Origin: Ectobacillus funiculus
Lineage (GTDB): Bacteria; Bacillota; Bacilli; Bacillales; Bacillaceae_G
DNA: 62,214 bases
Assembly: GCF_004138295.1 (NCBI RefSeq)
Contig: NZ_SCFM01000040.1
Location: 1-62,214, forward strand
Direction: 5' to 3'
Under the pieces are notes generated by a model. The model had not been told where the DNA came from. It searched no databases and worked only from the letters and a program-made list of their open reading frames with translations. This document shows positions 1 to 62,214 of this stretch, piece after piece. Each line of letters starts with the position of its first letter. The stretch's first letter is position 1. The translations under genes were made by a program, and so were the position numbers.

Positions 1-616
1 TGATATCACCAAGGATAAACTGGGAAATGCTAAGTAGGTGAGAACCAAGGTCGCCCAGCGCACCGCTTCCGGAATGTTTATTAATATGACGCCATGTGAT
101 TGGTAATGTTGGATCTAGCAATCCATCCTGATCGTACGTTCCGGAGAATCTCATAATTTTGCCGAGTTTTCCAGAAGAAACAAGTTCTTTAATATAAGCG
201 TTTGCAGGATTCATAACATTGTTATACCCAACATAATTCACAACGCCCTTTTGCTTAGCAAGTGCAGCTAATTCTTTTGACTGCTCTGCGGAAAGGGTAA
301 GTGGCTTTTCACAATACACGTGTTTGCCGTTTTCCAAAGCTGCTTTTGCAACCTCATAGTGGAAAGCATTCGGTGTAGCAATATCGACAACATCAACCTG
401 TGGATCCGTAACAACTTCTTGCCAGCTCTCAGCCCATCTTGAGAATCCAAACTTTTCGCATGCCAGCTTAGCTGCCTCAACATTTACGTCAGCTACCACT
501 TCAAAAACAGGTTTTCCAAATTCAGGTCCAAATAACATTAAAGCGTTTGCAAAAGAGTTGGTATGAGCCTTCCCCATCCATCCAGCACCAACAAGTCCTA
601 TTCTTACTTCCTTCAT
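1..616 (-). CDS. Gfo/Idh/MocA family NAD(P)-dependent oxidoreductase (3' part outside window)
   Basis: The first 205 residues are visible; the gene runs off the left edge. The start is the ATG at 616, about 8 nt after an AGGGGAGAG-type ribosome site. The N-terminus has a Rossmann nucleotide-binding motif (GLVGAGWMGKAH, residues 7-18) and the family's EKP motif (CEKPLTL, around residue 97), whose Lys lies at the active site. The family oxidises or reduces sugars, inositols and related polyols; the substrate cannot be told from this part. It is divergent from an AraC-type regulator with a short shared spacer, so that regulator probably controls it in response to a sugar. Confidence 0.85.
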   Translation of the reverse strand, partial: MKEVRIGLVGAGWMGKAHTNSFANALMLFGPEFGKPVFEVVADVNVEAAKLACEKFGFSRWAESWQEVVTDPQVDVVDIATPNAFHYEVAKAALENGKHVYCEKPLTLSAEQSKELAALAKQKGVVNYVGYNNVMNPANAYIKELVSSGKLGKIMRFSGTYDQDGLLDPTLPITWRHINKHSGSGALGDLGSHLLSISQFILGDI

Positions 617-820
617 ACGTCTCTCCCCTTTTATCGTTACTATTACTTATTGCTTTTCTCTACCTCAGTTTAATATAATAAAAATGCAAATACACTAAGT
701 GATGTTGCTTATTTACTTAATAATATTGCTATGATATTTACGAGGGGATTTTTTACATTTTTTAATTACTATAATTTTATGATTAAATGTATAATTCATT
801 TTGAATTAAAGGAGAACACT

Positions 821-1657
821 ATGAAGATCATTGAAAAAGGTGTGTTACATCAATCTGAAGTCTTCTTTCATATTCCCAGTGAATTTGCGAAGAATGCGCT
901 TTACTGTTTGCATGATTCTGGACTATTCCACTGTAACGATAAATATGTCGTGGAAAGAGACAATTACAGCAACTATCTTATTATGTTGATTAGAAGAGGG
1001 TCCATGACCGTTAGATATGGAGATCAGGAATTTCAAGCGCAAAAAAACACTCTCGTTTTTCTCAATTGCCATCAACCGCATATGTACCGAGCAAATGAAA
1101 ATCTGCTCTTCGAATGGTTTCACTTTTCGGGCATTTCTAGTCAGCATTATTTTGATTTTCTCTTTGAGAAAAATGGCTGCGTTTTTTCAATCGAGAATAA
1201 TTTTGTTATTCCAGAATGCATGAGTCAAATTCTTCTTATGGCCGAAAAAGGCAATATCAATGAGCATTTTATTTCGATGAACATTCATAAAATTATGTAC
1301 GAATTGAATGAGATCTCAAATGAATCAACAGATATTCAAGAAAAAATTATCCTAAAAGCCATTGCATATATTGAAAGTCATTTTAATCTAGAGATCAATC
1401 TAAAGGAATTAGCGCATTATGTCAATTTAACCCCTTTTCATTTTTCACGTGTATTTAAAAAATATACCGGATACTCACCGTATGAATACGTTATTAACTT
1501 TCGGATAAACTATGCGAAAAAATTGCTTCATAACACCCAGCTGTCCATTAAGGAGATCTCTATTGCAGCAGGATTCAATAGTGACACCCACTTTATGACA
1601 ACATTTAAAAAGCATACGAACCTAACACCAAAGCAGTTTCGCGAAATCCAATTTTAG
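821..1657 (+). CDS. AraC family transcriptional regulator
   Basis: A 278-aa protein with an N-terminal cupin-like sensing domain and a C-terminal double helix-turn-helix (about residues 180-278). The second half shows the AraC signature (ISIAAGFNSDTHFMTTFKKH then LTPKQFR). I place the start at the ATG at 821 because an AAAGGAGA ribosome site precedes it by 7 nt; an upstream in-frame ATG at 731 has none. The gene is divergent from the Gfo/Idh dehydrogenase and is probably its sugar-responsive activator. This is inferred from position and family only. Confidence 0.88.
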   Translation: MKIIEKGVLHQSEVFFHIPSEFAKNALYCLHDSGLFHCNDKYVVERDNYSNYLIMLIRRGSMTVRYGDQEFQAQKNTLVFLNCHQPHMYRANENLLFEWFHFSGISSQHYFDFLFEKNGCVFSIENNFVIPECMSQILLMAEKGNINEHFISMNIHKIMYELNEISNESTDIQEKIILKAIAYIESHFNLEINLKELAHYVNLTPFHFSRVFKKYTGYSPYEYVINFRINYAKKLLHNTQLSIKEISIAAGFNSDTHFMTTFKKHTNLTPKQFREIQF

Positions 1658-1704
1658 AAAACGCTTCACTCACTATCCAAACGAACTGAGAATGCAGAGC
1701 AGCC

Positions 1705-1749
1705 AGCAATTCCATGAAAGGAACAACTGCATGGAATTGCTCTTTGTTT
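1705..1749 (+). terminator. Terminator after the AraC gene
   Basis: A perfect 12-bp stem (AGCAATTCCATG with CATGGAATTGCT) is followed by CTTTGTTTA. It lies about 50 nt after the regulator stop codon. Confidence 0.8.
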
Positions 1750-1811
1750 AAATTGAATAAAAAGAATAATATAGCGTAATCCACAAAATGATTTATAACT
1801 TTCATCAGGTT

Positions 1812-2273
1812 TTTCGTGCAGGATACCCCGACTTCAAGGAATGTGAAGGGCGTCGCCCAATGAGTAAGTCGGGGAGGAATGCGTGTTTTTGCGTCGCGCA
1901 ACATTCCAATGCTGCATTTCCTCCTTTACGGTATAATTTTAGATAAGAGAGTAACCGTTGGGCGAATCGTCGCTACAGGCACTCTTTTTGTTCTTTGACA
2001 ACCTAAGATATGAGGTTGGTTGCAGGAATACGTTGCAGCCGTAAAATCTTAGACGTAACTCGTCTGCCTAGTACGTGTGGAAATTTGAGTACTGCTACTA
2101 CTAGGCAATGCCGTGCGTAACGGTTGCTACTTGAGCATGTCTCTTGTAGCAGGGCGACCGTCAATACGCCCATGATGCAGAGGACACTCCAAGGTAGGAG
2201 GTCTTAGACCGTCAGTACTGCTGGTCACTCGCAAGCCCCCACTTCAAGTGTAGCTAAGTGGTGGGTAGTTGAC
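1812..2273 (-). mobile_element. ORF-less IS200/IS605-type (IscB/HEARO) element, about 460 bp
   Basis: The right end on the plus strand carries a hairpin of the AAGCCCCCACTT / AAGTGGTGGG type followed by TAGTTGAC. The 5' boundary of the iscB element near 60626 has the same kind of end (AAGCCCCCGCTT, then TAGTTGAC). The other end has a second palindrome (CCCCGACTT with AAGTCGGGG, 1826-1883). No protein gene fits between the ends; only an AAAGGAGG site and a tiny ORF follow the RNA part. I read it as a non-autonomous or deleted HEARO-type element read on the minus strand. The left boundary is approximate. Confidence 0.6.
1930..2273 (-). ncRNA. HEARO / omega-RNA-like structured RNA without its nuclease gene
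   Basis: On the minus strand this begins with the element-end hairpin at 2273 and runs to an AAAGGAGG site near 1920. It is rich in inverted repeats, for example the CCTACCTTGGAG region near 2190 and TACTAGGCAGAC near 2070. In IscB systems the omega RNA lies directly 5' of iscB and starts at the transposon end, with its guide taken from the flank. By that rule the guide here would be the reverse complement of about 2274-2290. The assignment rests on end similarity to the iscB element at 59-60.6 kb and on position, not on a covariance search. Confidence 0.5.
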
Positions 2274-2305
2274 GCACTGAATTGGCACAAAACGAACAAA
2301 AATAT

Positions 2306-2773
2306 TTATGTAACGTTGCCTTTTAATACATACTTTACAGCTTCTTTAATCTCCTGGTAACTGGTGCACCGGCAAATATTAGAACTCAGCCATTCTTCCA
2401 GCATCTCGTCAGTTGCGTTAGGATGCTGGTTCACGAGTGCATGTGCATTCATAATAAATCCAGATGTGCAATACCCGCACTGGAACGCCCATTTCTCAAT
2501 AAATGCATGTTGCATAGGAGCGTTTTGTAAGCCTTCGATTGTCGTGACCTGTTTTCCGCGTGCATCAACAGCCAGCATCATGCATGACTTATTTGGCAAA
2601 CCGTCTACAAGCACCGTACAGGCACCACAATCCCCATTCTCACAGCCGCGCTTGGCACCCGTTAAATCGAATTTACCTCTTAATATGTCTAACAATGTAT
2701 CTGCCATTCTTACAACTGTATCCCGCTGTTCGCCATTGATCGTGAGGGTTAATTTTATATGTTTGATGTTCAA
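2306..2773 (-). CDS. Molybdenum hydroxylase (xanthine dehydrogenase-type) [2Fe-2S] subunit
   Basis: A 155-aa small subunit with two [2Fe-2S] clusters. The plant-ferredoxin-like cluster ligands are in CENGDCGACTVLVDG (about residues 44-58) with a later Cys in NKSCMM. The second cluster uses CGYCTSGF and CRCTSYQE near residues 98-140. It passes electrons from the Mo centre to FAD. The start is a TTG overlapping the previous stop as TTGA, preceded by AAGGGGTGAG, so it is translationally coupled to the FAD subunit. It resembles PucE of the Bacillus purine operon, but nicotinate- or CO-dehydrogenase relatives share this architecture, so the substrate is open. Confidence 0.9.
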   Translation of the reverse strand: MNIKHIKLTLTINGEQRDTVVRMADTLLDILRGKFDLTGAKRGCENGDCGACTVLVDGLPNKSCMMLAVDARGKQVTTIEGLQNAPMQHAFIEKWAFQCGYCTSGFIMNAHALVNQHPNATDEMLEEWLSSNICRCTSYQEIKEAVKYVLKGNVT

Positions 2774-3609
2774 GAGCTCACCCCTTCTAAATATGTTAAA
2801 GCATCGTATAAAGTATTTTGCAGCACAAATACACGATACTCTCTAGAGCCGCGTATATCCTCTAATACAGGAGCAGGAATACAACGAACTGCCCTTTCAA
2901 TTCGATCTTCGAGAGTTGCACTTTTGTTGTTTAATTCCATTTCCATGGCAGAAGAACGAAATGGGAAGTTACATAATCCGCTAATCGCTACCCGTATGGA
3001 AGTATCTGTTCTTAATGCTGCAAGTGTAATAAGTGGATAATCTACCACCTCAAGCTTCCTTTTTTTCACAACATAAAAAGGCATTTTCGTATAGTGAGCA
3101 TCTGTTATAATTTGCACGAGAAATTGTCCTGGGTTTAAACGCAGCTTTTCTATGAAAATCTGATGTATAGGAACATGTCGAATCCCGTCTCTGCCTGCAA
3201 TAACTAAAATACTATCTGTTAGCAACAATGGAAGTACGGCTTCACGAAAGATGATATCGCTAGCTAGATTTCCTCCTAATGTAATTTGATTTCGCGATGT
3301 ACGATCGGCTATTTTCACAGCTGTTTCTCCAAGGAACGGAAATATTTTCGATTCTGCAAGTTGTGTTAAGGTAAGCGTTGCTCCAACGACTATAGAATTT
3401 TGCTGAAAAGTCAGAGTATTACATTCAGGAATTCCTTTTAAATCAATGACTGCCTTTGTAAAAATCAAATTTAGCCTTCCGAGTGTAAGGATCTCTGTTC
3501 CACCACTGTAATATAATGGTTGTTTCCCTTCTTGATACAGCCTATCGAACAGCTGCACTGCCTCCAATATTGAATAAGGAAAATAGCCTTCGAAATCGAA
3601 TGGCATCAT
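2770..3609 (-). CDS. Molybdenum hydroxylase FAD-binding subunit
   Basis: A 279-aa medium subunit of the xanthine dehydrogenase family. The FAD-binding segments are YYSGGTEIL (about residues 33-41) and RNQITLGGNLAS (about 105-116), followed by the CO-dehydrogenase flavoprotein C-terminal domain. It carries electrons from the Fe-S subunit to NAD or another acceptor. The ATG overlaps the stop of the Mo-subunit gene by 4 nt (ATGA), and its own stop overlaps the next start, so the three genes form one tight operon. Closest in kind to PucC. Confidence 0.9.
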   Translation of the reverse strand: MMPFDFEGYFPYSILEAVQLFDRLYQEGKQPLYYSGGTEILTLGRLNLIFTKAVIDLKGIPECNTLTFQQNSIVVGATLTLTQLAESKIFPFLGETAVKIADRTSRNQITLGGNLASDIIFREAVLPLLLTDSILVIAGRDGIRHVPIHQIFIEKLRLNPGQFLVQIITDAHYTKMPFYVVKKRKLEVVDYPLITLAALRTDTSIRVAISGLCNFPFRSSAMEMELNNKSATLEDRIERAVRCIPAPVLEDIRGSREYRVFVLQNTLYDALTYLEGVSS

Positions 3610-5945
3610 TGGAATCTATCTCCTCCTTGCTTTTTCGTTTTCCAAATATACTCTGGAGTAAGAGGTAATTGATGAAGGGAAACATCGGAAGCAACGGACA
3701 AACTATTTGCTACTGCGGCTGGCATCCCCATAATGCCATGTTCTCCAAGACCCCGGGAACCAAACGGGGAACCATCAACTGGATTTTCAATGAATTGTAC
3801 GATATACTTGGGTTGCTCCCCATAATGAAGCACTTTATAAGAGCGAAACTGATTGGTTAACACTCTACCCTTGTCGTCATACTTAAATCCTTCTCTCGTT
3901 GCAAAGCTTAATCCCATACTCATCGCACCCATTATCTGCGTTTCAGCACCTTTTTGATTTAAAATCTGCCCTGCATCTGCAACACTTACAGCACGGATTA
4001 ACTTATAAGTATAGTCCCTTGTGTCGAATTCAACTTCTACTGCTTGTGCAATCACGCCCCATTCCGGTCCCGGATTTCCCTTTCCCGTTTCCCAGTCAAA
4101 TGTAATTCCTTCAACTATGTATGTTCCCCTTCCAACAACTTGCGGTCCTGCGACTCTTCCATCCGGAAATGTATAGCCTAGGACAATTTTAGAGAAGTCC
4201 ACAGAATGATGAGGTGCAGCCTTCATATATACTTTTTTATTAGCGATTTCCAACTCATCTACTGAAATGTCCAATAAAACAGATGCTGTTTGCTTTAATT
4301 GCCTAATCGCGTCTTCTGCTGCTGCAAGAACTGCCTTTCCGGAAAGATATGTTGTACGGCTCGCCACTGTCTCATAATGGTCTGGCGCCACCTGCGTATT
4401 TACTTCCATTTGAATATGCACATCATCTGCGCTCATATTCATTTTTTCTGCAACCATTTGTGTTAAAACGGTTTTTGTCCCCTGCCCCATTTCAATTGCT
4501 GCACAATTAATATTTACACTGCCATCTTCGTTAAAAGTTAATATGGCACCCGCTCCAGCATGTGACGGTGTACTCCCATTCTTCCAAGCACAGCCAATTC
4601 CTTTTGCCCGTACTTTCCGATCTGAAATTTGAATGTGCTGCCCCTCTTCCCAATTCATAAGCTCCTTTAGCTTCAATAAGCATTCCTTGATATCTCCGAG
4701 ATTACTTTTAGTCAAAAGAACTTGTGAAGGGGACGTGTCGCCTGGCTGTATTGCATTTTTATAACGAAATTCTAAGGGACACATTCCTATTTTTTTTGCC
4801 AGGATATCGATGGTTCGTTCTGTAACGAATGCAGACTCAGGACGCCCGAACCCTCGAAAATCTGTTACATAGGGATGGTTGGTATACATCGATAGTGAAT
4901 CGCACCATACATTTTCTATGGAGTAAGGCCCTGTGCAATCATATGTAGCAGCCTTAGTAATAGGGATTGCCCTTTCTGCATATGCACCGCCATCAAATAA
5001 ATACAAGAGCTCTAGTGCCTGTAATTTCCCATCTTTTGTACACCCCATTCTAACCTTTGCATATAAACCCAAATGAACAGGTGATGTAACAAAGTCTTCT
5101 TCCCGGCTATTACGGATCTTCACCCTTCTTCCCCCTACAGCCAAGGAGGCAACATAAGCCAAAAATTCTAATTGCACATTCGTTTTTGCACCGAATGATC
5201 CGCCGAGTAATGGTACATGGACATGCACCTTTCCTTCATCAAGATGAAACGTTTTACTTAATTGTTTCTTAATTCCAAACGGTGCATGTGAGGCAGAGTG
5301 TACAATAACATCTCCTGATTTCTTGATCTCTACCTCGGCACATCTTGTCTCAATCGCCGTGTGGTCAGATTGATTAAAGGAAAACACTTCTTCTACAATC
5401 ACATCACACTGCGCAAACCCCTCCGCAATATTTCCTTTACGGATTCTCATTCTATTCGCTATATTTGTACCTGGCTCCGGTCGCACTTGTGAAGTAATTT
5501 TGTATTGTTGTAATTGTTCATGAACAAGAGGCGCACCCTCTTGATAAGCCTGCAAAGGTGAATTGACTACAGGCAGCTCTCTATATGTAACACGTATCAA
5601 AGAAACTGCTTGGGCAGCAATTGCTTCGCTATCTGCTATGACCATCGCAATCGGCTCCCCAAAATACCGTACCGTGTCAAAGGCAAGAATTGGGCGATCT
5701 ACAAGGGTAGTCCCAACTAAAAGCGGGTAGTCTTTACCCGTCACAATCATACGGACACCATGTACCCCCCAAGCCTCCCCTATGTCAATCTGATCTAGGT
5801 AAGCATGCGCATAGGCGCTTGTCAAAAGCTTCACATGTAATGTACCGATTTCCTGTTTGTCATCGATATATTTTACTCTCCCGGTAACCTTATCCCAGCC
5901 TTCTTTCTTTGGAATACTCTTTCCAATCACGCGATACTGTTCCAT
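3606..5945 (-). CDS. Molybdenum hydroxylase Mo-cofactor-binding catalytic subunit
   Basis: A 779-aa large subunit. Visible family features are the N-terminal domain (GKSIPKKEGWDKVTGRVKY), the Mo-cofactor segments GGSFGAK (near residue 250) and FRGFGRPES (near 365), a GQG motif (IEMGQGTKT, near 490), and a C-terminal GSRGLGEHG with the glutamate expected for the catalytic base. It would hydroxylate a purine or other N-heterocycle using water as oxygen source. First gene of the three-gene operon. No xdhC/pucA-type maturation gene or purine transporter is nearby, so cofactor insertion must be supplied from elsewhere. Confidence 0.9.
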   Translation of the reverse strand: MEQYRVIGKSIPKKEGWDKVTGRVKYIDDKQEIGTLHVKLLTSAYAHAYLDQIDIGEAWGVHGVRMIVTGKDYPLLVGTTLVDRPILAFDTVRYFGEPIAMVIADSEAIAAQAVSLIRVTYRELPVVNSPLQAYQEGAPLVHEQLQQYKITSQVRPEPGTNIANRMRIRKGNIAEGFAQCDVIVEEVFSFNQSDHTAIETRCAEVEIKKSGDVIVHSASHAPFGIKKQLSKTFHLDEGKVHVHVPLLGGSFGAKTNVQLEFLAYVASLAVGGRRVKIRNSREEDFVTSPVHLGLYAKVRMGCTKDGKLQALELLYLFDGGAYAERAIPITKAATYDCTGPYSIENVWCDSLSMYTNHPYVTDFRGFGRPESAFVTERTIDILAKKIGMCPLEFRYKNAIQPGDTSPSQVLLTKSNLGDIKECLLKLKELMNWEEGQHIQISDRKVRAKGIGCAWKNGSTPSHAGAGAILTFNEDGSVNINCAAIEMGQGTKTVLTQMVAEKMNMSADDVHIQMEVNTQVAPDHYETVASRTTYLSGKAVLAAAEDAIRQLKQTASVLLDISVDELEIANKKVYMKAAPHHSVDFSKIVLGYTFPDGRVAGPQVVGRGTYIVEGITFDWETGKGNPGPEWGVIAQAVEVEFDTRDYTYKLIRAVSVADAGQILNQKGAETQIMGAMSMGLSFATREGFKYDDKGRVLTNQFRSYKVLHYGEQPKYIVQFIENPVDGSPFGSRGLGEHGIMGMPAAVANSLSVASDVSLHQLPLTPEYIWKTKKQGGDRFQ

Positions 5946-5999
5946 TTGTTCCCCCCTTATGACACACCTTTATAAATTCATATTAGTTGACCAACCTTT

Positions 6000-6321
6000 T
6001 TAGACGTAATTCCCTATACTATGGAGAATCTCCTCTGGACACGATATTAGGCCGATATTGGAAGAAGCTTTATGGGATAATCCTGTTCTTCTGCCTGCCA
6101 TCATACCTGCCACAAAGTTGCCGATAATCGTTAAAAGAACAGCTCCTAATGCAAGCCACACGAATTCACCTAACGTAAAAGGATCGATACTTAATCCGAA
6201 ACTAAAAAAGAAAATGGCGCCAAAGAAATCTCAAAAAGGCACGACAAGATGTTCGATTCGGTCACTGTGCTCTGTTTCAGAAAGAACAAGACCCTGTACC
6301 ACATTTGCACCAGAACCTCAT
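6000..6321 (-). pseudogene. Remnant of a CPA2/Kef-type cation:proton antiporter
   Basis: Translating the minus strand gives a fragment reading GANVVQGLVLSETEHSDRIE, then an in-frame TGA (an Arg codon changed to stop near 6228). It continues into typical antiporter membrane sequence (DFFGAIFFFSFGLSIDPFTL, then FVAGMMAGRRTGLSHKAS). After about 100 residues the homology ends and a stop follows near 6000. Both ends of the gene are missing. It sits between the Mo-hydroxylase operon and the LysR gene and has no visible function. Confidence 0.7.
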
Positions 6322-6331
6322 TACGTAATAA

Positions 6332-7237
6332 TCAACGCTTAAAATCATCGGATCTCCTGAAAAATTCCTGAAGAAAATTATAAAATAATTTTTCTGTTGG
6401 AAGCAGTATCCGTTCTTTCGGAGTGATCACGCCTACTGTTCTTGTTACATTTGGTTCAACCAATGGTATTTTCACTGTTGAGCGTGGAAAGCTATCGACT
6501 AATGTGACTTCTGGCATGAGAGTAACACCGAGACCAGCTGAAACTAATCCTTTTAATGCATCAATATCATCCCCCTCAAAGGCAACGTGTGGCGTAAAGC
6601 CCAGCTCCTGACAAGCATTCACAACAAGATCTCGAAAGATATAACCTTCAGGTAATAAAACGAATGGTTCTTCTGCTAGTTCCCGAAGCCTTAGGGAGGA
6701 CCTTTTCGCAAGCGGGTGGTGAAGTGGCAAAAGAGCCAAAATATTTTCCGTAAATAATGGTTTTTGTTGCAGCTTTTTTTCTTCCAAAGGCAGTGGACCG
6801 ATTAGTGCGAGATTAAAATCTCCTTTAATAACATTGGTGATTAAGTCGCGATAAAGTGCTTGTTTCAGCTGAAATTTAGCTTCAGGATAGCGCATTCTAA
6901 ATGCATAGATCACGGTTGGTAATGTATGTGCAGCTAAGCTAATCGGAAATGTAATGCGCACGGTTCCTTTTTCCGGATCTAAATATTCTTCAACCTCACG
7001 TCTCGCATCATCCATCACATTCATGGCATGCTTCATCCGTTCAAAAAATATTTTTCCGATTGGCGTTAAACGAACCCTCCGTCCGTCTCTGATAAACAAA
7101 TCGACTCCTAATTCATTTTCTAAATTTACAATTTGTCTGCTTACAGAAGATTGTGCTACATGTAAAGAATCTGCGGCCTCGGTTACATGTTCGCGAATAG
7201 CAACTTCCATAAAATAGCGGATTTGTCTAAAGTCCAC
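6332..7237 (-). CDS. LysR family regulator, GltC-like
   Basis: A 301-aa LysR regulator. The N-terminal winged helix reads RQIRYFMEVAIREHVTEAAD, then LHVAQSSVSRQI (residues 4-35), followed by the two-lobed effector domain. Sequence and length closely follow Bacillus GltC, which couples nitrogen and carbon status by sensing glutamate dehydrogenase and 2-oxoglutarate. The gene is divergent from gdhA with a 176-bp spacer, so I infer that it regulates glutamate dehydrogenase here rather than gltAB, which is not in the window. The start ATG follows a GGGGGAT site. Confidence 0.88.
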   Translation of the reverse strand: MDFRQIRYFMEVAIREHVTEAADSLHVAQSSVSRQIVNLENELGVDLFIRDGRRVRLTPIGKIFFERMKHAMNVMDDARREVEEYLDPEKGTVRITFPISLAAHTLPTVIYAFRMRYPEAKFQLKQALYRDLITNVIKGDFNLALIGPLPLEEKKLQQKPLFTENILALLPLHHPLAKRSSLRLRELAEEPFVLLPEGYIFRDLVVNACQELGFTPHVAFEGDDIDALKGLVSAGLGVTLMPEVTLVDSFPRSTVKIPLVEPNVTRTVGVITPKERILLPTEKLFYNFLQEFFRRSDDFKR

Positions 7238-8796
<1,559 letters not shown>

Positions 8797-8821
8797 TATT
8801 TTATTATAATAATGGTATCTC

Positions 8822-8849
8822 TCCCCCATTGCAGTAAGGCATTGGGGGC
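8822..8849 (+). terminator. Possible terminator hairpin after gdhA
   Basis: CCCCCATTGC and GCATTGGGGG form a 10-bp stem with one mismatch about 25 nt after the gdhA stop. There is no T-run, so it could be a 3' stabilising hairpin instead. Confidence 0.4.
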
Positions 8850-8905
8850 ATGAACTCCGATTCGATCTATTAAATGGTCATTAGTTGTTTAAAAAAAAAA
8901 TTTAT

Positions 8906-9021
8906 TATTGTGGTAATTGAAATTACAGTCTCATGCAATCTTTAAAACTAGATCCCAGGACGTCTGTACTAACCCCTCCCCTGCTCTACTTGATGCTTTT
9001 TCATCCTCTCTTTTCGTTAAA
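8906..9021 (+). repeat. Dispersed repeat B, copy 1
   Basis: This stretch (from AATTGAAATTACAGTCTC to TGCTTTTTCATCCTCTCTT) is recognisably related to 24688-24803. Shared blocks are AATTGAAATTACA, CTAACYCCTYCCCTG, CTACTTGNTGCTTTTT and TCATCCNCTCTT. It carries no ORF. In the second copy it leads into a 41-aa gene unit, so this may be a truncated copy of that unit. Confidence 0.5.
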
Positions 9022-9078
9022 TTATCCTTCTCTTATCTTCCATAAAAACAAAGTTAAAAATTTTTGATATTACATCCA

Positions 9079-9222
9079 AATAAAGAAAACTCGCTGATTG
9101 GCGAGCCCTGCCCCCTGGGCGAAGACAGAGGCGTAGTTGCCCTTATACTGTATTTCCAAAATTTCCGACTACGTCGAATTCGCTTCTAGCTGGAAATTTA
9201 TACTTTCCTACAGTGTAAAAAA
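9079..9222 (+). repeat. Dispersed repeat A, copy 1 (about 145 bp)
   Basis: Begins TAAAGAAAACTCGC, contains CCCTGCC...GGGCGAAGACAGAGGCGTAG and CGACTACGTCGAATTC, and ends TTTATACTTTCCTACAGTGT before an A-run. Other copies lie at 26705, 35305, 49983, and (right half only) 44839 and 58535. The A-run end abuts the U-tract of a minus-strand terminator here. Confidence 0.85.
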
Positions 9223-9263
9223 ACAGCAAAGCCCATGTCAGCCACTCAGCTGACATGGGCTTT
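9214..9263 (-). terminator. Strong terminator downstream of the MFS remnant
   Basis: A perfect 15-bp stem (AAAGCCCATGTCAGC at 9228-9242 with its complement at 9249-9263), followed on the minus strand by a run of seven T. The run is directly continuous with repeat A copy 1. Confidence 0.9.
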
Positions 9264-9294
9264 GTCCCCGATCAGATATGAAGAGTAAAAATTT

Positions 9295-9636
9295 TCATCT
9301 TGAAGCTTGTACTGCTAAAGAAGTTTTTCTGACTAATCCATAATAGGAAACGAGTGCCAAAAAACTAGCTGAAAAAATAACCACTCCCATTGGAACAGCT
9401 GTATGTTCACCTGCTATTCCCACAAGCGGAGCAGCCAATGAACCAAGCACAAATGGCAATAAACCTAATAATGCAGAGGCGCTTCCGGCAATATGTCCTT
9501 GTGTCTCCATTGCTAATGAAAAAGAAGTCGTAGCAATAACTCCGAGGGAGCTTACTAAAAAGAATATAGGAATAACGACAGCTAACAGCGGCGCTTTTAA
9601 AATAAGAGCTATTAGTAATACAGTTGTTCTCGCCTT
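9295..9636 (-). pseudogene. C-terminal remnant of a Bcr/CflA-like MFS drug transporter
   Basis: Only the last three or four membrane helices remain: KARTTVLLIALILKAPLLAV, then IFFLVSSLGVIATTSFSLAM, then GLLPFVLGSLAAPLVGIAG. A normal MFS protein is about 400 aa. The upstream part of the reading frame (to 9732) has no transporter character and belongs to unrelated sequence joined at about 9637. The strong terminator just beyond it is the original gene's 3' end. Confidence 0.7.
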
Positions 9637-9690
9637 TCTGTAAAAACAAAGATTTTCTATTAAACTCTTTAAGAATCCTTCTATCCTGTA

Positions 9691-9822
9691 GCTATTGAAG
9701 CGTTGAAAAAAGAAAAAGATGCCATTAAGCATCTAAATAAGACAAGTGAAATTTGCAATCAGTATGATCTATCATATGGCATTCATGCCAAATCCATTGA
9801 TAAAAATAAAAAACTGTGGTAA
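9691..9822 (+). pseudogene. Unrecognised gene fragment (C-terminal about 43 codons)
   Basis: An open stretch reads AIEALKKEKDAIKHLNKTSE, is charged and helical, and ends at TAA 9822. It has no start codon or ribosome site and directly adjoins the MFS remnant, so it looks like the tail of another gene brought in by rearrangement. I do not recognise its family. Confidence 0.3.
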
Positions 9823-9938
9823 ATTGATATAGAAACACGTTTTATTTTAAATTAAAACATAGTATCCCAATTATTATTTTACATTAAAAAACCCCTTTAG
9901 TCAATCCCTATTTTCATTTTTTTAAAGGAGTGCTTGAT

Positions 9939-12281
9939 ATGAACAAAGAACTGCGGCAGGAGCAAGAACGAGTGGACAGTGTCATGGAGACAATTACGGA
10001 GCTAATCGGCAAGTTGGAAGACGAAACCGTCCGGCGTCGGCAAGAAGTGGTTGATATCCGGAAATACTTTTGGGATGAGGTTAAGGTGAATACAGATACT
10101 TTCGACGATTATCTGGAGACAATCATCAGCTTGAGACAACAGGCTCAAGTCCTGTCCGTAAGCCAAAGCACCCACAAGCAAGCCTTCAAGCGGTTGTCCG
10201 CACTGCGCCGTATGCAGGAGGTGCCTTATTTCGGCCGAATCGATTTCATTGAAGAAGGAACTTCCGCAGCGGAACGAGTCTATATCGGAATCTCCACCCT
10301 CACGGATACAAGCGGAGAGAACTTCCTTATCTACGACTGGCGAGCGCCGGTCTCGAGTATCTACTACGATTACCCACCCGGTCCGGCCGAATATGCTACA
10401 CCCGGAGGCGTAATCCATGGCAAGCTGGAGAAAAAGTGGCAATATATCATTCGCGGCGGCATTATCGAATCGATGTTCGATACCAGTCTCACTATTGGAG
10501 ACGAGATTTTACAGCAGGTACTTGGCAAAGGCACCGACACACATATGCGCAGCATAGTGGCTACCATTCAACAGGAGCAAAACCGGATCATTCGGCACGA
10601 TCGCGGACGACTGCTCATTGTGCAAGGTGCGGCTGGCAGCGGCAAGACATCGGCCGCCCTGCAACGGATCGCTTACTTGCTCTACAAGTACCGAGACAGA
10701 TTGAAAGCCGATCAAATCATACTATTTTCGCCTAACTCGATGTTTAACAGCTATGTATCCAATGTATTGCCCGAACTCGGCGAAGAGAATATGCAGCAGG
10801 TCACATTCCAGGAGTACTTGTACCATCGGCTCAGCAACACATTTCAAGTCGAGGATCCTTACGAGCAATTGGAATATGTGCTGACTGCATCGGATACCCC
10901 TTCCTACCAGACTAGGGCTGCGAGCATCCGCTTCAAAGCATCAACCCGTTTTTTCGAGACGCTCAAAACATACAGACAGTCTCTGGAATTATCCGGCATG
11001 TTATTCAAAGGAATTAAGTTTAGAGGAAAAACGATTGTCCCCGCCAAGCAAATCGTGGAAAGGTTTTATAGCAGCGATACTTCGCTCCGCTTTCACAACA
11101 GGATTGAGAAATTGACGGATTGGCTCAATGAACGAATGAATGAAGTGGAGAAACATGAACTGGCTAAGCCGTGGGTACAGGAAGAAATCGAGCTGCTTAG
11201 CAACGCGGATTATCAAAAGGCTTATACCTACTTACTGAAAAAACGCGGCTTGACGGAAGAATCGCTTAACAATTATGAGAGCGAGATCGAAGCGCTCGGT
11301 CGAATGATCGTCCGTAAGAAGCTGAAACCGCTGCGCGAACGGATCCGCACACTTCGTTTCGTCGACATTAAAGGAATATACAAGCAGCTTTTCACCGATC
11401 CAACGCGGATCAAACCATGGATAGAGGGCAACACACCCGAGGAGTGGACGGATATTTGCCTATCGACAGTGAAAACGCTGGACGAAGACAAGCTCTTTTA
11501 CGAAGATGCTACCCCATTTTTACTGTTGAAAGAGCTGATTCAAGGCTTTCAGACGAATACCTCGATTAAACACGTGCTTGTAGACGAAGCGCAAGATTAT
11601 TCTCCGTTTCAATTTGAGTTTTTGAAACGGTTGTTTCCTTCGGCAAAGATGACTGTACTCGGCGACTTTAACCAGGCAATATTCGCCCATGCCAGCGAAA
11701 TGGTCGATTTCCACATGCTTACCGGATTGTACGGACCGGATGAAACGGATGCAATCAACTTGACCCGAAGCTACAGATCCACAAGGCCGATTGTCGAATT
11801 TACACGCGGACTCGTGCCCGGTGGCGAACAGATTACCCCCTTTGAACGTGATGGCGAGAAGCCTGTGCTGACGCAATTATCCGATCACGCCGAACTGCAC
11901 CGCTGCATCGCTTCCAAAGTCACAGACTTGCAAAATCAGCAGTATAATACGATCGCGATTATATGCAAATCCGCTGCGGAAAGCACCGCCGCATACGAGG
12001 CACTAAGCAACGTCAAAGACATTAAGCTTGTAAAGAGCAGCTCGCTTGAATACGAGCAGGGCGTTGTCGTCATACCAGCATATTTGGCTAAAGGCATCGA
12101 ATTCGACGCCGTCATCATTTATGACGCATCTGTGCAAGTATATGGTGATGAGAGCCTGCGCAGATTGTTCTATACTGCCTGTACCCGGGCTATGCATCAC
12201 TTGCAGCTTTACAGTGTTGGCGAACCGAGCCCCTTTTTGCTTAGCGTTGCACCAGAGAGCTTACTTCTGAATTTGACTTAA
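9939..12281 (+). CDS. helD: HelD-family RNA polymerase recycling ATPase (UvrD-like)
   Basis: About 780 aa, the usual length of HelD, which binds RNA polymerase through an N-terminal coiled coil and frees it from DNA using an SF1-helicase-like ATPase. The N-terminal coiled coil spans roughly residues 1-75. Walker A is GAAGSGKTSAALQR (near 230), Walker B is VDEAQDYSPFQ (near 550), motif IV-like is LTRSYRSTRPIVEF (near 610), and motifs V-VI are AKGIEFDAVIIYD and FYTACTRAMHHLQLY near 710-760. I use the ATG at 9939 because AAAGGAG lies 8 nt before it; the upstream GTG at 9930 lies inside that site. Codon use is clearly GC-richer than the neighbours, which suggests transfer from a Paenibacillus-like source. 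Confidence 0.9.
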   Translation: MNKELRQEQERVDSVMETITELIGKLEDETVRRRQEVVDIRKYFWDEVKVNTDTFDDYLETIISLRQQAQVLSVSQSTHKQAFKRLSALRRMQEVPYFGRIDFIEEGTSAAERVYIGISTLTDTSGENFLIYDWRAPVSSIYYDYPPGPAEYATPGGVIHGKLEKKWQYIIRGGIIESMFDTSLTIGDEILQQVLGKGTDTHMRSIVATIQQEQNRIIRHDRGRLLIVQGAAGSGKTSAALQRIAYLLYKYRDRLKADQIILFSPNSMFNSYVSNVLPELGEENMQQVTFQEYLYHRLSNTFQVEDPYEQLEYVLTASDTPSYQTRAASIRFKASTRFFETLKTYRQSLELSGMLFKGIKFRGKTIVPAKQIVERFYSSDTSLRFHNRIEKLTDWLNERMNEVEKHELAKPWVQEEIELLSNADYQKAYTYLLKKRGLTEESLNNYESEIEALGRMIVRKKLKPLRERIRTLRFVDIKGIYKQLFTDPTRIKPWIEGNTPEEWTDICLSTVKTLDEDKLFYEDATPFLLLKELIQGFQTNTSIKHVLVDEAQDYSPFQFEFLKRLFPSAKMTVLGDFNQAIFAHASEMVDFHMLTGLYGPDETDAINLTRSYRSTRPIVEFTRGLVPGGEQITPFERDGEKPVLTQLSDHAELHRCIASKVTDLQNQQYNTIAIICKSAAESTAAYEALSNVKDIKLVKSSSLEYEQGVVVIPAYLAKGIEFDAVIIYDASVQVYGDESLRRLFYTACTRAMHHLQLYSVGEPSPFLLSVAPESLLLNLT

Positions 12282-12417
12282 CAAGGAACTGGTCAGGGAT
12301 TCTTACTGGAATCAAATGCTATTTAACATGATAAGAGCCAAAGAAGCACCTGCTTTGATTAACAGACAAAACAAAAGGTGATAATAGGTATAAATAAATA
12401 CCACAAAGGATGATACG

Positions 12418-12924
12418 GTGATTTATATATATAATGATTTTGGTGGAACACATACCACTTCTTTGGCAGCAGCTTATCATTTGAAAAAATTGCCTACGGA
12501 CCGAAAATTGACTAAAGAAGAAATATTATCTGTTGACTATTTCAATAAGCTGACCACTTCTGATATGGGAAAGATTATTTTTCATGGAGTAGATGAGGAT
12601 GGAAACTCTGTTTATACAATCGGTCGAGGGGCCTCCAAACATGTTGTTTCAGCCTTAAAAAACCTAAGTCTATTATTGCAGGTTAAGTATCAATGTCATG
12701 AAAATATCGTTTTTTCCAACACATCACCAACTGTTCCATTTGCTATGACAATTGGAGGATTATTTTCCAGAAGGTTAAAAATCGATTTCATTGGTGTACC
12801 ATTATTAATTTTAGGCGCCAAACAATGTTGTAATAATATCCTTCGGCTGGTTGAGCACACAAAACAAATAGGAAAGTCGACGACTGAAAAAGTAACTGTA
12901 TTAGAGAATACAACCTTTAAGTAA
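12418..12924 (+). CDS. DUF3189 family protein
   Basis: A 168-aa protein starting at GTG 12418 with an AAAGGATG site upstream. The N-terminus MIYIYNDFGGTHTTSLAAAYHL is typical of the DUF3189 family, found in spore-forming Firmicutes, whose function is not known. No signal peptide or membrane segment. A hairpin (AATACAACCT with AGGTTGTATT, 12908-12937) overlaps the stop codon and could act as a weak terminator. Stand-alone gene. Confidence 0.75.
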   Translation: MIYIYNDFGGTHTTSLAAAYHLKKLPTDRKLTKEEILSVDYFNKLTTSDMGKIIFHGVDEDGNSVYTIGRGASKHVVSALKNLSLLLQVKYQCHENIVFSNTSPTVPFAMTIGGLFSRRLKIDFIGVPLLILGAKQCCNNILRLVEHTKQIGKSTTEKVTVLENTTFK

Positions 12925-13348
12925 CAGGTTGTATTGTACAGTAATGTTGTAACAATAGATAACTCTTAGTTTTCCTGTATTTTATTTACATTTTATGCTA
13001 TTTTTTTCCGGTAACAAATTGGCTGAGTGTAACTATTATGTACAAAGTAATAAGTGTGACCGTCCGAAAAACAGAGTCTATCGTATTTCTCATATTTTAA
13101 ATTCCTTTTTTAGTTTTTTTATCACCATGGCTATAAGTTAGTTAGCGATTTATATAAACAACCATAGAATGCCTTAAAATATGAAATATATGTATGAGAA
13201 TTAACGTTCAATAACATTGGTTATGTGAACACGAAAGCCTCCAGTTCGCTTAATTAGAGAGCTTTTGGCAGGCTCTTATGTATATTGAATCCCGATAATT
13301 CCATGTTACGTAAACTAATATGTATAAGACACATTGTTCGAATACAAA

Positions 13349-13397
13349 GAAAAAAAAGCTATACTTCTACGTAATGTAGCAATATAGCTTTTTTCTT
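13349..13397. terminator. Bidirectional terminator
   Basis: AAAAAAGCTATA and TATAGCTTTTTT form a stem around a loop that itself folds (CTACGTAATGTAG). It has A-runs and T-runs on both sides, so it can stop transcription from either strand. Confidence 0.75.
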
Positions 13398-13411
13398 TTA
13401 GAAACAACAAA

Positions 13412-13534
13412 TCAAATGTGCGACATAGCCTTCCAAATAGATCCAGAGGGCTGTTCATCTATTCCAAACCTCACTGCCATTTCTGGGTTGGTCCTTATAT
13501 CAGATGTAGTGAGTAAGAAACCCACATTAGTGCA
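13412..13534 (-). pseudogene. Unrecognised C-terminal gene fragment
   Basis: About 40 codons read VGFLLTTSDIRTNPEMAVRF, then GIDEQPSGSIWKAM and a stop. It looks protein-like, but there is no start codon or ribosome site. It ends right at the terminator at 13349-13397, which would suit it as the original gene's 3' end. Family not recognised. Confidence 0.35.
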
Positions 13535-13671
13535 TAAAAAAGGGAAATTAATGAAATTTTTACATAAAAATACTTAAATATCTATTTAATTGAGGTAATA
13601 TAGAATCGGTAGCTATTAACTTAGTAATCAATAATGACTAAGTACATGACTGAACCAAGGAGATGAAGCTT

Positions 13672-14364
13672 ATGTCAGGATCGACACAGGTGGCTCGTTC
13701 CCACCTTAGTGCTGCAGCCCTCGTGATTTCAGGAATATTATTTGTACTTTACCCAGCGATCCGTCCCTTTTCCGATGAAACATCCTTACAAGGCGCCGCA
13801 GCTTTCGCCTCTGCCGAATGGCTGGTGGCGCATATTCTAGCCATGATCGCTTTCACACTACTACCGCTTGGTTTACTTGGGTTTTATAACTCCTTACAAG
13901 AGGGAGCCGTGAAGTCGCTAGCGTATTGGTCTGTCATCATATGTTGGATAGGGATAGGTCTAACTTTGCCTTTTTATGGAGGAGAAGCGTACGGTCTACA
14001 CGCTTTAGGGCAAGAGGCAATAAAGCAACAGAACCCCGCTTTGATTAGCCTAGCAGCTGACGTTCGTTCTGGTGCAGGTCTTGTTATGTTCCTGATAGGA
14101 CTCCTCCTACTCGCCATTGCTGCGGTTATACTTGCTATCGCGATTTGGAAGTCCGGCAGGTACCAGAAATGGAGCGGCATCCCCTTCACTTTTGGAATGT
14201 GGCTGTATATTCCGCAATTCTTCGGTGGGCAACCGCTCCGAGTTGCACATGGACTGCTTGTCGCCCTTGGTTGTCTATGGATAGCGGTAGGCTTATGGAA
14301 GCAAAGCAACCAAAATAACAACCAGAAGACAAAGTCAAGCACTTACATCACTGGAAAATCCTGA
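13672..14364 (+). CDS. Integral membrane protein, function unknown
   Basis: About 230 aa with some six hydrophobic segments, including AAALVISGILFVLYPAI, WLVAHILAMIAFTLLPLGLLG, SVIICWIGIGLTLPFYGGEA, GLVMFLIGLLLLAIAAVILAIAI and VAHGLLVALGCLWIAVGLW. It ends in a polar tail rich in Asn, Gln and Lys. I take the ATG at 13672 because the AAGGAG site at 13657-13662 is 9 nt before it; the ATG at 13663 directly touches that site. No family I can name with confidence, and no operon partner. Confidence 0.75.
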   Translation: MSGSTQVARSHLSAAALVISGILFVLYPAIRPFSDETSLQGAAAFASAEWLVAHILAMIAFTLLPLGLLGFYNSLQEGAVKSLAYWSVIICWIGIGLTLPFYGGEAYGLHALGQEAIKQQNPALISLAADVRSGAGLVMFLIGLLLLAIAAVILAIAIWKSGRYQKWSGIPFTFGMWLYIPQFFGGQPLRVAHGLLVALGCLWIAVGLWKQSNQNNNQKTKSSTYITGKS

Positions 14365-14718
14365 ATGTAGCTCTATTATCAGTCGGCTATTCAACTAGGT
14401 AGCTGGCAAAGATTTTCATAGTCTGAACCTGAAGATACAGATTGAAAAGCAAACAGATTCATCCTTTTTATGATAAACATCCTCCAATCAAACACAGGGG
14501 ATTCTGGTGCAAAAAGCTCAACACAATTGCAAGCAATCTACTGATACTAGTTCATATCCTACGTTTTTGATAAATTACCTTTGCACCAGAAGCATTTTTG
14601 TTACTGAACTTACATTTCCTGCTCCATCTTTCGCTGCTACCTTCAACACCGCTCTCTTCTAAATTTGGACAAAAAACAAAATAGCATGGTACTTCCTGTT
14701 TCCTAAGCAGCAGGATTA
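14365..14718. other. Spacer downstream of the lanthipeptide operon
   Basis: No complete gene. It holds the convergent 3' ends of the membrane-protein gene and the VKOR gene, plus a short minus-strand remnant near 14574-14655. I see no strong terminator. Confidence 0.5.
14574..14655 (-). pseudogene. Short remnant of an Ig-like-domain protein C-terminus
   Basis: In one minus-strand frame the sequence reads AVLKVAAKDGAGNVSSVTKM then LLVQR and a stop. This resembles the last strand pair of bacterial Ig-like surface-protein repeats. It is too short to be sure and is cut off upstream. Confidence 0.3.
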
Positions 14719-15141
14719 TTAATAACCCGAAGACATGCTTCTTCGGCAGTCCAACCAGTATAAAATATTTAATACAACTACGCAGCCTAGAGACACTATA
14801 CACCAAAAGCAAATTGCATGTATCCAAAAGAGTTCTGCATAAGTTAAATAAATAGAAAAAATGAGTCCAATACTCAGAAGAATGCCGAGCAATAACCGGT
14901 TGATTTTATCAGAGAGAATCGGAATTTTGCATAATAAACTAAATACTGACAAATAAAACAAGATTCCCAGAAAGGAAACCGGCATCGAACCGATTTCCGC
15001 ATACTGGCTGCTATTCACTGTTTGGCAGTCCCCAACCGGACAGACAAATCCCCCCAACTGTTTGGCAAAGTAAAGATAAACTGAAATCGCCCATCCAATG
15101 CCGGCAACCACTTGACCAAACAACCTTGTCATCCCGATCAT
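14719..15141 (-). CDS. Vitamin K epoxide reductase (VKOR) family protein
   Basis: A 140-aa membrane protein with about four helices. It has both cysteine pairs of the VKOR family: a loop pair in CPVGDC (about residues 34-39), next to the conserved Ser of VNSSQYAEIGSMPVSFLG, and a membrane-edge CxxC in HAICFWCIVS (about residues 110-113). Bacterial VKOR proteins reoxidise a thioredoxin-like partner with quinone and so drive disulfide formation outside the cell. The start overlaps the stop of the thioredoxin-like gene by 4 nt, so the two are made together. As the last gene of the lanthipeptide operon, its likely target is a disulfide in the lantibiotic. Confidence 0.88.
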   Translation of the reverse strand: MIGMTRLFGQVVAGIGWAISVYLYFAKQLGGFVCPVGDCQTVNSSQYAEIGSMPVSFLGILFYLSVFSLLCKIPILSDKINRLLLGILLSIGLIFSIYLTYAELFWIHAICFWCIVSLGCVVVLNILYWLDCRRSMSSGY

Positions 15142-15662
15142 CCCTTCTTCAGCTCATCCAGCATTTTTAAAAATTTCCCTTCATCGAAGCCATCCAGCCG
15201 CTGGATGACCTTTCCCTCTTCATCAATCAGATAAAAGGTTGGAAAGACTTTGATCTTTAAATCCTTCTGTATTTGTTCATCAGCGTAAACGATTGGAAAC
15301 GGAAAAGCATGCTCTGCTTTCACCTGCCTATACGCTTCCTTCTCCCCTTTTCCAACCATCACAAAGTGATATTTTTGCAGAATGTCTCTGTTTTTCTCTA
15401 AGGTAGGATAGGTACTTTGGCAAACCTCGCAATCAATTCGGGCAACCATGACCACATAACGCTTTCCCTTCCATGATTCTAAACGAAATGAATCTCCTTC
15501 TACCTCTTCGCCGCTTATTTGCGGAAATGCCTCTCCTTGCTTAATTCCCCCCAAATTTAAAAAGACTTGCGCCACTACTCCCGGGTTATTCATAGCCCAA
15601 ATTCCTACAAGGGGAACAATCGCCATCATAAAAAGTAGAATCCATCTTTTATTGCTCTTCAT
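15138..15662 (-). CDS. Membrane-anchored thioredoxin-like (TlpA/redoxin) protein
   Basis: A 174-aa protein with an N-terminal signal anchor (WILLFMMAIVPLVGIWAM, residues 7-24) and an extracytoplasmic thioredoxin fold. The active-site CxxC is in ARIDCEVCQSTYPTL (about residues 78-81) and the cis-Pro in KVFPTFYLID. It overlaps lanT by 4 nt and VKOR by 4 nt. With VKOR as reoxidation partner, an oxidase role is more likely than a reductase role. In bovicin HJ50-type lantibiotic loci a thiol-disulfide oxidoreductase likewise makes the peptide's disulfide; that parallel is from known biology, the role here is inferred. Confidence 0.85.
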   Translation of the reverse strand: MKSNKRWILLFMMAIVPLVGIWAMNNPGVVAQVFLNLGGIKQGEAFPQISGEEVEGDSFRLESWKGKRYVVMVARIDCEVCQSTYPTLEKNRDILQKYHFVMVGKGEKEAYRQVKAEHAFPFPIVYADEQIQKDLKIKVFPTFYLIDEEGKVIQRLDGFDEGKFLKMLDELKKG

Positions 15663-17860
15663 AAAGATACCCCCTCATTCTGTTGCTCGCTTATCCGGTT
15701 TCGGTAAAACTGCGCATAGTGCCCGTTGTTTTGAAGTAGTTCATGATGAGATCCCATCTCTACAATTTCCCCCTTATCCAGCACAATAATTGTATCCGCA
15801 TCAAAAATGGTGCTTAAACGATGCGCAATCACGATACGGGTGCAGCACAGCCGGGCCAAATTCTCCTGAATACGTTGCTCTGTTGTAACATCTAGTGCAC
15901 TTGTCGCTTCATCCAACAACAAAATGGCAGGCTGGTGTGTTAAGGCTCGAGCTAAGGCAATCCGTTGCTTTTGGCCGCCGGAAATATTACTTCCTGTTTC
16001 TGACAGCAATGTTCCATACTGCATTGGCATTCGCATAATATCCTCATGTATTTCTGCCAATTCAGCCGCCTTCCGGACCTGTTCGGGTTTCAATTCAGGA
16101 TTATGAAAGGAAATATTTTCATAAATGGACCGATTGAAAACTGTCGTATGCTGCATTACTACCCCCATTTGTTTTCTTAACATTGTTTTGTCCAAGTTAT
16201 TTACATTTTCGTGATCGAACCAAATAGAGCCTTCAGTCGGGGGATATAGCCCCAATAACAAGCAGGCCAACGTACTTTTTCCAGAACCGGATGACCCGAC
16301 AATGGCCACCTTCTGACCGGCCCCGATATGAAGCGATACATTGCGAATGACCTTTGGACTAAATGGACTGTATTGAAAGCTCACATTCTCTAGTCGGATT
16401 TCCCCGTTGAGTCGATACACATCGCCTTCGCTTTCCTTACTCTGTTCAACAGGAGCGCCGACAATATCCATGATTCGATTAAAGTACGTTCCCATAACAG
16501 CCATTTGTGTTCCTGTCGTTACTAACGAATACAAGGGAACTAAAAATCCGATAGCAAGTGAATAAAACCCGAACATGGTTCCGACTGTCATGTTTTGTTC
16601 AAGCACCTGCCAACTTCCCATCCACAATAGAAGCAGCGGGGCAGCATATTTAAGTACAGAGTTGATTGTTTCCATATAAGCCGTTGTGAATCCACGCTTC
16701 TCGGCCGCTTTGAGCTGCTCCTGAAACAGTTTCGACCATTGCTCATAAGCAAGCCTTTCCGCCCCCTCCGATTTCACGGCCAAAATGCCATGTATCGCTT
16801 CCGTCAAATAACTGGCCGCCGCCGTTTGGCGGAGAATCTCTTCTTGGGTCAGACGCTTGATCTGTGGATTTCCGATAAGGAGCACCGCGACCTGCAGAGC
16901 TCCCACCAACAGAATATAGCCTGTCAGTATAGGGGAATATCTCAGCATATATAGCAAAAACATAATGACCAATCCACCGTCTAACACGATGTTGACAGTT
17001 CGGGAGGAAAGAATCTCGCGAATCATCATATTGCTGTTTGCCCGTAAAATCAGGTCACCGCTCGTTCTCAGTTGAAAAAACTGGTAAGGCAATCGAAGCA
17101 GCCGATCAAAAAATCGGCTCATCAAACGCAAGTCTAATCGGTTCTGTAATTGAACAAGAATCCTTCCTCGAAGCAAGGAAATAATGGTATACACTATCAT
17201 TAAAGAAATCATGCCGATCAGCACTTGCCCCATATAAGTCGCATCCTCCGGGAGAATGACATAATCCAGCAAATACCTTGTAGCCATTGGTGTAATCAAT
17301 GCCAGCAATTGAATCCATAGGGTCCAGACTAGTACGAAGGAAACCAACCAGGACTCGTTTTTGAGAAACTGAAGGTATTGACGCCAGACTGATTCTTTTT
17401 TCCATCTTGTAAAGGAAGGTCCTGGCTGCAAGAGGAGAACCGTTCCCGAGAATTCCTGTTCGAGTTCCTTCAAGGAGAGAATGCGCCGGCCGATTGCCGG
17501 GTCGATAATAAACACCCGATCCCCCTTGATTTTCTGCAACACGACAAAATGATCACCTCGCCAATGCAAAATAGCAGGTAAAGGCAAGTGTTGCAATTGT
17601 CCGGCTGCTGCCCTATGGCCGCTGCCCGTCATACCTAGGGATTGTGCAATATCCCGGAGAGTGCGCAGGTTCGTTCCATCCCTGCCCCCGCCGCCCCGGT
17701 CTCGAAGCTCCGATAGAGGGACTTCGCTTTTATAGTAAGAAAAAATCATTGCTAAACAGCATAAGCCGCACTCTGATTGCTCCATCTGTTCAATAAACGG
17801 AACCTTGGAGCGTCTGGTGATACGAACAGGATTTCTAGAAGCGGATTTCGTATCTTCCAT
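15659..17860 (-). CDS. lanT: LanT: bifunctional C39 peptidase / ABC exporter for the lanthipeptide
   Basis: A 733-aa protein of three domains. The C39 peptidase (about residues 20-150) has the catalytic Cys in MEQSECGLCCLAMI, His in WRGDHFVVLQ and Asp in FIIDPAIG. About six helices follow (170-450). The nucleotide-binding domain has Walker A GSSGSGKST, signature SGGQKQR, Walker B ILLLDEATSALD and H-loop IAHRLST (about 490-720). It would cut the leader after the Gly-Gly site of the precursors (VAGG) and export the core peptide. Its start lies inside the 3' end of lanM (26-nt overlap), so the two are co-translated. Confidence 0.94.
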   Translation of the reverse strand: MEDTKSASRNPVRITRRSKVPFIEQMEQSECGLCCLAMIFSYYKSEVPLSELRDRGGGGRDGTNLRTLRDIAQSLGMTGSGHRAAAGQLQHLPLPAILHWRGDHFVVLQKIKGDRVFIIDPAIGRRILSLKELEQEFSGTVLLLQPGPSFTRWKKESVWRQYLQFLKNESWLVSFVLVWTLWIQLLALITPMATRYLLDYVILPEDATYMGQVLIGMISLMIVYTIISLLRGRILVQLQNRLDLRLMSRFFDRLLRLPYQFFQLRTSGDLILRANSNMMIREILSSRTVNIVLDGGLVIMFLLYMLRYSPILTGYILLVGALQVAVLLIGNPQIKRLTQEEILRQTAAASYLTEAIHGILAVKSEGAERLAYEQWSKLFQEQLKAAEKRGFTTAYMETINSVLKYAAPLLLLWMGSWQVLEQNMTVGTMFGFYSLAIGFLVPLYSLVTTGTQMAVMGTYFNRIMDIVGAPVEQSKESEGDVYRLNGEIRLENVSFQYSPFSPKVIRNVSLHIGAGQKVAIVGSSGSGKSTLACLLLGLYPPTEGSIWFDHENVNNLDKTMLRKQMGVVMQHTTVFNRSIYENISFHNPELKPEQVRKAAELAEIHEDIMRMPMQYGTLLSETGSNISGGQKQRIALARALTHQPAILLLDEATSALDVTTEQRIQENLARLCCTRIVIAHRLSTIFDADTIIVLDKGEIVEMGSHHELLQNNGHYAQFYRNRISEQQNEGVSL

Positions 17861-20800
17861 TGTTATGCTCTCCTTTTTCTTTTCGTGTAGGGCCGGCCAA
17901 CGTTAAAATAGAAGGAACAGCATCCGGGTCAGCAAGTCTTAACAGGCCGTAGCCAATTCCAGCCAATCCTGTCATCAATCCAGGTGTTTCTAATCCATGC
18001 GGAATACCGCAAATCCACCCGTTCATTTCAGCTTCCTGCAAAACGCGAGTTCCACAGGCTAAAGCTGTTCTTTTCCAGGACTCCTGTCCGGGAAGCTCTC
18101 CAGCGAGAAGCATTGTATCTATATTTCCTAAATCCCCGTGGCACAGGCAATGACTTACCCCAAAACCATTGCGCAGCGTCGTATCCAAAGCAATCTCAAT
18201 CTCCTCCCGAATCGTGTCATCAGGATACAACTGGTAGGATTTGATCCTCCCCATCGCTATCCCAGCCGCCCCATGGCACCACTTAATCGCTGCCGTGCTG
18301 GCTGAGCGTTTCAATTCATCAGGACGAACATCAGCCCAGTTCCCGGTTTCATGCTCAAACAAAGTTCTTTCAAAGGCCAATGCCTGCCATGCAGCCTCTA
18401 GAAATCTTTCATCGCCGCTCACTTTAGACAATTCCATCAGGGCCCATGAAAAACCCGCTGCTCCATGCGCGAGCCCGCCTATCGGAACACACCCTTCCTT
18501 CTCAAATGCCCAGCCAATCCCTGTTTTTAGATTCCTAGCCTTATTGAGTAAATGATCTCCCGCTTTCCGGGCTATATCCAATGCTTCTTTGCTTTTGGTT
18601 AAATGATAGATTCTTAATGCTACTACGATTACTCCCGCAGAACCGGCCAGTAAATCGTACAGCGTATCCTGCTCAATCAGCGGTTCTATTTTTTGGAGCA
18701 AGCGCAAAGCCTGATCCATAAGCTCCGGTTCCTCCCACAACAAAGCTAAATGACTTAAGACATACGAACCGGCCGCCCAGCCGTTAAATGCGGAGATGGA
18801 TGGCAAGGTGAAATCCGCTTCCCAGAAGCGATAGGCTGCCCGGATCGCCGCACGCGCCGCTTCTTCAAATACCGGATCCTCGCTTTCTTGCGATAAATAA
18901 GCAAAAAACAATGCCATTCCAAGAACACCATCGTACAGACTCGCGTCCATCGGAGTAAACATTAATTGTTCCCACTCATCGGACCCTAGCCCGATCCAGC
19001 ATATATCACTTCCGTCTTCCCCCCAAATGGCCTGATCCAGCAAAGTCTTTCCGATTCCAACCGCAGCGTCCAGAAACTGCTTCCGGTCGGCCGGGTGCCT
19101 AGGCGTCTTCGATACAGCCCGTAAAGAAGTTGGGGAATTTGAAATATCTCTTCCGGCAATCGTTGTCATGGACATACGGATAAAGTGGCTTTGCTTCTTA
19201 CAATCTTCTAAACTAAATCCTTGCAGTCTTTCAAGTACCAGCTCCAGAGCAGTTTGCTGGTAAAAATCTTGGATTCTCTTCCCTCGTCCATCCCACAGAT
19301 CCCGTGAGTTTGCCCTGCTGTGAAACATAGGAATATCTCCCCGCAGCATATCCGCCGTTTCCGACGGAACAAGCCCAGCTATAGAAGGCTGATGCTCCAC
19401 CGCCCGCCACATGAAGTCAAATAGTTGGACACGGGAGAGCCCTTCCTTCAAGTAGTTTGGATGCAGACTAGCATTAAGCATTGTTGCATAATTATACGTA
19501 TGTCGAACAACCGAACGGACAGGATCATCAGCAAAGGACAGCAAAGGGCCTTCCTCTGTCATAAGCTCCTCTCGATAATCGATAAAGAGCTTGTAGGTTT
19601 GTTGAAATCCCTCAACAAGCTCTTCAATATACAACTCCGCCCTTACCTCTTCCCCATTCAACTTCGGACGATTGTGGCCGCCTTTTAAGAAGCCCTTCGC
19701 CTGCACTAATTTCATTTGATCTGTCCGGATATGCTCATAGCGGTAAACTGGCCGGGGCAGCTCTTGGCCTGCGCGTCCTCCGATTGCGCTTACCTCCATC
19801 CCGCGAAATGTCCCTGATTTAAACAGTGACACCGGCAGCATACCGGTCCTAAGGACAGATTGATTCAGGATTCGGGCCGCATTCTGCAATGCACTTGCTT
19901 CCGTCTCTTTCATCGGAGCTATATTTTGAAACAGCGCCTCGACATCAACCAGAAATGGATGTTCCCCGCAGGCCATCACATTTTCCAAATGAAAATCTGT
20001 TGCATATAGCAAATAAAGTACAGCTACATAGCCGCCCATCCGTTGGTAAAAGCGGCTGATTTGATCACGTGTTTCGCATCCTTGAGGCTCTATCCACTCT
20101 TCCCAGCCGTAGTCGGGACGAGACAGAATCTCTAAGGTACGAAATGCTGGATGGCTTCCCCGTTCATTCATCCAGCGGAGAAATTGTTGGAAGTGAATAT
20201 CCGCAGATAGAGATCGAGGCTTATAAACAAGCTGTTCTCCTGAAGAAAAACGGAAAATCATGACACTTCGGCCACGGTTATGCTGATCCCCTGCCTTAGT
20301 ATCAATGTCAACCAATTCACGAAAATCACCATTGAACATGTGTGTAATAGCTTCATGATCCTCTAAGAAGCGCTCAACCGCCTCCAGCAACGCAAAAACC
20401 AAATCATTTGTGCCCTCCGCTAGCAGACGGGCCAACGTCGGATACTCCTGCAGAAGCTGATATATCGCCTGTTTTTCCTGCAAATTCTCGCGTACAAATG
20501 ATTCAAACCGGGCTTCTGGTGTATCCCCCTTCAATTTCTTTTGAATACGGGCTACATTCAGTTCGTAAACCAACACCCGACCAGCCATTGCATGAATATG
20601 CTGATGAACAGCTCTTACAAGAACAGAAACAAGCTCTGATATTTTAAAAGGCAGTTCAAGCCGAGACTTACTCCATTCTTGGCATTGATCCAGCACTTTC
20701 CTCTTCCCCCAGGCCATAAATGGAACCATAAACGGATAGAACGGGGATTGGGAACGATCGATTCTCTTAATCTCCTCTTCTGTTAAAGAAAGATCCACAG

Positions 20801-21080
20801 AAAAAATGCATTCCAAGATTTTAAGCCATTCTTTTTCTTTATATGGGATCGGTTCATTAGCTCCACCCAGGATTTTCTGAAACGCATGGTAGTCAAGGCC
20901 GTCTTCCTTTAAACGATATAGCAGCAATTCCGGAGTCAATCCCGTACGGCTGCACCATTGACGAACATGCCTTTCCCCATCCTGTTCCGGGATGGAGGAA
21001 TTCATTTTTCGTTCTGTCAAATACAAAGCGTGATTCCAACTAAGAAGATTGGTATCAGAAGATTTGATTACCACCTGCAT
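17835..21080 (-). CDS. lanM: LanM: class II lanthipeptide synthetase
   Basis: About 1080 aa, a normal LanM length. The dehydratase half has the kinase-like segments AGDQHNRGRSVMIFRF, QLVYKPRSLSAD and ATDFHLENVMA (about residues 260-370), which phosphorylate and eliminate Ser/Thr. The LanC-like cyclase half has GGLAHGAAGFSWAL, WCHGAAGIAMGR and CLCHGDLGNIDTM (about 880-990), giving the Cys, Cys and His zinc ligands that activate thiols for ring closure. The AAGGAG site (21083-21088) is only 2 nt before the ATG at 21080, which I report. A GTG at 21074 has better spacing and may be the true start. It follows the precursor genes after a weak terminator. Confidence 0.95.
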   Translation of the reverse strand: MQVVIKSSDTNLLSWNHALYLTERKMNSSIPEQDGERHVRQWCSRTGLTPELLLYRLKEDGLDYHAFQKILGGANEPIPYKEKEWLKILECIFSVDLSLTEEEIKRIDRSQSPFYPFMVPFMAWGKRKVLDQCQEWSKSRLELPFKISELVSVLVRAVHQHIHAMAGRVLVYELNVARIQKKLKGDTPEARFESFVRENLQEKQAIYQLLQEYPTLARLLAEGTNDLVFALLEAVERFLEDHEAITHMFNGDFRELVDIDTKAGDQHNRGRSVMIFRFSSGEQLVYKPRSLSADIHFQQFLRWMNERGSHPAFRTLEILSRPDYGWEEWIEPQGCETRDQISRFYQRMGGYVAVLYLLYATDFHLENVMACGEHPFLVDVEALFQNIAPMKETEASALQNAARILNQSVLRTGMLPVSLFKSGTFRGMEVSAIGGRAGQELPRPVYRYEHIRTDQMKLVQAKGFLKGGHNRPKLNGEEVRAELYIEELVEGFQQTYKLFIDYREELMTEEGPLLSFADDPVRSVVRHTYNYATMLNASLHPNYLKEGLSRVQLFDFMWRAVEHQPSIAGLVPSETADMLRGDIPMFHSRANSRDLWDGRGKRIQDFYQQTALELVLERLQGFSLEDCKKQSHFIRMSMTTIAGRDISNSPTSLRAVSKTPRHPADRKQFLDAAVGIGKTLLDQAIWGEDGSDICWIGLGSDEWEQLMFTPMDASLYDGVLGMALFFAYLSQESEDPVFEEAARAAIRAAYRFWEADFTLPSISAFNGWAAGSYVLSHLALLWEEPELMDQALRLLQKIEPLIEQDTLYDLLAGSAGVIVVALRIYHLTKSKEALDIARKAGDHLLNKARNLKTGIGWAFEKEGCVPIGGLAHGAAGFSWALMELSKVSGDERFLEAAWQALAFERTLFEHETGNWADVRPDELKRSASTAAIKWCHGAAGIAMGRIKSYQLYPDDTIREEIEIALDTTLRNGFGVSHCLCHGDLGNIDTMLLAGELPGQESWKRTALACGTRVLQEAEMNGWICGIPHGLETPGLMTGLAGIGYGLLRLADPDAVPSILTLAGPTRKEKGEHNNGRYEIRF

Positions 21081-21105
21081 CACTCCTTACCCTTATTATG
21101 CTTAT

Positions 21106-21137
21106 CAAAGGCAGGGGAATCTCCCTGCCTTCGTTTT
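21106..21137 (-). terminator. Attenuating terminator between the precursor genes and lanM
   Basis: AAGGCAGGG and CCCTGCCTT pair around a short loop just downstream of the broken precursor copy. On the minus strand it is followed only by TTTGAT, so readthrough into lanM is expected. This would give much more precursor than enzyme mRNA. Confidence 0.65.
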
Positions 21138-21142
21138 GTTCG

Positions 21143-21240
21143 TTAACATCCGTAGCCAAATGTATAGGAACAAATCCAACTGCAAGGCATACCATCTGCT
21201 CTGCTTTTTGGCCGCTCATAAAAGAAGTTAATTATTAAAC
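21143..21240 (-). pseudogene. Broken third lanthipeptide precursor copy
   Basis: The core part reads MPCSWICSYTFGYGC then TAA and matches the intact cores (PCGWICSYT...FGCGC) minus an internal LDCDWST-type segment. The leader matches the other precursors only in another frame (MSGQKAEQMV against MSDQELEQVA), and TAA codons lie just upstream. So leader and core are out of frame and part of the core is deleted. It is the third member of a tandem array and should not give a product. Confidence 0.7.
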
Positions 21241-21281
21241 GGTCTTCCTTTTCCAACTTTGCCGTGCTATCAATTTTTCTT

Positions 21282-21422
21282 CTAACAGGTCCATTCACAA
21301 TCTAATGTATAGGTGCAAATCCAACCACAGCCGACAGGTCTTCCTCCTGCCACTTGCTCCAATTCTTCATCACTCATAGAAGGGATCAATTCTTGAAGCT
21401 CTTCCTTTTTCCATTCCGCCAT
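21282..21422 (-). CDS. lanA2: Lanthipeptide precursor 2 (actagardine/mersacidin-like core with extra Cys)
   Basis: A 46-aa peptide too short for ordinary gene calling. The start follows AGGGAGGAATGCAAA. The leader is acidic with a double-glycine end (SMSDEELEQVAGG, residues 15-27). The 19-residue core is RPVGCGWICTYTLDCEWTC. It contains the lipid II-binding type motif CTxTxEC with Asp for Glu (CTYTLDC), and GWIC before it matches the GWVC of actagardine. There are four Cys but only three Thr and no Ser. Cys5 takes the place of the Ser that makes the first lanthionine in actagardine, so a Cys5-Cys9 disulfide is likely. Thr10-Cys15 and Thr12-Cys19 would be thioether rings. Confidence 0.9.
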   Translation of the reverse strand: MAEWKKEELQELIPSMSDEELEQVAGGRPVGCGWICTYTLDCEWTC

Positions 21423-21532
21423 TTTGCATTCCTCCCTATAGTTTCTCTAGGGCCATTCGGCTCTTTGATTATGCAGGCAGCACTGCTTCTGCATCTGTAA
21501 ACCCATCCTAAGGAAAACTTTTATATGAAGAA

Positions 21533-21552
21533 GGATGGTTTATGATCTCCCC
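21533..21552 (-). promoter_or_regulatory. Shared 20-bp motif upstream of lanA2
   Basis: GGATGGTTTATGATCTCCCC on the plus strand lies about 111 bp before the lanA2 start. The same motif with four changes lies upstream of lanA1 (22075-22094). It is conserved where the surrounding spacer is not, so it may be the response-regulator site or a promoter element for the precursor genes. Confidence 0.4.
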
Positions 21553-21778
21553 TTCTTGCATGGCCCCGCATAGGCTTTATTTAGTCTCTAAAAAACCATA
21601 AAAATTCCCCAAATCCAATATAGCCAATTCTAAATGGACAGTTTATAATATTAGATTAGGAGAATTAACTAAAGCATCTTCTTAGCAAATAGAAATATTT
21701 TCAGAAGACATTATTACATAGCCATTCTGGTTCATGGCACGTTCTTTTTTCTATTACTCTTTGCTGAGTCTTTAATTA

Positions 21779-21806
21779 CCAAAGACAGGGGAGTCCCCTG
21801 TCTTCA
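21779..21806 (-). terminator. Terminator between lanA1 and lanA2
   Basis: A perfect 10-bp stem (AAGACAGGGG with CCCCTGTCTT) 3 nt loop, directly after the lanA1 stop. The following T-run is weak (TTTGGT), similar to the hairpin after the third copy, which fits tandem duplication of a gene-plus-hairpin unit. Confidence 0.7.
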
Positions 21807-21812
21807 TTCTTG

Positions 21813-21962
21813 TTAGCACCCGCAGCCAAATGTGCTCCAATCACAGTCCAATGTATAGGAACAAATCCAACCGCAAGGCCGGCCGCCTGCTACCTGTTCC
21901 AACTCTTGATCACTCATGGAAGGGATTAGCTCTTGAAGCTCTTCTTTTTTTAATTCTGTCAT
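21813..21962 (-). CDS. lanA1: Lanthipeptide precursor 1
   Basis: A 49-aa peptide starting after TTAGGAGGAATTAAAA. The leader (SMSDQELEQVAGG, residues 15-27) is nearly the same as in lanA2. The 22-residue core starts RPCGWICSYTLDCDWSTF and ends GCGC. It has five Cys (core positions 3, 7, 13, 20, 22) and four Ser/Thr (8, 10, 16, 17). Mapping on actagardine (SGWVCTLTIEC...CAC), positions 8-13, 10-20 and 16/17-22 would form thioether rings. Cys3-Cys7 replaces the first lanthionine, so a disulfide is expected. GWI..T.DC also recalls the bovicin HJ50 group, which does carry a disulfide. Confidence 0.9.
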   Translation of the reverse strand: MTELKKEELQELIPSMSDQELEQVAGGRPCGWICSYTLDCDWSTFGCGC

Positions 21963-22280
21963 TTTTAATTCCTCCTAATATTTTTATTTGAAAGCCGACT
22001 GGCCTTCGATCAACCAGGAATTTTTTTTCCTGATCTGACAATTTGATTATAAAAGGAGTCATTTGATAAAGGGAGGATGATTTATTATCACCCCCTGCCC
22101 TAAGCTAATCATCATACCGGGACATTCTGGAAGGTTCCACTAGGCTCAACATGGCAAATACGATATATACTACTTTTCCGATTGTAATTGTCAAAATATT
22201 TAAAATTTTATTAGGCATATACACATTAGGAAATATCCTATAAGGAAATCACGAGAAACTATTTCAAGGGGGATATCTGC
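21963..22280. promoter_or_regulatory. Divergent control region of lanA1 and the histidine kinase gene
   Basis: 318 bp without a gene. It holds the lanA1 ribosome site, a small hairpin (CAGGAA with TTCCTG, near 22014-22030), the shared 20-bp motif at 22075-22094 and A+T-rich promoter-like sequence before the kinase gene (around 22190-22250). The divergent arrangement suggests the two-component pair controls precursor transcription. Confidence 0.5.
22075..22094 (-). promoter_or_regulatory. Shared 20-bp motif upstream of lanA1
   Basis: GGATGATTTATTATCACCCC on the plus strand, about 113 bp before the lanA1 start. It matches the motif upstream of lanA2 in 16 of 20 positions and sits at nearly the same distance. 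Confidence 0.4.
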
Positions 22281-23756
22281 ATGACTCTATTCTATATAGG
22301 CATGTTCACTGGGTTATGGATCATTGGAACCGTTTTATTGGTGAACAACTATAAAAATAAATATACCTGTTGGATGAGCGCCTTGTTCATTATCGCAGGA
22401 TTTGCCAGCTTTTCTGTTGTGGTGAACCAAACCGTGCTCCCATTCTTGCGGGAACAGGAGGATGGATCTTTTTGGGTGATTGAGTCCATCCGCATTATGA
22501 CGATTGTACTTTGGGGAATAGAATACCACTTTCTCCCCTACCTATTCTTAATGAGTGGGATTGTTTTTACAGATCGTTTTTCACGCAAACTGCAAAATGG
22601 GCTGGCACTTCTCCTTTTAATCCCGATTATTCTCTACATTATTTATGTTCCGCCCATCTACCCAGAGGCAAAATTCGGAGGAACTCTCTTCAAAATTTTA
22701 TCGGGCGCCTATTTTGGTGGCGGTGTTCTCTTTTATACGATCAGTTATATAAGGGAGAACAATCCTTCCAACAGGAGAAATCGATTCAGAACGAATTTTG
22801 TGGTCATCGCCATTTGCTTTGTGTACGCCTCGGATTATTATGGCCTGAATTATTTCCTAATTGGTAAAAGGAGCTTGGAAATATCAAGCAATAATTTATG
22901 GCAGCTTAATTTTCTCATTGTCATCTGGCTCATCCTGTTTTTTATTTACTTCAGTCTGAGATATGGATTTATGGGGATCAAGCTGCGCATTGAACAGCAA
23001 AAATTGGATTTTTCTATGCGATCACTCACGCAGGGGACTGCCATCCTTAACCATACATTGAAAAATGAAGTACAAAAAATCAATTACTTAAGCGAGAAAA
23101 TCAGGGATTCTATCTCCAAAGATTGTAAGGACGAAGCATTGCAAGACATTGCAAGCATACTGAAGGTTACGGATCACATGCTGAGCATGGTCACCAGAAT
23201 GAAGGAAAAAGCGGATGAAATCATCTTAAAGGAACAACCTCAGCAGCTGAGGGCGCTGTTAGACATGCAACTATCCTCCCTAGGCGCCATTTTGCAAGAA
23301 AAACATATCTTATTTCTCAAGGATTATCGGGTAGACCCGGAGCTTGTTTGCGATCCTGTACATATCCGGGAAACCTTCAGTAATATCTGCCTGAATGCGA
23401 TTGAATCAATGGAGGAAGGAAAGGGTTGTTTGGAGATTACCCTAGCTGAATGGAAGAAAGACGTGATCATTTGGGTTAAGGATAATGGAACCGGCATCTC
23501 AAAGGAAAATTCCACTAAAGTATTCGACCCTTTTTTCACTACAAAAAAAGGGCCATCCCACTATGGACTAGGTCTTAGCTATTGTTACAGCGTCATGCAA
23601 AAGCATGGAGGGAACCTGCAAATTCTAAAAAGCGAGCCGGGGGAAGGCACCCTTATGGAGCTCCGCTTTCCTCGAAAGCGGGTTCTACATTGGAGAACAG
23701 ATTCATTGAACTCCTCTGCCCAGGGGGTGACAGAATTTCACCCTCCCGTAACTTGA
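22281..23756 (+). CDS. Membrane sensor histidine kinase
   Basis: A 491-aa kinase. The N-terminal half has about seven membrane helices (residues 1-235, for example FYIGMFTGLWIIGTVLLV and FLIVIWLILFFIYFSL). The phospho-acceptor His is in AILNHTLKNEVQKI (near 255-260). ATPase motifs are N-box FSNICLNAIESM, G1 VKDNGTGIS, F-box FDPFFTTKKG and G2 HYGLGLSY (about 370-450). It probably senses a membrane or peptide signal. The partner response regulator follows after 52 nt, and both are divergent from the lanthipeptide operon, so they are the likely production or self-sensing regulators. The start has AAGGGGGAT upstream. Confidence 0.88.
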   Translation: MTLFYIGMFTGLWIIGTVLLVNNYKNKYTCWMSALFIIAGFASFSVVVNQTVLPFLREQEDGSFWVIESIRIMTIVLWGIEYHFLPYLFLMSGIVFTDRFSRKLQNGLALLLLIPIILYIIYVPPIYPEAKFGGTLFKILSGAYFGGGVLFYTISYIRENNPSNRRNRFRTNFVVIAICFVYASDYYGLNYFLIGKRSLEISSNNLWQLNFLIVIWLILFFIYFSLRYGFMGIKLRIEQQKLDFSMRSLTQGTAILNHTLKNEVQKINYLSEKIRDSISKDCKDEALQDIASILKVTDHMLSMVTRMKEKADEIILKEQPQQLRALLDMQLSSLGAILQEKHILFLKDYRVDPELVCDPVHIRETFSNICLNAIESMEEGKGCLEITLAEWKKDVIIWVKDNGTGISKENSTKVFDPFFTTKKGPSHYGLGLSYCYSVMQKHGGNLQILKSEPGEGTLMELRFPRKRVLHWRTDSLNSSAQGVTEFHPPVT

Positions 23757-23808
23757 ACTATTGTCGTACACTAATTGAAATTGATTCTACTAACAAGGGG
23801 GGACACAA

Positions 23809-24384
23809 ATGGGACACGTGATTAGAGTCATGCTGGTCGAGGACGATGAATTTTGGCGTCAACAGCTCTCTTCAGATTTAAACAAGGAAGAAGATATTCA
23901 AGTGGTCAAAGCGGCTGTTACCAAGCAGGAAGCCCTGGAAGCCTTCCAAACGATGGAAATCGATGTGATTTTAATGGATATCAATTTGACCGAAAATCAA
24001 CTGGACGGCCTCGACGCCACTAGGGATATTTCGATGAATAAAGAGCTAAACACTAAAATCATTATGCTTACTTCCCTGACAGATAAAGAGATTATTTTAA
24101 AATCCTTTCAAAACGGCGCCGTTAATTATATTACAAAGTCGAGTTTTCAGGATATTGTAAAGGCCATACGGGAAGCTTATGCCGATGTGCCTTCTATTCA
24201 TCCAGATGCCGCTCCAGTAATGCGGCACGAAATCCAATTGATGCTCCTTACGCCAAGTGAGCGAGAACTCTACGAATTACGGGAAAAAGGATATAATAAA
24301 ACACAAATGTCACAGATGCTTCATAAATCGGTGAATACTATTAAAACTCAGCTACGAAGTATCCGGAATAAGTTATTAAAATAA
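23809..24384 (+). CDS. NarL/LuxR family response regulator
   Basis: A 191-aa regulator with a receiver domain (acidic pocket VEDDEF, phospho-Asp in DVILMDINLTE near residue 57, conserved Lys in NYITKSS near 107) and a C-terminal LuxR-type HTH (LTPSERELYELREKGYNKTQ, then NTIKTQLRSIRNKLL, residues 145-191). Start ATG 23809 follows AAGGGGGGA. It is co-transcribed with the kinase and likely binds upstream of the precursor genes. No immunity transporter (lanFEG) accompanies the pair. Confidence 0.9.
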   Translation: MGHVIRVMLVEDDEFWRQQLSSDLNKEEDIQVVKAAVTKQEALEAFQTMEIDVILMDINLTENQLDGLDATRDISMNKELNTKIIMLTSLTDKEIILKSFQNGAVNYITKSSFQDIVKAIREAYADVPSIHPDAAPVMRHEIQLMLLTPSERELYELREKGYNKTQMSQMLHKSVNTIKTQLRSIRNKLLK

Positions 24385-24404
24385 CAACTACAATTTAGAA
24401 AAAA

Positions 24405-24602
24405 GCAACTACTGTCCAATTCATTGGATTCAGTAACTTTGCGGTGCATGATCGAGCAGCTCGCATCGGGTACAATCCACAAGCAGATGATGAAATTGAG
24501 ATTCTAGAAAGTAAGATTCCAGCATTTTAACCCAGTAAACAGCCGAAAGATGTGGTTAAACAAGGAATTACATCATCCAAAAAAGATGGCCTTCTAGCTT
24601 GA
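24405..24602 (+). pseudogene. HU DNA-binding protein remnant
   Basis: The frame reads [38 protein letters not shown], then TAA and PSKQPKDVVK. This matches the second half of HU ([20 protein letters not shown]...KVPAFKPGKALKDAVK). The N-terminal half is missing, and the Lys codon AAA after PAF has become TAA. A hairpin with a T-run follows at 24579-24622. Confidence 0.75.
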
Positions 24603-24622
24603 ACTAGGAAGCTCTCTTTTTT
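24579..24622 (+). terminator. Imperfect terminator after the HU remnant
   Basis: AAAAAAGA...CTTCTAG pairs with CTAGGAAG...CTCTTTTTT, with a small internal mismatch, followed by a run of T. Confidence 0.5.
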
Positions 24623-24687
24623 GGCTTACATCTAAATATAAAAATAATATCCATTTTTCTTGATAATAAGTTTTAACTTACTTAAAT

Positions 24688-24803
24688 TATTACAGCAATT
24701 GAAATTACAACTCCGAATCATCTTAAAAAATAGGTTAGTTAAGGAATTTGCACTAACTCCTTCCCTGTCCTACTTGCTGCTTTTTTTCATCCGCTCTTCC
24801 TCA
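24688..24803 (+). repeat. Dispersed repeat B, copy 2
   Basis: Related to 8906-9021 (blocks AATTGAAATTACA, CTAACTCCTTCCCTG, CTACTTGCTGCTTTTT and TCATCCGCTCTT). Here it lies about 80 bp before the 41-aa gene unit. Confidence 0.5.
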
Positions 24804-24884
24804 TATGATCTTCGTAAACCCTTGCGGTTAGGCATGGGCATGTTATCAATCTCTGTACTAAAAGTAAATAGGGTCATAAAAAGC

Positions 24885-25240
24885 CGAATTCCCTCCTACA
24901 TCACAATCCCTCTAGACACAAAAAGACGTTACGACTCCGACATCCTGAAAAATCATGAAAGAAAACCTGACATAAACTCACATCGTTCGGAAAATCAATA
25001 GTATGATACTTGTATCACTACTAGCCATAACACAAGGAGGATGACCAATATGAAGTTGCATCTAGCTAACCTAAAGAAAAATACTCTCTGTTTATTAGAA
25101 GCTGTTTATGTATATCTCCTATTTATTACCATGGAAACAAGAATGACCTTTGAAAATATCAACAGGGCAAAGTAGAAACTCCCCCATTTATCATCCAATT
25201 AAATCTTATATACGCTCTGTATCGTAATAATGAATATAAG
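24885..25240 (+). repeat. Repeat unit C, copy 1 (carries a 41-aa gene)
   Basis: This unit and 41092-41565 share blocks before and after the small gene. Upstream are GGAATTCCCTC, TAGACACAAAAA, GAAAACCTGACA and AATAGTATGATACTTGTATC; downstream are CCCCCRTTTATYAT and TATCGTAATAATGAATATA. The copies are diverged and the second has insertions. Confidence 0.7.
25050..25175 (+). CDS. Small protein of unknown family, 41 aa, copy 1
   Basis: ATG at 25050 follows a perfect ACAAGGAGG site by 9 nt. The product begins MKLHLANLKKNTLCLLEAVY and continues VYLLFITMETRMTFENINRA then K. It has a short hydrophobic centre (LEAVYVYLLFITM) between basic ends. A paralogue of equal length at 41308 shares about two thirds of the residues, with a perfectly kept NLKKNTLCL and METRM. 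Most third-position differences are silent, which supports a real coding gene under selection. It may be a membrane-associated or regulatory peptide; I do not know the family. Confidence 0.7.
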   Translation: MKLHLANLKKNTLCLLEAVYVYLLFITMETRMTFENINRAK

Positions 25241-25348
25241 ATTTCCCTCAGTTGATTTAGGTTGTTCATAAAGATTAGGAGCTAACTTCAGGTTTCGTTC
25301 ATTTCCTGTTTTAAAAACAGTTGAATTGGTTATTATTTGCACTACTAG

Positions 25349-25814
25349 CTAACCACATAACCACTTTTTCAAGTATGCATTCTCCATACGTAAACGCTTA
25401 TTCTCCACTTGTAATGCCTCTAAAGAGCCTGGTACAGGCTGATTCTTCTGTTCTTTCTTCTTCATGATGGATGCCCCTTTGCTTTTGTTGTAGAGCATCA
25501 ATCTCTCCTGTATCAAACAATTGCTTCCACTTCCATACTGTACTGTCAGAAGGAATGTTGAAAACCACTGCCGTTTCTGTCGTAGACGTCCCTGTTCGTT
25601 CTAAGTAATTCAGTGCGTCCATTTTAAACTCCAAAGAGTGATTTGTATATCGTTGTCGAAAGGCTGTCGGACCATTTTTACGAAATTGCCTTACCCACTT
25701 CTTCAACATTGTCGTGTTCAAATTGTGTTTTCGAGCTACGCCCTTGTAGGAATCCTTCCCCTCCAAATACTCTTGAACAGCCTTTAGTTTTGTCTCCAAT
25801 GTATATTTGGTCAT
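25349..25814 (-). pseudogene. IS150-type orfA (HTH transposase subunit), frameshifted
   Basis: Two helix-turn-helix blocks are visible: MTKYTLETKLKAVQEYLEG then KGVARKHNLNTTMLKKWVRQ, and SLEFKMDALNYLERTGTSTT then ETAVVFNIPSDSTVWKWKQL. Start ATG 25814 follows GGAGGTGCGG. After DALQQKQ the frame shifts; the lost tail resumes in another frame as KKKEQKNQPVPGSLEALQVE, then NKRLRMENAYLKKW and a stop at 25349. Such tails normally lead into the leucine-zipper region before orfB. Confidence 0.75.
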
Positions 25815-25874
25815 AGAAAAACCGCACCTCCAATTGTTAGACGTGTCTAACAATTGGGGGGGCAGTTCATTTTA
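25349..25874 (-). mobile_element. IS3 (IS150-type) insertion sequence remnant
   Basis: Contains a broken orfA and a left end reading TGAACTGCCCCCC (minus strand from about 25874), followed by a perfect palindrome CCAATTGTTAGAC / GTCTAACAATTGG. No orfB with the DDE catalytic domain follows, so about two thirds of the element has been lost. Confidence 0.75.
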
Positions 25875-25924
25875 TACATCCCCTTTTTTCTTACTATTCG
25901 TATCCAGCTTTTATATTAATGATA

Positions 25925-26161
25925 TTATCCAACAGAAACAGCATTAATACTTCTTATTGCGATACGAACAACACCAGGAAAACCATTAAAATTAGTAAGA
26001 AGTACTGTACCATTTTGAAATCCTTGAAAAATGCCGCTTGCGGGTCTCTGGGCATCAAATTGTAAAACAACACGAGTCCCTGGACTTAATGTTCTAAAGA
26101 ATTGCACAAGATTACTAGTTCCAGCAACGTTATTTCTATTATAACTATCGTAACTTATAAT
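25925..26161 (-). CDS. Small protein of unknown function, possible ATT start
   Basis: The frame is open from 26161 to a stop at 25925 (78 codons): IISYDSYNRNNVAGTSNLVQ, then FFRTLSPGTRVVLQFDAQRP, ending IAIRSINAVSVG. A strong AAGGGGGTGAG site at 26164-26175 fits a start at ATT 26161 (or ATA 26158); there is no ATG, GTG or TTG at that distance. The nearest standard start is GTG 26107, with no ribosome site. The C-terminal half is beta-rich, with RVVLQF...GIFQGFQNGTVLLTNFNG like a small Sm-like or coat-type barrel. Spore-related small proteins in Bacillus look similar, but I cannot assign it. Confidence 0.6.
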   Translation of the reverse strand: MISYDSYNRNNVAGTSNLVQFFRTLSPGTRVVLQFDAQRPASGIFQGFQNGTVLLTNFNGFPGVVRIAIRSINAVSVG

Positions 26162-26704
26162 AACTCACCCCCTTAATTAGCTAGTTAGCACATCGTTAGT
26201 ACATCATATGCTAGTTTTGTAGATAAGGTATAGGTGAAAGTAATAAATATCAATATTTTAGTGGATAAACTGCGCATATTCGTCATGTCGCGTAAACTAT
26301 TAGAGTTTAGCAGCCAACCGAATATGACGTTAGAACGGTCTGTAAAAGCTGCAATGACATGGGGTTTGAAGATGATATCACGAGCTAAAGAACCGTTACA
26401 GTCATAAAATGAACGTTACAACGATATGATAGAACACTTCATACGCCTAAAAGAACATAATAAAAGACAGGAAGCTTTTGATCGAGAGCTACTGAAGAGA
26501 AGCAAAGTCGGATTGCAAAATTATTTGGAAAATAAAAAAGAAAACAGGCCCAAAAAAACAATGCCATCTGCGAAGGCATTGCTTTTTTATATGGGGGAAC
26601 CCTTCTAAAGAATGAAAAAAGGTTCAGTTATAAAATGCACAAATACGTCTTATATCCCTAGATGAGGTAGCACACGCGTTTGAACGTTTTTATACGTTAT
26701 AAAA
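26162..26704. other. Spacer with small ORF debris
   Basis: The plus strand shows a fragment around 26297-26405 (LLEFSSQPNMTLERSVKAAM, then TWGLKMISRAKE and a stop). It is followed by a 60-codon frame from 26426 (MIEHFIRLKEHNKRQEAFDR) whose last third overlaps a terminator stem, so it is unlikely to be an intact gene. I recognise no family. The rest is A+T-rich. Confidence 0.4.
26552..26588 (+). terminator. Terminator
   Basis: CAATGCC and GGCATTG form a 7-bp stem with an A-run before and CTTTTTT after, so it can also work on the minus strand. Confidence 0.65.
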
Positions 26705-26850
26705 ATAAAGAAAACTCGCGCGGATTGGCGAACCCTGCCCTTGGGCGAAGACAGAGACGCAGCCCTACTTATACTGTACTCCTAAAATTTTTCACTACGT
26801 CGCATTGTCTTCCGGCTAGAAATTTATCCTTTCTTAAAGTGTAAAAAACC
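26705..26850 (+). repeat. Dispersed repeat A, copy 2
   Basis: Full-length copy from TAAAGAAAACTCGC to TTTCTTAAAGTGTAAAAAA. Contains the GCCCTTGGGCGAAGACAGAG and CACTACGTCG blocks. No clear terminator hairpin adjoins this copy. Confidence 0.85.
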
Positions 26851-27008
26851 ACCCTTTGGGAGCTATTTGTTGACATATATTCGAAAGCAAAAGTAACGGA
26901 CATCAGCCCTCTCCCACTAAATTTATGCACAAAAACATTAGCAATTACAATTAGACATGCATACGCTATAATGTAACGACAAAACTTCAGATTCAGGGAG
27001 GGAACATA

Positions 27009-27557
27009 ATGAGATGCTTCTGGAGTGGGAGAGAAAATTGCAGCTGTTGTCCTAAGGAAAAGAAAAAGTCCTATGACTATTCCTATAAAAAATACTATGT
27101 TGAAAAATGTCATTGCAAATGCTGTTTCGAACCTTACTACAAAAAAGATGACAACTGTGACCACAAAAAAGATTATCATACCCATCATAAATGCGATGAC
27201 TGTAACCGCAAAAAAGATTACCACGTCCATTATGAATATGATGACTGTGACCACAAAAAAGATTATCATACCCATCATAAATGCGATGACTGTAACCGCA
27301 AAAAAGATTACCACGTCCATTATGAATATGATGACTGTGACCACAAAAAAGATTATCATACCCATCATAAATGCGATGACTGTAACCGCAAAAAAGATTA
27401 CCACGTCCATTATGAATATGATGACTGTGACCACAAAAAAGATTATCATACCCATCATAAATACGATGACTATGACCACGAAAAAGATTACCAAGCTCAG
27501 CATAAATATGATGACTATAGTCGCAACGGAGATTACTACTCTTATTATAGACTGTAG
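27009..27557 (+). CDS. His/Cys/Asp/Lys-rich repeat protein, probably metal-binding or spore-coat-like
   Basis: A 182-aa protein starting at ATG 27009 after GGGAGGGAACATA. The N-terminus is Cys-rich (RCFWSGRENCSCCPKEKKKS). From about residue 50 there are three identical 30-residue units followed by a degenerate fourth; each unit holds DHKKDYHTHHKCDDC and NRKKDYHVHYEYDD. The composition (His, Cys, Asp, Tyr, Lys) suggests metal binding and cross-linking, like some Bacillus spore-coat proteins. No signal peptide. Other frames are also open because of the repeat, but only this one has a ribosome site. A terminator follows at 27593. Confidence 0.65.
   Translation: MRCFWSGRENCSCCPKEKKKSYDYSYKKYYVEKCHCKCCFEPYYKKDDNCDHKKDYHTHHKCDDCNRKKDYHVHYEYDDCDHKKDYHTHHKCDDCNRKKDYHVHYEYDDCDHKKDYHTHHKCDDCNRKKDYHVHYEYDDCDHKKDYHTHHKYDDYDHEKDYQAQHKYDDYSRNGDYYSYYRL
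27156..27425 (+). repeat. Three identical tandem 90-bp repeats
   Basis: Units start at 27156, 27246 and 27336 with the same sequence throughout. A fourth, diverged unit runs from 27426 to about 27515. Perfect identity means recent expansion or ongoing homogenisation; copy number probably varies between strains. Confidence 0.95.
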
Positions 27558-27592
27558 TCACAAAAACACTACTAATCGAATTGAGTTAGTTT

Positions 27593-27629
27593 AAACCGCA
27601 TTTTGTAATGTGGTTTTTTCTTTTTTTAG
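27593..27629 (+). terminator. Terminator after the repeat protein gene
   Basis: AAACCGCATT and AATGTGGTTT pair around a tight loop, followed by a long T-rich run. Confidence 0.85.
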
Positions 27630-27803
27630 TTGGGCTACCGTTAGGCTATCATTCATCACTGGAAGTTCGACTATCTGCTGCATCGGTGAAATAAAATTGT
27701 AATAAATTGCTTCTCTCTAATGCATAGTAAGTAGTATCGAGCTGAAGGAGCTATAACATATCGAAAATATAGGTAAAATTATGCTTCGAACAAGGGAGTT
27801 TTT

Positions 27804-28850
27804 ATGAAGAAAAATATAGGTACACAAAAGACCGGGCTATTAAAAGGACTAATATTAATAACAAAAATATCTTTAGCTTCCGGAGTATCATGGGAATTAT
27901 CGAAAATGCTAGGATCAAACCATCCCTATTTGGCACCATTGACCGTTATTCTTTCTATACAAGAAACTGTCCAGCATTCTGCCATATATGCTTTCTACAG
28001 AATTATCGGCACTATTTTTGGAATTGCTGTTACCATTTTTATTATTAGCCATTTAGCGATAAACGGATGGACGATAGGATTATTACTGTTAGGAGGAATG
28101 TTGCTCCCAGTGATACTAAGGGTACATAAAACCATCATACATCAAGTGGCTTTAACCATTTTATTAGTCTTTGTCTTCGTGCATAAAACAAATTATTATG
28201 TCTCAGATCGAATCAAAGATACTATCATAGGAGCACTGATTGCTATTATCATTCATATGGTGGTTTTTCCACCCAATTATGTGAAAGAGGCTCAGCAGAC
28301 ATTACGTCAATTTGGATTTCATCTTGTACAACTGCTTGAAAAAACAGCTCATTGGGTAAATACTAACTGTGATCCTGTTAAAGGACAACATTTAAGAACT
28401 GATATAACAAAGCTACTTCAGGAACTTCATCAGGTGCAAAAAGATTTTAGGATGGCAGAAAAAAGTTTGAAACTAAATCCATTTGTTAAGAATAAAAAAC
28501 AACTATTAAAACAAAACGAACAGTTCCTCTCGCAGTTAAAGACAGGATATACTTATATTTCCAATATACTAGACACATTCAGTGATTGGTCCAAAACCGA
28601 TTTTATTTCAAAACTTGACCAACAACAATGGACTACTCAATTACAAATGATAGGGGCATACATAGAAAAGCAACTCAAAGAGGAGCCTGCAAACTATCAA
28701 GATCCTACGATTTTTAAATCCGGCTTAGACTTATCTTCGATTTCTATACAAATCAATATCTCATCAGAATTAGAGCCCTATAGATATCAATTAAGTTTAT
28801 ATAATGACACACTCAAATTCATTCAGAGCTTAAGAAAAGGACAACAATAA
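27804..28850 (+). CDS. FUSC/aromatic acid exporter-family membrane protein
   Basis: A 348-aa protein with an N-terminal membrane domain of about six helices (residues 20-165) and a C-terminal cytoplasmic coiled-coil region, the layout of the ArAE/FUSC family (Bacillus YgaE/YqjA-like). ISLASGVSWELSKMLGSNHP followed by YLAPLTVILSIQETV is the typical first hairpin. Family members are thought to export aromatic or other organic acids; no substrate can be read from sequence. Start ATG 27804 follows CAAGGGAGTTTTT. Single-gene unit with a terminator after it. Confidence 0.82.
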   Translation: MKKNIGTQKTGLLKGLILITKISLASGVSWELSKMLGSNHPYLAPLTVILSIQETVQHSAIYAFYRIIGTIFGIAVTIFIISHLAINGWTIGLLLLGGMLLPVILRVHKTIIHQVALTILLVFVFVHKTNYYVSDRIKDTIIGALIAIIIHMVVFPPNYVKEAQQTLRQFGFHLVQLLEKTAHWVNTNCDPVKGQHLRTDITKLLQELHQVQKDFRMAEKSLKLNPFVKNKKQLLKQNEQFLSQLKTGYTYISNILDTFSDWSKTDFISKLDQQQWTTQLQMIGAYIEKQLKEEPANYQDPTIFKSGLDLSSISIQINISSELEPYRYQLSLYNDTLKFIQSLRKGQQ

Positions 28851-28853
28851 CCA

Positions 28854-28887
28854 ATAGAAGGGCTCCTACTATAAGGGAGTTTTTTTA
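28854..28887 (+). terminator. Terminator after the FUSC gene
   Basis: GGCTCCTA / TAAGGGAG stem followed by seven T. The T-run continues straight into a degenerate end of repeat A. Confidence 0.65.
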
Positions 28888-28922
28888 CACTGTAAAAAAA
28901 TATAACTTTCCAGGGCAATGTC
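28886..28922 (-). repeat. Degenerate right end of repeat A in opposite orientation
   Basis: TTTTTTTACACTGTA followed by AATATAACTTTCCAG matches the reverse complement of the right end of repeat A copy 1 (TTTTTTTACACTGTAGGAAA then GTATAAATTTCCAG). As in other copies, it starts exactly at the T-run of a terminator. Confidence 0.5.
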
Positions 28923-28923
28923 T

Positions 28924-28966
28924 AGCTCCCAAGGCCCAAAATGGCAGACCTTAGGAGCTTTTCTTA
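28924..28966 (+). terminator. Hairpin with T-run
   Basis: AGCTCCCAAGG pairs with CCTTAGGAGCT (one bulge each side), followed by TTTTCTT. It may be a second terminator behind the FUSC gene. Confidence 0.55.
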
Positions 28967-29052
28967 TGTTGTATACTCTATACATGTTCAGTTTACATCA
29001 TCTCCACTTTTCCGAAGTCAAGCAAAGCCTATTCTGTTCTGATTATTGGTTT

Positions 29053-30112
29053 GAATTGACACTCCCACAGCTGAAGCAGTGGGATTCTAGACCCCACGCC
29101 GTTAGACATAACGTTTCTCAACGGTCAATCTGTACGAGCATTGACTATTTTCTCATGAATTTTCGCTACTTTTTTACGTTGTTTATTCCAATTAGAGCTA
29201 TTGTATTTTCGTCTTGATAGAATTTGTTGTGCTTTTACTAGTTTATTTTCTAATTTCCTTAACCACTTTGGATTTTTAACTTTCGTTCCATCAGAAAATA
29301 CAGCAAAATCTTTTAATCCAACATCTATACCCACTTGAAAGAGTGAAGGTTGTACAAATTCAATTTCTTGCTCTGTTAGGAGCGAAACAAAATACTTTCC
29401 TGCTGCATTCATACTGACTGTAGCAGACAAAATTCTCCCCTTTACTTGTTGAGTGGAAACAAATTCAACGAGCCCTAACTTTGGGATTTTCATAAAACGG
29501 TCTTTTTCAATTCGAATCGTTGGACCACTTTTACTATAGTTACATTTGGATGTATAGGAATGCACCTCATTTTTCTTACTTTTAAACTTGGGTTTCCCTT
29601 TCTTCTTTTGGTAGTATTTTTTAAAGGATTCCCCTAAATCTTGTAGAGAGTTTTGCAAAGCAGTAGAATCTGCTTCTTTCAACCAATCCAATTGTTTTTT
29701 CAGTTCTGTTAACTCTTTTTGTTCTTTCGCTGTATTAAAAAAATCCGATTTCCATCGATTTTCAAGAAGTTGTCCGTTTTGAACCATTTCCTCAGTTATA
29801 TATCAATAAGCATCTTTTTTCTTTTGAGCACCTAAAGCTAGGTTCCAAATATAACGACAGCATCCCAACGTTTTATGTATTAATATTCTCTGTTCTTCAG
29901 TGGGATAGATTCTAAACTTATATCCTTTGTGTATGTTCACTCCCTCACCACTAGTACATACGTTCTGTTTTTATTATACAAAATAAGGAAATATTTGAAA
30001 AGTAGTTTGAATAGAAAAAATAAAAAAATCAAACAATTGACGTACCTAAAGGTACGCCTTGTTTGACCTCACTTTCATCCCACACCTAAAGGAGTGGGCT
30101 TTCCCGTTCGGA
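29053..30112 (-). mobile_element. Defective IS200/IS605-family (TnpB-only) element
   Basis: The right end (minus strand) has the hairpin GTGGGGTCTAGAATCCCACTG, CTTCAGCTGTGGGAGTGTCAA near 29053-29100. The left end has CCCACACCTAAAGGAGTGGG near 30078-30097 and a second small palindrome (GACGTACCTAAAGGTACG, 30039). No tnpA is present. tnpB inside is broken, so mobility would need enzymes from elsewhere. Confidence 0.7.
29125..29940 (-). pseudogene. tnpB: tnpB, nonsense-mutated and C-terminally deleted
   Basis: Reading from GTG 29940 gives the TnpB N-terminus (MNIHKGYKFRIYPTEEQRIL, then CCRYIWNLALG). An in-frame TGA follows after KKDAY, then the same frame continues (EEMVQNGQLLENRWKSDFF ... FQVGIDVGLKDFAVFSDGTK). 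The RuvC-I Asp is present. After HEKIVNARTD a stop leads straight into the right-end hairpin: the RuvC-II, zinc-finger and RuvC-III parts are missing. So there are two independent lesions. Confidence 0.85.
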
Positions 30113-30158
30113 AAATCTGTAAAATAGTATCGGGAGTCGATGTATTTAAGAGACTGCC

Positions 30159-30197
30159 AAAAACCCTCCAGTTCAACGACCTGGAGAACTTTTGTGT
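30159..30197 (+). terminator. Small terminator-like hairpin
   Basis: CTCCAG and CTGGAG (30166-30186) with AACTTTTG after. No gene in the window clearly ends here. Confidence 0.4.
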
Positions 30198-30305
30198 TCA
30201 CATAAGCATTCTGATCTTAAACTGTAATACATTCTTGTTTATCTCTTCTATATTTCTATCCTATTATTTTTGCACTAGAGTCATTTGTGAAATATGATCC
30301 GGATT

Positions 30306-30527
30306 TTATAGGTTCAAGGATTGAAAGAATTCTGTTAAGGAAAACCCTAATGCGAGACAAATCTTCTGCAAAGATGATATTGTCGCACCACGCTGGCCTC
30401 GCTCAACCATTCCAATAAAGTTTTTATGCAATTGAGATTTTTCAGCAAGATCCGCCTGAGAAAGCCCATTACTCATCCTTGTTGTTTTAATCGTATTTCC
30501 TATTTTTATTAATAATTCCTTTTCCAT
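30306..30527 (-). CDS. XRE family HTH regulator
   Basis: A 73-aa protein that is a single Cro/CI-type helix-turn-helix: GLSQADLAEKSQLHKNFIGM, then VERGQRGATISSLQKICLAL (residues 20-61). Starts at ATG 30527 after AAGGGGGATCTA. Such minimal regulators often control a neighbouring restriction, phage or mobile gene. Here the neighbours are a dead TnpB element and kimA, so its target is unclear. Confidence 0.88.
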   Translation of the reverse strand: MEKELLIKIGNTIKTTRMSNGLSQADLAEKSQLHKNFIGMVERGQRGATISSLQKICLALGFSLTEFFQSLNL

Positions 30528-30718
30528 TTAGATCCCCCTTAATACATCACATTATAAGATAATACCAATGACTTCCTCTTATCCTCTTCGTTACGTGCAT
30601 CTAAGAGGATTTTTCCGATCGTTACTCCTTCCAAATAGCTTTTTAGAAGATAGAGCCCGAATACATACCGGTAAGTAATTGAAGGATTGCCACAAAGGTA
30701 CGAGCTTATTAAAGAGTA

Positions 30719-30742
30719 GGAAAGAGGAGTCTCCCCTCTTTC
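30719..30742. terminator. Terminator downstream of kimA
   Basis: GAAAGAGG and CCTCTTTC stem between the XRE gene and kimA, 65 nt after the kimA stop on the minus strand. Confidence 0.65.
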
Positions 30743-30809
30743 TTATCGTTAGTTCAGTTGACATAAAATTTGGAAGCGGGAGTTAAAATCTTTTATATTT
30801 TGTATAGTC

Positions 30810-32639
30810 CTATTTTTTTAGTCTATAAGGTACGGTAGTTACAATCACATTTTTTTGATAAATAAGGTAAAGTCTTAATAGTAAACTTGATTGGTTATGC
30901 AATGCATCATGCCATCTCTTCTTTGTAATGAATTGTGGAATCAGTACGGTTACTGTGTGATTGCTTTCAGCAGCCTTTTTCATAGCCAAATCGATAAACC
31001 TAGCAATAGGTCTCGTCAAACTCCTATATTCGGAATGTAGCGTGACGAGACGAATATCTGGCTTCCATTCCTTCCATTTTTCCTCCATCCGTTTCTCGCT
31101 TTCAGGATCAAAAGCGACATAAACGGCAATGACCGTATCACCGGTTAACTTGGCATAGTTCAAGGAATTTTCGACTACTTTTGTAATCCCTGCAACGGGC
31201 ACAATGACAACATTTCCTTCCCACTGCAAGACTTCTTCTTTACCTGGTGCGATCCTCAGCTGTTCTCCCACGGCCTCATAATGATTTTTAATTTTATGAA
31301 ACGCGTAGATAATGATTGGCAAGAAAATCAGGACAGACCAGACTTGAGCAAATTTTGTAATGAAGAAGATGAGCACAACCGTTAAACAAATCAATGTGCC
31401 AATTAAATTGACAATCATTTTATACAGCCAACTAGCAGGTTTTTCTCTGATCCATTTTACGATCATACCTGTTTGCGACAGTGTGAAAGGAATAAATACA
31501 CCAACTGCGTATAACGGAATGAGTTGTTCTGTTTCCCCTCCAAAAGCAACAATCAGCAAAATAGATGCAATACCAAGTATGATAATCCCATTGGAATAGC
31601 CAAGTCTATCACCGCGAATCAGAAACATTCGCGGTATGTACTTGTCTGTCGCTAAGTTAACCGCTAGCAACGGAAAAGCAGAAAAACCGGTATTCGCTGC
31701 AAGTACGAGAATCAGAGCAGTAGTTCCTTGCACAATGTAATACATAAAATTTCTTCCAAATACTGCAGATGCCATTTGCGATACTACTGTTTCCTCATGT
31801 TTAGGTGTGATTCCTAACCAATAGGCGAGAAACATAATACCAGAGAAAAGAATGGCTAAGATGAATCCCATCATCACTAATGTACTGACGGCGTTTCTTG
31901 CAGCAGGTTCTTTAAAGTTAGGGACGGCATTCGAAACCGCTTCTACTCCGGTAAGAGCAGAGCAACCAGATGAAAAGGCCCTGAGTAATAAAAATAAACT
32001 AATACCAGGAACTACTGTCCCTACTGGTGTATGTACATTAGTTGGTGCTTGCCCGCTTAGTATTTGCCACACTCCTGTACCGATGAGAATAAGTAACGCC
32101 AACACAAATAAGTATACAGGATACGCTAGAACAGAGGCTGATTCTGTTACACCCCTGAGATTCAAAATTGTAATTAATACAACTAATGCAGAGGCAATTG
32201 CCACTTTATGATCATGAAATTGCGGGAACGCTGATGTAATAGCATCTGTTCCAGCTGATACACTTACAGATACAGTTAAAATATAATCAACTAATAAAGA
32301 CCCTCCAGCAATAAGCCCAGCATTTTCCCCTAGATTATTTCTTGAGACAATGTAAGCACCCCCGCCGTGGGGATACGCATAAATGATCTGGCGATATGAC
32401 AAAATCAGGGCAGCTAGAAGAACTAACACCCCAATGCCAATCGGGACCGAATACCAAAAGGCAATGAGACCAATGGTAGATAACACAAGTAAAACTTGCT
32501 CTGGTCCATAAGCGACAGAAGAAAGAGCATCTGATGATAAAATGGCAAGAGCCTTTAATCTCCCTAGTTTTTGTTCTCCTAATTCCCTCGTTTTGAGTGG
32601 TCTTCCAATCAATGCTTTTTTTAACATGGAATAACGCAC
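30810..32639 (-). CDS. kimA: KimA-type high-affinity K+ importer
   Basis: About 609 aa, an APC-fold K+/H+ symporter with about twelve helices followed by a cytoplasmic domain (from about residue 450, VVIVPVAGITKVVENSLNYA). The sequence tracks B. subtilis KimA throughout, for example LKALAILSSDALSSVAYGPE, YPHGGGAYIVSRNNLGENAG and FSSGCSALTGVEAVSN. I choose GTG 32639 because GGAGGG is 7 nt before it and VRYSMLKKALIGRPLK matches the usual KimA start; the upstream ATG at 32654 contains that site. Expression is controlled by the c-di-AMP riboswitch upstream, and the family is also inhibited by c-di-AMP at protein level. Confidence 0.95.
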   Translation of the reverse strand: MRYSMLKKALIGRPLKTRELGEQKLGRLKALAILSSDALSSVAYGPEQVLLVLSTIGLIAFWYSVPIGIGVLVLLAALILSYRQIIYAYPHGGGAYIVSRNNLGENAGLIAGGSLLVDYILTVSVSVSAGTDAITSAFPQFHDHKVAIASALVVLITILNLRGVTESASVLAYPVYLFVLALLILIGTGVWQILSGQAPTNVHTPVGTVVPGISLFLLLRAFSSGCSALTGVEAVSNAVPNFKEPAARNAVSTLVMMGFILAILFSGIMFLAYWLGITPKHEETVVSQMASAVFGRNFMYYIVQGTTALILVLAANTGFSAFPLLAVNLATDKYIPRMFLIRGDRLGYSNGIIILGIASILLIVAFGGETEQLIPLYAVGVFIPFTLSQTGMIVKWIREKPASWLYKMIVNLIGTLICLTVVLIFFITKFAQVWSVLIFLPIIIYAFHKIKNHYEAVGEQLRIAPGKEEVLQWEGNVVIVPVAGITKVVENSLNYAKLTGDTVIAVYVAFDPESEKRMEEKWKEWKPDIRLVTLHSEYRSLTRPIARFIDLAMKKAAESNHTVTVLIPQFITKKRWHDALHNQSSLLLRLYLIYQKNVIVTTVPYRLKK

Positions 32640-32775
32640 AACGTTTCCCTCCATAAAGTTATAAAGTAAGAATCAATCTATTACACTACAAATCTAATCC
32701 GTTCAACTACAACGACTGTGATACAATCATCCTTTAATGACGCCTAATACCATAAATTTATCTTTTGATCAACAC

Positions 32776-32810
32776 AAAAAGAACACTAAGGCGGTTCTCA
32801 GTGTTCTTTT
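32776..32810 (-). terminator. Riboswitch expression-platform terminator
   Basis: On the minus strand AAGAACACT and AGTGTTCTT pair around GAGAACCGCCTT, followed by TTTTTG. It lies just after the c-di-AMP aptamer and before kimA, so bound aptamer should stop transcription here. Confidence 0.9.
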
Positions 32811-32824
32811 CAGACAACACAAAG

Positions 32825-32968
32825 CAAACCTCCTCTCCAAACGCTGATGAGGTTAGCTGTCGGATTCGGGCTTTGAGAGTAGCCCTACCTTCTTTCGAAG
32901 GATTCACCCCAAGTGACAATGCACAAAAATGGGTCCCCCACTCCTTATGGATTAAGCGGTATAAGGTA
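32825..32968 (-). ncRNA. c-di-AMP (ydaO/yuaA) riboswitch
   Basis: The minus strand shows the conserved blocks in order: CGCTTAATCC, GGGGGACCCA, TTGGGGTGAATCCTTC, GGTAGGGCTACTCT, AAGCCCGAATCCGACAGCTA and ACCTC. These are the core of the ydaO aptamer. It precedes kimA, the classic target. High potassium raises c-di-AMP, which stabilises the aptamer and favours the terminator downstream. Confidence 0.95.
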
Positions 32969-33003
32969 TGATTGAATGTAGATATTAAGTTAATTCTCTA
33001 GAT

Positions 33004-33032
33004 AATATACTCCTGTAAAAATTATTTGTAAA
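33004..33032 (-). promoter_or_regulatory. kimA leader promoter
   Basis: On the minus strand TTTACA (33027-33032), a 17-bp spacer and TATATT (33004-33009), about 36 nt before the riboswitch. Confidence 0.65.
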
Positions 33033-33208
33033 GTAAGATTGTATTAATTCTTTGTTAATGACACTGTCCATCCATTCAATAAAGAACATTGAGATGCTTG
33101 CGAAATGGCAGAATGACATAATGGAATTTTTAACAATTTCTTGTATGAATTCCCAACCCAAAACAGATGATAATACCTGTTGAACATTTATACTATGGAG
33201 GAGTTCGT

Positions 33209-34174
33209 ATGAAGAAAGTATTAGCTATTACCCTGACGTTTTTAATGTTACTCCCGGTGACGAGTCACATGACTCTGGCAGCACCACCTGAGAGCGAAGT
33301 TAATCAGATTCTGAATGAGCTGGGATGGACCCGGCAGGAACTAGAAGACTATTTGTCCTTTTATGAAATGAACCTAGATGATTTTGAGACAGCCGAGGAT
33401 TTACAAGCTATGTTAGGAACTCCTATCACAGACGAGAATCTGAACGATTTGCTCAAGGACTACAGCTTAACTCGTGAACAACTTAACTCGTTATTAGCGG
33501 AGTTTGGAGAGAGCTTAGATGATTATAAATTTATTGAAGACTTAGATAATGCTGTTGATTTTTATGTAAACCACGATGAGGAAATGGAAGAATCAGAGGC
33601 ACTCCTCTCCCAGATTGGATTAACGGAAGAAGAAGTTGACCGTTTTTTTAATTATCTGATCTCCTTAGACGAAACGGCCTTAGAAACAGAAATGGAAAAC
33701 ATCGAAAAGAACTTAGCGCCATTTATGGAAATGGAAGATTTAACGCAATTAACTCCGGAACAAGAACAAGCGTTGGCAGATATTTGGAAAGACATGCTGA
33801 ATGCGTTCCACCTGAAAGCGAATTTCTATCTCGCAGGGAAAAACGGAACGAAGACCGCTGTCTCGTTCCAAGATCTGATGAAGCTTGAGACACTGAACGG
33901 GAAGCAATTGCTAGTCGAATTATCTGATTTACAAGGAAATCTGCTTCTTGATATGCAGTTATCAGAGGAAATGCTAAGTTCTGACTTCCTTTTAGATTCT
34001 GGAAGTGAATTAGCCGATGTTGGGGATTTGGCAGGTGAATTAACGGATCAGCTGCATTCTGGCAAGCTGCCGAATACAGCTTCTCCTTATGGACGCAATA
34101 TAATGGTAGGCTTCATCCTCATTTTACTCGGGTCGTTGTTTTACGTTCGCTTCAAAAATCCAGAAAAGGTTTAA
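33209..34174 (+). CDS. Processed acidic surface protein (class D sortase substrate)
   Basis: A 321-aa very acidic protein. It has a signal peptide (MKKVLAITLTFLMLLPVTSH to about residue 28) and helical Glu/Asp-rich repeats (NQILNELGWTRQELEDYLSF; NDLLKDYSLTREQLNSLLAE; EALLSQIGLTEEEVDRFFNY). It ends in a sorting signal: LPNTAS, a helix MVGFILILLGSLFYV and a basic tail. Start ATG 33209 has GGAGGAG upstream. It is followed after 8 nt by its dedicated sortase, as usual for this family in Bacillus. Likely attached to the envelope in the mother cell or at stationary phase; role unknown. Confidence 0.88.
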   Translation: MKKVLAITLTFLMLLPVTSHMTLAAPPESEVNQILNELGWTRQELEDYLSFYEMNLDDFETAEDLQAMLGTPITDENLNDLLKDYSLTREQLNSLLAEFGESLDDYKFIEDLDNAVDFYVNHDEEMEESEALLSQIGLTEEEVDRFFNYLISLDETALETEMENIEKNLAPFMEMEDLTQLTPEQEQALADIWKDMLNAFHLKANFYLAGKNGTKTAVSFQDLMKLETLNGKQLLVELSDLQGNLLLDMQLSEEMLSSDFLLDSGSELADVGDLAGELTDQLHSGKLPNTASPYGRNIMVGFILILLGSLFYVRFKNPEKV

Positions 34175-34182
34175 CTATACGT

Positions 34183-34761
34183 ATGTGGCAAAGACTTGTT
34201 TCAGCAGGAGTCATCCTCATGGGCTTAACCATACTACTGTATAATTCATACTGGTTAACAAAAGGACTGACGATGTATGAGGAGCCTAAAAGGATGTTGA
34301 ACCAAAGCGATATTAAACAGGGGAATCATCGTATACAAAAGCTACATGAAGATACACCTGAAATCGGAGAAAAAATTGGAGTTTTAACAATCCCCAAACT
34401 AGAACGGTCAATCCCGATTTATCAAGGAACCGATGAAGAAATCTTAAAAAAAGGGGTGGGACATTACGCACGTAGTGTCCTACCTGGCAACAAGAATAAT
34501 GCAGTACTATCAGGACATCGGGATACAGTCTTTCGGGAGTTAGACAAGGTCGGCAAACATGATACATTGATCGTGACCACCGAGGCAGGGGAATTTTTGT
34601 ATAAAGTTAAAAAGGTGAGAATTGTTGATAAAAATGACCGTACCGTCATTGTACCAAAGCCTAAAAGCACTCTAACAGTAACAACCTGCTACCCATTTAG
34701 CTTCATTGGAGACGCACCTAAAAGATATGTGTTAGTAGCGGAGTTATTAACTAAAAAGTAA
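34183..34761 (+). CDS. Class D sortase
   Basis: A 192-aa transpeptidase with an N-terminal membrane anchor (LVSAGVILMGLTILLYNSYW). The catalytic His is in LSGHRDTVF (near residue 108), Cys in VTTCYPFSF (near 169) and Arg in APKRYVLVAE (near 181). It would cleave the LPNTA motif of the preceding protein and attach it to the cell wall. No other substrate is nearby. Confidence 0.9.
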   Translation: MWQRLVSAGVILMGLTILLYNSYWLTKGLTMYEEPKRMLNQSDIKQGNHRIQKLHEDTPEIGEKIGVLTIPKLERSIPIYQGTDEEILKKGVGHYARSVLPGNKNNAVLSGHRDTVFRELDKVGKHDTLIVTTEAGEFLYKVKKVRIVDKNDRTVIVPKPKSTLTVTTCYPFSFIGDAPKRYVLVAELLTKK

Positions 34762-34785
34762 CTTACAAAACATTGAATTCCCCCC

Positions 34786-35040
34786 TCCTACGCCACGCTT
34801 AGAGGTAGGGGATCCCTAAGTATAAAAACCTTTCAGCCTCTAATTGATTAGGCTCCGCCCGTCATTCCAACGCTTGGCAGTCCAAACGACTTTGCAGCAA
34901 ACCTCCTGCAAGGTGAATCCGTTTGCGATTGCTAAGCCTTTTCTATTTTTAGAAGCATTTATGTCAGCGTTGTCTTCCTAACCGCAAGATTCACACTTAA
35001 ATGATGTTTGTATTTTTCGGTTCTCTTTCGCTGTAATGTG
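34786..35040 (-). pseudogene. TnpB C-terminal remnant with IS605-type right end
   Basis: On the minus strand one frame reads SFKCESCG, a stop, then EDNADINASKNRKGLAIANG, matching the TnpB zinc-finger and RuvC-III segment (CESCGYEDNADxNAAxNI). About 60 degraded codons later comes an end hairpin (GGGATCCCCTACCTCTAAGC, then GTGGCGTAGGAGGGG, 34786-34820). The rest of the gene is gone. Confidence 0.65.
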
Positions 35041-35304
35041 CCATCATTATTAATAAATTCATCTACAAAGATAAAAATATAATATTTCTTCATTTCACCG
35101 GTTATAAAGAAAAAAGATTATGTTAATGCTTTTGCACCAAAACTCTTTGTTGTATGAGACGAGACAGTTAGAGGATATATAAAATAAGGTTCTCATATAT
35201 ACCAAAATAGTAAATAAGTACCTTATAAGTATAAATGTATTATATTATCTAACTAGTACCAATTAAATGTAGAAAAGTTTGTTAAATTTTGAGCACTACA
35301 ACCA
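34821..35304. other. Spacer between the sortase gene and the two-component operon
   Basis: Apart from the TnpB remnant, this is A+T-rich sequence without a coding frame or clear signal. Confidence 0.5.
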
Positions 35305-35440
35305 CACTTTTGGTGAGCCCTGTCCCCTCCCCTAGGCGAAGACAGAAGAGCAGCCCTACTTATACTGTGTTCCTAAAATTTCTGACTACGCCGGACTCAC
35401 TTCCAGCTAAAAATTAATACTTTTTAAAGTGGAAAAATTA
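35305..35440 (+). repeat. Dispersed repeat A, copy 3 (left end diverged)
   Basis: From GGTGAGCCCTGTCCCC to TACTTTTTAAAGTGGAAAAA, with the blocks GGCGAAGACAGA, GCAGCCCTACTTATACTG and TCTGACTACG. The left 20 bp differ from the other copies. It lies directly upstream of the two-component operon, within its leader. Confidence 0.75.
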
Positions 35441-35479
35441 ACAAATGCAGGAACAGCAATAAGGATGGTGACTTAATTC

Positions 35480-36169
35480 ATGGATAACGAAAAAGTTTTA
35501 ATTATTGAAGACGAAACAAAAATTGCGAGAATCATTAAGCTAGAGCTTGAACACGAAGGGTACAAGGTGGAAACAGCTGAAACCGGCATAACAGGTCTTG
35601 AAAAGTTTAGTAACAATCAATGGAACCTTGTATTACTAGATGTTATGTTACCTCAGTTAAACGGGATGGAAGTACTTCGGAGAATTCGGGCTTCAGGGGA
35701 TATGACACCTGTCATCTTATTAACAGCAAGGGATTCTATTCCTGATAAGGTAAGCGGGCTTGATCATGGAGCGAATGATTATATCACAAAGCCGTTTCAA
35801 ATTGAGGAGTTGTTGGCAAGAATCCGTGCGTGTTTACGAATCAATCAAATGATGGAAAAACGGATAGACGAGCAAATTTTAACTGTGGCAGATTTAAAGG
35901 TTGATAAAAAAACACGAATGGTAACACGCGACACCACAAATATTGAATTGACGCCTCGAGAATTCGATTTGCTTGTTTACCTGATGCAGCATCAAAATCA
36001 AGTACTAAACAGAGAGCAAATTTTAACGCATGTCTGGGGCTTTGATTACTATGGAGAGACAAATGTCGTAGATGTATATATTAGGTACTTGCGCAAGAAA
36101 ATTGATTATTCCTTTGATTCTCCACTTATCCATACAGTGCGTGGAGTCGGATATGTTGTAAAGGAATAA
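35480..36169 (+). CDS. OmpR family response regulator (YkoG-like)
   Basis: A 229-aa regulator. The receiver domain has IIEDETKI, phospho-Asp in LVLLDVMLPQLNG (near 53) and Lys in YITKPFQIEE. The winged helix is the OmpR type (ELTPREFDLLVYLMQHQNQV, then VVDVYIRYLRKKID). The kinase starts 6 nt downstream. With the kinase and the PepSY protein this mirrors ykoG-ykoH-ykoI in B. subtilis, whose signal is not firmly known. Confidence 0.92.
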   Translation: MDNEKVLIIEDETKIARIIKLELEHEGYKVETAETGITGLEKFSNNQWNLVLLDVMLPQLNGMEVLRRIRASGDMTPVILLTARDSIPDKVSGLDHGANDYITKPFQIEELLARIRACLRINQMMEKRIDEQILTVADLKVDKKTRMVTRDTTNIELTPREFDLLVYLMQHQNQVLNREQILTHVWGFDYYGETNVVDVYIRYLRKKIDYSFDSPLIHTVRGVGYVVKE

Positions 36170-36175
36170 TATTTT

Positions 36176-37519
36176 ATGAATATCCGAAATAAAATCCATT
36201 TGTTCTCAACTGTTTGGCTGCTATTGATCAGCCTTGTAATTAATACATCCATTTATTTTTTATTTTACAAAATTACAACGAACGATAAATTAAATCATGT
36301 TCGTTTACAGGCTGAAACTACTGCTGCAGCAGTGAAATCTGCTACGAGTCACACGAATGTATCTGATATTTTAAAAGCACGTTTACCGTTGGATGGAATG
36401 ATTCGTGTTGTGAATGAGGACTCACATTCCATTATAACCATTACAAAAGAAACGAAATTTACGGAACTTACACCAACTTTTAAAAACTCACAATCAGTTG
36501 AATTAAAACCAATCAATAAAATTCAATATGCCATTGCAAGTTTTCCAATCATATGGAGCGATGGAAGCATTGTGATGTTAGAAGTTACAGAAAGTTTGGC
36601 ATCTACATATGACAGTTTGAAAATCTTGAAACTCGTGTTAACTGTTGCTTCACTTGTTGTTCTCATTCCATCATTTTTAGCTGGCAGAATGCTCAGCAAT
36701 ATCATTTTAAAACCAATCAATTCCATGATTGAAACGATGGAGGAGATTCAACGAAAGTGCATATTTAAAAGGATTGAGCTAAAAACACAATCAAAGGATG
36801 AATTATATAAATTGGGAAGCACGTTTAATAAGATGATGGATATTTTGGCAAAAAACTTTGAAAAACAACAACAATTCGTTTCTGATGCTTCTCATGAATT
36901 AAAAACACCGCTAACTATCATTGAAAGCTACGCAAGCATGCTGAAACGATGGGGAATGAACGACCACGATCTATTAGAAGAATCTGTGGAAGCAATCTAT
37001 TCAGAAGCTGTCAGAATGCAAGAAATGACAAAGCAAATGCTGATGCTTGCAAATCATGATGCAGAATGGAATTTAGATATACAAGAGGTAAACCTTGTTT
37101 CCCTTAGTAAAGAAACAAGTAAACTCCTTAAAAATGTTTATGACCAGAACATTTCTGTATACGCTCGATATGATAGAGTAATTGCAAGTGCAGATGAGCA
37201 GAAAATGAAGCAACTATTATTTATCTTGCTTGATAATGCGTTAAAATACAGTACATCATCTATTGAGCTACATGTTGGCTATGAGAACGATCACATTTTT
37301 CTCACCGTAAAGGATCATGGCATCGGTATACCGAAGGAAGATATCCCCCATATTTTTGATCGCTTCTATCGGGTCGATAAAGCGAGAAACCGAGAAACTG
37401 GCGGAGCTGGGCTAGGTTTAGCAATTGCAAAACGAATTGTAGATTCTCATAGAGGAAACATAGATGTCGTTAGCAAAGAAGGAGAAGGAACCAGCTTTAC
37501 TGTAACTTTACCGAAATAA
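36176..37519 (+). CDS. Sensor histidine kinase (YkoH-like)
   Basis: A 447-aa kinase with two membrane helices (about residues 10-30 and 155-178) enclosing an extracellular sensor, then HAMP, HisKA (FVSDASHELKTPLTIIESYA, His near 243) and HATPase domains (LDNALKYS, VKDHGIGI, GAGLGLAI). The extracellular loop has no motif I recognise. Member of the YkoGHI-like operon. Confidence 0.93.
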   Translation: MNIRNKIHLFSTVWLLLISLVINTSIYFLFYKITTNDKLNHVRLQAETTAAAVKSATSHTNVSDILKARLPLDGMIRVVNEDSHSIITITKETKFTELTPTFKNSQSVELKPINKIQYAIASFPIIWSDGSIVMLEVTESLASTYDSLKILKLVLTVASLVVLIPSFLAGRMLSNIILKPINSMIETMEEIQRKCIFKRIELKTQSKDELYKLGSTFNKMMDILAKNFEKQQQFVSDASHELKTPLTIIESYASMLKRWGMNDHDLLEESVEAIYSEAVRMQEMTKQMLMLANHDAEWNLDIQEVNLVSLSKETSKLLKNVYDQNISVYARYDRVIASADEQKMKQLLFILLDNALKYSTSSIELHVGYENDHIFLTVKDHGIGIPKEDIPHIFDRFYRVDKARNRETGGAGLGLAIAKRIVDSHRGNIDVVSKEGEGTSFTVTLPK

Positions 37520-37608
37520 TCAATGATTTCTCATCCATTTTTCATGCTTTTTAAGAGAAAATATCATGTTTGTTATTGAAAGAAAACTTTCTTATCAGGT
37601 GAAATCAT

Positions 37609-38190
37609 ATGAACCCCAAAACATTTGTTTTTCTTTTCAGTCTTCTCATAGTTGTGTTCATTGTTACCGATGTTCAGCAACTATTTGCAAATAAGGACCA
37701 AGAGATGTTGACTGCTGCAAAAATAAAAACAAGCATTAAAACAAAATATCCAGGAACAATCAAGGATATAAAGCTTAGTGAAACAGACGGAAATCAAATA
37801 TACATAGTAGATTTACAAGATCAGCATAGGGCATATGCATTAAAAGTAGATGCTTATTCAGGGACGATTTTACATTTAACACAAGTGAAAAAAGATACAT
37901 CTAAACATTCAGTAAACATTGAAAACGGAGTGAGTGCCGCTCTTGCTTCTGGAGAAGAGAAGGATGAAGAGTTGGCCAACAATGCAACGCCTCAAGTGGC
38001 AATTAGTTTAGATAACGCAAAAGAAATTGCCCTTTCTAAAGTAAAAGGAACATTCAATAGCATTGCTTTAGAGGATAAAAATGGTTCCTTTATATATGAA
38101 ATAGAAGTTGAAACAAATAAAAAAGAAGCGGTAGACGTAGATATCAATGCCTATACCGGAGAAATTCTTTCCATATCGTGGGATGATTGA
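37609..38190 (+). CDS. PepSY domain protein (YkoI-like)
   Basis: A 193-aa exported or membrane-anchored protein. It has an N-terminal hydrophobic segment (FVFLFSLLIVVFIVTDVQQL) and two PepSY repeats (about 35-90, ending ALKVDAYSGTILHL, and 125-193, ending DVDINAYTGEILSISWDD). PepSY domains often bind metals or inhibit proteases at the cell surface. Last gene of the operon, followed by a strong terminator; it may be the output or a feedback partner of the kinase. Confidence 0.9.
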   Translation: MNPKTFVFLFSLLIVVFIVTDVQQLFANKDQEMLTAAKIKTSIKTKYPGTIKDIKLSETDGNQIYIVDLQDQHRAYALKVDAYSGTILHLTQVKKDTSKHSVNIENGVSAALASGEEKDEELANNATPQVAISLDNAKEIALSKVKGTFNSIALEDKNGSFIYEIEVETNKKEAVDVDINAYTGEILSISWDD

Positions 38191-38249
38191 TCTTCCCAGT
38201 GGAAGTGAAATGAAACAAAGCAGAATTGAGTAAACAATCAGGATCTAAG

Positions 38250-38289
38250 CAGTAGAGGGAGAGCTTTAGAAGTTCTCCCTCTTTCTTTG
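38250..38289 (+). terminator. Terminator of the YkoGHI-like operon
   Basis: AGAGGGAGA and TCTCCCTCT stem followed by TTCTTTG. Confidence 0.85.
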
Positions 38290-38481
38290 ATCTCTAACGA
38301 ATTTCTCATCATTTTCTAATCTTTCTATTATTTCCCTCTAATTTAAAAGCCTTAAGGTAAGGTTAAGCATAAATGAAAGGAGAGAGCTTAGAAATCTACA
38401 TGTTTACATAGCTTTTTGCAGGATACTTACTTCAAATTTTGATGTTGAGAGAAAACCCAAAAATAGAAAGGGGAAAAATAA

Positions 38482-39078
38482 ATGTCTACTATCTCTAGAA
38501 TTTTAGATTACAACAATACTTTTGTAGGTCAAAAAGAATATCAAGAATTCCACACTACGAAATATCCGGATAAAAAACTAGTCATCCTCACTTGCATGGA
38601 TACGCGCTTATTAGAATTGCTTCCAAAAGCAATGGGATTGAGAAATGGGGATGCTAAAATTATTAAAAACGCTGGAGCGGTTATCTCTCACCCTTTTGGC
38701 AGTATTATGCGCAGTATTCTTGTAGCCATTTATGAATTGAAAGCTGAAGAAGTATGTGTAATTGGACATCATGGATGCGGCATGGTAGGTCTTCAATCTT
38801 CTTCCATTCTTGAAGCAGCAAAGAAAAATGGGGTTAGCGAAGAGCGAATCGATACCCTATCGAACGCTGGGATTGATTTATCTACATGGCTGACAGGCTT
38901 TCAATGTGTAGCGGAGAGTGTCACAAATAGTGTCCATTTAATCAAAAATCATCCTTTAATGCCAGATCAGATTGCCGTGCATGGTATGGTCATCCACCCT
39001 GAAACGGGTAAATTAGATCTTGTTGTCGATGGATATGCCAATGTCAATTCTGAAAACAATGAAATACTTAGTAGGTAA
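38482..39078 (+). CDS. Beta-carbonic anhydrase
   Basis: A 198-aa enzyme that interconverts CO2 and bicarbonate. The zinc ligands are in ILTCMDTRL (Cys near 39, with the Asp-Arg pair) and VIGHHGCGM (His and Cys near 95-98). It starts at ATG 38482 after AAAGGGGAAAAATAA. The SulP transporter follows after 16 nt, as in the yvdA-yvdB pair of B. subtilis. The pair likely imports and hydrates inorganic carbon. Confidence 0.93.
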   Translation: MSTISRILDYNNTFVGQKEYQEFHTTKYPDKKLVILTCMDTRLLELLPKAMGLRNGDAKIIKNAGAVISHPFGSIMRSILVAIYELKAEEVCVIGHHGCGMVGLQSSSILEAAKKNGVSEERIDTLSNAGIDLSTWLTGFQCVAESVTNSVHLIKNHPLMPDQIAVHGMVIHPETGKLDLVVDGYANVNSENNEILSR

Positions 39079-39094
39079 AGGAAGGATGTTATAA

Positions 39095-40840
39095 ATGAAT
39101 ACCTCTAACAGATTTTATGGATACAATGTAGGCCATTTTCAGAAAGACCTCGTTGCTGGATTAATAGTTGGGATTGTAGCGATTCCTTTAGCGATGGCTT
39201 TTGCCATTGCTTCCGGGGTAAGACCGGAGTACGGAATCTACACGACGATTATTGCCGGAATTCTTGTTTCTCTCTTAGGCGGTTCCAAATATCAAATTGC
39301 GGGCCCGACCGGGGCGTTTGTGCCTATCCTGTTTGGAGTTGTCATGCAATATGGCTATGAGAACCTGTTAATTGCCGGATTTATGGCAGGAATTATCCTC
39401 ATTCTGCTGGGAGTTTTCAAGCTTGGGAGATTTATTAAATTCATCCCCCGTCCTGTTACGATTGGATTTACTGCAGGAATAGCCGTTATTATCTTTTCTG
39501 GGCAAATTGCGAACTTTTTAGGACTTCGCAATATTGAAAAACATGAAGAGTTTCATTTGAATATGAGAGAAATCATCATGAATCTAGAAACGATAAATAT
39601 ATACAGCGTAATGACTGCCTGCATTTCCCTAGCGATTGTTATCTTAACGCCAAAGTTTTTCCCCAAGATTCCTGGAGCGTTACTGGGGCTAAGCGTATCT
39701 AGTGTAGTGGCTATCTTCTTCTTTCCAAATCAAGTCGCAACCATCGGTTCGACTTTTGGGTCAATCCCAAGTCAATTACCAAGTTTTCAATTTCCTGATA
39801 TCACATGGGAAACGATTGTCATGCTTTTCCCTGCTGCTTGCGTGATTGCAATGCTAGGGGGAATTGAGTCCCTTTTATCTGCCCTTGTAGCAGACGGTAT
39901 GACGAACGGTAAACATAACAGCAACAAAGAGCTGATCGGACAAGGGGTAGCTAATATTGCTACAACATTATTTGGCGGGATTCCCGCCACAGGAGCGATC
40001 GCAAGAACGGCTACTAATATAAAAAACGGGGCAGTTTCTCCTATGTCCGGAATTATACACGGCCTCGTTGTGTTGCTTGTGTTACTACTTTTAGCACCTT
40101 ATGCGTCTCATATTCCGCTGGCAAGCATGGCGCCTATCCTAATGTTTGTAGCATGGAATATGAGCGAACGAAAAGAATTTGCACATGTGCTCAAAACCAA
40201 AACAGCTGATTCTGCAGTGCTGCTTGTTACGTTTCTTCTGACCGTTTTTACCGACCTTACAACAGCTGTTGGAGTCGGATTGCTCTTAGCCGTTATTGTA
40301 TTTGTAAAGAAAATGAGCGCGGCTCTAATCATTTCAAAAGTGTTGCCGGATCCATCTGATAAGCAGGTAAAACCCGAGATTGTTGAAAAAGGATCTAACT
40401 GTCCTCAAATCAACATTTACACAATCGAAGGCTCGTTATTTTTTGGATCCACCGAAGTATTCGAAAAATCGATTGAGAATATTCTTCAATCTAAGCCAAA
40501 AGTGTTACTACTGCGCATGAGTAAAGTTTCCTTTATTGATACCTCTGGGGAAGCAATGCTTTTAAATATTGTGAAACAATTCAAGGAACAAAACAGGACC
40601 ATTCTTATCTCTGGTATTCAACAACAACCAAAGGAATTGCTTTGGAAAACCGGATTGCATCGGGAGATCGGCGAAAAATACTTCTTTGAGCATACTGGCG
40701 ACGCAATCAACTACTCATTGGCACAATTAGAGACTAAAAAGTGTATAGGTTGTAAACAGTTTGCTTTTAGTGAATGCTCCAAATTGTCTCAGCAAACCGT
40801 TAAGACCAACCAAAAGGAAACGAAGTTGCTGATGACATAA
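39095..40840 (+). CDS. SulP family anion (probably bicarbonate) transporter
   Basis: A 581-aa transporter with a SulP membrane domain (signature GIVAIPLAMAFAIASGVRPE, then YGIYTTIIAGI; IAGPTGAFVPI) and a C-terminal STAS domain (about 440-540, VSFIDTSGEAMLLNI). After the STAS domain there is a Cys-rich tail (KKCIGCKQFAFSECSKLSQQ), unusual for SulP and perhaps metal- or redox-sensing. Coupling to carbonic anhydrase favours bicarbonate over sulfate as substrate, although the sulfur genes 4 kb away leave sulfate possible. Confidence 0.9.
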   Translation: MNTSNRFYGYNVGHFQKDLVAGLIVGIVAIPLAMAFAIASGVRPEYGIYTTIIAGILVSLLGGSKYQIAGPTGAFVPILFGVVMQYGYENLLIAGFMAGIILILLGVFKLGRFIKFIPRPVTIGFTAGIAVIIFSGQIANFLGLRNIEKHEEFHLNMREIIMNLETINIYSVMTACISLAIVILTPKFFPKIPGALLGLSVSSVVAIFFFPNQVATIGSTFGSIPSQLPSFQFPDITWETIVMLFPAACVIAMLGGIESLLSALVADGMTNGKHNSNKELIGQGVANIATTLFGGIPATGAIARTATNIKNGAVSPMSGIIHGLVVLLVLLLLAPYASHIPLASMAPILMFVAWNMSERKEFAHVLKTKTADSAVLLVTFLLTVFTDLTTAVGVGLLLAVIVFVKKMSAALIISKVLPDPSDKQVKPEIVEKGSNCPQINIYTIEGSLFFGSTEVFEKSIENILQSKPKVLLLRMSKVSFIDTSGEAMLLNIVKQFKEQNRTILISGIQQQPKELLWKTGLHREIGEKYFFEHTGDAINYSLAQLETKKCIGCKQFAFSECSKLSQQTVKTNQKETKLLMT

Positions 40841-40886
40841 TGTTAAAACTGTTGGGTAATAGCAAATTAAGGTTCCGCTGTAAAAG

Positions 40887-40921
40887 CAAAAAGGCTTCCT
40901 CTTCTGAAGCCTTTTTGTCTA
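40887..40921 (+). terminator. Terminator after the SulP gene
   Basis: Perfect 12-bp stem CAAAAAGGCTTC / GAAGCCTTTTTG followed by TCTATTT. Confidence 0.92.
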
Positions 40922-40956
40922 TTTATAAAGCTATATAGATCCCTCTAACACCCCTT

Positions 40957-41095
40957 ACCCTGCTGCCGACACACTAGCTCCAGATTCCCCTTCCTCGTTT
41001 ACATTAGAGCCATTTCGTTTAACTTCATCTTCGTGAATTTCAAACCACTGAGTAAATTCATTCATGTAAAGGGTTATGTTTTTTATTAACGTGGA
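40957..41095 (-). pseudogene. Unrecognised C-terminal gene fragment
   Basis: The minus strand reads LIKNITLYMNEFTQWFEIHE, then DEVKRNGSNVNEEGES and a stop. It is protein-like, but no ribosome site precedes the internal ATG. It abuts repeat unit C copy 2, which may have cut it. Family unknown. Confidence 0.3.
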
Positions 41096-41565
41096 ATTCC
41101 CTCACCTTACATAACAATTCTTTTAGACACAAAAAACCCCATTACAACTCCGGCAGCCTGCAGCATAGTTTCCTATATCTCGTCCCCTTTTCTTAATCTG
41201 CAAGGGATACAAAAACCATGAGAGAAAACCTGACACAGACCCACACTGTATGGACAAACAATAGTATGATACTTGTATCCCTACTAGACACAAGGAGGCC
41301 AACTATTATGAATACATTTCTAACAAACCTAAAGAAAAATACCCTATGTCTATCAGAAACTGTTTATGTATATCTCCTGTTCCTTACCATGGAAACAAGA
41401 ATGGCTTTTACAAACATCAACCGGGCAAAGTAGAAATTCCCCCGTTTATTATGTAAGGAAACTTTATATAAACCAGACCGAAACGTTAAGGCTTGGAAGA
41501 ACCCTTATGAGAGATCATTTCATTTCTTTTAAATATGTGTTTTATCGTAATAATGAATATAGTCT
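41092..41565 (+). repeat. Repeat unit C, copy 2 (carries a 41-aa gene)
   Basis: Counterpart of 24885-25240, longer because of insertions around 41160-41215 and 41450-41530. The shared blocks upstream and downstream of the small gene are in the same order. Confidence 0.7.
41308..41433 (+). CDS. Small protein of unknown family, 41 aa, copy 2
   Basis: ATG 41308 follows ACAAGGAGGCC. The product begins MNTFLTNLKKNTLCLSETVY and continues VYLLFLTMETRMAFTNINRA then K, the same length as the 25050 copy. It has the same NLKKNTLCL, YVYLLF.TMETRM.F.NINRAK framework. The N-terminus and the ET/EA centre vary. An upstream in-frame ATG (41218) is not conserved in the other copy, so I use 41308. Confidence 0.7.
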   Translation: MNTFLTNLKKNTLCLSETVYVYLLFLTMETRMAFTNINRAK

Positions 41566-41771
41566 CGAATCCACTGTTTTCGAGTGGCTGCTGAACACAG
41601 TTATCTTTCCCAATTGTTTTTTCAGACAAAAAACACCTCTATATAGTCGTATCCAATGGAGTACGGTATAAGAGATGTTTTTCATTGTTCTATTCTAATA
41701 TACTACATAATTCTACGATCATTGTACCTATACTAATGATTTTTTAATCAATAGAAAGGATACTACTACAT
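41566..41771. other. Spacer
   Basis: No gene or strong hairpin; a small palindrome (GAATCCACTGTTTTCGAGTG region) is the only structure seen. Confidence 0.4.
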
Positions 41772-41993
41772 CTACATCTTAATTCGTTTCATAAAACCAT
41801 GATGCTTTTTAATGCATTCAGTTCCAACAATGCTTCCCACAAATCCAATTAATGCACTTGATGAAATCATTTTAATTACATAATAAAGACCTGTACTAGT
41901 AATACAATCGAGGATTAAAAATGTTTTGATTGTGGAACCTTTAATTGTGTAGAAAACAACTTGATTTTGTTTTTTCTTACGCAATACTGTCAC
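41772..41993 (-). CDS. Small hypothetical protein, possibly membrane-associated
   Basis: 73 aa from GTG 41993 (weak AAAGGTGT upstream). A basic N-terminus (TVLRKKKQNQ) is followed by a hydrophobic stretch around ALIGFVGSIVG and a basic tail. No family recognised and no conserved context; it could be spurious. Confidence 0.4.
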   Translation of the reverse strand: MTVLRKKKQNQVVFYTIKGSTIKTFLILDCITSTGLYYVIKMISSSALIGFVGSIVGTECIKKHHGFMKRIKM

Positions 41994-42133
41994 ACACCTT
42001 TATGTTTTTCTAAAGATATGCTTTAAAAAGATTGTCTTATTCTACTAGTCTAACCCCAAGTTAAAAACTAGTTATTATTCATAATCAAACTAGCAAGAAT
42101 TCCTCCAACAATTCTTTTTTTTTGGAAGTTCCC

Positions 42134-43033
42134 TTACATCTGCACTCGTTTGTGTGAAGACAGTGCTTGTAAGCGAATGTCTGAAATCAGGAACACGCTT
42201 GCCAAGATGATAAGGAGTCCTATTACCATACCTACTGTCACCTGTTCATGGAGGAAGAAACTCCCCCAAATCATTCCGAACACAGGAATGAGAAAAGTAA
42301 CACTTAATGTCTTGGTTGGTCCTATGCTATCAATGAGATAGAAGTATAACAGGTACGCAATAGCTGTACAAAATAAAGCCAATCCGATGACTGACCAAAC
42401 AGCAACGGCCGATATAGAATTTGTGGAAGCAGGCAGATGTGTAAGTGTAAACGGCAAGAGAAGAAGCGATGCTCCTGCTTGTTGCCCCGTAGCTAACGAA
42501 AGCGGTGGAACACCTGCAAAAGCCTTCTTTGCATACACGCCTGCAAAACCATAGGAAATGGTCGATAAGACTGCAAGACAAACGGCGATAAGTGTCTCAG
42601 TGGTAAACGGCATAGAACTCCACCCCACTAAAATGACAACCCCGCATATCCCCATCATAATACCAAACCACTTTCGCAAACTCAGCGACTCCTTCATCCA
42701 TCCCCATACAACTAAAGCAGTGAACAATGGAGTGAGGGCATTAAGAATAGCTGACATAGAAGCAGTTAGGTGAAGAGCAGCTGTTGCAATCAGCGTAAAA
42801 GGAATAGCCGCATTTAATGCCCCAATGATTAAATATTGCTTCCACAGTTGTTGGAACTGGGCGGACTGTTTTGTGAGCATCAAATATAAAAGCAAAGCTA
42901 CTGCCGCAACGGTAACTCTTCCCTGAATGGTGAGGAAGGGCCCAAATACAGGTGACGCAATGCGGATGAACAAAAAAGAAGCTCCCCATAGTCCTGCAAG
43001 TCCCAATAACGCTAGTACATCTTTTAATTTCAT
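42134..43033 (-). CDS. EamA/DMT family transporter
   Basis: A 299-aa ten-helix drug/metabolite transporter made of two EamA repeats (LLGLAGLWGASFLFIRIASP start; second repeat from about residue 150, ISYGFAGVYAKKAF). Such proteins mostly export amino acids or metabolites. The gene follows adaA by 3 nt, so they form an operon. Start ATG 43033 with GGAGGTAAATC upstream. Confidence 0.9.
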   Translation of the reverse strand: MKLKDVLALLGLAGLWGASFLFIRIASPVFGPFLTIQGRVTVAAVALLLYLMLTKQSAQFQQLWKQYLIIGALNAAIPFTLIATAALHLTASMSAILNALTPLFTALVVWGWMKESLSLRKWFGIMMGICGVVILVGWSSMPFTTETLIAVCLAVLSTISYGFAGVYAKKAFAGVPPLSLATGQQAGASLLLLPFTLTHLPASTNSISAVAVWSVIGLALFCTAIAYLLYFYLIDSIGPTKTLSVTFLIPVFGMIWGSFFLHEQVTVGMVIGLLIILASVFLISDIRLQALSSHKRVQM

Positions 43034-43036
43034 GAT

Positions 43037-43585
43037 TTACCTCCGCATTCTATATTCCGATGGCGTGTAACCCGTTTGCTGACGGAACACATTGGAGAAA
43101 TGAGCGGAGCTTGTGTAGCCAAGGTCATGGGCAATGTCTGTTATAGTCTGTTCTGTGGTTTGGAGACGTGTCGAGGCTTCATCGATCCGCAATTTTGTAA
43201 CATATTCCAATGGAGACATGCCTGTGTTTCGTTTGAAGACCCGTTGCAGATGGTATTTGCTCACCCCAACATGTAAGGAAATTTGCTCTAAGGTCAAGGC
43301 ATGATGATAGTCCCGCTCAATCAACTGTTTGATGGATTGAACCAACTCTTCTTCGTTTGATTGCAGAAGGTTGGGCCGACATCGTTTGCAAGGGCGGTAG
43401 CCATCCGCCATCGCTGCAGACACAGAACTATAAAACGTCACATTTTCCTTTAAAGGAACCCTTGATTTGCAAGAAGGTTTACAACAGATTCCTGTGGACT
43501 TAACCGCATAGAAGAACAGACCATCGTATGCTTCTTGGCAATGAATCACAGCATCCCACATGACCTCTTCGTTTAAAAAGCTCAT
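43037..43585 (-). CDS. adaA: AdaA-type methylphosphotriester-DNA methyltransferase / AraC regulator
   Basis: A 182-aa protein with an N-terminal Ada zinc domain: GICCKPSCKSR and PCKRCRP supply the four Cys ligands, one of which accepts methyl groups from DNA phosphotriesters. A C-terminal AraC HTH follows (ISLHVGVSKYHLQRVFKR, then IAHDLGYTSSAHFSNVFRQQ). Methylated AdaA activates repair genes in B. subtilis. Here its partner is a DMT transporter instead of adaB/alkA, an unusual pairing that might reflect export of an alkylating compound. Confidence 0.9.
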   Translation of the reverse strand: MSFLNEEVMWDAVIHCQEAYDGLFFYAVKSTGICCKPSCKSRVPLKENVTFYSSVSAAMADGYRPCKRCRPNLLQSNEEELVQSIKQLIERDYHHALTLEQISLHVGVSKYHLQRVFKRNTGMSPLEYVTKLRIDEASTRLQTTEQTITDIAHDLGYTSSAHFSNVFRQQTGYTPSEYRMRR

Positions 43586-43830
43586 ATTAACACCTCATTT
43601 CTCGGTATGCACATTATAGCAAGATTCACGCGATCCCTCATTCGATTTCTTGCTCTCTCATTCTAAGTGTTGCGCTGAATACCATATTCATGACAGAATC
43701 AGCCAAAACACCCCCTTCAATCCTGGGTAAATGGTCGATCATTCGTTTGTGTTATAGGAAACTTTAAAGTATTAATTTGATGGGCAGCAAAATAATAGGT
43801 TCTGTTAAACTAAACTGTTGATATTTGCGT
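43586..43830. other. Spacer upstream of adaA
   Basis: About 245 bp with the adaA ribosome site (GAGGTG); nothing else recognised. Confidence 0.4.
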
Positions 43831-43869
43831 ATTAAAAAAGACTGTATAAAACTAACAGTCTTTTTTAAT
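43831..43869. terminator. Bidirectional terminator
   Basis: Perfect stem ATTAAAAAAGACTGT / ACAGTCTTTTTTAAT with T-runs on both strands; serves the DHFR-like gene on the minus strand. Confidence 0.88.
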
Positions 43870-43986
43870 ACGCATGCGTTAGTTATATAAATATAAACAT
43901 GTATTAATTTCCGAATGGGTTTCGGTAAAAAATGTAGTTAAAAAGGAAAAAATCTTCCCCTACTAAAAAGGGAAAGATGATGAAAA

Positions 43987-44514
43987 TTATTTTTTCACAT
44001 AATGAAGCATAGCAAGTTGACCTAATTTTTCTGCTTTCGTTAATGTGTATTTTGAAGTAATATCATCTCCAGTATAGAGGGAGATTCCCTTCCCTAAAAT
44101 AATAGGGGCAATGGCTAGTTGGAATTCATCAATTAAGTTTTCCTTAAAAAACTCACGAGCTAAATTTCCTCCACCAATTAACCATATATCTTTACCAGGC
44201 TTTTGTTTTAAATTTTCAATAAAAGTTTTGACCTCTTCATCAATAAATGAAGCATATTCATCCGTTCCACTCACAGATTTAGTAAATACATAATTTTTAT
44301 AATTACTATACGGATATTCTATATCAAATCCACGAATGACATCATAAGTTGCTTTTCCCATAATAACGGTATCAATTCTTGCAAGGAGTGAATTGTAGCC
44401 AGAGTCTCCTTCTACTTCTGTTGATTCTAACCATTCTAATGTGCCATCAGTATTTGCAATATACCCGTCAATTGAAGTACCAATGTATAAAATAATGTTA
44501 CGCTGTTTTTTCAT
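43987..44514 (-). CDS. Dihydrofolate reductase/RibD-C family protein
   Basis: A 175-aa protein of the RibD C-terminal/DHFR-like fold (YyaP/YwjB group). It has the N-terminal LYIGTSIDGYIANTDG, TVIMGKATYDVIRGF and IWLIGGGNLAREFF (NADPH-binding Gly cluster near 115). These small reductases are widespread; substrate unknown, but not the housekeeping DHFR. Start ATG 44514 after AAGGGAGATTCAC. Confidence 0.85.
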   Translation of the reverse strand: MKKQRNIILYIGTSIDGYIANTDGTLEWLESTEVEGDSGYNSLLARIDTVIMGKATYDVIRGFDIEYPYSNYKNYVFTKSVSGTDEYASFIDEEVKTFIENLKQKPGKDIWLIGGGNLAREFFKENLIDEFQLAIAPIILGKGISLYTGDDITSKYTLTKAEKLGQLAMLHYVKK

Positions 44515-44838
44515 GTGAATCTCCCTTACTTTGTTTCAGATTATAAAATCAGGACAATTTGTTGGTTTGTTAAATGGTGTTCACATAGAGTGGTATTAAC
44601 AAACACCTCTAAGACGAGTTTCTCTCATTTCATTCACAATTGAACCGTTTGAACAAGTGGAAAGAGCCTATTTTTCAAAGTCCAAAACAACTGTTCTTGC
44701 TGACGAGTGTCAATTTTATTGATGTGATTTAGTAGATTACGAAAGGATTTCAGGCGGTCAAACACACTCCTAATTGATTTCTTTAAATTTATTATAACCA
44801 AAGTTTTCGTGCTTGTTAAAAGTCAACAATCTTTTCTT
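44515..44838. other. Spacer with one short unrecognised frame
   Basis: On the minus strand, 44765-44634 could encode about 43 residues (FDRLKSFRNLLNHINKIDTR, then QQEQLFWTLKNRLFPLVQ). GTG and an AGGAG site are too close together for normal use. Probably a fragment of a lost gene. Confidence 0.35.
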
Positions 44839-44903
44839 AAAGTCCCCGACTACATCGAATTCACTTCTAGCTGGAAATGTATACTTTCCTGCAGTAAGAA
44901 AAA
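44839..44903 (+). repeat. Dispersed repeat A, right half only (copy 5)
   Basis: CTTAAAGTCCCCGACTACATCG to ACTTTCCTGCAGTAAGAAAAA. Its A-rich end again adjoins a terminator hairpin read on the minus strand. Confidence 0.7.
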
Positions 44904-44904
44904 G

Positions 44905-44937
44905 GGATGCACCTTTTCAACGGTTGCATCCCTCTTA
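44905..44937 (-). terminator. Terminator
   Basis: AAGGGATGCA and TGCATCCCT form the stem; on the minus strand the following bases are TTTTTC and then repeat A. It can serve the sulfur operon ending at 45080? No: it lies downstream of that operon's stop codon on the minus strand, which suits it as the operon's final terminator. Confidence 0.7.
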
Positions 44938-45079
44938 AGCTTAAGGCATTCATTTAAATCGTATCAGGAGGTTTGTGAACTAGATTATTAGTGGGCATTC
45001 TCATCATCTAAGTCAGGACGAAACTATTTAAATGATAATTGAAGTTTAATAAGACTGTAAAAATAATTCTCTTAACAGA

Positions 45080-46429
45080 TTAACCTTGAATCTCCTGCTT
45101 TTTCTGTATGAATTGGTTTTGCGGTATTTTGAGACCAAGATTTTCTCTTAGTGTGTCACCTTCATATTCAAAGCGGTACAACCCTCTTTCCTGCAGAATC
45201 GGAACGACTAACTCAACAAAATCTTCAAGGTCATAAGGAAGCAGCGGAAATTGGATCATAAATCCATCTGCAGCTTTTTCAGTAAACCATTTTTCCATTT
45301 CATCTGCCACCTGTTGAGGAGTTCCGATAAAGCCGTCTTTTTTTGCTGCCCCGAAAAACCTTGTGTAAAGTTCACCAACCTTTAAATCCTCCTCATCAAT
45401 GATTTTTTTCATTTCAAGGAACTGGCTTTGAATGCTGTTCACTGGTGGAAACTCGACTTCTTTTGCCGAAGCAGTTAAAGGGTATTTTGAAAAATCCACA
45501 TTGCCCATATAGCCAGAAACAAATTTCAAAGCTTCATATGGATCCAGCCCTTTTTGCAATTCATTATATTTTTCCAGTGCGATTTCTTCCGTTTCCCCTA
45601 CAATCGGTGAAATACCATGAAGGATGAGCAGTTCATCTTCGCTTCTTCCATATTCGGGGAGCCTTGATTTTAACTGCTTGTAAAATCGTTTCGCTTCCTC
45701 CATATCGTCACGGTGGGCAAATACAATCTCTGCTGTCCGTGCCGCCAAACGCTGGCCTGGCTCAGATGATCCTGCCTGGATAATGACTGGCTGCCCTTGT
45801 TTGGAGCGAGCGATATTTAATGGACCCTTAACCGAAAAATACTTGCCCTTATATTGAAGCTCATGCATTTTTTCAGAATCAAAAAACTGACCGGTTTCCT
45901 TATTGTATATAAAAGCATCATCTTCCCATGAGTTCCATAATCCCTTTACCACATCAACAAATTCTTCGGCACGCTCATAACGGTGGTCATGCTCCCAATG
46001 CTTTTGTAGGCTGAAGTTTAAAGCTGTTTCCCCTGTTGCATCTGCGGTCGTCACCATATTCCAACCCGCTCTCCCTCCGCCGACATGGTCAACTGACGCA
46101 AATTGCCTGGCTAGTATGTAAGGCTCATTGTACGTTGTCGAAGCCGTTCCTGCGATCCCGATCTTTTCCGTAGCGGCCGCCATTGCCGTGATAATCACAA
46201 CTGGATCAAACCTGTTTAAAATCTGGGGATGTGATTCTTTATTTACCGCCAAACTATCAGCGATAAAGGCAAGATCAAATTTTCCCCTTTCTGCGATTTG
46301 TGCATATTGAATAAAAGCGGCTGGATCAATACTTGCGTTCGGCTTTGCTTTTGGATGCCGCCATGAGGCAACGTGCATCCCTGTTCCAATTAAATAAGCA
46401 GCAAGCTTTATCTGCCTTTTCTTTGTCAT
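45080..46429 (-). CDS. NtaA/SnaA/DszA family FMN-dependent monooxygenase
   Basis: About 449 aa, a bacterial luciferase-fold two-component flavin monooxygenase. It shows GMHVASWRHPKA, FDLAFIADS, ARQFASVDHVGGGRAGWNMV, PQVIIQAGSS-type segments and IGTPQQVADEM. Relatives oxidise chelators, sulfones or thioethers with FMNH2 from a separate reductase. It is the last gene after a methionine-type importer, so I infer release of sulfur from an imported organosulfur compound. I chose ATG 46429 with GGAGTGAGGCAA; the ATG at 46450 precedes that site. Confidence 0.9.
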   Translation of the reverse strand: MTKKRQIKLAAYLIGTGMHVASWRHPKAKPNASIDPAAFIQYAQIAERGKFDLAFIADSLAVNKESHPQILNRFDPVVIITAMAAATEKIGIAGTASTTYNEPYILARQFASVDHVGGGRAGWNMVTTADATGETALNFSLQKHWEHDHRYERAEEFVDVVKGLWNSWEDDAFIYNKETGQFFDSEKMHELQYKGKYFSVKGPLNIARSKQGQPVIIQAGSSEPGQRLAARTAEIVFAHRDDMEEAKRFYKQLKSRLPEYGRSEDELLILHGISPIVGETEEIALEKYNELQKGLDPYEALKFVSGYMGNVDFSKYPLTASAKEVEFPPVNSIQSQFLEMKKIIDEEDLKVGELYTRFFGAAKKDGFIGTPQQVADEMEKWFTEKAADGFMIQFPLLPYDLEDFVELVVPILQERGLYRFEYEGDTLRENLGLKIPQNQFIQKKQEIQG

Positions 46430-46450
46430 TTGCCTCACTCCTCTTTCCAA

Positions 46451-47305
46451 CTACTTTGTTTTAAAGGTTTCTTTGTACGTGCTTAATTCCTTTAAACTAA
46501 TAAATGTAGGGATATAGTTGCCTTTATACGTTTTTGTAATGAAATTCGCTGTTTCTTCAGATTGATAGATAGATACCAATTTTTTTAATTCTGATCTGTT
46601 TTGATCTTTCTTATTAGTAGCGATAACGTTAATATAGGGCTTGGCGGTTTTGCTTTCATGAATCAGAGCATCCTTCAGGCTGAGACCTGCTTCAACGGCA
46701 ATACCGTTATTAATAATAGCTCCGGCAGTATCCTGCATCACGCGAGGAGTATTCGCTGCCTCAACCGGGATAATCTTAAACTTTTTAGGATTTTCCTTAA
46801 TCTTATCCTGCCCGCCATTGCCGTCGAAATCATCTGTGACCTGAATCAGCTCTGCTTCCTGCAGGAGTAAAAGTGCCCGTCCCCAGTTAGGCGGGTCATT
46901 CGGAACAGCGATTTGAGCTCCTTGCGGAATGTCGTTGATTGACTTATATTTTACAGAGTATAAACCAAGCGGAGCGATGATCGTTGTGCCAATTGGAACA
47001 ATATCAGTCCCATTTTTCTGATTAAATGCATCTAAATAGGCAACATGCTGGAAGGCATTTACATCAATATCGCCTTCTACTAAGGCTTGATTAGGATCAT
47101 AGGCAGAAGAAAAATTGACTAATTTAATGGTTAAGCCTTCCTTGGCAGCCTTTTCCTTGATAAACTCCCAGGTCCGAAGCTCTGAATTTCTGATGCCTAC
47201 CTTAATGGTTTTGCTGCCCTTTTTTGGCTGAACTGATGTCTGGTTTGAGCACCCGGTGATAATAATGGCAAAAATAATCAACAAAGGGAAAAGCCATTTT
47301 TTCAT
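46451..47305 (-). CDS. metQ: MetQ/NlpA-family lipoprotein 2
   Basis: About 284 aa. The signal peptide ends in a lipobox (LLIIFAIIITGCSN, Cys near residue 18), followed by an NlpA substrate-binding domain (IKVGIRNSELRTWEFI; VNAFQHVAYLDAF; IAVPNDPPNWGRALLLLQ; EAGLSLKDALIHES). It delivers methionine or a related sulfur compound to the permease. Start ATG 47305 has AAAGGAGGATACAGC; the longer frame to 47374 has none. It is the second binding protein in one operon, suggesting two substrates. Confidence 0.9.
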   Translation of the reverse strand: MKKWLFPLLIIFAIIITGCSNQTSVQPKKGSKTIKVGIRNSELRTWEFIKEKAAKEGLTIKLVNFSSAYDPNQALVEGDIDVNAFQHVAYLDAFNQKNGTDIVPIGTTIIAPLGLYSVKYKSINDIPQGAQIAVPNDPPNWGRALLLLQEAELIQVTDDFDGNGGQDKIKENPKKFKIIPVEAANTPRVMQDTAGAIINNGIAVEAGLSLKDALIHESKTAKPYINVIATNKKDQNRSELKKLVSIYQSEETANFITKTYKGNYIPTFISLKELSTYKETFKTK

Positions 47306-47378
47306 TTGCTGTATCCTCCTTTCTAGCACGTAATCTCTATTTTCGCTTGGATGTCTCAACACTTTGAATATCATAAAC

Positions 47379-48032
47379 TTACACTCTTCTCATTTTTCGT
47401 TCGAGGAGATTGCCTAATGATTGAATCCCCTGAACAATAAGTACAAGAATGACAACGGTGACAACGATCGTAATCGTACTAAATCGCTGATAGCCGTAGG
47501 TGATTGCTAAATCACCTAGCCCGCCGCCGCCAATGGCCCCCGCCATCGCTGTTGCGCCAATTAAGCCAATCGTTACAGTCGTGATACTGAGAAGCAGCGA
47601 TGGAAAAGCTTCAGGAATTAAAAAGCGGAAAATAATTTGGACCGGAGAAGCCCCCATCGCCTTAGCCGCTTCAATAATTCCATCATCCACTTCGAGTAAG
47701 GAATTTTCTACCAGCCTCGACATATAAGGTCCAATATGTAAAACAAGCGGAACAATCGCTGCTGTTGTGCCGATTGAGGTTCCAACTACAAATCTAGTAA
47801 AAGGAATAATAGCGACCAACAAAATAATAAAGGGAATCGAGCGGAAGATATTAACGATTGGATTGACAATAGCAAAAATCCAGCGATTTTCAAGAATATG
47901 TCCTTTTCGTGTCACCACAAGCAAAATGCCTAGCGGGACACCGATTAGTGTACCAAATACCAATGAAATGCTAACCATGTATAAGGTTTCCCACAAGGAC
48001 GTGAGAATCATTTGCGGACTTACCTCCAACAT
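47379..48032 (-). CDS. metI: MetI-type ABC permease
   Basis: 217 aa, about five helices, with the permease loop motif EAAKAMGASPVQIIFRFLIP (about 132-151) that contacts the ATPase. Start ATG 48032 follows AAGGAGGTCATCGGAA, a site lying within metN, so the two genes overlap by 62 nt. Confidence 0.92.
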   Translation of the reverse strand: MLEVSPQMILTSLWETLYMVSISLVFGTLIGVPLGILLVVTRKGHILENRWIFAIVNPIVNIFRSIPFIILLVAIIPFTRFVVGTSIGTTAAIVPLVLHIGPYMSRLVENSLLEVDDGIIEAAKAMGASPVQIIFRFLIPEAFPSLLLSITTVTIGLIGATAMAGAIGGGGLGDLAITYGYQRFSTITIVVTVVILVLIVQGIQSLGNLLERKMRRV

Positions 48033-49053
48033 TTCCGATGACCTCCTTAACTTTTACATTCTGCCGGGCAATATAGTTCTGGGCCTTTTCCACTTCTATT
48101 TCGGCACCTCGCAATTCTACAATTAAATGCCCGAATGGTACACCTTGAAGCTCATTTATATTTCCAAACAGGATATTGGCTTCTACGTCAAATCGTTTGG
48201 CTACTTGCGAAATGATTGGCTGTCCGGAGTCGATTCCGAAGAACTCCATTTTATAAATCTTGTGGTATTGATTACCGGTCTCCAGCAGTCTCAATACACT
48301 GGCGGGAATTTCATCACGGACGACCGACCTGACAAAGTTTTGTGCTGTTACTGTCTGAGGATGGGAAAAGATATCAAGTACACTTCCTGATTCAATTATT
48401 TTTCCGTCCTCCATCACGGCAACCCGGTTGCAAATCTGCTTGATGACTTCCATTTCATGTGTAATGATAACAATCGTAATCTGGTATTCCTCATTGATCC
48501 TTTTAAGGAGCCGGAGGATTGACTCGGTTGTCTGTGGATCGAGTGCCGAAGTCGCTTCATCACACAACAGGATCGAAGGGTTAGTCGCCAGGGCACGCGC
48601 AATCCCAACCCGCTGTTTTTGGCCGCCGGAAAGCTGATTGGGATAGCTTTCCAACTTATCCTCCAAGCCGACAAACCGGACAAGGTCTTCCACCCGTGGT
48701 TTGATTTCTTTTTTCTTCATTTTACTTAGCGAAAGCGGCATAGCGACATTTTCAAATACCGTTTTTGACTCCAGTAAATTAAAATGCTGAAAGATCATCC
48801 CAATATTCTTCTTTGCCTCGCGGAGTTTCTTTTCAGAAAGCTCCGCCAAATTTTTGCCGGCGACAAGTAATTCGCCGGTGGTTGGGTACTCTAGCAAATT
48901 AATTGTACGGATCAAAGTACTTTTTCCTGCACCACTGAATCCGATTACGCCAAAAATATCTCCCTTTTCCACTGTCAATTGGATATTCTTTAATGCTTCT
49001 ATCTTTTTCCCTTTGCTTTCGAATACCTTGGAAACATTGTTAAATTGAATCAT
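47971..49053 (-). CDS. metN: MetN-type ABC ATPase
   Basis: About 360 aa. Walker A GFSGAGKST, Q-loop IFQHFNLL, signature LSGGQKQRVG, Walker B ILLCDEATSALD, H-loop VIITHEMEV. A C-terminal NIL domain (about 270-345) in this family senses methionine for trans-inhibition. Start ATG 49053 has AAGGAGGATCAGC. The last ~20 residues run over the metI start. Confidence 0.94.
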   Translation of the reverse strand: MIQFNNVSKVFESKGKKIEALKNIQLTVEKGDIFGVIGFSGAGKSTLIRTINLLEYPTTGELLVAGKNLAELSEKKLREAKKNIGMIFQHFNLLESKTVFENVAMPLSLSKMKKKEIKPRVEDLVRFVGLEDKLESYPNQLSGGQKQRVGIARALATNPSILLCDEATSALDPQTTESILRLLKRINEEYQITIVIITHEMEVIKQICNRVAVMEDGKIIESGSVLDIFSHPQTVTAQNFVRSVVRDEIPASVLRLLETGNQYHKIYKMEFFGIDSGQPIISQVAKRFDVEANILFGNINELQGVPFGHLIVELRGAEIEVEKAQNYIARQNVKVKEVIGNVGGKSANDSHVLVGNLIHG

Positions 49054-49096
49054 GCTGATCCTCCTTATCCCATTGACCAATTGACATGCTGCAAAC

Positions 49097-49933
49097 TTAG
49101 AATGCTGGCACTACTGCACCCTGATATTTATCTTCAATAAATTTTTTCACTTCATCGCTTGTTAGTGCATTTGCCAACTTTTGAATATTTTCATCATCTT
49201 TTCTAGACTTTTTAGTAACCAAAATATTTACATACGGTGATTGGTCACCTTCAATAATGAGGGCATCCTTTTTTGGTTTAAATCCCCCTTCAAGGGCGTA
49301 ATTTGTATTGATAGCAGCGGCTTCAACATCATCAAGAGAACGTACAAGCAGCGGACCATCTACACCAATAAACTGAAGGTTCTTTTCATTCTTGATGATA
49401 TCTTCTAGCGTAAAATCAAAGTTGTCTTTCTGCTTTTGTTTCAGTTCAATTAACCCATTTGCCGCAAATAGCTGCAGGGCGCGGGAAAAATTCACCGGGT
49501 CTTTAGGAACCGCAATTTTTGCCCCATCTGACAAATCATGAATCGATTTAATTTTTTTTGAATATACACCGAATGGTTCAATATGTATTCCTTTTACACT
49601 GACTAAATCAAGGCCGCTGTCTTTATTCACCTGGTTTAAGTAGGGAGTATGCTGAAAGTAATTAGCATCTAGTTCCCCATCTGCTGTTTGCTGGTTTGTT
49701 TGAATTCCATCGTTGATCACCACGATATCTAATCTAATTCCTTGTTTTTTGAGCGTCGGTTCGATAAACTTTAAAATTTCTGCGTGCGGTGTAGAGGAAG
49801 CCCCTACTTTTAGTACTGTCTCCTTCTGTGAACTGCTGGTAGCTGTTGATGAAGTTTTTTTGTCAATGCCGCAGCCCGCCAAAACACCGATTAATAAAAG
49901 GATTGGTAAAAATAGTGAAATCATCTTTTTCAT
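49097..49933 (-). CDS. metQ: MetQ/NlpA-family lipoprotein 1
   Basis: About 278 aa. Signal peptide and lipobox (LLLIGVLAGCGID), then an NlpA domain (LKVGASSTPHAEILKFIEPT; LDANYFQHTPYLNQVNKDSG; IAVPKDPVNFSRALQLFAANG). First gene of the importer operon, after the leader RNA and repeat A copy 4. Start ATG 49933 follows GGGGGCAAGT. Confidence 0.92.
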   Translation of the reverse strand: MKKMISLFLPILLLIGVLAGCGIDKKTSSTATSSSQKETVLKVGASSTPHAEILKFIEPTLKKQGIRLDIVVINDGIQTNQQTADGELDANYFQHTPYLNQVNKDSGLDLVSVKGIHIEPFGVYSKKIKSIHDLSDGAKIAVPKDPVNFSRALQLFAANGLIELKQKQKDNFDFTLEDIIKNEKNLQFIGVDGPLLVRSLDDVEAAAINTNYALEGGFKPKKDALIIEGDQSPYVNILVTKKSRKDDENIQKLANALTSDEVKKFIEDKYQGAVVPAF

Positions 49934-49982
49934 ATACTTGCCCCCTTTTTTCCTTCTATATAAAAATCTCAATTTGCATGGT

Positions 49983-50126
49983 AATAAAGAAAACTCGCCG
50001 ATTGGCGAACCCTGCCCTTGGGTGAAGACAGAGGCGTAGCCCTACTTATACTTTATTCCTAAAATTTCTCACTACGTCGAATGGTCTCCTAGCTAGAAAT
50101 TTATACTTTCTTAAAGTGTAAAAAAT
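49983..50126 (+). repeat. Dispersed repeat A, copy 4
   Basis: Full-length copy (TAAAGAAAACTCGCC ... TTTCTTAAAGTGTAAAAAAT). It is placed between the terminator of leader motif (50121-50196) and metQ, on the 3' side of the terminator's U-tract. Confidence 0.88.
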
Positions 50127-50196
50127 AAAAGAGACAAAAACGTTCTGCCGGCAAACCGCCTACAAAATGTTTTGTCTCCAGATGTCTGGTTGACTA
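50121..50196 (-). promoter_or_regulatory. Sulfur-island leader motif, copy e (before metQ)
   Basis: On the minus strand GTCAA, a mini-hairpin CCAGacatCTGG, then AGAC and a long terminator stem (GAGACAAAACATTTTG with CAGAACGTTTTTGTCTC) and a T-run. It lies between metY and metQ and shares its architecture with copies at 51671, 58316, 58603 and 60848, but its stem sequences differ. Confidence 0.65.
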
Positions 50197-50223
50197 CTAA
50201 TCTATTTGTGTTGATTAATTCTA

Positions 50224-51546
<1,323 letters not shown>

Positions 51547-51670
51547 CTAACAAATATTTGGTCCTAGATTGTTTCTTACTCAAGAAAATCATTTTTAGCA
51601 GGTGTATGCTATTCATGAAAAAGGTGTTTAATCAACCGGTTGACTAGCTGCCGCTACCCTGAGAAGTTAT

Positions 51671-51742
51671 GTAAAAAGAAAGAGGCTCCCAATTCAAGGT
51701 AACGTTCCTTGAACTGAGAGCCTCTAGCTGCCTAGTCGGCTG
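51671..51742 (-). promoter_or_regulatory. Sulfur-island leader motif, copy a (before metY)
   Basis: On the minus strand GCCGA, mini-hairpin CTAGgcagCTAG, then an AGAGGCTC...-type terminator stem of about 19 bp (51680-51726) and TTTCTTTTT. The gene starts about 135 nt further. The terminator must be passed for metY expression. Confidence 0.7.
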
Positions 51743-51744
51743 AT

Positions 51745-51758
51745 ATTCCTTGTGGAAT
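51745..51758. promoter_or_regulatory. CymR-like dyad at the metY promoter
   Basis: ATTCCTTGTGGAAT, a 5+5 dyad just downstream of the -10 element, near the transcription start. CymR sites in Bacillus contain a similar ATTCC/GGAAT dyad, so repression by CymR with cysteine synthase under good sulfur supply is plausible. Not tested by search. Confidence 0.45.
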
Positions 51759-51765
51759 TATTTGT

Positions 51766-51795
51766 ATTTTAAATCATACAATTCTAATCTGTCAA
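51766..51795 (-). promoter_or_regulatory. metY promoter
   Basis: TTGACA (51790-51795), 18-bp spacer and TAAAAT (51766-51771) on the minus strand; preceded by CATAC, as in the promoter at 60997. Confidence 0.65.
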
Positions 51796-51880
51796 GTATG
51801 ATTTAAAAGAAATATAGGGACGGTTCCTCCCGCTACTATTCCGACAAAAATAACCACCAGAACCTCTTTGAAAACCACTT

Positions 51881-54154
51881 TTATTCTGTTGCAAGTTCAA
51901 ATTCAATAGCAGCCTCTAAATCTGTTTGATAGCCTCCTAGAGTATAGATGACTTTTTTCAGGTTCCCATTAAAAGCAAATGGAACTTGATAATCTTGGCT
52001 AACAGGACTTTGCTCGTTTTGACCCACATGGAACAGTCCTCCAAAATAGCCAAGAGCTGAAATATCAGCAAGTCGCCCCTCTCCTATCTCCTGCTCTCCA
52101 GAAAATAATTTCCCTACACCTTCATTTTCGCCATCTTTAACAAATAAAAATCGTAATACTGAAGGTTCGGTTGGTAGCTCTGTTGTTGATTGAATGACAT
52201 ACTTCCTTTTATTAGAAACATTATAATGGAAAACTAATCGATTATCTTGAATATAAAAGGCATATCCCCTAGAGCTGTCCCCATGTGCAACAATTACTCC
52301 TTCCGTTGTCTTAGTAAATTGTTCTATCTCTGCCCTGATTTCAAATGATTTATTTCGTAAATCTGGCGCCAGCGAGGCGTGAAAACTCGTTTTAGATGGG
52401 TAGAACACCCGTTGGATTGGTCCTACGACTTCAGCAAGATTCCCTCTCATCGCTCGGAGTTTACCTTGTAATGAACGCCCATCTAATGGAAACACCTTAT
52501 TCTTCTCCGCTTCCTGCCACCAAAGATCAATGAGTTCTTTTAGCTTCTCCGGATACTTCTTTGCCAGATTATTCATTTCAGAGTAATCAACATCCACATG
52601 GTATAATTCCCAATCATCTTCTTCGAAGAGAGTATCTGGCTTATGTGCAGCTACTGCTTTCCAGCCCTGACGCCAAATAGCCCGGTTACCAACCATCTCA
52701 TAAACCTGAACCTCTTTACGTGTTGATTCATCAGAATGATTGAAGGAGTATGCAAGACTAATCCCATGAATCGGTTGTTGTTTAATACCTTTAAATGTTT
52801 CAGGTGCCTCAATTCCTATTAATTCAAGTATGGTCGGTACAATATCAATAACATGGTGGTATTGTCTGCGAATACCGCCTTTGTCCTTAATCTTTTCTGG
52901 ATAGTGGATAATGAGTGGGTCCTTTATGCCGCCCGCATGTACAAAGGACTTGTACCATTTTAATGGAGTATTGCCAACCTGGGCCCATCCAGCAGGATAA
53001 TGGTTGTTAGCCGTTGGACTGCCAATTTCATCAATGCGGCGCAGCTTCTCCTCCAATGATTCTTTTTCATCCCCCTGCCCCGCAATCCAAGAGTTGACCG
53101 TACCTTCATCACCACCCATTGCGCAAGCCCCATTATCAGAAAGAAGAACGATTAATGTATTGTCCAATTGTCCAATCTCTCGTAAAAACTCTACAAAACG
53201 ACCAATATGATAATCAGTATGCTCTAGAAAACCCGCGAAGGCCTCCTGCATTCTGGCAAACAAGCGCTGTTCATCTTTACTTAAAGCATCCCAGGCCTTT
53301 ACGCCAGGGTTTCTTGGCGGTAATTTTGCATCTGCGGGAATAATACCGAGTTCTAATTGACGTGCAAACCATTCTTCTCTGATGACGTCCCAGCCTTTGT
53401 CGTATTTTCCTTTGTATCTATCAATATACTCTTTTGGAGCATGGTGCGGTGCATGTGTTGCCCCATAAGCAAGATAGGTAAAAAACGGCTTATCTGGAGC
53501 TGCCGATTTCTGATCACGAACGTACTCAATTGCTTTATCAGTTAAATCCTCGGTTAAGTGGTACCCATCCTCTGCCCGCTTCGGCTGTTTAATCCGGCGA
53601 TTATCTTCAACTAGATCAGGCTGCCATTGACTCGTTGCACCCGCTAAAAATCCATAGAAATGCTCAAAACCGCGACCAAGCGGCCAGTTATCAAAAGGAC
53701 CTATATTTGTTTGTTCCTTGCCAGGTGCAAGATGCCACTTTCCAACAGCATAGGTGCTATAGCCTTTTTCCACCAGAATTTCACTAAGTAATGTCGTATC
53801 CTTTCCTATTTTCCCCCGAGCATTTGGGAATCCGCTATCGTACTCTGATACGAAAGACACTCCAGTCGCATGCGGATTTCGACCTGTTAGCAGCGCAGCC
53901 CTAGTAGGAGAACAAATAGCGGTTGTATGAAAGTTATTATACCTAATACCGTTTTTCGCTAATTTATCTATGTTTGGAGTTGAAATATCTGATCCGTAGC
54001 ACCCTAAGTGGGAAAAGCCTAAATCATCTAATAAAATTACTACAACATTAGGCGATCCGTGCGGCGGTCTCGTCGGCTGAGGCCACCACAGAGTGGATTC
54101 CTGTACGGTTTTTCCTATTACGCCTTGGAATGCTTCTGTATACTCTTTAGCCAT
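51881..54154 (-). CDS. Arylsulfatase (type I, formylglycine-dependent)
   Basis: A 757-aa sulfatase that frees sulfate from sulfate esters. The active-site motif is CSPTRAALLTGRN (Cys near 81), where Cys becomes formylglycine. Metal ligands are in VILLDDLGFSHLGCYG, plus LLSDNGACAMGG and a GKWHLAPG segment. It has no signal peptide, so it acts in the cytoplasm on imported esters. It is long compared with 500-600-aa family members, having a C-terminal beta-rich domain as in the PAS-type AtsA group. Last gene of an operon with its own importer and activating enzyme. Confidence 0.94.
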   Translation of the reverse strand: MAKEYTEAFQGVIGKTVQESTLWWPQPTRPPHGSPNVVVILLDDLGFSHLGCYGSDISTPNIDKLAKNGIRYNNFHTTAICSPTRAALLTGRNPHATGVSFVSEYDSGFPNARGKIGKDTTLLSEILVEKGYSTYAVGKWHLAPGKEQTNIGPFDNWPLGRGFEHFYGFLAGATSQWQPDLVEDNRRIKQPKRAEDGYHLTEDLTDKAIEYVRDQKSAAPDKPFFTYLAYGATHAPHHAPKEYIDRYKGKYDKGWDVIREEWFARQLELGIIPADAKLPPRNPGVKAWDALSKDEQRLFARMQEAFAGFLEHTDYHIGRFVEFLREIGQLDNTLIVLLSDNGACAMGGDEGTVNSWIAGQGDEKESLEEKLRRIDEIGSPTANNHYPAGWAQVGNTPLKWYKSFVHAGGIKDPLIIHYPEKIKDKGGIRRQYHHVIDIVPTILELIGIEAPETFKGIKQQPIHGISLAYSFNHSDESTRKEVQVYEMVGNRAIWRQGWKAVAAHKPDTLFEEDDWELYHVDVDYSEMNNLAKKYPEKLKELIDLWWQEAEKNKVFPLDGRSLQGKLRAMRGNLAEVVGPIQRVFYPSKTSFHASLAPDLRNKSFEIRAEIEQFTKTTEGVIVAHGDSSRGYAFYIQDNRLVFHYNVSNKRKYVIQSTTELPTEPSVLRFLFVKDGENEGVGKLFSGEQEIGEGRLADISALGYFGGLFHVGQNEQSPVSQDYQVPFAFNGNLKKVIYTLGGYQTDLEAAIEFELATE

Positions 54155-54178
54155 AACTAAACATCTCCTTTATAGTTG

Positions 54179-54958
54179 TTATTTATTTTTACTGACAACT
54201 GTACTCACAATTCCATACCGTGAAAGTGTTAAGCGACCGATATGATTAAGTAAGCGGTCCATGAAAAATCCCATGATCCCTAAAGTGAATAGGCCTACAA
54301 AAATCCAATCTGTTTTAAAATACAACCTTGAATTCCAAATCATAAAACCTATTCCTTCGTTCGCCGCAACCATCTCCGCTCCAATAATAGCCATAAACGA
54401 AGATCCCATGGCTAGCCTTGAGCCCGTAAAAATGTACGGAATTGATGCCGGAATAACGACATGAAGCAAGATTTGCCAATCTGAAGCTCCTAAACTGCGG
54501 GCGGAACGAATTTTATCCTCTTCAATGGCAAGAACCCCAGTCATCGTATTGATGACTACGATAAAAAATGTTGCGTACATAATTAGAAAGATTTTCGATT
54601 GCTCTCCAATTCCAAACCAAAGCATAAACAGAGTAATGAAAGCAAGCGGAGGTATAAAACGAACAAAATTAATTAATGGGTCCAATAACGTCCGAATGCT
54701 GGATACTTTTCCTATTAGGAGTCCCATCGGAATTGCGATAAGATTCCCAAGCGTCCATCCGACTAGAACACGTAAAAAACTAATGCCCATATAGCGAAAC
54801 AATGAACCATCTGCTGACAAATCAACAGCGCCCTGCAGTGTGGCTAAAGGCCCCGGTAAAAACTGAGGATCTGAGATACTAGCTAAACCTGTCCATAATA
54901 GAAGCACAATGAACCAGGTAATGACACCCGATTTTATTATTTTTTTATAAAAACCCAC
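54179..54958 (-). CDS. SsuC/TauC-type ABC permease
   Basis: 259 aa with about six helices (ITWFIVLLLWTGLASI; FLRVLVGWTLGNLIAIPMGL; FITLFMLWFGIGEQSKIFLI) and the permease motif SARSLGASDWQILLHVVIPA. It imports sulfonates, sulfate esters, taurine or similar. Between the ATPase and the sulfatase. Confidence 0.92.
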   Translation of the reverse strand: MGFYKKIIKSGVITWFIVLLLWTGLASISDPQFLPGPLATLQGAVDLSADGSLFRYMGISFLRVLVGWTLGNLIAIPMGLLIGKVSSIRTLLDPLINFVRFIPPLAFITLFMLWFGIGEQSKIFLIMYATFFIVVINTMTGVLAIEEDKIRSARSLGASDWQILLHVVIPASIPYIFTGSRLAMGSSFMAIIGAEMVAANEGIGFMIWNSRLYFKTDWIFVGLFTLGIMGFFMDRLLNHIGRLTLSRYGIVSTVVSKNK

Positions 54959-54978
54959 GTAAATTGCCTCCTCACTTA

Positions 54979-55758
54979 TTATTCATCAAAGTGATTTTGT
55001 ATTTTCCGATAATACTCATGAAAGTTCATATCTGTGATGTCTCTCGGATATGAAAGATTGGTATCATAAATAGTAGTAATTTTTGAAGAGGGACCAACAG
55101 ACATAATCCCAATTCTTTGACCTAGCAGGAGTGCCTCTTGTATATCATGCGTAACAAAAATAACCGTTTTGCTTGTCTCTCTCCATATTCTTATTAATTC
55201 TTTCTGCATGGTCCTACGGGTCATTGCATCGAGTGCTCCAAATGGTTCATCCATAAGCAAGATGTCCGGATCATTTGCTAATACCCTTGCCAACTGTACC
55301 CTCTGTTTCATCCCCCCAGACAACGCCTTTGGAAACTTATGTTCATGGCCAGATAACCCTACTAGATTAATATAGTGTGAAGATAGTTCCTGTCTTTCTT
55401 TCTTAGGAACTTTTTTCATCCGCAAACCAAACTCCACATTTTCTTGAACGGTAAGCCAAGGAAATAACGCTCCATCTGCCTGCTGAAATACCATTCCTCT
55501 ATCACGCCCAGGCTGCTTGATTTCTGTCTGATTTACAGATAGTTGTCCGTCTGTTTTCTCAATAAATCCAGCAATCATATTTAGCAAGGTAGATTTTCCG
55601 CAGCCACTCGGTCCAAGCAAAATAAAGAACTCTCCTTCATGGATCTGTAAATTTACATTGTCCAGAATATAATGAGACTTAGCATCTTTACCCTCGGAGA
55701 ACGTTTTTCGTAAATTTTCTATGTAGATCGCTGTTGCTGCCTCAGTTAATACTGTCAT
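54979..55758 (-). CDS. SsuB/TauB-type ABC ATPase
   Basis: About 259 aa. Walker A LGPSGCGKST, signature LSGGMKQRVQ, Walker B ILLMDEPFGALD, H-loop FVTHDIQEA. I start at ATG 55758 (GGTGGGAGCG upstream); the longer frame to 55791 overlaps the end of the binding-protein gene. Confidence 0.93.
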   Translation of the reverse strand: MTVLTEAATAIYIENLRKTFSEGKDAKSHYILDNVNLQIHEGEFFILLGPSGCGKSTLLNMIAGFIEKTDGQLSVNQTEIKQPGRDRGMVFQQADGALFPWLTVQENVEFGLRMKKVPKKERQELSSHYINLVGLSGHEHKFPKALSGGMKQRVQLARVLANDPDILLMDEPFGALDAMTRRTMQKELIRIWRETSKTVIFVTHDIQEALLLGQRIGIMSVGPSSKITTIYDTNLSYPRDITDMNFHEYYRKIQNHFDE

Positions 55759-55771
55759 CGCTCCCACCCCT

Positions 55772-56803
55772 TTATTTCTCGTAAGTGACACTTTCAGGCA
55801 ATGCCTTTTTCAAAGGTTCAACCGAAATTTTATCCTTTAGTTCAAACTTTTCCTTCAAGATCCCCTTTTGTTCCAACCATGATTTCATATCTTCTAAATG
55901 CTTACCATCCTCTTTTGTAAAACATAAAACGTAATTAGTACGATTAATATCCTTTACAACATCCTCTTTAGGCAACTTTAATTGTTTAAAAGCAATATCA
56001 GCTGTTTCTTTATGATGCGTGTTTACATATTCCACTCCTTCATTGATCGCTTTTAAAATGTCGCGAACAGTGTCAGGATTTTTTTCTACAAATGAACGCT
56101 GCATAATTAAATAACTATCCACTTGAACACCTGAATCGGAAACATCAGCAATTTCTTTAGCCCCTGCTATACTTTTGAATTTATCTGTTAATGCTCCACC
56201 AATCCAGACAGCATCAATATCCCCTTTTTGCATTCCGACAATTGCTTCATCAGGTGTACTATAAGGTACATATTTAATGTCATTTTCAGAAATATTGTTC
56301 TTTTCTAGATATTTATCCCACACATATTCATATACAGTTCCCTTCGCAACTCCTAAACGTTTTCCTTTTAAATCTTGAGGCCCATTAATATTTCCTTTAA
56401 CAAGCAGCTGTGTCTCCTTCGAGGTTTCTTTAGTTGCTCTCGTTAAAGTACTAACAATGGTCATGTCTCCCTTGCCAAGTGAATTTAACAAGGCGTAATC
56501 AGCTGCACTTCCTGTTTCTGTCCGATTGACTAGCAATGCGTTAATTGTGTCAATTCCATAAGCAAAGTTAGAAACATCTGCATCAATTCCATACTTTTCA
56601 AAATATCCATTTTCCTTGGCGGCACGGATTTGTAAAGAGCCTCCTGCAGCGGTGTCTAATCCCATTTTGACCTTAATCATTTTCTTGGACTTTCCTTCCT
56701 CAGCTCCTGAGCTTTCTGTGGCGGTATTAGAGCAAGCCGCTGCAAGAAGCAGGACAATGGATGAAACAATAAATAAGCAAATTCTTGAAAGTTTCCTGTT
56801 CAT
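55772..56803 (-). CDS. SsuA/TauA-like substrate-binding lipoprotein
   Basis: 343 aa. Signal with lipobox (IVLLLAAACSN, Cys near 24) and an NMT1/SsuA-type fold (KVKMGLDTAAGGSLQIRAAK; GIDTINALLVNRTETGSAAD; IDAVWIGGALTD). Binds the imported sulfate ester or sulfonate. The next gene's start is only 13 nt away. Confidence 0.92.
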   Translation of the reverse strand: MNRKLSRICLFIVSSIVLLLAAACSNTATESSGAEEGKSKKMIKVKMGLDTAAGGSLQIRAAKENGYFEKYGIDADVSNFAYGIDTINALLVNRTETGSAADYALLNSLGKGDMTIVSTLTRATKETSKETQLLVKGNINGPQDLKGKRLGVAKGTVYEYVWDKYLEKNNISENDIKYVPYSTPDEAIVGMQKGDIDAVWIGGALTDKFKSIAGAKEIADVSDSGVQVDSYLIMQRSFVEKNPDTVRDILKAINEGVEYVNTHHKETADIAFKQLKLPKEDVVKDINRTNYVLCFTKEDGKHLEDMKSWLEQKGILKEKFELKDKISVEPLKKALPESVTYEK

Positions 56804-56833
56804 AGTAAAATTCTCCCTTTTTTTATCAATCTA

Positions 56834-57808
56834 TTAATTTATTTCTCTGTCTGTTATGTCTGCTGCACAACGAAAGCCCATATGCCCTGTTGAGCTATCT
56901 GGCGTGTTGGATGTTCTTGCTGCAACACGGTACCGATTACAGTAGGAATCATGGCACATGTAGGATCCTCCTCGGATTACTCTGCTTTCTCCTTGTAATG
57001 GGCCTTTTGGATTGTCTTTTGCATCATACAAATGGTAATCGGGACTAAACCAATCAGCACACCATTCCCATACGTTTCCCGACACATTGTATAACCCATA
57101 GCCGTTTGGAGGGAAGGATTTAGCGGGTGCTGTCCCCTTATACCCATCTGCTGCAGTATTAACATTTGGGAATTCTCCCTGCCAGATATTGCAGTAGTGC
57201 TCACCATTAGGAAGCAGTTGATCTCCCCAAGGATAACATTTTTGAAAAAGACCTCCTCTAGCTGCATATTCCCATTCTGCCTCTGTCGGTAATCGCTTTC
57301 CCGCCCAAGAACAGTATGCATTCGCATCGTTCCACGATACATGCACAACCGGATGATCTAGACGTGACAGAATGTTAGAATCCGGTCCTTCTGGATGCTT
57401 CCAGCAGGACCCTCTAACCATCCACCACCAAGGAGTGCCTTGCACAACACTGCTAACTTGGTTGGCTGTTTGTTCAGAGACAAATTGATAAAATACAAAG
57501 GACCAGCCATATTGTTCAGCTTCCGTTATGTATCCAGTATCGGTCACAAACTCTAGAAACTGCGAATTTGTTACCGTACACGCATCAATAAGGAATGAAT
57601 CAACTGTCACACTTCGAATTGGTCCTTCCCCGTCAAGAGGAAAGCCTTCTCTGCTATCGGTTCCCATTAAAAATGTTCCGCCCGGAATTAGAATCATTTC
57701 CTCTACTAAAGCGCTACTTTTTCTAGGTATTGACTGCAGCAATTGTATATTTTTCTTTCTTGTTTCCGTTTTTATAGAACAACATGATGATGGTTGTATT
57801 TCTTTCAT
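56834..57808 (-). CDS. Formylglycine-generating enzyme (sulfatase-modifying)
   Basis: A 324-aa FGE-sulfatase domain protein that oxidises the sulfatase Cys to formylglycine. Marks: ILIPGGTFLMGTDSREGFP, the conserved HPVVHVSWNDANAYCSWAGK, RLPTEAEWEYAARGG, and the copper-binding redox Cys pair in GGSYMCHDSYCNRYRVAAR (near 285-290). The N-terminus holds CC (SSCCSIK), of no known role. A dedicated enzyme in the same operon as its sulfatase target. Start overlaps the marR stop by 4 nt. Confidence 0.94.
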   Translation of the reverse strand: MKEIQPSSCCSIKTETRKKNIQLLQSIPRKSSALVEEMILIPGGTFLMGTDSREGFPLDGEGPIRSVTVDSFLIDACTVTNSQFLEFVTDTGYITEAEQYGWSFVFYQFVSEQTANQVSSVVQGTPWWWMVRGSCWKHPEGPDSNILSRLDHPVVHVSWNDANAYCSWAGKRLPTEAEWEYAARGGLFQKCYPWGDQLLPNGEHYCNIWQGEFPNVNTAADGYKGTAPAKSFPPNGYGLYNVSGNVWEWCADWFSPDYHLYDAKDNPKGPLQGESRVIRGGSYMCHDSYCNRYRVAARTSNTPDSSTGHMGFRCAADITDREIN

Positions 57809-58296
57809 GAAGCTCCTCCTTTCTGTTGTTTCTCTGCAACCAATTCCAAGATAGCTTTGGACATATGGGGAAGGTTGCCAAGAATTTTTCTGTAAAAAAT
57901 AAGTTGGGTTTGGAGTTCCTCCTCATTAAAACCCTGAAATAACGCCTCCTGAAATCTTCCGCTTACTTCCTCATATCTCATCAAAAGCTCCAAGCCTTCA
58001 CTCGTAATTTCTAAGTTTACTACTCTCCTATCATCTTTTTCTCGTTTTCTAATGGCATAACCGCCTTTTACGAGCCTGTCGCAAAAGGCTGTGATGGCAC
58101 CAGAGGTGAAATCTAATTCTTTCCCTAAATCTCCGACTTTTTTTGGTCCCTCTAACTTAAGCTTGTCAAGTATCATAAATTGAGGCAGGGTCACACTGCC
58201 TTCAATCAAAATTTTGTCCCGCTCTACTATAAACTTACGCACCATTTTTCGATACGCTTCACTCAATTCTTTTAACAATTCTTCCTTGCCTTCCAT
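57805..58296 (-). CDS. MarR family regulator
   Basis: A 163-aa winged-helix regulator: PQFMILDKLKLEGPKKVGDL, then GKELDFTSGAITAFCDRLVK, GGYAIRKREKDDRRVVNLEI (residues 38-100). First gene of the sulfatase operon, so likely an autoregulator responding to an aryl substrate or to sulfur supply. A leader terminator lies between its promoter and the gene. Start ATG 58296 after GGGGGATGATGA. Confidence 0.92.
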   Translation of the reverse strand: MEGKEELLKELSEAYRKMVRKFIVERDKILIEGSVTLPQFMILDKLKLEGPKKVGDLGKELDFTSGAITAFCDRLVKGGYAIRKREKDDRRVVNLEITSEGLELLMRYEEVSGRFQEALFQGFNEEELQTQLIFYRKILGNLPHMSKAILELVAEKQQKGGAS

Positions 58297-58315
58297 TCAT
58301 CATCCCCCTAAGAAA

Positions 58316-58382
58316 ATACAAAAGGCCTCTAAAAGACTTTATATACAAGTCTTTTAGAGGCCTTCGGTTGTCCAATCGGCTC
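58316..58382 (-). promoter_or_regulatory. Sulfur-island leader motif, copy c (before marR operon)
   Basis: On the minus strand GCCGA, mini-hairpin TTGGacaaCCGA (one G-U pair), then a terminator stem AAGGCCTCTAAAAGACTT with its complement and TTTTGTATTTT. The marR gene begins about 20 nt further. Confidence 0.7.
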
Positions 58383-58448
58383 ATTTATAATTTTAAAATT
58401 TCACTTCATTTTTTAATATCTTGCTGTTCATTATCTTTCTGTAAAGAT

Positions 58449-58477
58449 ATCATAAACCAATTAAACCCATTAGTCAA
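58449..58477 (-). promoter_or_regulatory. Sulfatase operon promoter
   Basis: TTGACT (58472-58477), 17-bp spacer, TATGAT (58449-58454) on the minus strand, about 65 nt before the leader hairpins. Confidence 0.7.
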
Positions 58478-58534
58478 GTTGGTTTTATGGAAATAAATGA
58501 TTGAAAATGGGTTCTGGTGATACAATAGCAGTCA

Positions 58535-58606
58535 AGGTATTCCTAAAATTTCTCGCTACGTCGAGTTGACCTCCGGCTAAAAATTTATCCTTTCTTACAG
58601 TGCAAA
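58535..58606 (+). repeat. Dispersed repeat A, right half only (copy 6)
   Basis: GTATTCCTAAAATTTCTCGC to TTTCTTACAGTGCAAAAAGG. Its A-run end merges with the U-tract of the terminator at 58608-58640. Confidence 0.8.
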
Positions 58607-58662
58607 AAGGCCCTTTATTGTTATCTATTAACAATAAAGGGCCTCTAGTTTTCTAGTCAGCA
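58603..58662 (-). promoter_or_regulatory. Sulfur-island leader motif, copy d (orphan)
   Basis: On the minus strand GCTGA, mini-hairpin CTAGaaaaCTAG, then AGGCCCTTTATTGTTA with its complement and TTTTTG. Repeat A and then the promoter of copy c follow, so no gene belongs directly to it; perhaps its gene was lost. Confidence 0.65.
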
Positions 58663-58701
58663 ACTTTTAATTATATTTAATATATATGTTTACTGCGTTT
58701 T

Positions 58702-58730
58702 AATTTATCATTATACCGTATTTATGTCAA
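58702..58730 (-). promoter_or_regulatory. Promoter of orphan leader d
   Basis: TTGACA (58725-58730) and TAAATT (58702-58707) with a 17-bp spacer; a TATAAT also occurs slightly upstream with short spacing. Confidence 0.45.
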
Positions 58731-58786
58731 TTGTTTTTAAATAATCATTAAGACTTTAAAAACCCTAGCACACCCTTTTTATTTTT

Positions 58787-58890
58787 CAATTAAGAATAAT
58801 AGATTTATCATTTTTAACCCAGAAGCCTTCTTTCTCAAGTGCGTGAAGGACAAAGCCTAGAAACAGGGAGGCTGCTAAAAAAGTCCCTGC
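58787..58890 (-). pseudogene. SsuC-like permease C-terminal remnant
   Basis: The frame AGTFLAASLFLGFVLHALEK, then EGFWVKNDKSIILN and a stop matches the extreme C-terminus of sulfonate-type ABC permeases. Everything before is missing. It belongs to a second, decayed importer operon. Confidence 0.5.
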
Positions 58891-58932
58891 TTTGAGCAAA
58901 TAAAGAAGTCTTCATCAATATACAGAAAAGAA

Positions 58933-58975
58933 GAAGCTATTCATCTACATGTAGTAGTTGTCTAGCTTCTTTTCT
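58933..58975. terminator. Hairpin between permease remnant and iscB element
   Basis: AAGAAGCTA and TAGCTTCTT stem with A/T runs on both sides. Confidence 0.55.
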
Positions 58976-59040
58976 TCGTTAAATGGACTTTTTCAGTGCC
59001 CTCAAAATAGGTGGGGGATGAATATTCGGCAGGCGTAAGC

Positions 59041-60378
59041 CTACAAGATTGCAAATTGCCAGTTAGCATTGTGGCATAGCAGTTCTAAGCTGCTTAAGTT
59101 CACTTGTTTATACGATTTACCTGGAACTGTAACATAATCACCTTGTATGTTTTTTACATAACAACATTGTCCACTGAAGCCACTAATCCAGCCGACTTGC
59201 CCAAATACACGTACTTTATCATTCAACTGCCATGTCCCCACTGCTTTTGTGTTTTTTTCATTTCTTTTAGCTAATGTATTTTTTTCTTTTCTCCCCTTTC
59301 GTGCAGTTGCTTCATGTAAAGAACGTTTTTTCTTTCTAAATTGCTTAATAAACAGCACGTTTGCTGGATTTTCTTTAATAGCAGTTATACCTGTGGACGC
59401 AATTGCATCATTAGAATGTGTTTTTTCAAGCTCAAGTATTTTTCGTCTTGGTGTTGTCATACTTCCATATGTAATGTGAGCTTCAGGATACTTTTCAAAC
59501 ACTCTTCTACGAAAAATATTCATGAATGGGCCTTCTTTATAACGTTTGGTTTTTTTTTTCTCTATCATCCACTTCCAAAAAATGTTGTCTTCTTGATGAT
59601 TTTCATACGTATGGCAACTCGTGCAAACTGTAACGAGGTTGCATGCGGCATTGCTTCCCCCATGACTTTTATAAATAATATGATGGGTTTGTAAAATCCC
59701 ACCTTTTTTCTTGCAGACCTGACAGGTGTAATAATCTCTTGCAAGAACAAAGTACCTTACATCGTGATACCCAAAGGTGTCCCCTTCTTGATACTCCCTA
59801 CCTTGGATATTTGGACTCCTCATCTTCTGAACATCAAATTTTCCTACTTCTATATGAATATTGCATGTTGGGAGTAAGGAATACAATGTATCGATCCAAT
59901 AAAAGGTATTCTGTATTCTGCTTTGAATAGAAGGTGGAAGCCAACCATTTGGCCGCTTAGAAGTAAAGGATACAGATACCTTGTGATACATTCCTCTCTT
60001 TGTTCTTTTTCCTTCTACATAAACTCGTTTCGTTTTATGCTTAAATTTTGACCTTCTATATCGAGTCTTACGATTTCTTCTGCCTCGTCTGTAGGTTTTC
60101 TTTGTTTCTAGATTACCTTTTACATCCTGACGTAATTCTAATTCTGCCTTACCAAATACTTTTTCATTAGATGTAATAGCAATTCCAACACATTTTGCAC
60201 CTAAAGCTATTCCTAACCTTGTTTCTTGCGTTGCTTCTCCTGTTGCATACAGAAGCTGAATCGTAAACGGATTATGACGAACAATCGTTGCTTTCTGTTC
60301 TTTCAATAGAATTCTCGCTTTACGCGGAGAACAGGGCATCAGCATCTCTCCACGTAAATTCATGACGAATACTCGCAA
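59041..60378 (-). CDS. iscB: IscB RNA-guided nuclease with altered RuvC-I site
   Basis: 445 aa, the ancestor-type relative of Cas9. Order: PLMP-like domain (MLMPCSPRKARILLKEQKA, residues 11-29), RuvC-I (LGIALGAKCVGIAITS, near 55-70), Arg-rich bridge helix (TYRRGRRNRKTRYRRSKFKH, near 93-112), RuvC-II (IHIEVGKFDVQKMRSP, near 175), HNH (LQTHHIIYKSHGGSNAACNL, then CTSCH, near 228-255), RuvC-III (HSNDAIASTGI, near 320) and a C-terminal target-recognition domain. In IscB the RuvC-I motif is LGIDxG; here the codon is GCT (Ala), so RuvC should be inactive while HNH looks intact. Start ATG 60378 follows GGAGGAACGAAACTTGCGAGT loosely. Confidence 0.92.
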   Translation of the reverse strand: MRVFVMNLRGEMLMPCSPRKARILLKEQKATIVRHNPFTIQLLYATGEATQETRLGIALGAKCVGIAITSNEKVFGKAELELRQDVKGNLETKKTYRRGRRNRKTRYRRSKFKHKTKRVYVEGKRTKRGMYHKVSVSFTSKRPNGWLPPSIQSRIQNTFYWIDTLYSLLPTCNIHIEVGKFDVQKMRSPNIQGREYQEGDTFGYHDVRYFVLARDYYTCQVCKKKGGILQTHHIIYKSHGGSNAACNLVTVCTSCHTYENHQEDNIFWKWMIEKKKTKRYKEGPFMNIFRRRVFEKYPEAHITYGSMTTPRRKILELEKTHSNDAIASTGITAIKENPANVLFIKQFRKKKRSLHEATARKGRKEKNTLAKRNEKNTKAVGTWQLNDKVRVFGQVGWISGFSGQCCYVKNIQGDYVTVPGKSYKQVNLSSLELLCHNANWQFAIL

Positions 60379-60626
60379 GTTTCGTTCCTCCTTAGAGTTT
60401 GTTTCCCTTCGTCAATGTTGAATGAGCTTCTTGCACCAGGTTGACCGTTCCTACCTCTCAGAACTGTTACAGGGCCTGAACAACAGATGTGCTAGGGAAT
60501 CACACAAGGCTGTGTTGACTCATCCAACGTAGTCACTCGCTATGGCTTACCATATACCGGAGACTGAGACTAGACAACCAGGCTTTTTCAAGCCCCCGCT
60601 TTAAGAATAAGCAGTAGGTAGTTGAC
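60379..60626 (-). ncRNA. IscB omega RNA
   Basis: The region between the element boundary and iscB, 248 nt, with several stems (the end hairpin; TAAGCCATAG/CTATGG; AACACAGCCTTGTGTGATTC; CCTGTAACAGTTCTGAGAGG). In IscB systems this scaffold is transcribed with a guide from the flank at its 5' end. By that rule the guide would be the reverse complement of about 60627-60642, in the interrupted gene. Confidence 0.75.
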
Positions 60627-60792
60627 AGAAACGTACACTTCATAAATCCTGTCCCTCTGTCTAATAGCTCGGCATCTGCATTAACATTCATTCTAGGAAA
60701 ACCGAACTCTTTTCCATCCTTCTTTCATGAACCACTCTTCCGTAAATTAATACTTGTTTGTTTATGGCTCGAATAGCTTTGGCTTGCTGCAT
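60627..60792 (-). pseudogene. Short interrupted gene in the decayed sulfur operon
   Basis: From ATG 60792 (AAAGGATGGGGGAT upstream): MQQAKAIRAINKQVLIYGRV, VHERRMEKSSVFLE, stop. The adjacent frame continues RMNVNADAELLDRGTGFMKC up to the iscB element boundary at 60626. So a frameshift and an insertion both broke it. It has a good promoter and leader copy b. I do not recognise the family. Confidence 0.5.
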
Positions 60793-60847
60793 ATCCCCCA
60801 TCCTTTCTATGAAATTAAGGATTTTCTTGCATGTAAAGCCTTATAAC

Positions 60848-60914
60848 TAAAAGAGGCTCTCGGTTCAAGGGAAATTGCACCTTGAATTGAGAGCCTCTAG
60901 TGATCTAGTCGGCA
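60848..60914 (-). promoter_or_regulatory. Sulfur-island leader motif, copy b
   Basis: On the minus strand GCCGA, mini-hairpin CTAGatcaCTAG, then AGAGGCTCTCAATTCAAGG with its complement and TTTTAG. The terminator stem is nearly the same as in copy a, while loops and flanks differ. Confidence 0.7.
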
Positions 60915-60996
60915 TATTCAAACCTTTTAAAATAGAGTAAAATTTTTACCAATGGGGCCTTACCGTCCCTGAATATGAGGTAAATCTTTAAAGACT

Positions 60997-61026
60997 ATAT
61001 TAATTATAATTAAACATATATGTCAA
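60997..61026 (-). promoter_or_regulatory. Promoter of leader b
   Basis: TTGACA (61021-61026), 18-bp spacer, TAATAT (60997-61002), preceded by CATAC as in the metY promoter. Confidence 0.6.
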
Positions 61027-61075
61027 GTATGAATTAAGATTTTTTTGAAAATTAACCGAGCCATTTATGTAATCA

Positions 61076-61219
61076 AGCAATATTGCTGATGGCATATTTC
61101 GTTTTTTGATTGTTCTTATGGGCATGGTTGCTTTTGTGTCTGTTATGCTTCAACATGACAGGAACGAAATAGAAACTAACAATCTTTTAGAAAAGGGAGT
61201 TTATCCCGCATCACATTAA
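61076..61219 (+). pseudogene. C-terminal fragment of a membrane protein
   Basis: SNIADGIFRFLIVLMGMVAF, VSVMLQHDRNEIETNNLLEK, then GVYPASH and a stop. One membrane helix and a charged tail are left, with no start signals. Family not recognised. Confidence 0.35.
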
Positions 61220-61261
61220 TGGGCAATCAGGCTCCACTTCAAAACTAAGCTTAATCGAAAA

Positions 61262-61300
61262 AGTTTAGGCAGGCCATGTTACTATTCTGCCTTTCTTAAA
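61262..61300. terminator. Terminator near the binding-protein remnant
   Basis: AGGCAG and CTGCCT stem with TTCTTAAAA after on the plus strand and TAAACTTTTT after on the minus strand. Confidence 0.45.
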
Positions 61301-61386
61301 ATATGCTGCACAATTTCTTTATAAATAAGGACAATTTGCTGTCACTTCTCATACATAGCTGGAACTACATCCTTATGCTCAGAATT

Positions 61387-61763
61387 CTAATACAGAAAAT
61401 CTGTTGACCAATCCCCCTGTACTATGGGCTGCTGAAGTAACGGTAGATTCAATTCGTCAATGGCCGACTGTAAATATTCGCTTCTTACTAAAAAAGGACT
61501 AACGTCATCCATGCACGTCATTGTACTCGAACTAATTTTTTTTAATGTTTCTAAATCACGACTATATATAGTAGAATCCCAATATACTTTGGAAATCACT
61601 TGCATAACAACTTTAAAAGGTATTTTTGTACATATTGATAATATCCGAGCTGCTTTTTCTGGGTTATTTCGGATCAGCTGATGTGTACGTATATGAGCTT
61701 TCAAGTATGAGATTGTCACTCCCTCGTGATTACGTAACCAGCTATTTTCAGATACAATTCCAG
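61387..61763 (-). pseudogene. SsuA-like binding protein, C-terminal part cut by a TnpB element
   Basis: The frame PGIVSENSWLRNHEGVTISY, LKAHIRTHQLIRNNPEKAAR then ILSICTKIPFKVVMQVISKV is the last third of an SsuA/NrtA-type sulfonate-binding protein. The N-terminal two thirds are replaced by the right end of the IS605-type element at 61764. The apparent Met start lies in transposon sequence. Confidence 0.75.
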
Positions 61764-61926
61764 GTGAACTACCCGCCACTTATCCGCTGCGCGTCTTGAA
61801 GTGGGGGCTTCGAAAGACAAACAACATCTTTCTCTTTTATTACTACTTCACTCACAAACCTAACGGTTCATATCCATAGTCTTGAATTCGCGGCGTCCCT
61901 ACCGCTATTTGGAAAACTGATACAAA
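61764..61926 (-). ncRNA. TnpB omega RNA (3' end of element)
   Basis: In TnpB systems the guide RNA scaffold is the 3' end of the tnpB transcript and stops at the element's right end; the guide is the flanking sequence. Here the scaffold would cover the region from the tnpB stop to 61764, and the guide would be the reverse complement of about 61748-61763, inside the SsuA-like remnant. Confidence 0.6.
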
Positions 61927-62214
61927 TTATGCAGACAACACTCTCATTTCCTTCAAAACGTGAGTACCGTATTGCTTGAGGTTAAGTGCTGCATTATAAT
62001 CTCTATCCGTTTTTGTACCACATTCGGTACATCGGTATATCCTTTCGGATAATGGAAGTTTATCTTTCTTATGTCCACAACAATTACAGATTTTACTAGA
62101 TGCGAAATATTTATCAGCAACAATATAATATTTTCCTTTTCTTTCACATTTGTATTTTAGCATCGTACGGAACAGCCCAAATCCGTTGTCATGTAACTTT
62201 TTCCCTAAACGTAA
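61927..62214 (-). CDS. tnpB: TnpB RNA-guided nuclease, C-terminal part
   Basis: The last 95 residues are visible and the frame is open to the window edge (LRLGKKLHDNGFGLFRT precedes the internal Met). The zinc finger is CNCCG...CTECG, and the RuvC-III Asp lies in TDRDYNAALNL. The C-terminus is intact and close to the right end. Mobility would depend on a TnpA not seen here. Confidence 0.88.
   Translation of the reverse strand, partial: LRLGKKLHDNGFGLFRTMLKYKCERKGKYYIVADKYFASSKICNCCGHKKDKLPLSERIYRCTECGTKTDRDYNAALNLKQYGTHVLKEMRVLSA

Follow-up and report, generated by a model that had tools for sequence, protein, structure and literature searches.

A class II lanthipeptide operon with its own TlpA-like thioredoxin and VKOR homologue, a putative oxidation module for an N-terminal cysteine pair

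The window analysed here, a stretch of 62,214 nt from Ectobacillus funiculus, carries a lanthipeptide operon whose last genes encode a thioredoxin-like protein and a VKOR-family protein, and this raises the question of what such a redox pair does beside peptides whose cores contain more Cys than Ser plus Thr. Based on gene content, core sequences and recurrence in other genomes, we propose that this class II lanthipeptide operon includes an oxidative-folding module of its own, in which the TlpA-VKOR pair would oxidise an N-terminal Cys pair of the peptide; we put the probability of this reading at about 0.78.

All genes of the operon lie on the minus strand, in the order two intact class II precursors, a lanA remnant, lanM, a C39-type lanT, a ResA/TlpA-like thioredoxin and VKOR. 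The precursors lanA1 (21813..21962, 49 aa) and lanA2 (21282..21422, 46 aa) are followed by the remnant of a third lanA core (21143..21188), the first part of which is identical to lanA1 at 29 of 30 nt, and which has an internal deletion and lacks a recognisable leader. The class II lanthipeptide synthetase gene lanM (17835..21083) encodes DUF4135 and LANC_like domains (TIGR03897, 986.8 bits against a cut-off of 304), with two CHG motifs in the cyclase domain, and lanT (15659..17860) a C39 peptidase and ABC exporter (PF03412, PF00664, PF00005). The ResA/TlpA-like thioredoxin (15138..15662) has an N-terminal hydrophobic helix and a CEVC active site (C78, C81), and the VKOR-family protein (14719..15141) a loop pair, C34/C39, and a second pair, C111/C114. 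A preliminary description of this DNA had reported 4-nt overlaps of lanT with TlpA and of TlpA with VKOR, which the coordinates bear out, and had named a membrane thioredoxin-like CxxC protein and a VKOR as the operon's last genes, with which Pfam and NCBIfam agree. From its predicted DUF4135 dehydratase and LanC-like cyclase, double-Gly leaders and C39-peptidase LanT, the cluster is a class II lanthipeptide operon. Divergent from it, on the plus strand, are genes for a membrane histidine kinase (22281..23756) and a response regulator (23809..24384, PF00072).

The leader of lanA1 is MTELKKEELQELIPSMSDQELEQVAGG and its core RPCGWICSYTLDCDWSTFGCGC (nt 21881-21816); the lanA2 core is RPVGCGWICTYTLDCEWTC (nt 21341-21285), and a GG leader end stands directly before both. 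As had been noted earlier, both intact cores contain GWIC followed by (T/S)YTLDC, and Cys to Ser plus Thr stand at 5:4 in lanA1 and 4:3 in lanA2. No Ser or Thr precedes core Cys7 in lanA1 or core Cys9 in lanA2, so two Cys (Cys3/Cys7 and Cys5/Cys9, respectively) lie ahead of every Ser/Thr, and neither is able to close a canonical thioether. The same pair stands ahead of an [ST]x[ST]xxC motif in all ten distinct cores of the related loci described below, as compared to 4 of 26 control cores, and is spaced CxxxC except in one locus, where it reads CQDC. Cys outnumber Ser plus Thr in nine of these ten cores, where at least one Cys must therefore lie outside thioethers, and the excess is exactly two in three (Bacillus sp. 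03113, Neobacillus cucumis A2 and Paenibacillus assamensis). The G714 core has four Cys and four Ser plus Thr. In the two plasmid-type cores a Thr or Ser lies within the pair, which leaves the first Cys alone ahead of all Ser/Thr.

What kind of lantibiotic this would be was previously answered as mersacidin/actagardine-type, a label that the family assignments do not support: both precursors belong to L_biotic_typeA in Pfam (PF04604; 31.8 bits for lanA1 and 35.2 for lanA2, cut-off 21.7), and NCBIfam's nearest family, lacticin 481 (NF040664), scores 20 and 22 bits, under its 46-bit cut-off. Actagardine and mersacidin share with the window cores a GW-hydrophobic-C stretch followed by TxTx(E/D)C, but their first ring is a thioether, and the window cores have no Ser/Thr N-terminal to the GWxC Cys from which to form one. 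The related suggestion that a Cys occupies the position of actagardine's ring-forming Ser proved weak. The actagardine core begins SSGWVCTLTIEC, with a Ser1-Cys6 ring; in an ungapped alignment the window Cys falls opposite Ser2, one off the ring-forming Ser, and a sister core beginning ARPGPGWIKTVTLDC carries Pro and Lys at the positions of the Cys pair. The bovicin HJ50 core, GWIK-T-x-T-x-DC, resembles GWIC-[ST]-x-T-x-DC of the window cores. Membership of the bovicin HJ50-like group was also rejected, the spare Cys being N-terminal and not in the C-terminal ring C.

Searches with a core pattern and with VKOR, in line with a database check of generality proposed earlier, yielded eight distinct loci including the window, all with the cassette lanA-lanM-lanT-TlpA-VKOR and all with the Cys pair. 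Cultured carriers include Neobacillus cucumis DSM 101566, Paenibacillus assamensis DSM 18201 and Priestia megaterium strains (L045/L046). A degenerate core pattern run over the genome_contigs collection matched 12 stretches, three of which were real lanA loci after translation; the other nine were chance matches without a leader frame and were dropped. Each of the three real genomes has exactly one VKOR, at the same operon position in a cassette. VKORs above the cut-off occurred in two of 394 genomes of one family (G021, known from the pattern, and G714, new) and in three of 193 of another (G020 and G019, known from the pattern, and G846, new), and all of these lie in a cassette with a Cys-pair core. 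A tblastn search with the window VKOR against 72,556 plasmids gave three matches, all of them the cassette. In Pseudalkalibacillus the cassette wraps around the first position of a circular plasmid record. In a sample of the order, 13 of 397 genomes had a VKOR above the cut-off: the window's, one in a cassette (G365), one in a lasso-type locus (G354) and ten with longer open frames (218-281 aa), of which the four inspected (G402, G200, G121, G163) lack the loop Cys pair.

The window VKOR scores 71.8 bits against PF07884 (cut-off 27.5) and has the loop Cys pair, the CxxC and the helix-bundle fold; its best PDB match, both by sequence and by fold, is the VKOR-thioredoxin protein of Synechococcus. 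It is the only VKOR of its genome, which has two DsbB homologues elsewhere, and a role as general housekeeping oxidase was rejected for this genome on that basis. Its neighbour has a predicted thioredoxin fold, a CxxC and an N-terminal hydrophobic helix, as expected of a ResA/TlpA-like protein, and the invariant P141 probably supplies the cis-Pro. ResA itself is a reductase. It is also the nearest relative of the TlpA-like protein (2f9s the best match, target TM 0.83), which counts against the proposed mechanism, as do the equality of Cys and Ser plus Thr in the G714 core, the Thr or Ser within the pair of the two plasmid-type cores, and the thioether that mersacidin forms from a Cys N-terminal to a Thr. 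In all eight cassettes the TlpA-like gene lies directly upstream of VKOR, giving the latter a thioredoxin-fold partner, and the catalytic Cys of both proteins are invariant.

In a tree of LanM sequences the eight cassettes and the locus of a further genome, G017, form one clade of nine (support 99/98). G017 is nested inside it (97/93) as sister to the window's group, and keeps lanM and lanT; it has neither the Cys pair nor TlpA, and no VKOR was found genome-wide. Two changes are needed on the tree, and we read the state of G017, from its nested position, as a joint loss of the Cys pair, TlpA and VKOR. One origin and one joint loss mean that the association does not amount to many independent events; LanM identity among the cassettes falls to 36-45%, with TlpA and VKOR kept throughout.

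For comparison, a control set of 37 lanM stretches (L024, L028-L040, L048-L050, L053-L072) was examined. Readable precursors in 25 of them gave 26 distinct core rows (where a locus had several of the same type, one or two were entered); Fisher values for the contrast with the cassette cores take no account of kinship and do not count as evidence. The other 12 (L035, L037, L054, L057, L059, L061, L063-L066, L071, L072) had none. Neither TlpA nor VKOR was found in the 37 stretches, of which L054 ends 145 bases past lanM, so that downstream genes cannot show there; its genome, G658, has no VKOR. Window and cassettes included, the loci came from 16 of 30, 18 of 53 and 6 of 10 LanM-bearing genomes (G337 and G848 being apparently one genome under two labels), and among those examined a VKOR above the cut-off was present only in cassette genomes, with G075 and G119 below it. 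Spare Cys pairs do occur among the controls, in the Mesobacillus-type core ADCANVCTWTKDC... (L049, L069) and in haloduracin-alpha-like cores (L029, L036), with no TlpA/VKOR match in the stretch, and the pair alone accordingly does not suffice to diagnose the module. The mersacidin-like core of L034 was also scored as having two Cys ahead of the motif.

Maturation might then proceed as follows. The precursors would be made with a GG leader, and LanM, judging by its family, would dehydrate Ser/Thr and close thioethers in the TxTxDC and C-terminal parts of the core, the two N-terminal Cys remaining thiols in the reducing cytoplasm. LanT would remove the leader and export the peptide. Outside the cell the TlpA-like protein would take the electrons of the Cys pair, leaving a short disulfide ring (CxxxC, or CxxC in one relative), and pass them to VKOR and from there to a membrane quinone. 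A dedicated pathway of this kind had been suggested for the locus before, and it gains from the recurrence in eight loci, the joint loss and the rarity of VKOR elsewhere in the genomes searched; we infer that there is a disulfide, which way the electrons flow, that a quinone accepts them and that oxidation follows export.

Alternatively, the disulfide might form spontaneously after export, with TlpA-VKOR merely speeding it, repairing mispaired forms or protecting secreted thiols. Spare Cys pairs in control cores whose examined stretch has no TlpA/VKOR match are in keeping with this, and so is bovicin HJ50: PMC4018250 reports its disulfide as spontaneous and the clustered dsbA gene as not responsible, so the enzyme precedent drawn from that system in the preliminary description falls away. 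We nonetheless consider spontaneous formation unlikely, as both genes are present in all eight cassettes despite LanM divergence and are absent jointly with the pair in G017, a pattern of retention and loss that suggests relevance to the pair.

The redox proteins might also serve a different product of the operon, exported or membrane-bound, such as LanT, the sensor kinase or an immunity protein, since ResA-like proteins act on other proteins. This appears very improbable: the divergent kinase is found only in the window, L021 and L022, the remaining cassettes (L023, L027, L045, L051, L052) having other neighbours, G017 retains lanM and lanT though it lacks TlpA and VKOR, and it is the Cys content of the core that was seen changing together with TlpA-VKOR. 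Least probable of all, in our view, is that one or both N-terminal Cys react with a dehydrated residue further downstream to give non-canonical thioethers, the redox pair keeping thiols reduced or being unrelated. Mersacidin does have a Cys1-Thr2 ring, with Cys before Thr, and the four Cys and four Ser plus Thr of G714 would allow such an arrangement, but Cys exceed Ser plus Thr in the other nine distinct cores, and VKOR homologues are oxidising, not reducing, partners of thioredoxins.

Several known systems resemble this operon in part. In haloduracin alpha, with a Cys1-Cys8 disulfide, an N-terminal Cys pair likewise precedes a CTLTxEC motif, but the pair spans six residues and the similar loci L029 and L036 have no TlpA/VKOR match. 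Sublancin and other glycocins have clustered thiol oxidoreductases of BdbA/BdbB type together with S-glycosylation and no LanM; theirs, too, are RiPP loci with their own disulfide machinery, as compared to TlpA/VKOR and LanM here. The Synechococcus VKOR-thioredoxin is a single fusion with a general function, whereas the window has two genes within a peptide cluster; both combine a VKOR bundle with a thioredoxin domain (PDB 3kp9, 4nv2, 4nv5, 4nv6). Bovicin HJ50-like peptides, the lantibiotics most familiar for a disulfide, are also class II, with LanM/LanT and one disulfide beside thioethers, but theirs lies in the C-terminal ring C (PMC4018250), in contrast to an N-terminal pair with TlpA and VKOR in the operon. 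The preliminary description knew of no lantibiotic locus with VKOR in this role, and searches of a literature mostly without subscription papers and preprints brought up none that connects VKOR with lantibiotics, nor one linking bacterial VKOR and a disulfide to natural products; the one paper that mentions both vitamin K epoxide reductase and bacteriocin is unrelated to judge by its title. PMC12453122 and PMC4555120 contained none of the lantibiotic terms looked for, and PMC12715929 none of the VKOR or disulfide terms.

As thioredoxin and VKOR travel and vanish with the Cys pair, an enzyme-made lanthipeptide disulfide becomes directly testable by deletion of two genes. If our reading is true, peptide engineering would gain a maturation module that can be transplanted, and genome searches a way to single out lanthipeptides that bear a disulfide. 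We would go further only at even odds, namely that in some class II lanthipeptides the N-terminal disulfide is an obligatory, enzyme-made, post-export modification, that lantibiotic maturation is thereby linked to the respiratory quinone pool, and that VKOR in these bacteria was drawn chiefly into loci for peptide natural products (a lanthipeptide in the window, a lasso type in G354).

The kinase and response regulator genes keep their position in L021 and L022. Upstream of lanA1 lies a 25-nt inverted repeat, GGGGGTGATAATAAATCATCCTCCC (22071..22095, minus strand), a candidate operator or mRNA-leader hairpin, of which an identical copy stands upstream of lanA in both of these loci.

The minus strand of the window (21962-14719) carries, in order, lanA1, lanA2, a lanA remnant, lanM, lanT, a thioredoxin-like gene and a VKOR gene, with a histidine kinase and response regulator (22281-24384) divergent from this operon. 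Pfam and NCBIfam searches assign the products to LanM (TIGR03897), a C39-peptidase ABC exporter, a thioredoxin of the AhpC-TSA/Redoxin type nearest ResA (hereafter TlpA) and VKOR, and these searches, together with the coordinates, bear out the preliminary description of a lanthipeptide operon ending in thioredoxin-like and VKOR genes, with 4-nt overlaps at both the lanT/thioredoxin and thioredoxin/VKOR junctions. In both precursor cores, RPCGWICSYTLDCDWSTFGCGC and RPVGCGWICTYTLDCEWTC, every Ser and Thr lies downstream of two Cys. LanM usually links a Cys with a dehydrated residue N-terminal to it, and the first two core Cys (the Cys pair) therefore have no canonical partner.

This arrangement is not confined to the window. 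A scan of the genome_contigs collection with a core pattern that left most variable sites open to any residue gave 12 stretches, of which 3 were true lanA loci, from Bacillus sp. 03113, Neobacillus cucumis and Paenibacillus assamensis; each genome has a single VKOR, and lanM-lanT-TlpA-VKOR follow the precursors. LanM and VKOR searches added cassettes in genomes G846 and G714 (the latter in the family of P. assamensis), on a Pseudalkalibacillus hwajinpoensis plasmid, where the cassette crosses the start of the circular record, and on two Priestia megaterium plasmids, which do not differ in precursor, TlpA or VKOR and are counted as one locus. The search for VKOR beside lanM with Cys-pair cores, proposed earlier as a check of generality, thus yields eight loci, the window included, with 10 distinct cores. 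In each of these cores two Cys stand before an [ST]x[ST]xxC motif, and the pair is constant while the intervening residues vary (CGWIC, CGWVC, CGYFC, CGWTC, CGWSC, CQDC). Three tandem lanA genes of N. cucumis (L022 11755-12253, minus strand) have near-identical leaders and varied cores, which suggests recent precursor duplication inside the cassette. The NCBI pipeline annotates the Priestia genes as type A2 lanthipeptide, TlpA and VKOR family, with no remark on a link between them.

A contrasting relative is G017, a genome of the window's own family, whose LanM is 52% identical. Its core, ARPGPGWIKTVTLDCPAATFWCCG, shares the leader type and TxTxDC part with the window and has Pro and Lys at the Cys-pair positions; its operon ends after lanT, and VKOR is absent from the whole genome. 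On a tree of 28 LanM rows, G017 falls in a single clade with the eight cassette LanMs (support 99/98), and inside that clade it groups with those of the window, Bacillus sp. 03113 and N. cucumis (97/93). The cassette label needs two changes on this tree, one origin and one loss, and so the Cys pair and the enzymes were lost together. This sister core and the type-A assignment of the precursors weaken the earlier reading of the Cys as a replacement for actagardine's ring-forming Ser.

Profile searches with the cassette TlpA and VKOR, run on 37 control lanM stretches, one of which (L054) ends 145 bases after lanM, detected no relative at E 1e-3. Weighing against the proposed role of the enzymes, spare Cys pairs do occur without the TlpA-VKOR module, in a Mesobacillus-type core and two haloduracin-alpha-like cores, and the association of pair and enzymes amounts to a single origin and a single loss. 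The Mesobacillus-type core, ADCANVCTWTKDCSICPSWSCWSWSC, belongs to a mersacidin/lichenicidin-type precursor (L049 5548-5775 and L069 6768-7004) and has a CxxxC pair ahead of TxTxDC; neither TlpA nor VKOR is present in these two fetched loci. The disulfide of bovicin HJ50 is described as spontaneous, and its dsbA gene as not responsible for it, in PMC4018250.

The catalytic residues are conserved across the eight loci: VKOR Cys34, Cys39, Cys111 and Cys114 and TlpA Cys78 and Cys81 (window numbering) are invariant. The window VKOR model (mean pLDDT 83.0) matches Synechococcus VKOR structures, which come from a VKOR-thioredoxin protein (query TM 0.82 to 4nv5_A), and the thioredoxin model (mean pLDDT 83.4) matches ResA. 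Also among the latter's matches is S. gordonii SdbA (5um7), a Gram-positive oxidoreductase that forms disulfides, and a reducing role is therefore not forced by the thioredoxin fold. The probable mechanism is that LanM closes the thioethers inside the cell and LanT removes the leader and exports the peptide, after which the TlpA-like protein, itself reoxidised by VKOR and quinone, oxidises the Cys pair outside; the gene content, the catalytic residues and their shared inheritance are observed, and the chemistry, its location and its direction are inferred from them. Each component is of a known family, and together they form a variant of class II lanthipeptide biosynthesis; our literature searches found no paper connecting VKOR with lantibiotics or lanthipeptides.

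VKOR is rare in these lineages, with over-cut-off matches in 13 of the 397 genomes sampled from the order, in 2 of the 394 from the family of P. assamensis and in 3 of the 193 from that of N. cucumis. All five VKORs of the two family samples are in the cassette, while the 13 of the order sample comprise two in cassettes, one in a lasso-type locus (genome G354) and ten longer proteins, the four of these ten that were read lacking the loop Cys pair. The window genome has a single VKOR and two DsbB homologues. The lasso-type locus (L025 8437-15543) encodes a B2 protein, an asparagine-synthase-like cyclase, a MauE-family protein and an ABC transporter, together with a DsbA-like protein and VKOR next to a 63-aa frame containing 4 Cys; a VKOR pair is thus present in a second type of peptide locus.

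Upstream of lanA, a 25-nt inverted repeat (window 22071-22095, minus strand; Bacillus sp. 03113, L021 from 3562, plus strand; N. cucumis, L022 from 12379, minus strand) is identical in all three loci amid divergent flanking sequence, and a diverged copy precedes lanA2. The repeat is a candidate for either an operator of the response regulator or a hairpin in the mRNA leader; its fold z values are -1.39 and -2.81, and that of the copy before lanA2 is 0.16. Beside the window operon and the divergent regulatory genes (14719-24384), no LanFEG-type immunity transporter was observed, unlike the cassettes L023, L027, L045 and L052, which have genes for an ABC transporter ATPase and/or permease upstream. 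Elsewhere, the window encodes a sulfatase close to a formylglycine-generating-enzyme-like protein (51881-54154 and 56834-57808, minus strand), and a 445-aa protein (59041-60378, minus strand) combines RRXRR and HNH domains, as IscB-like nucleases do.
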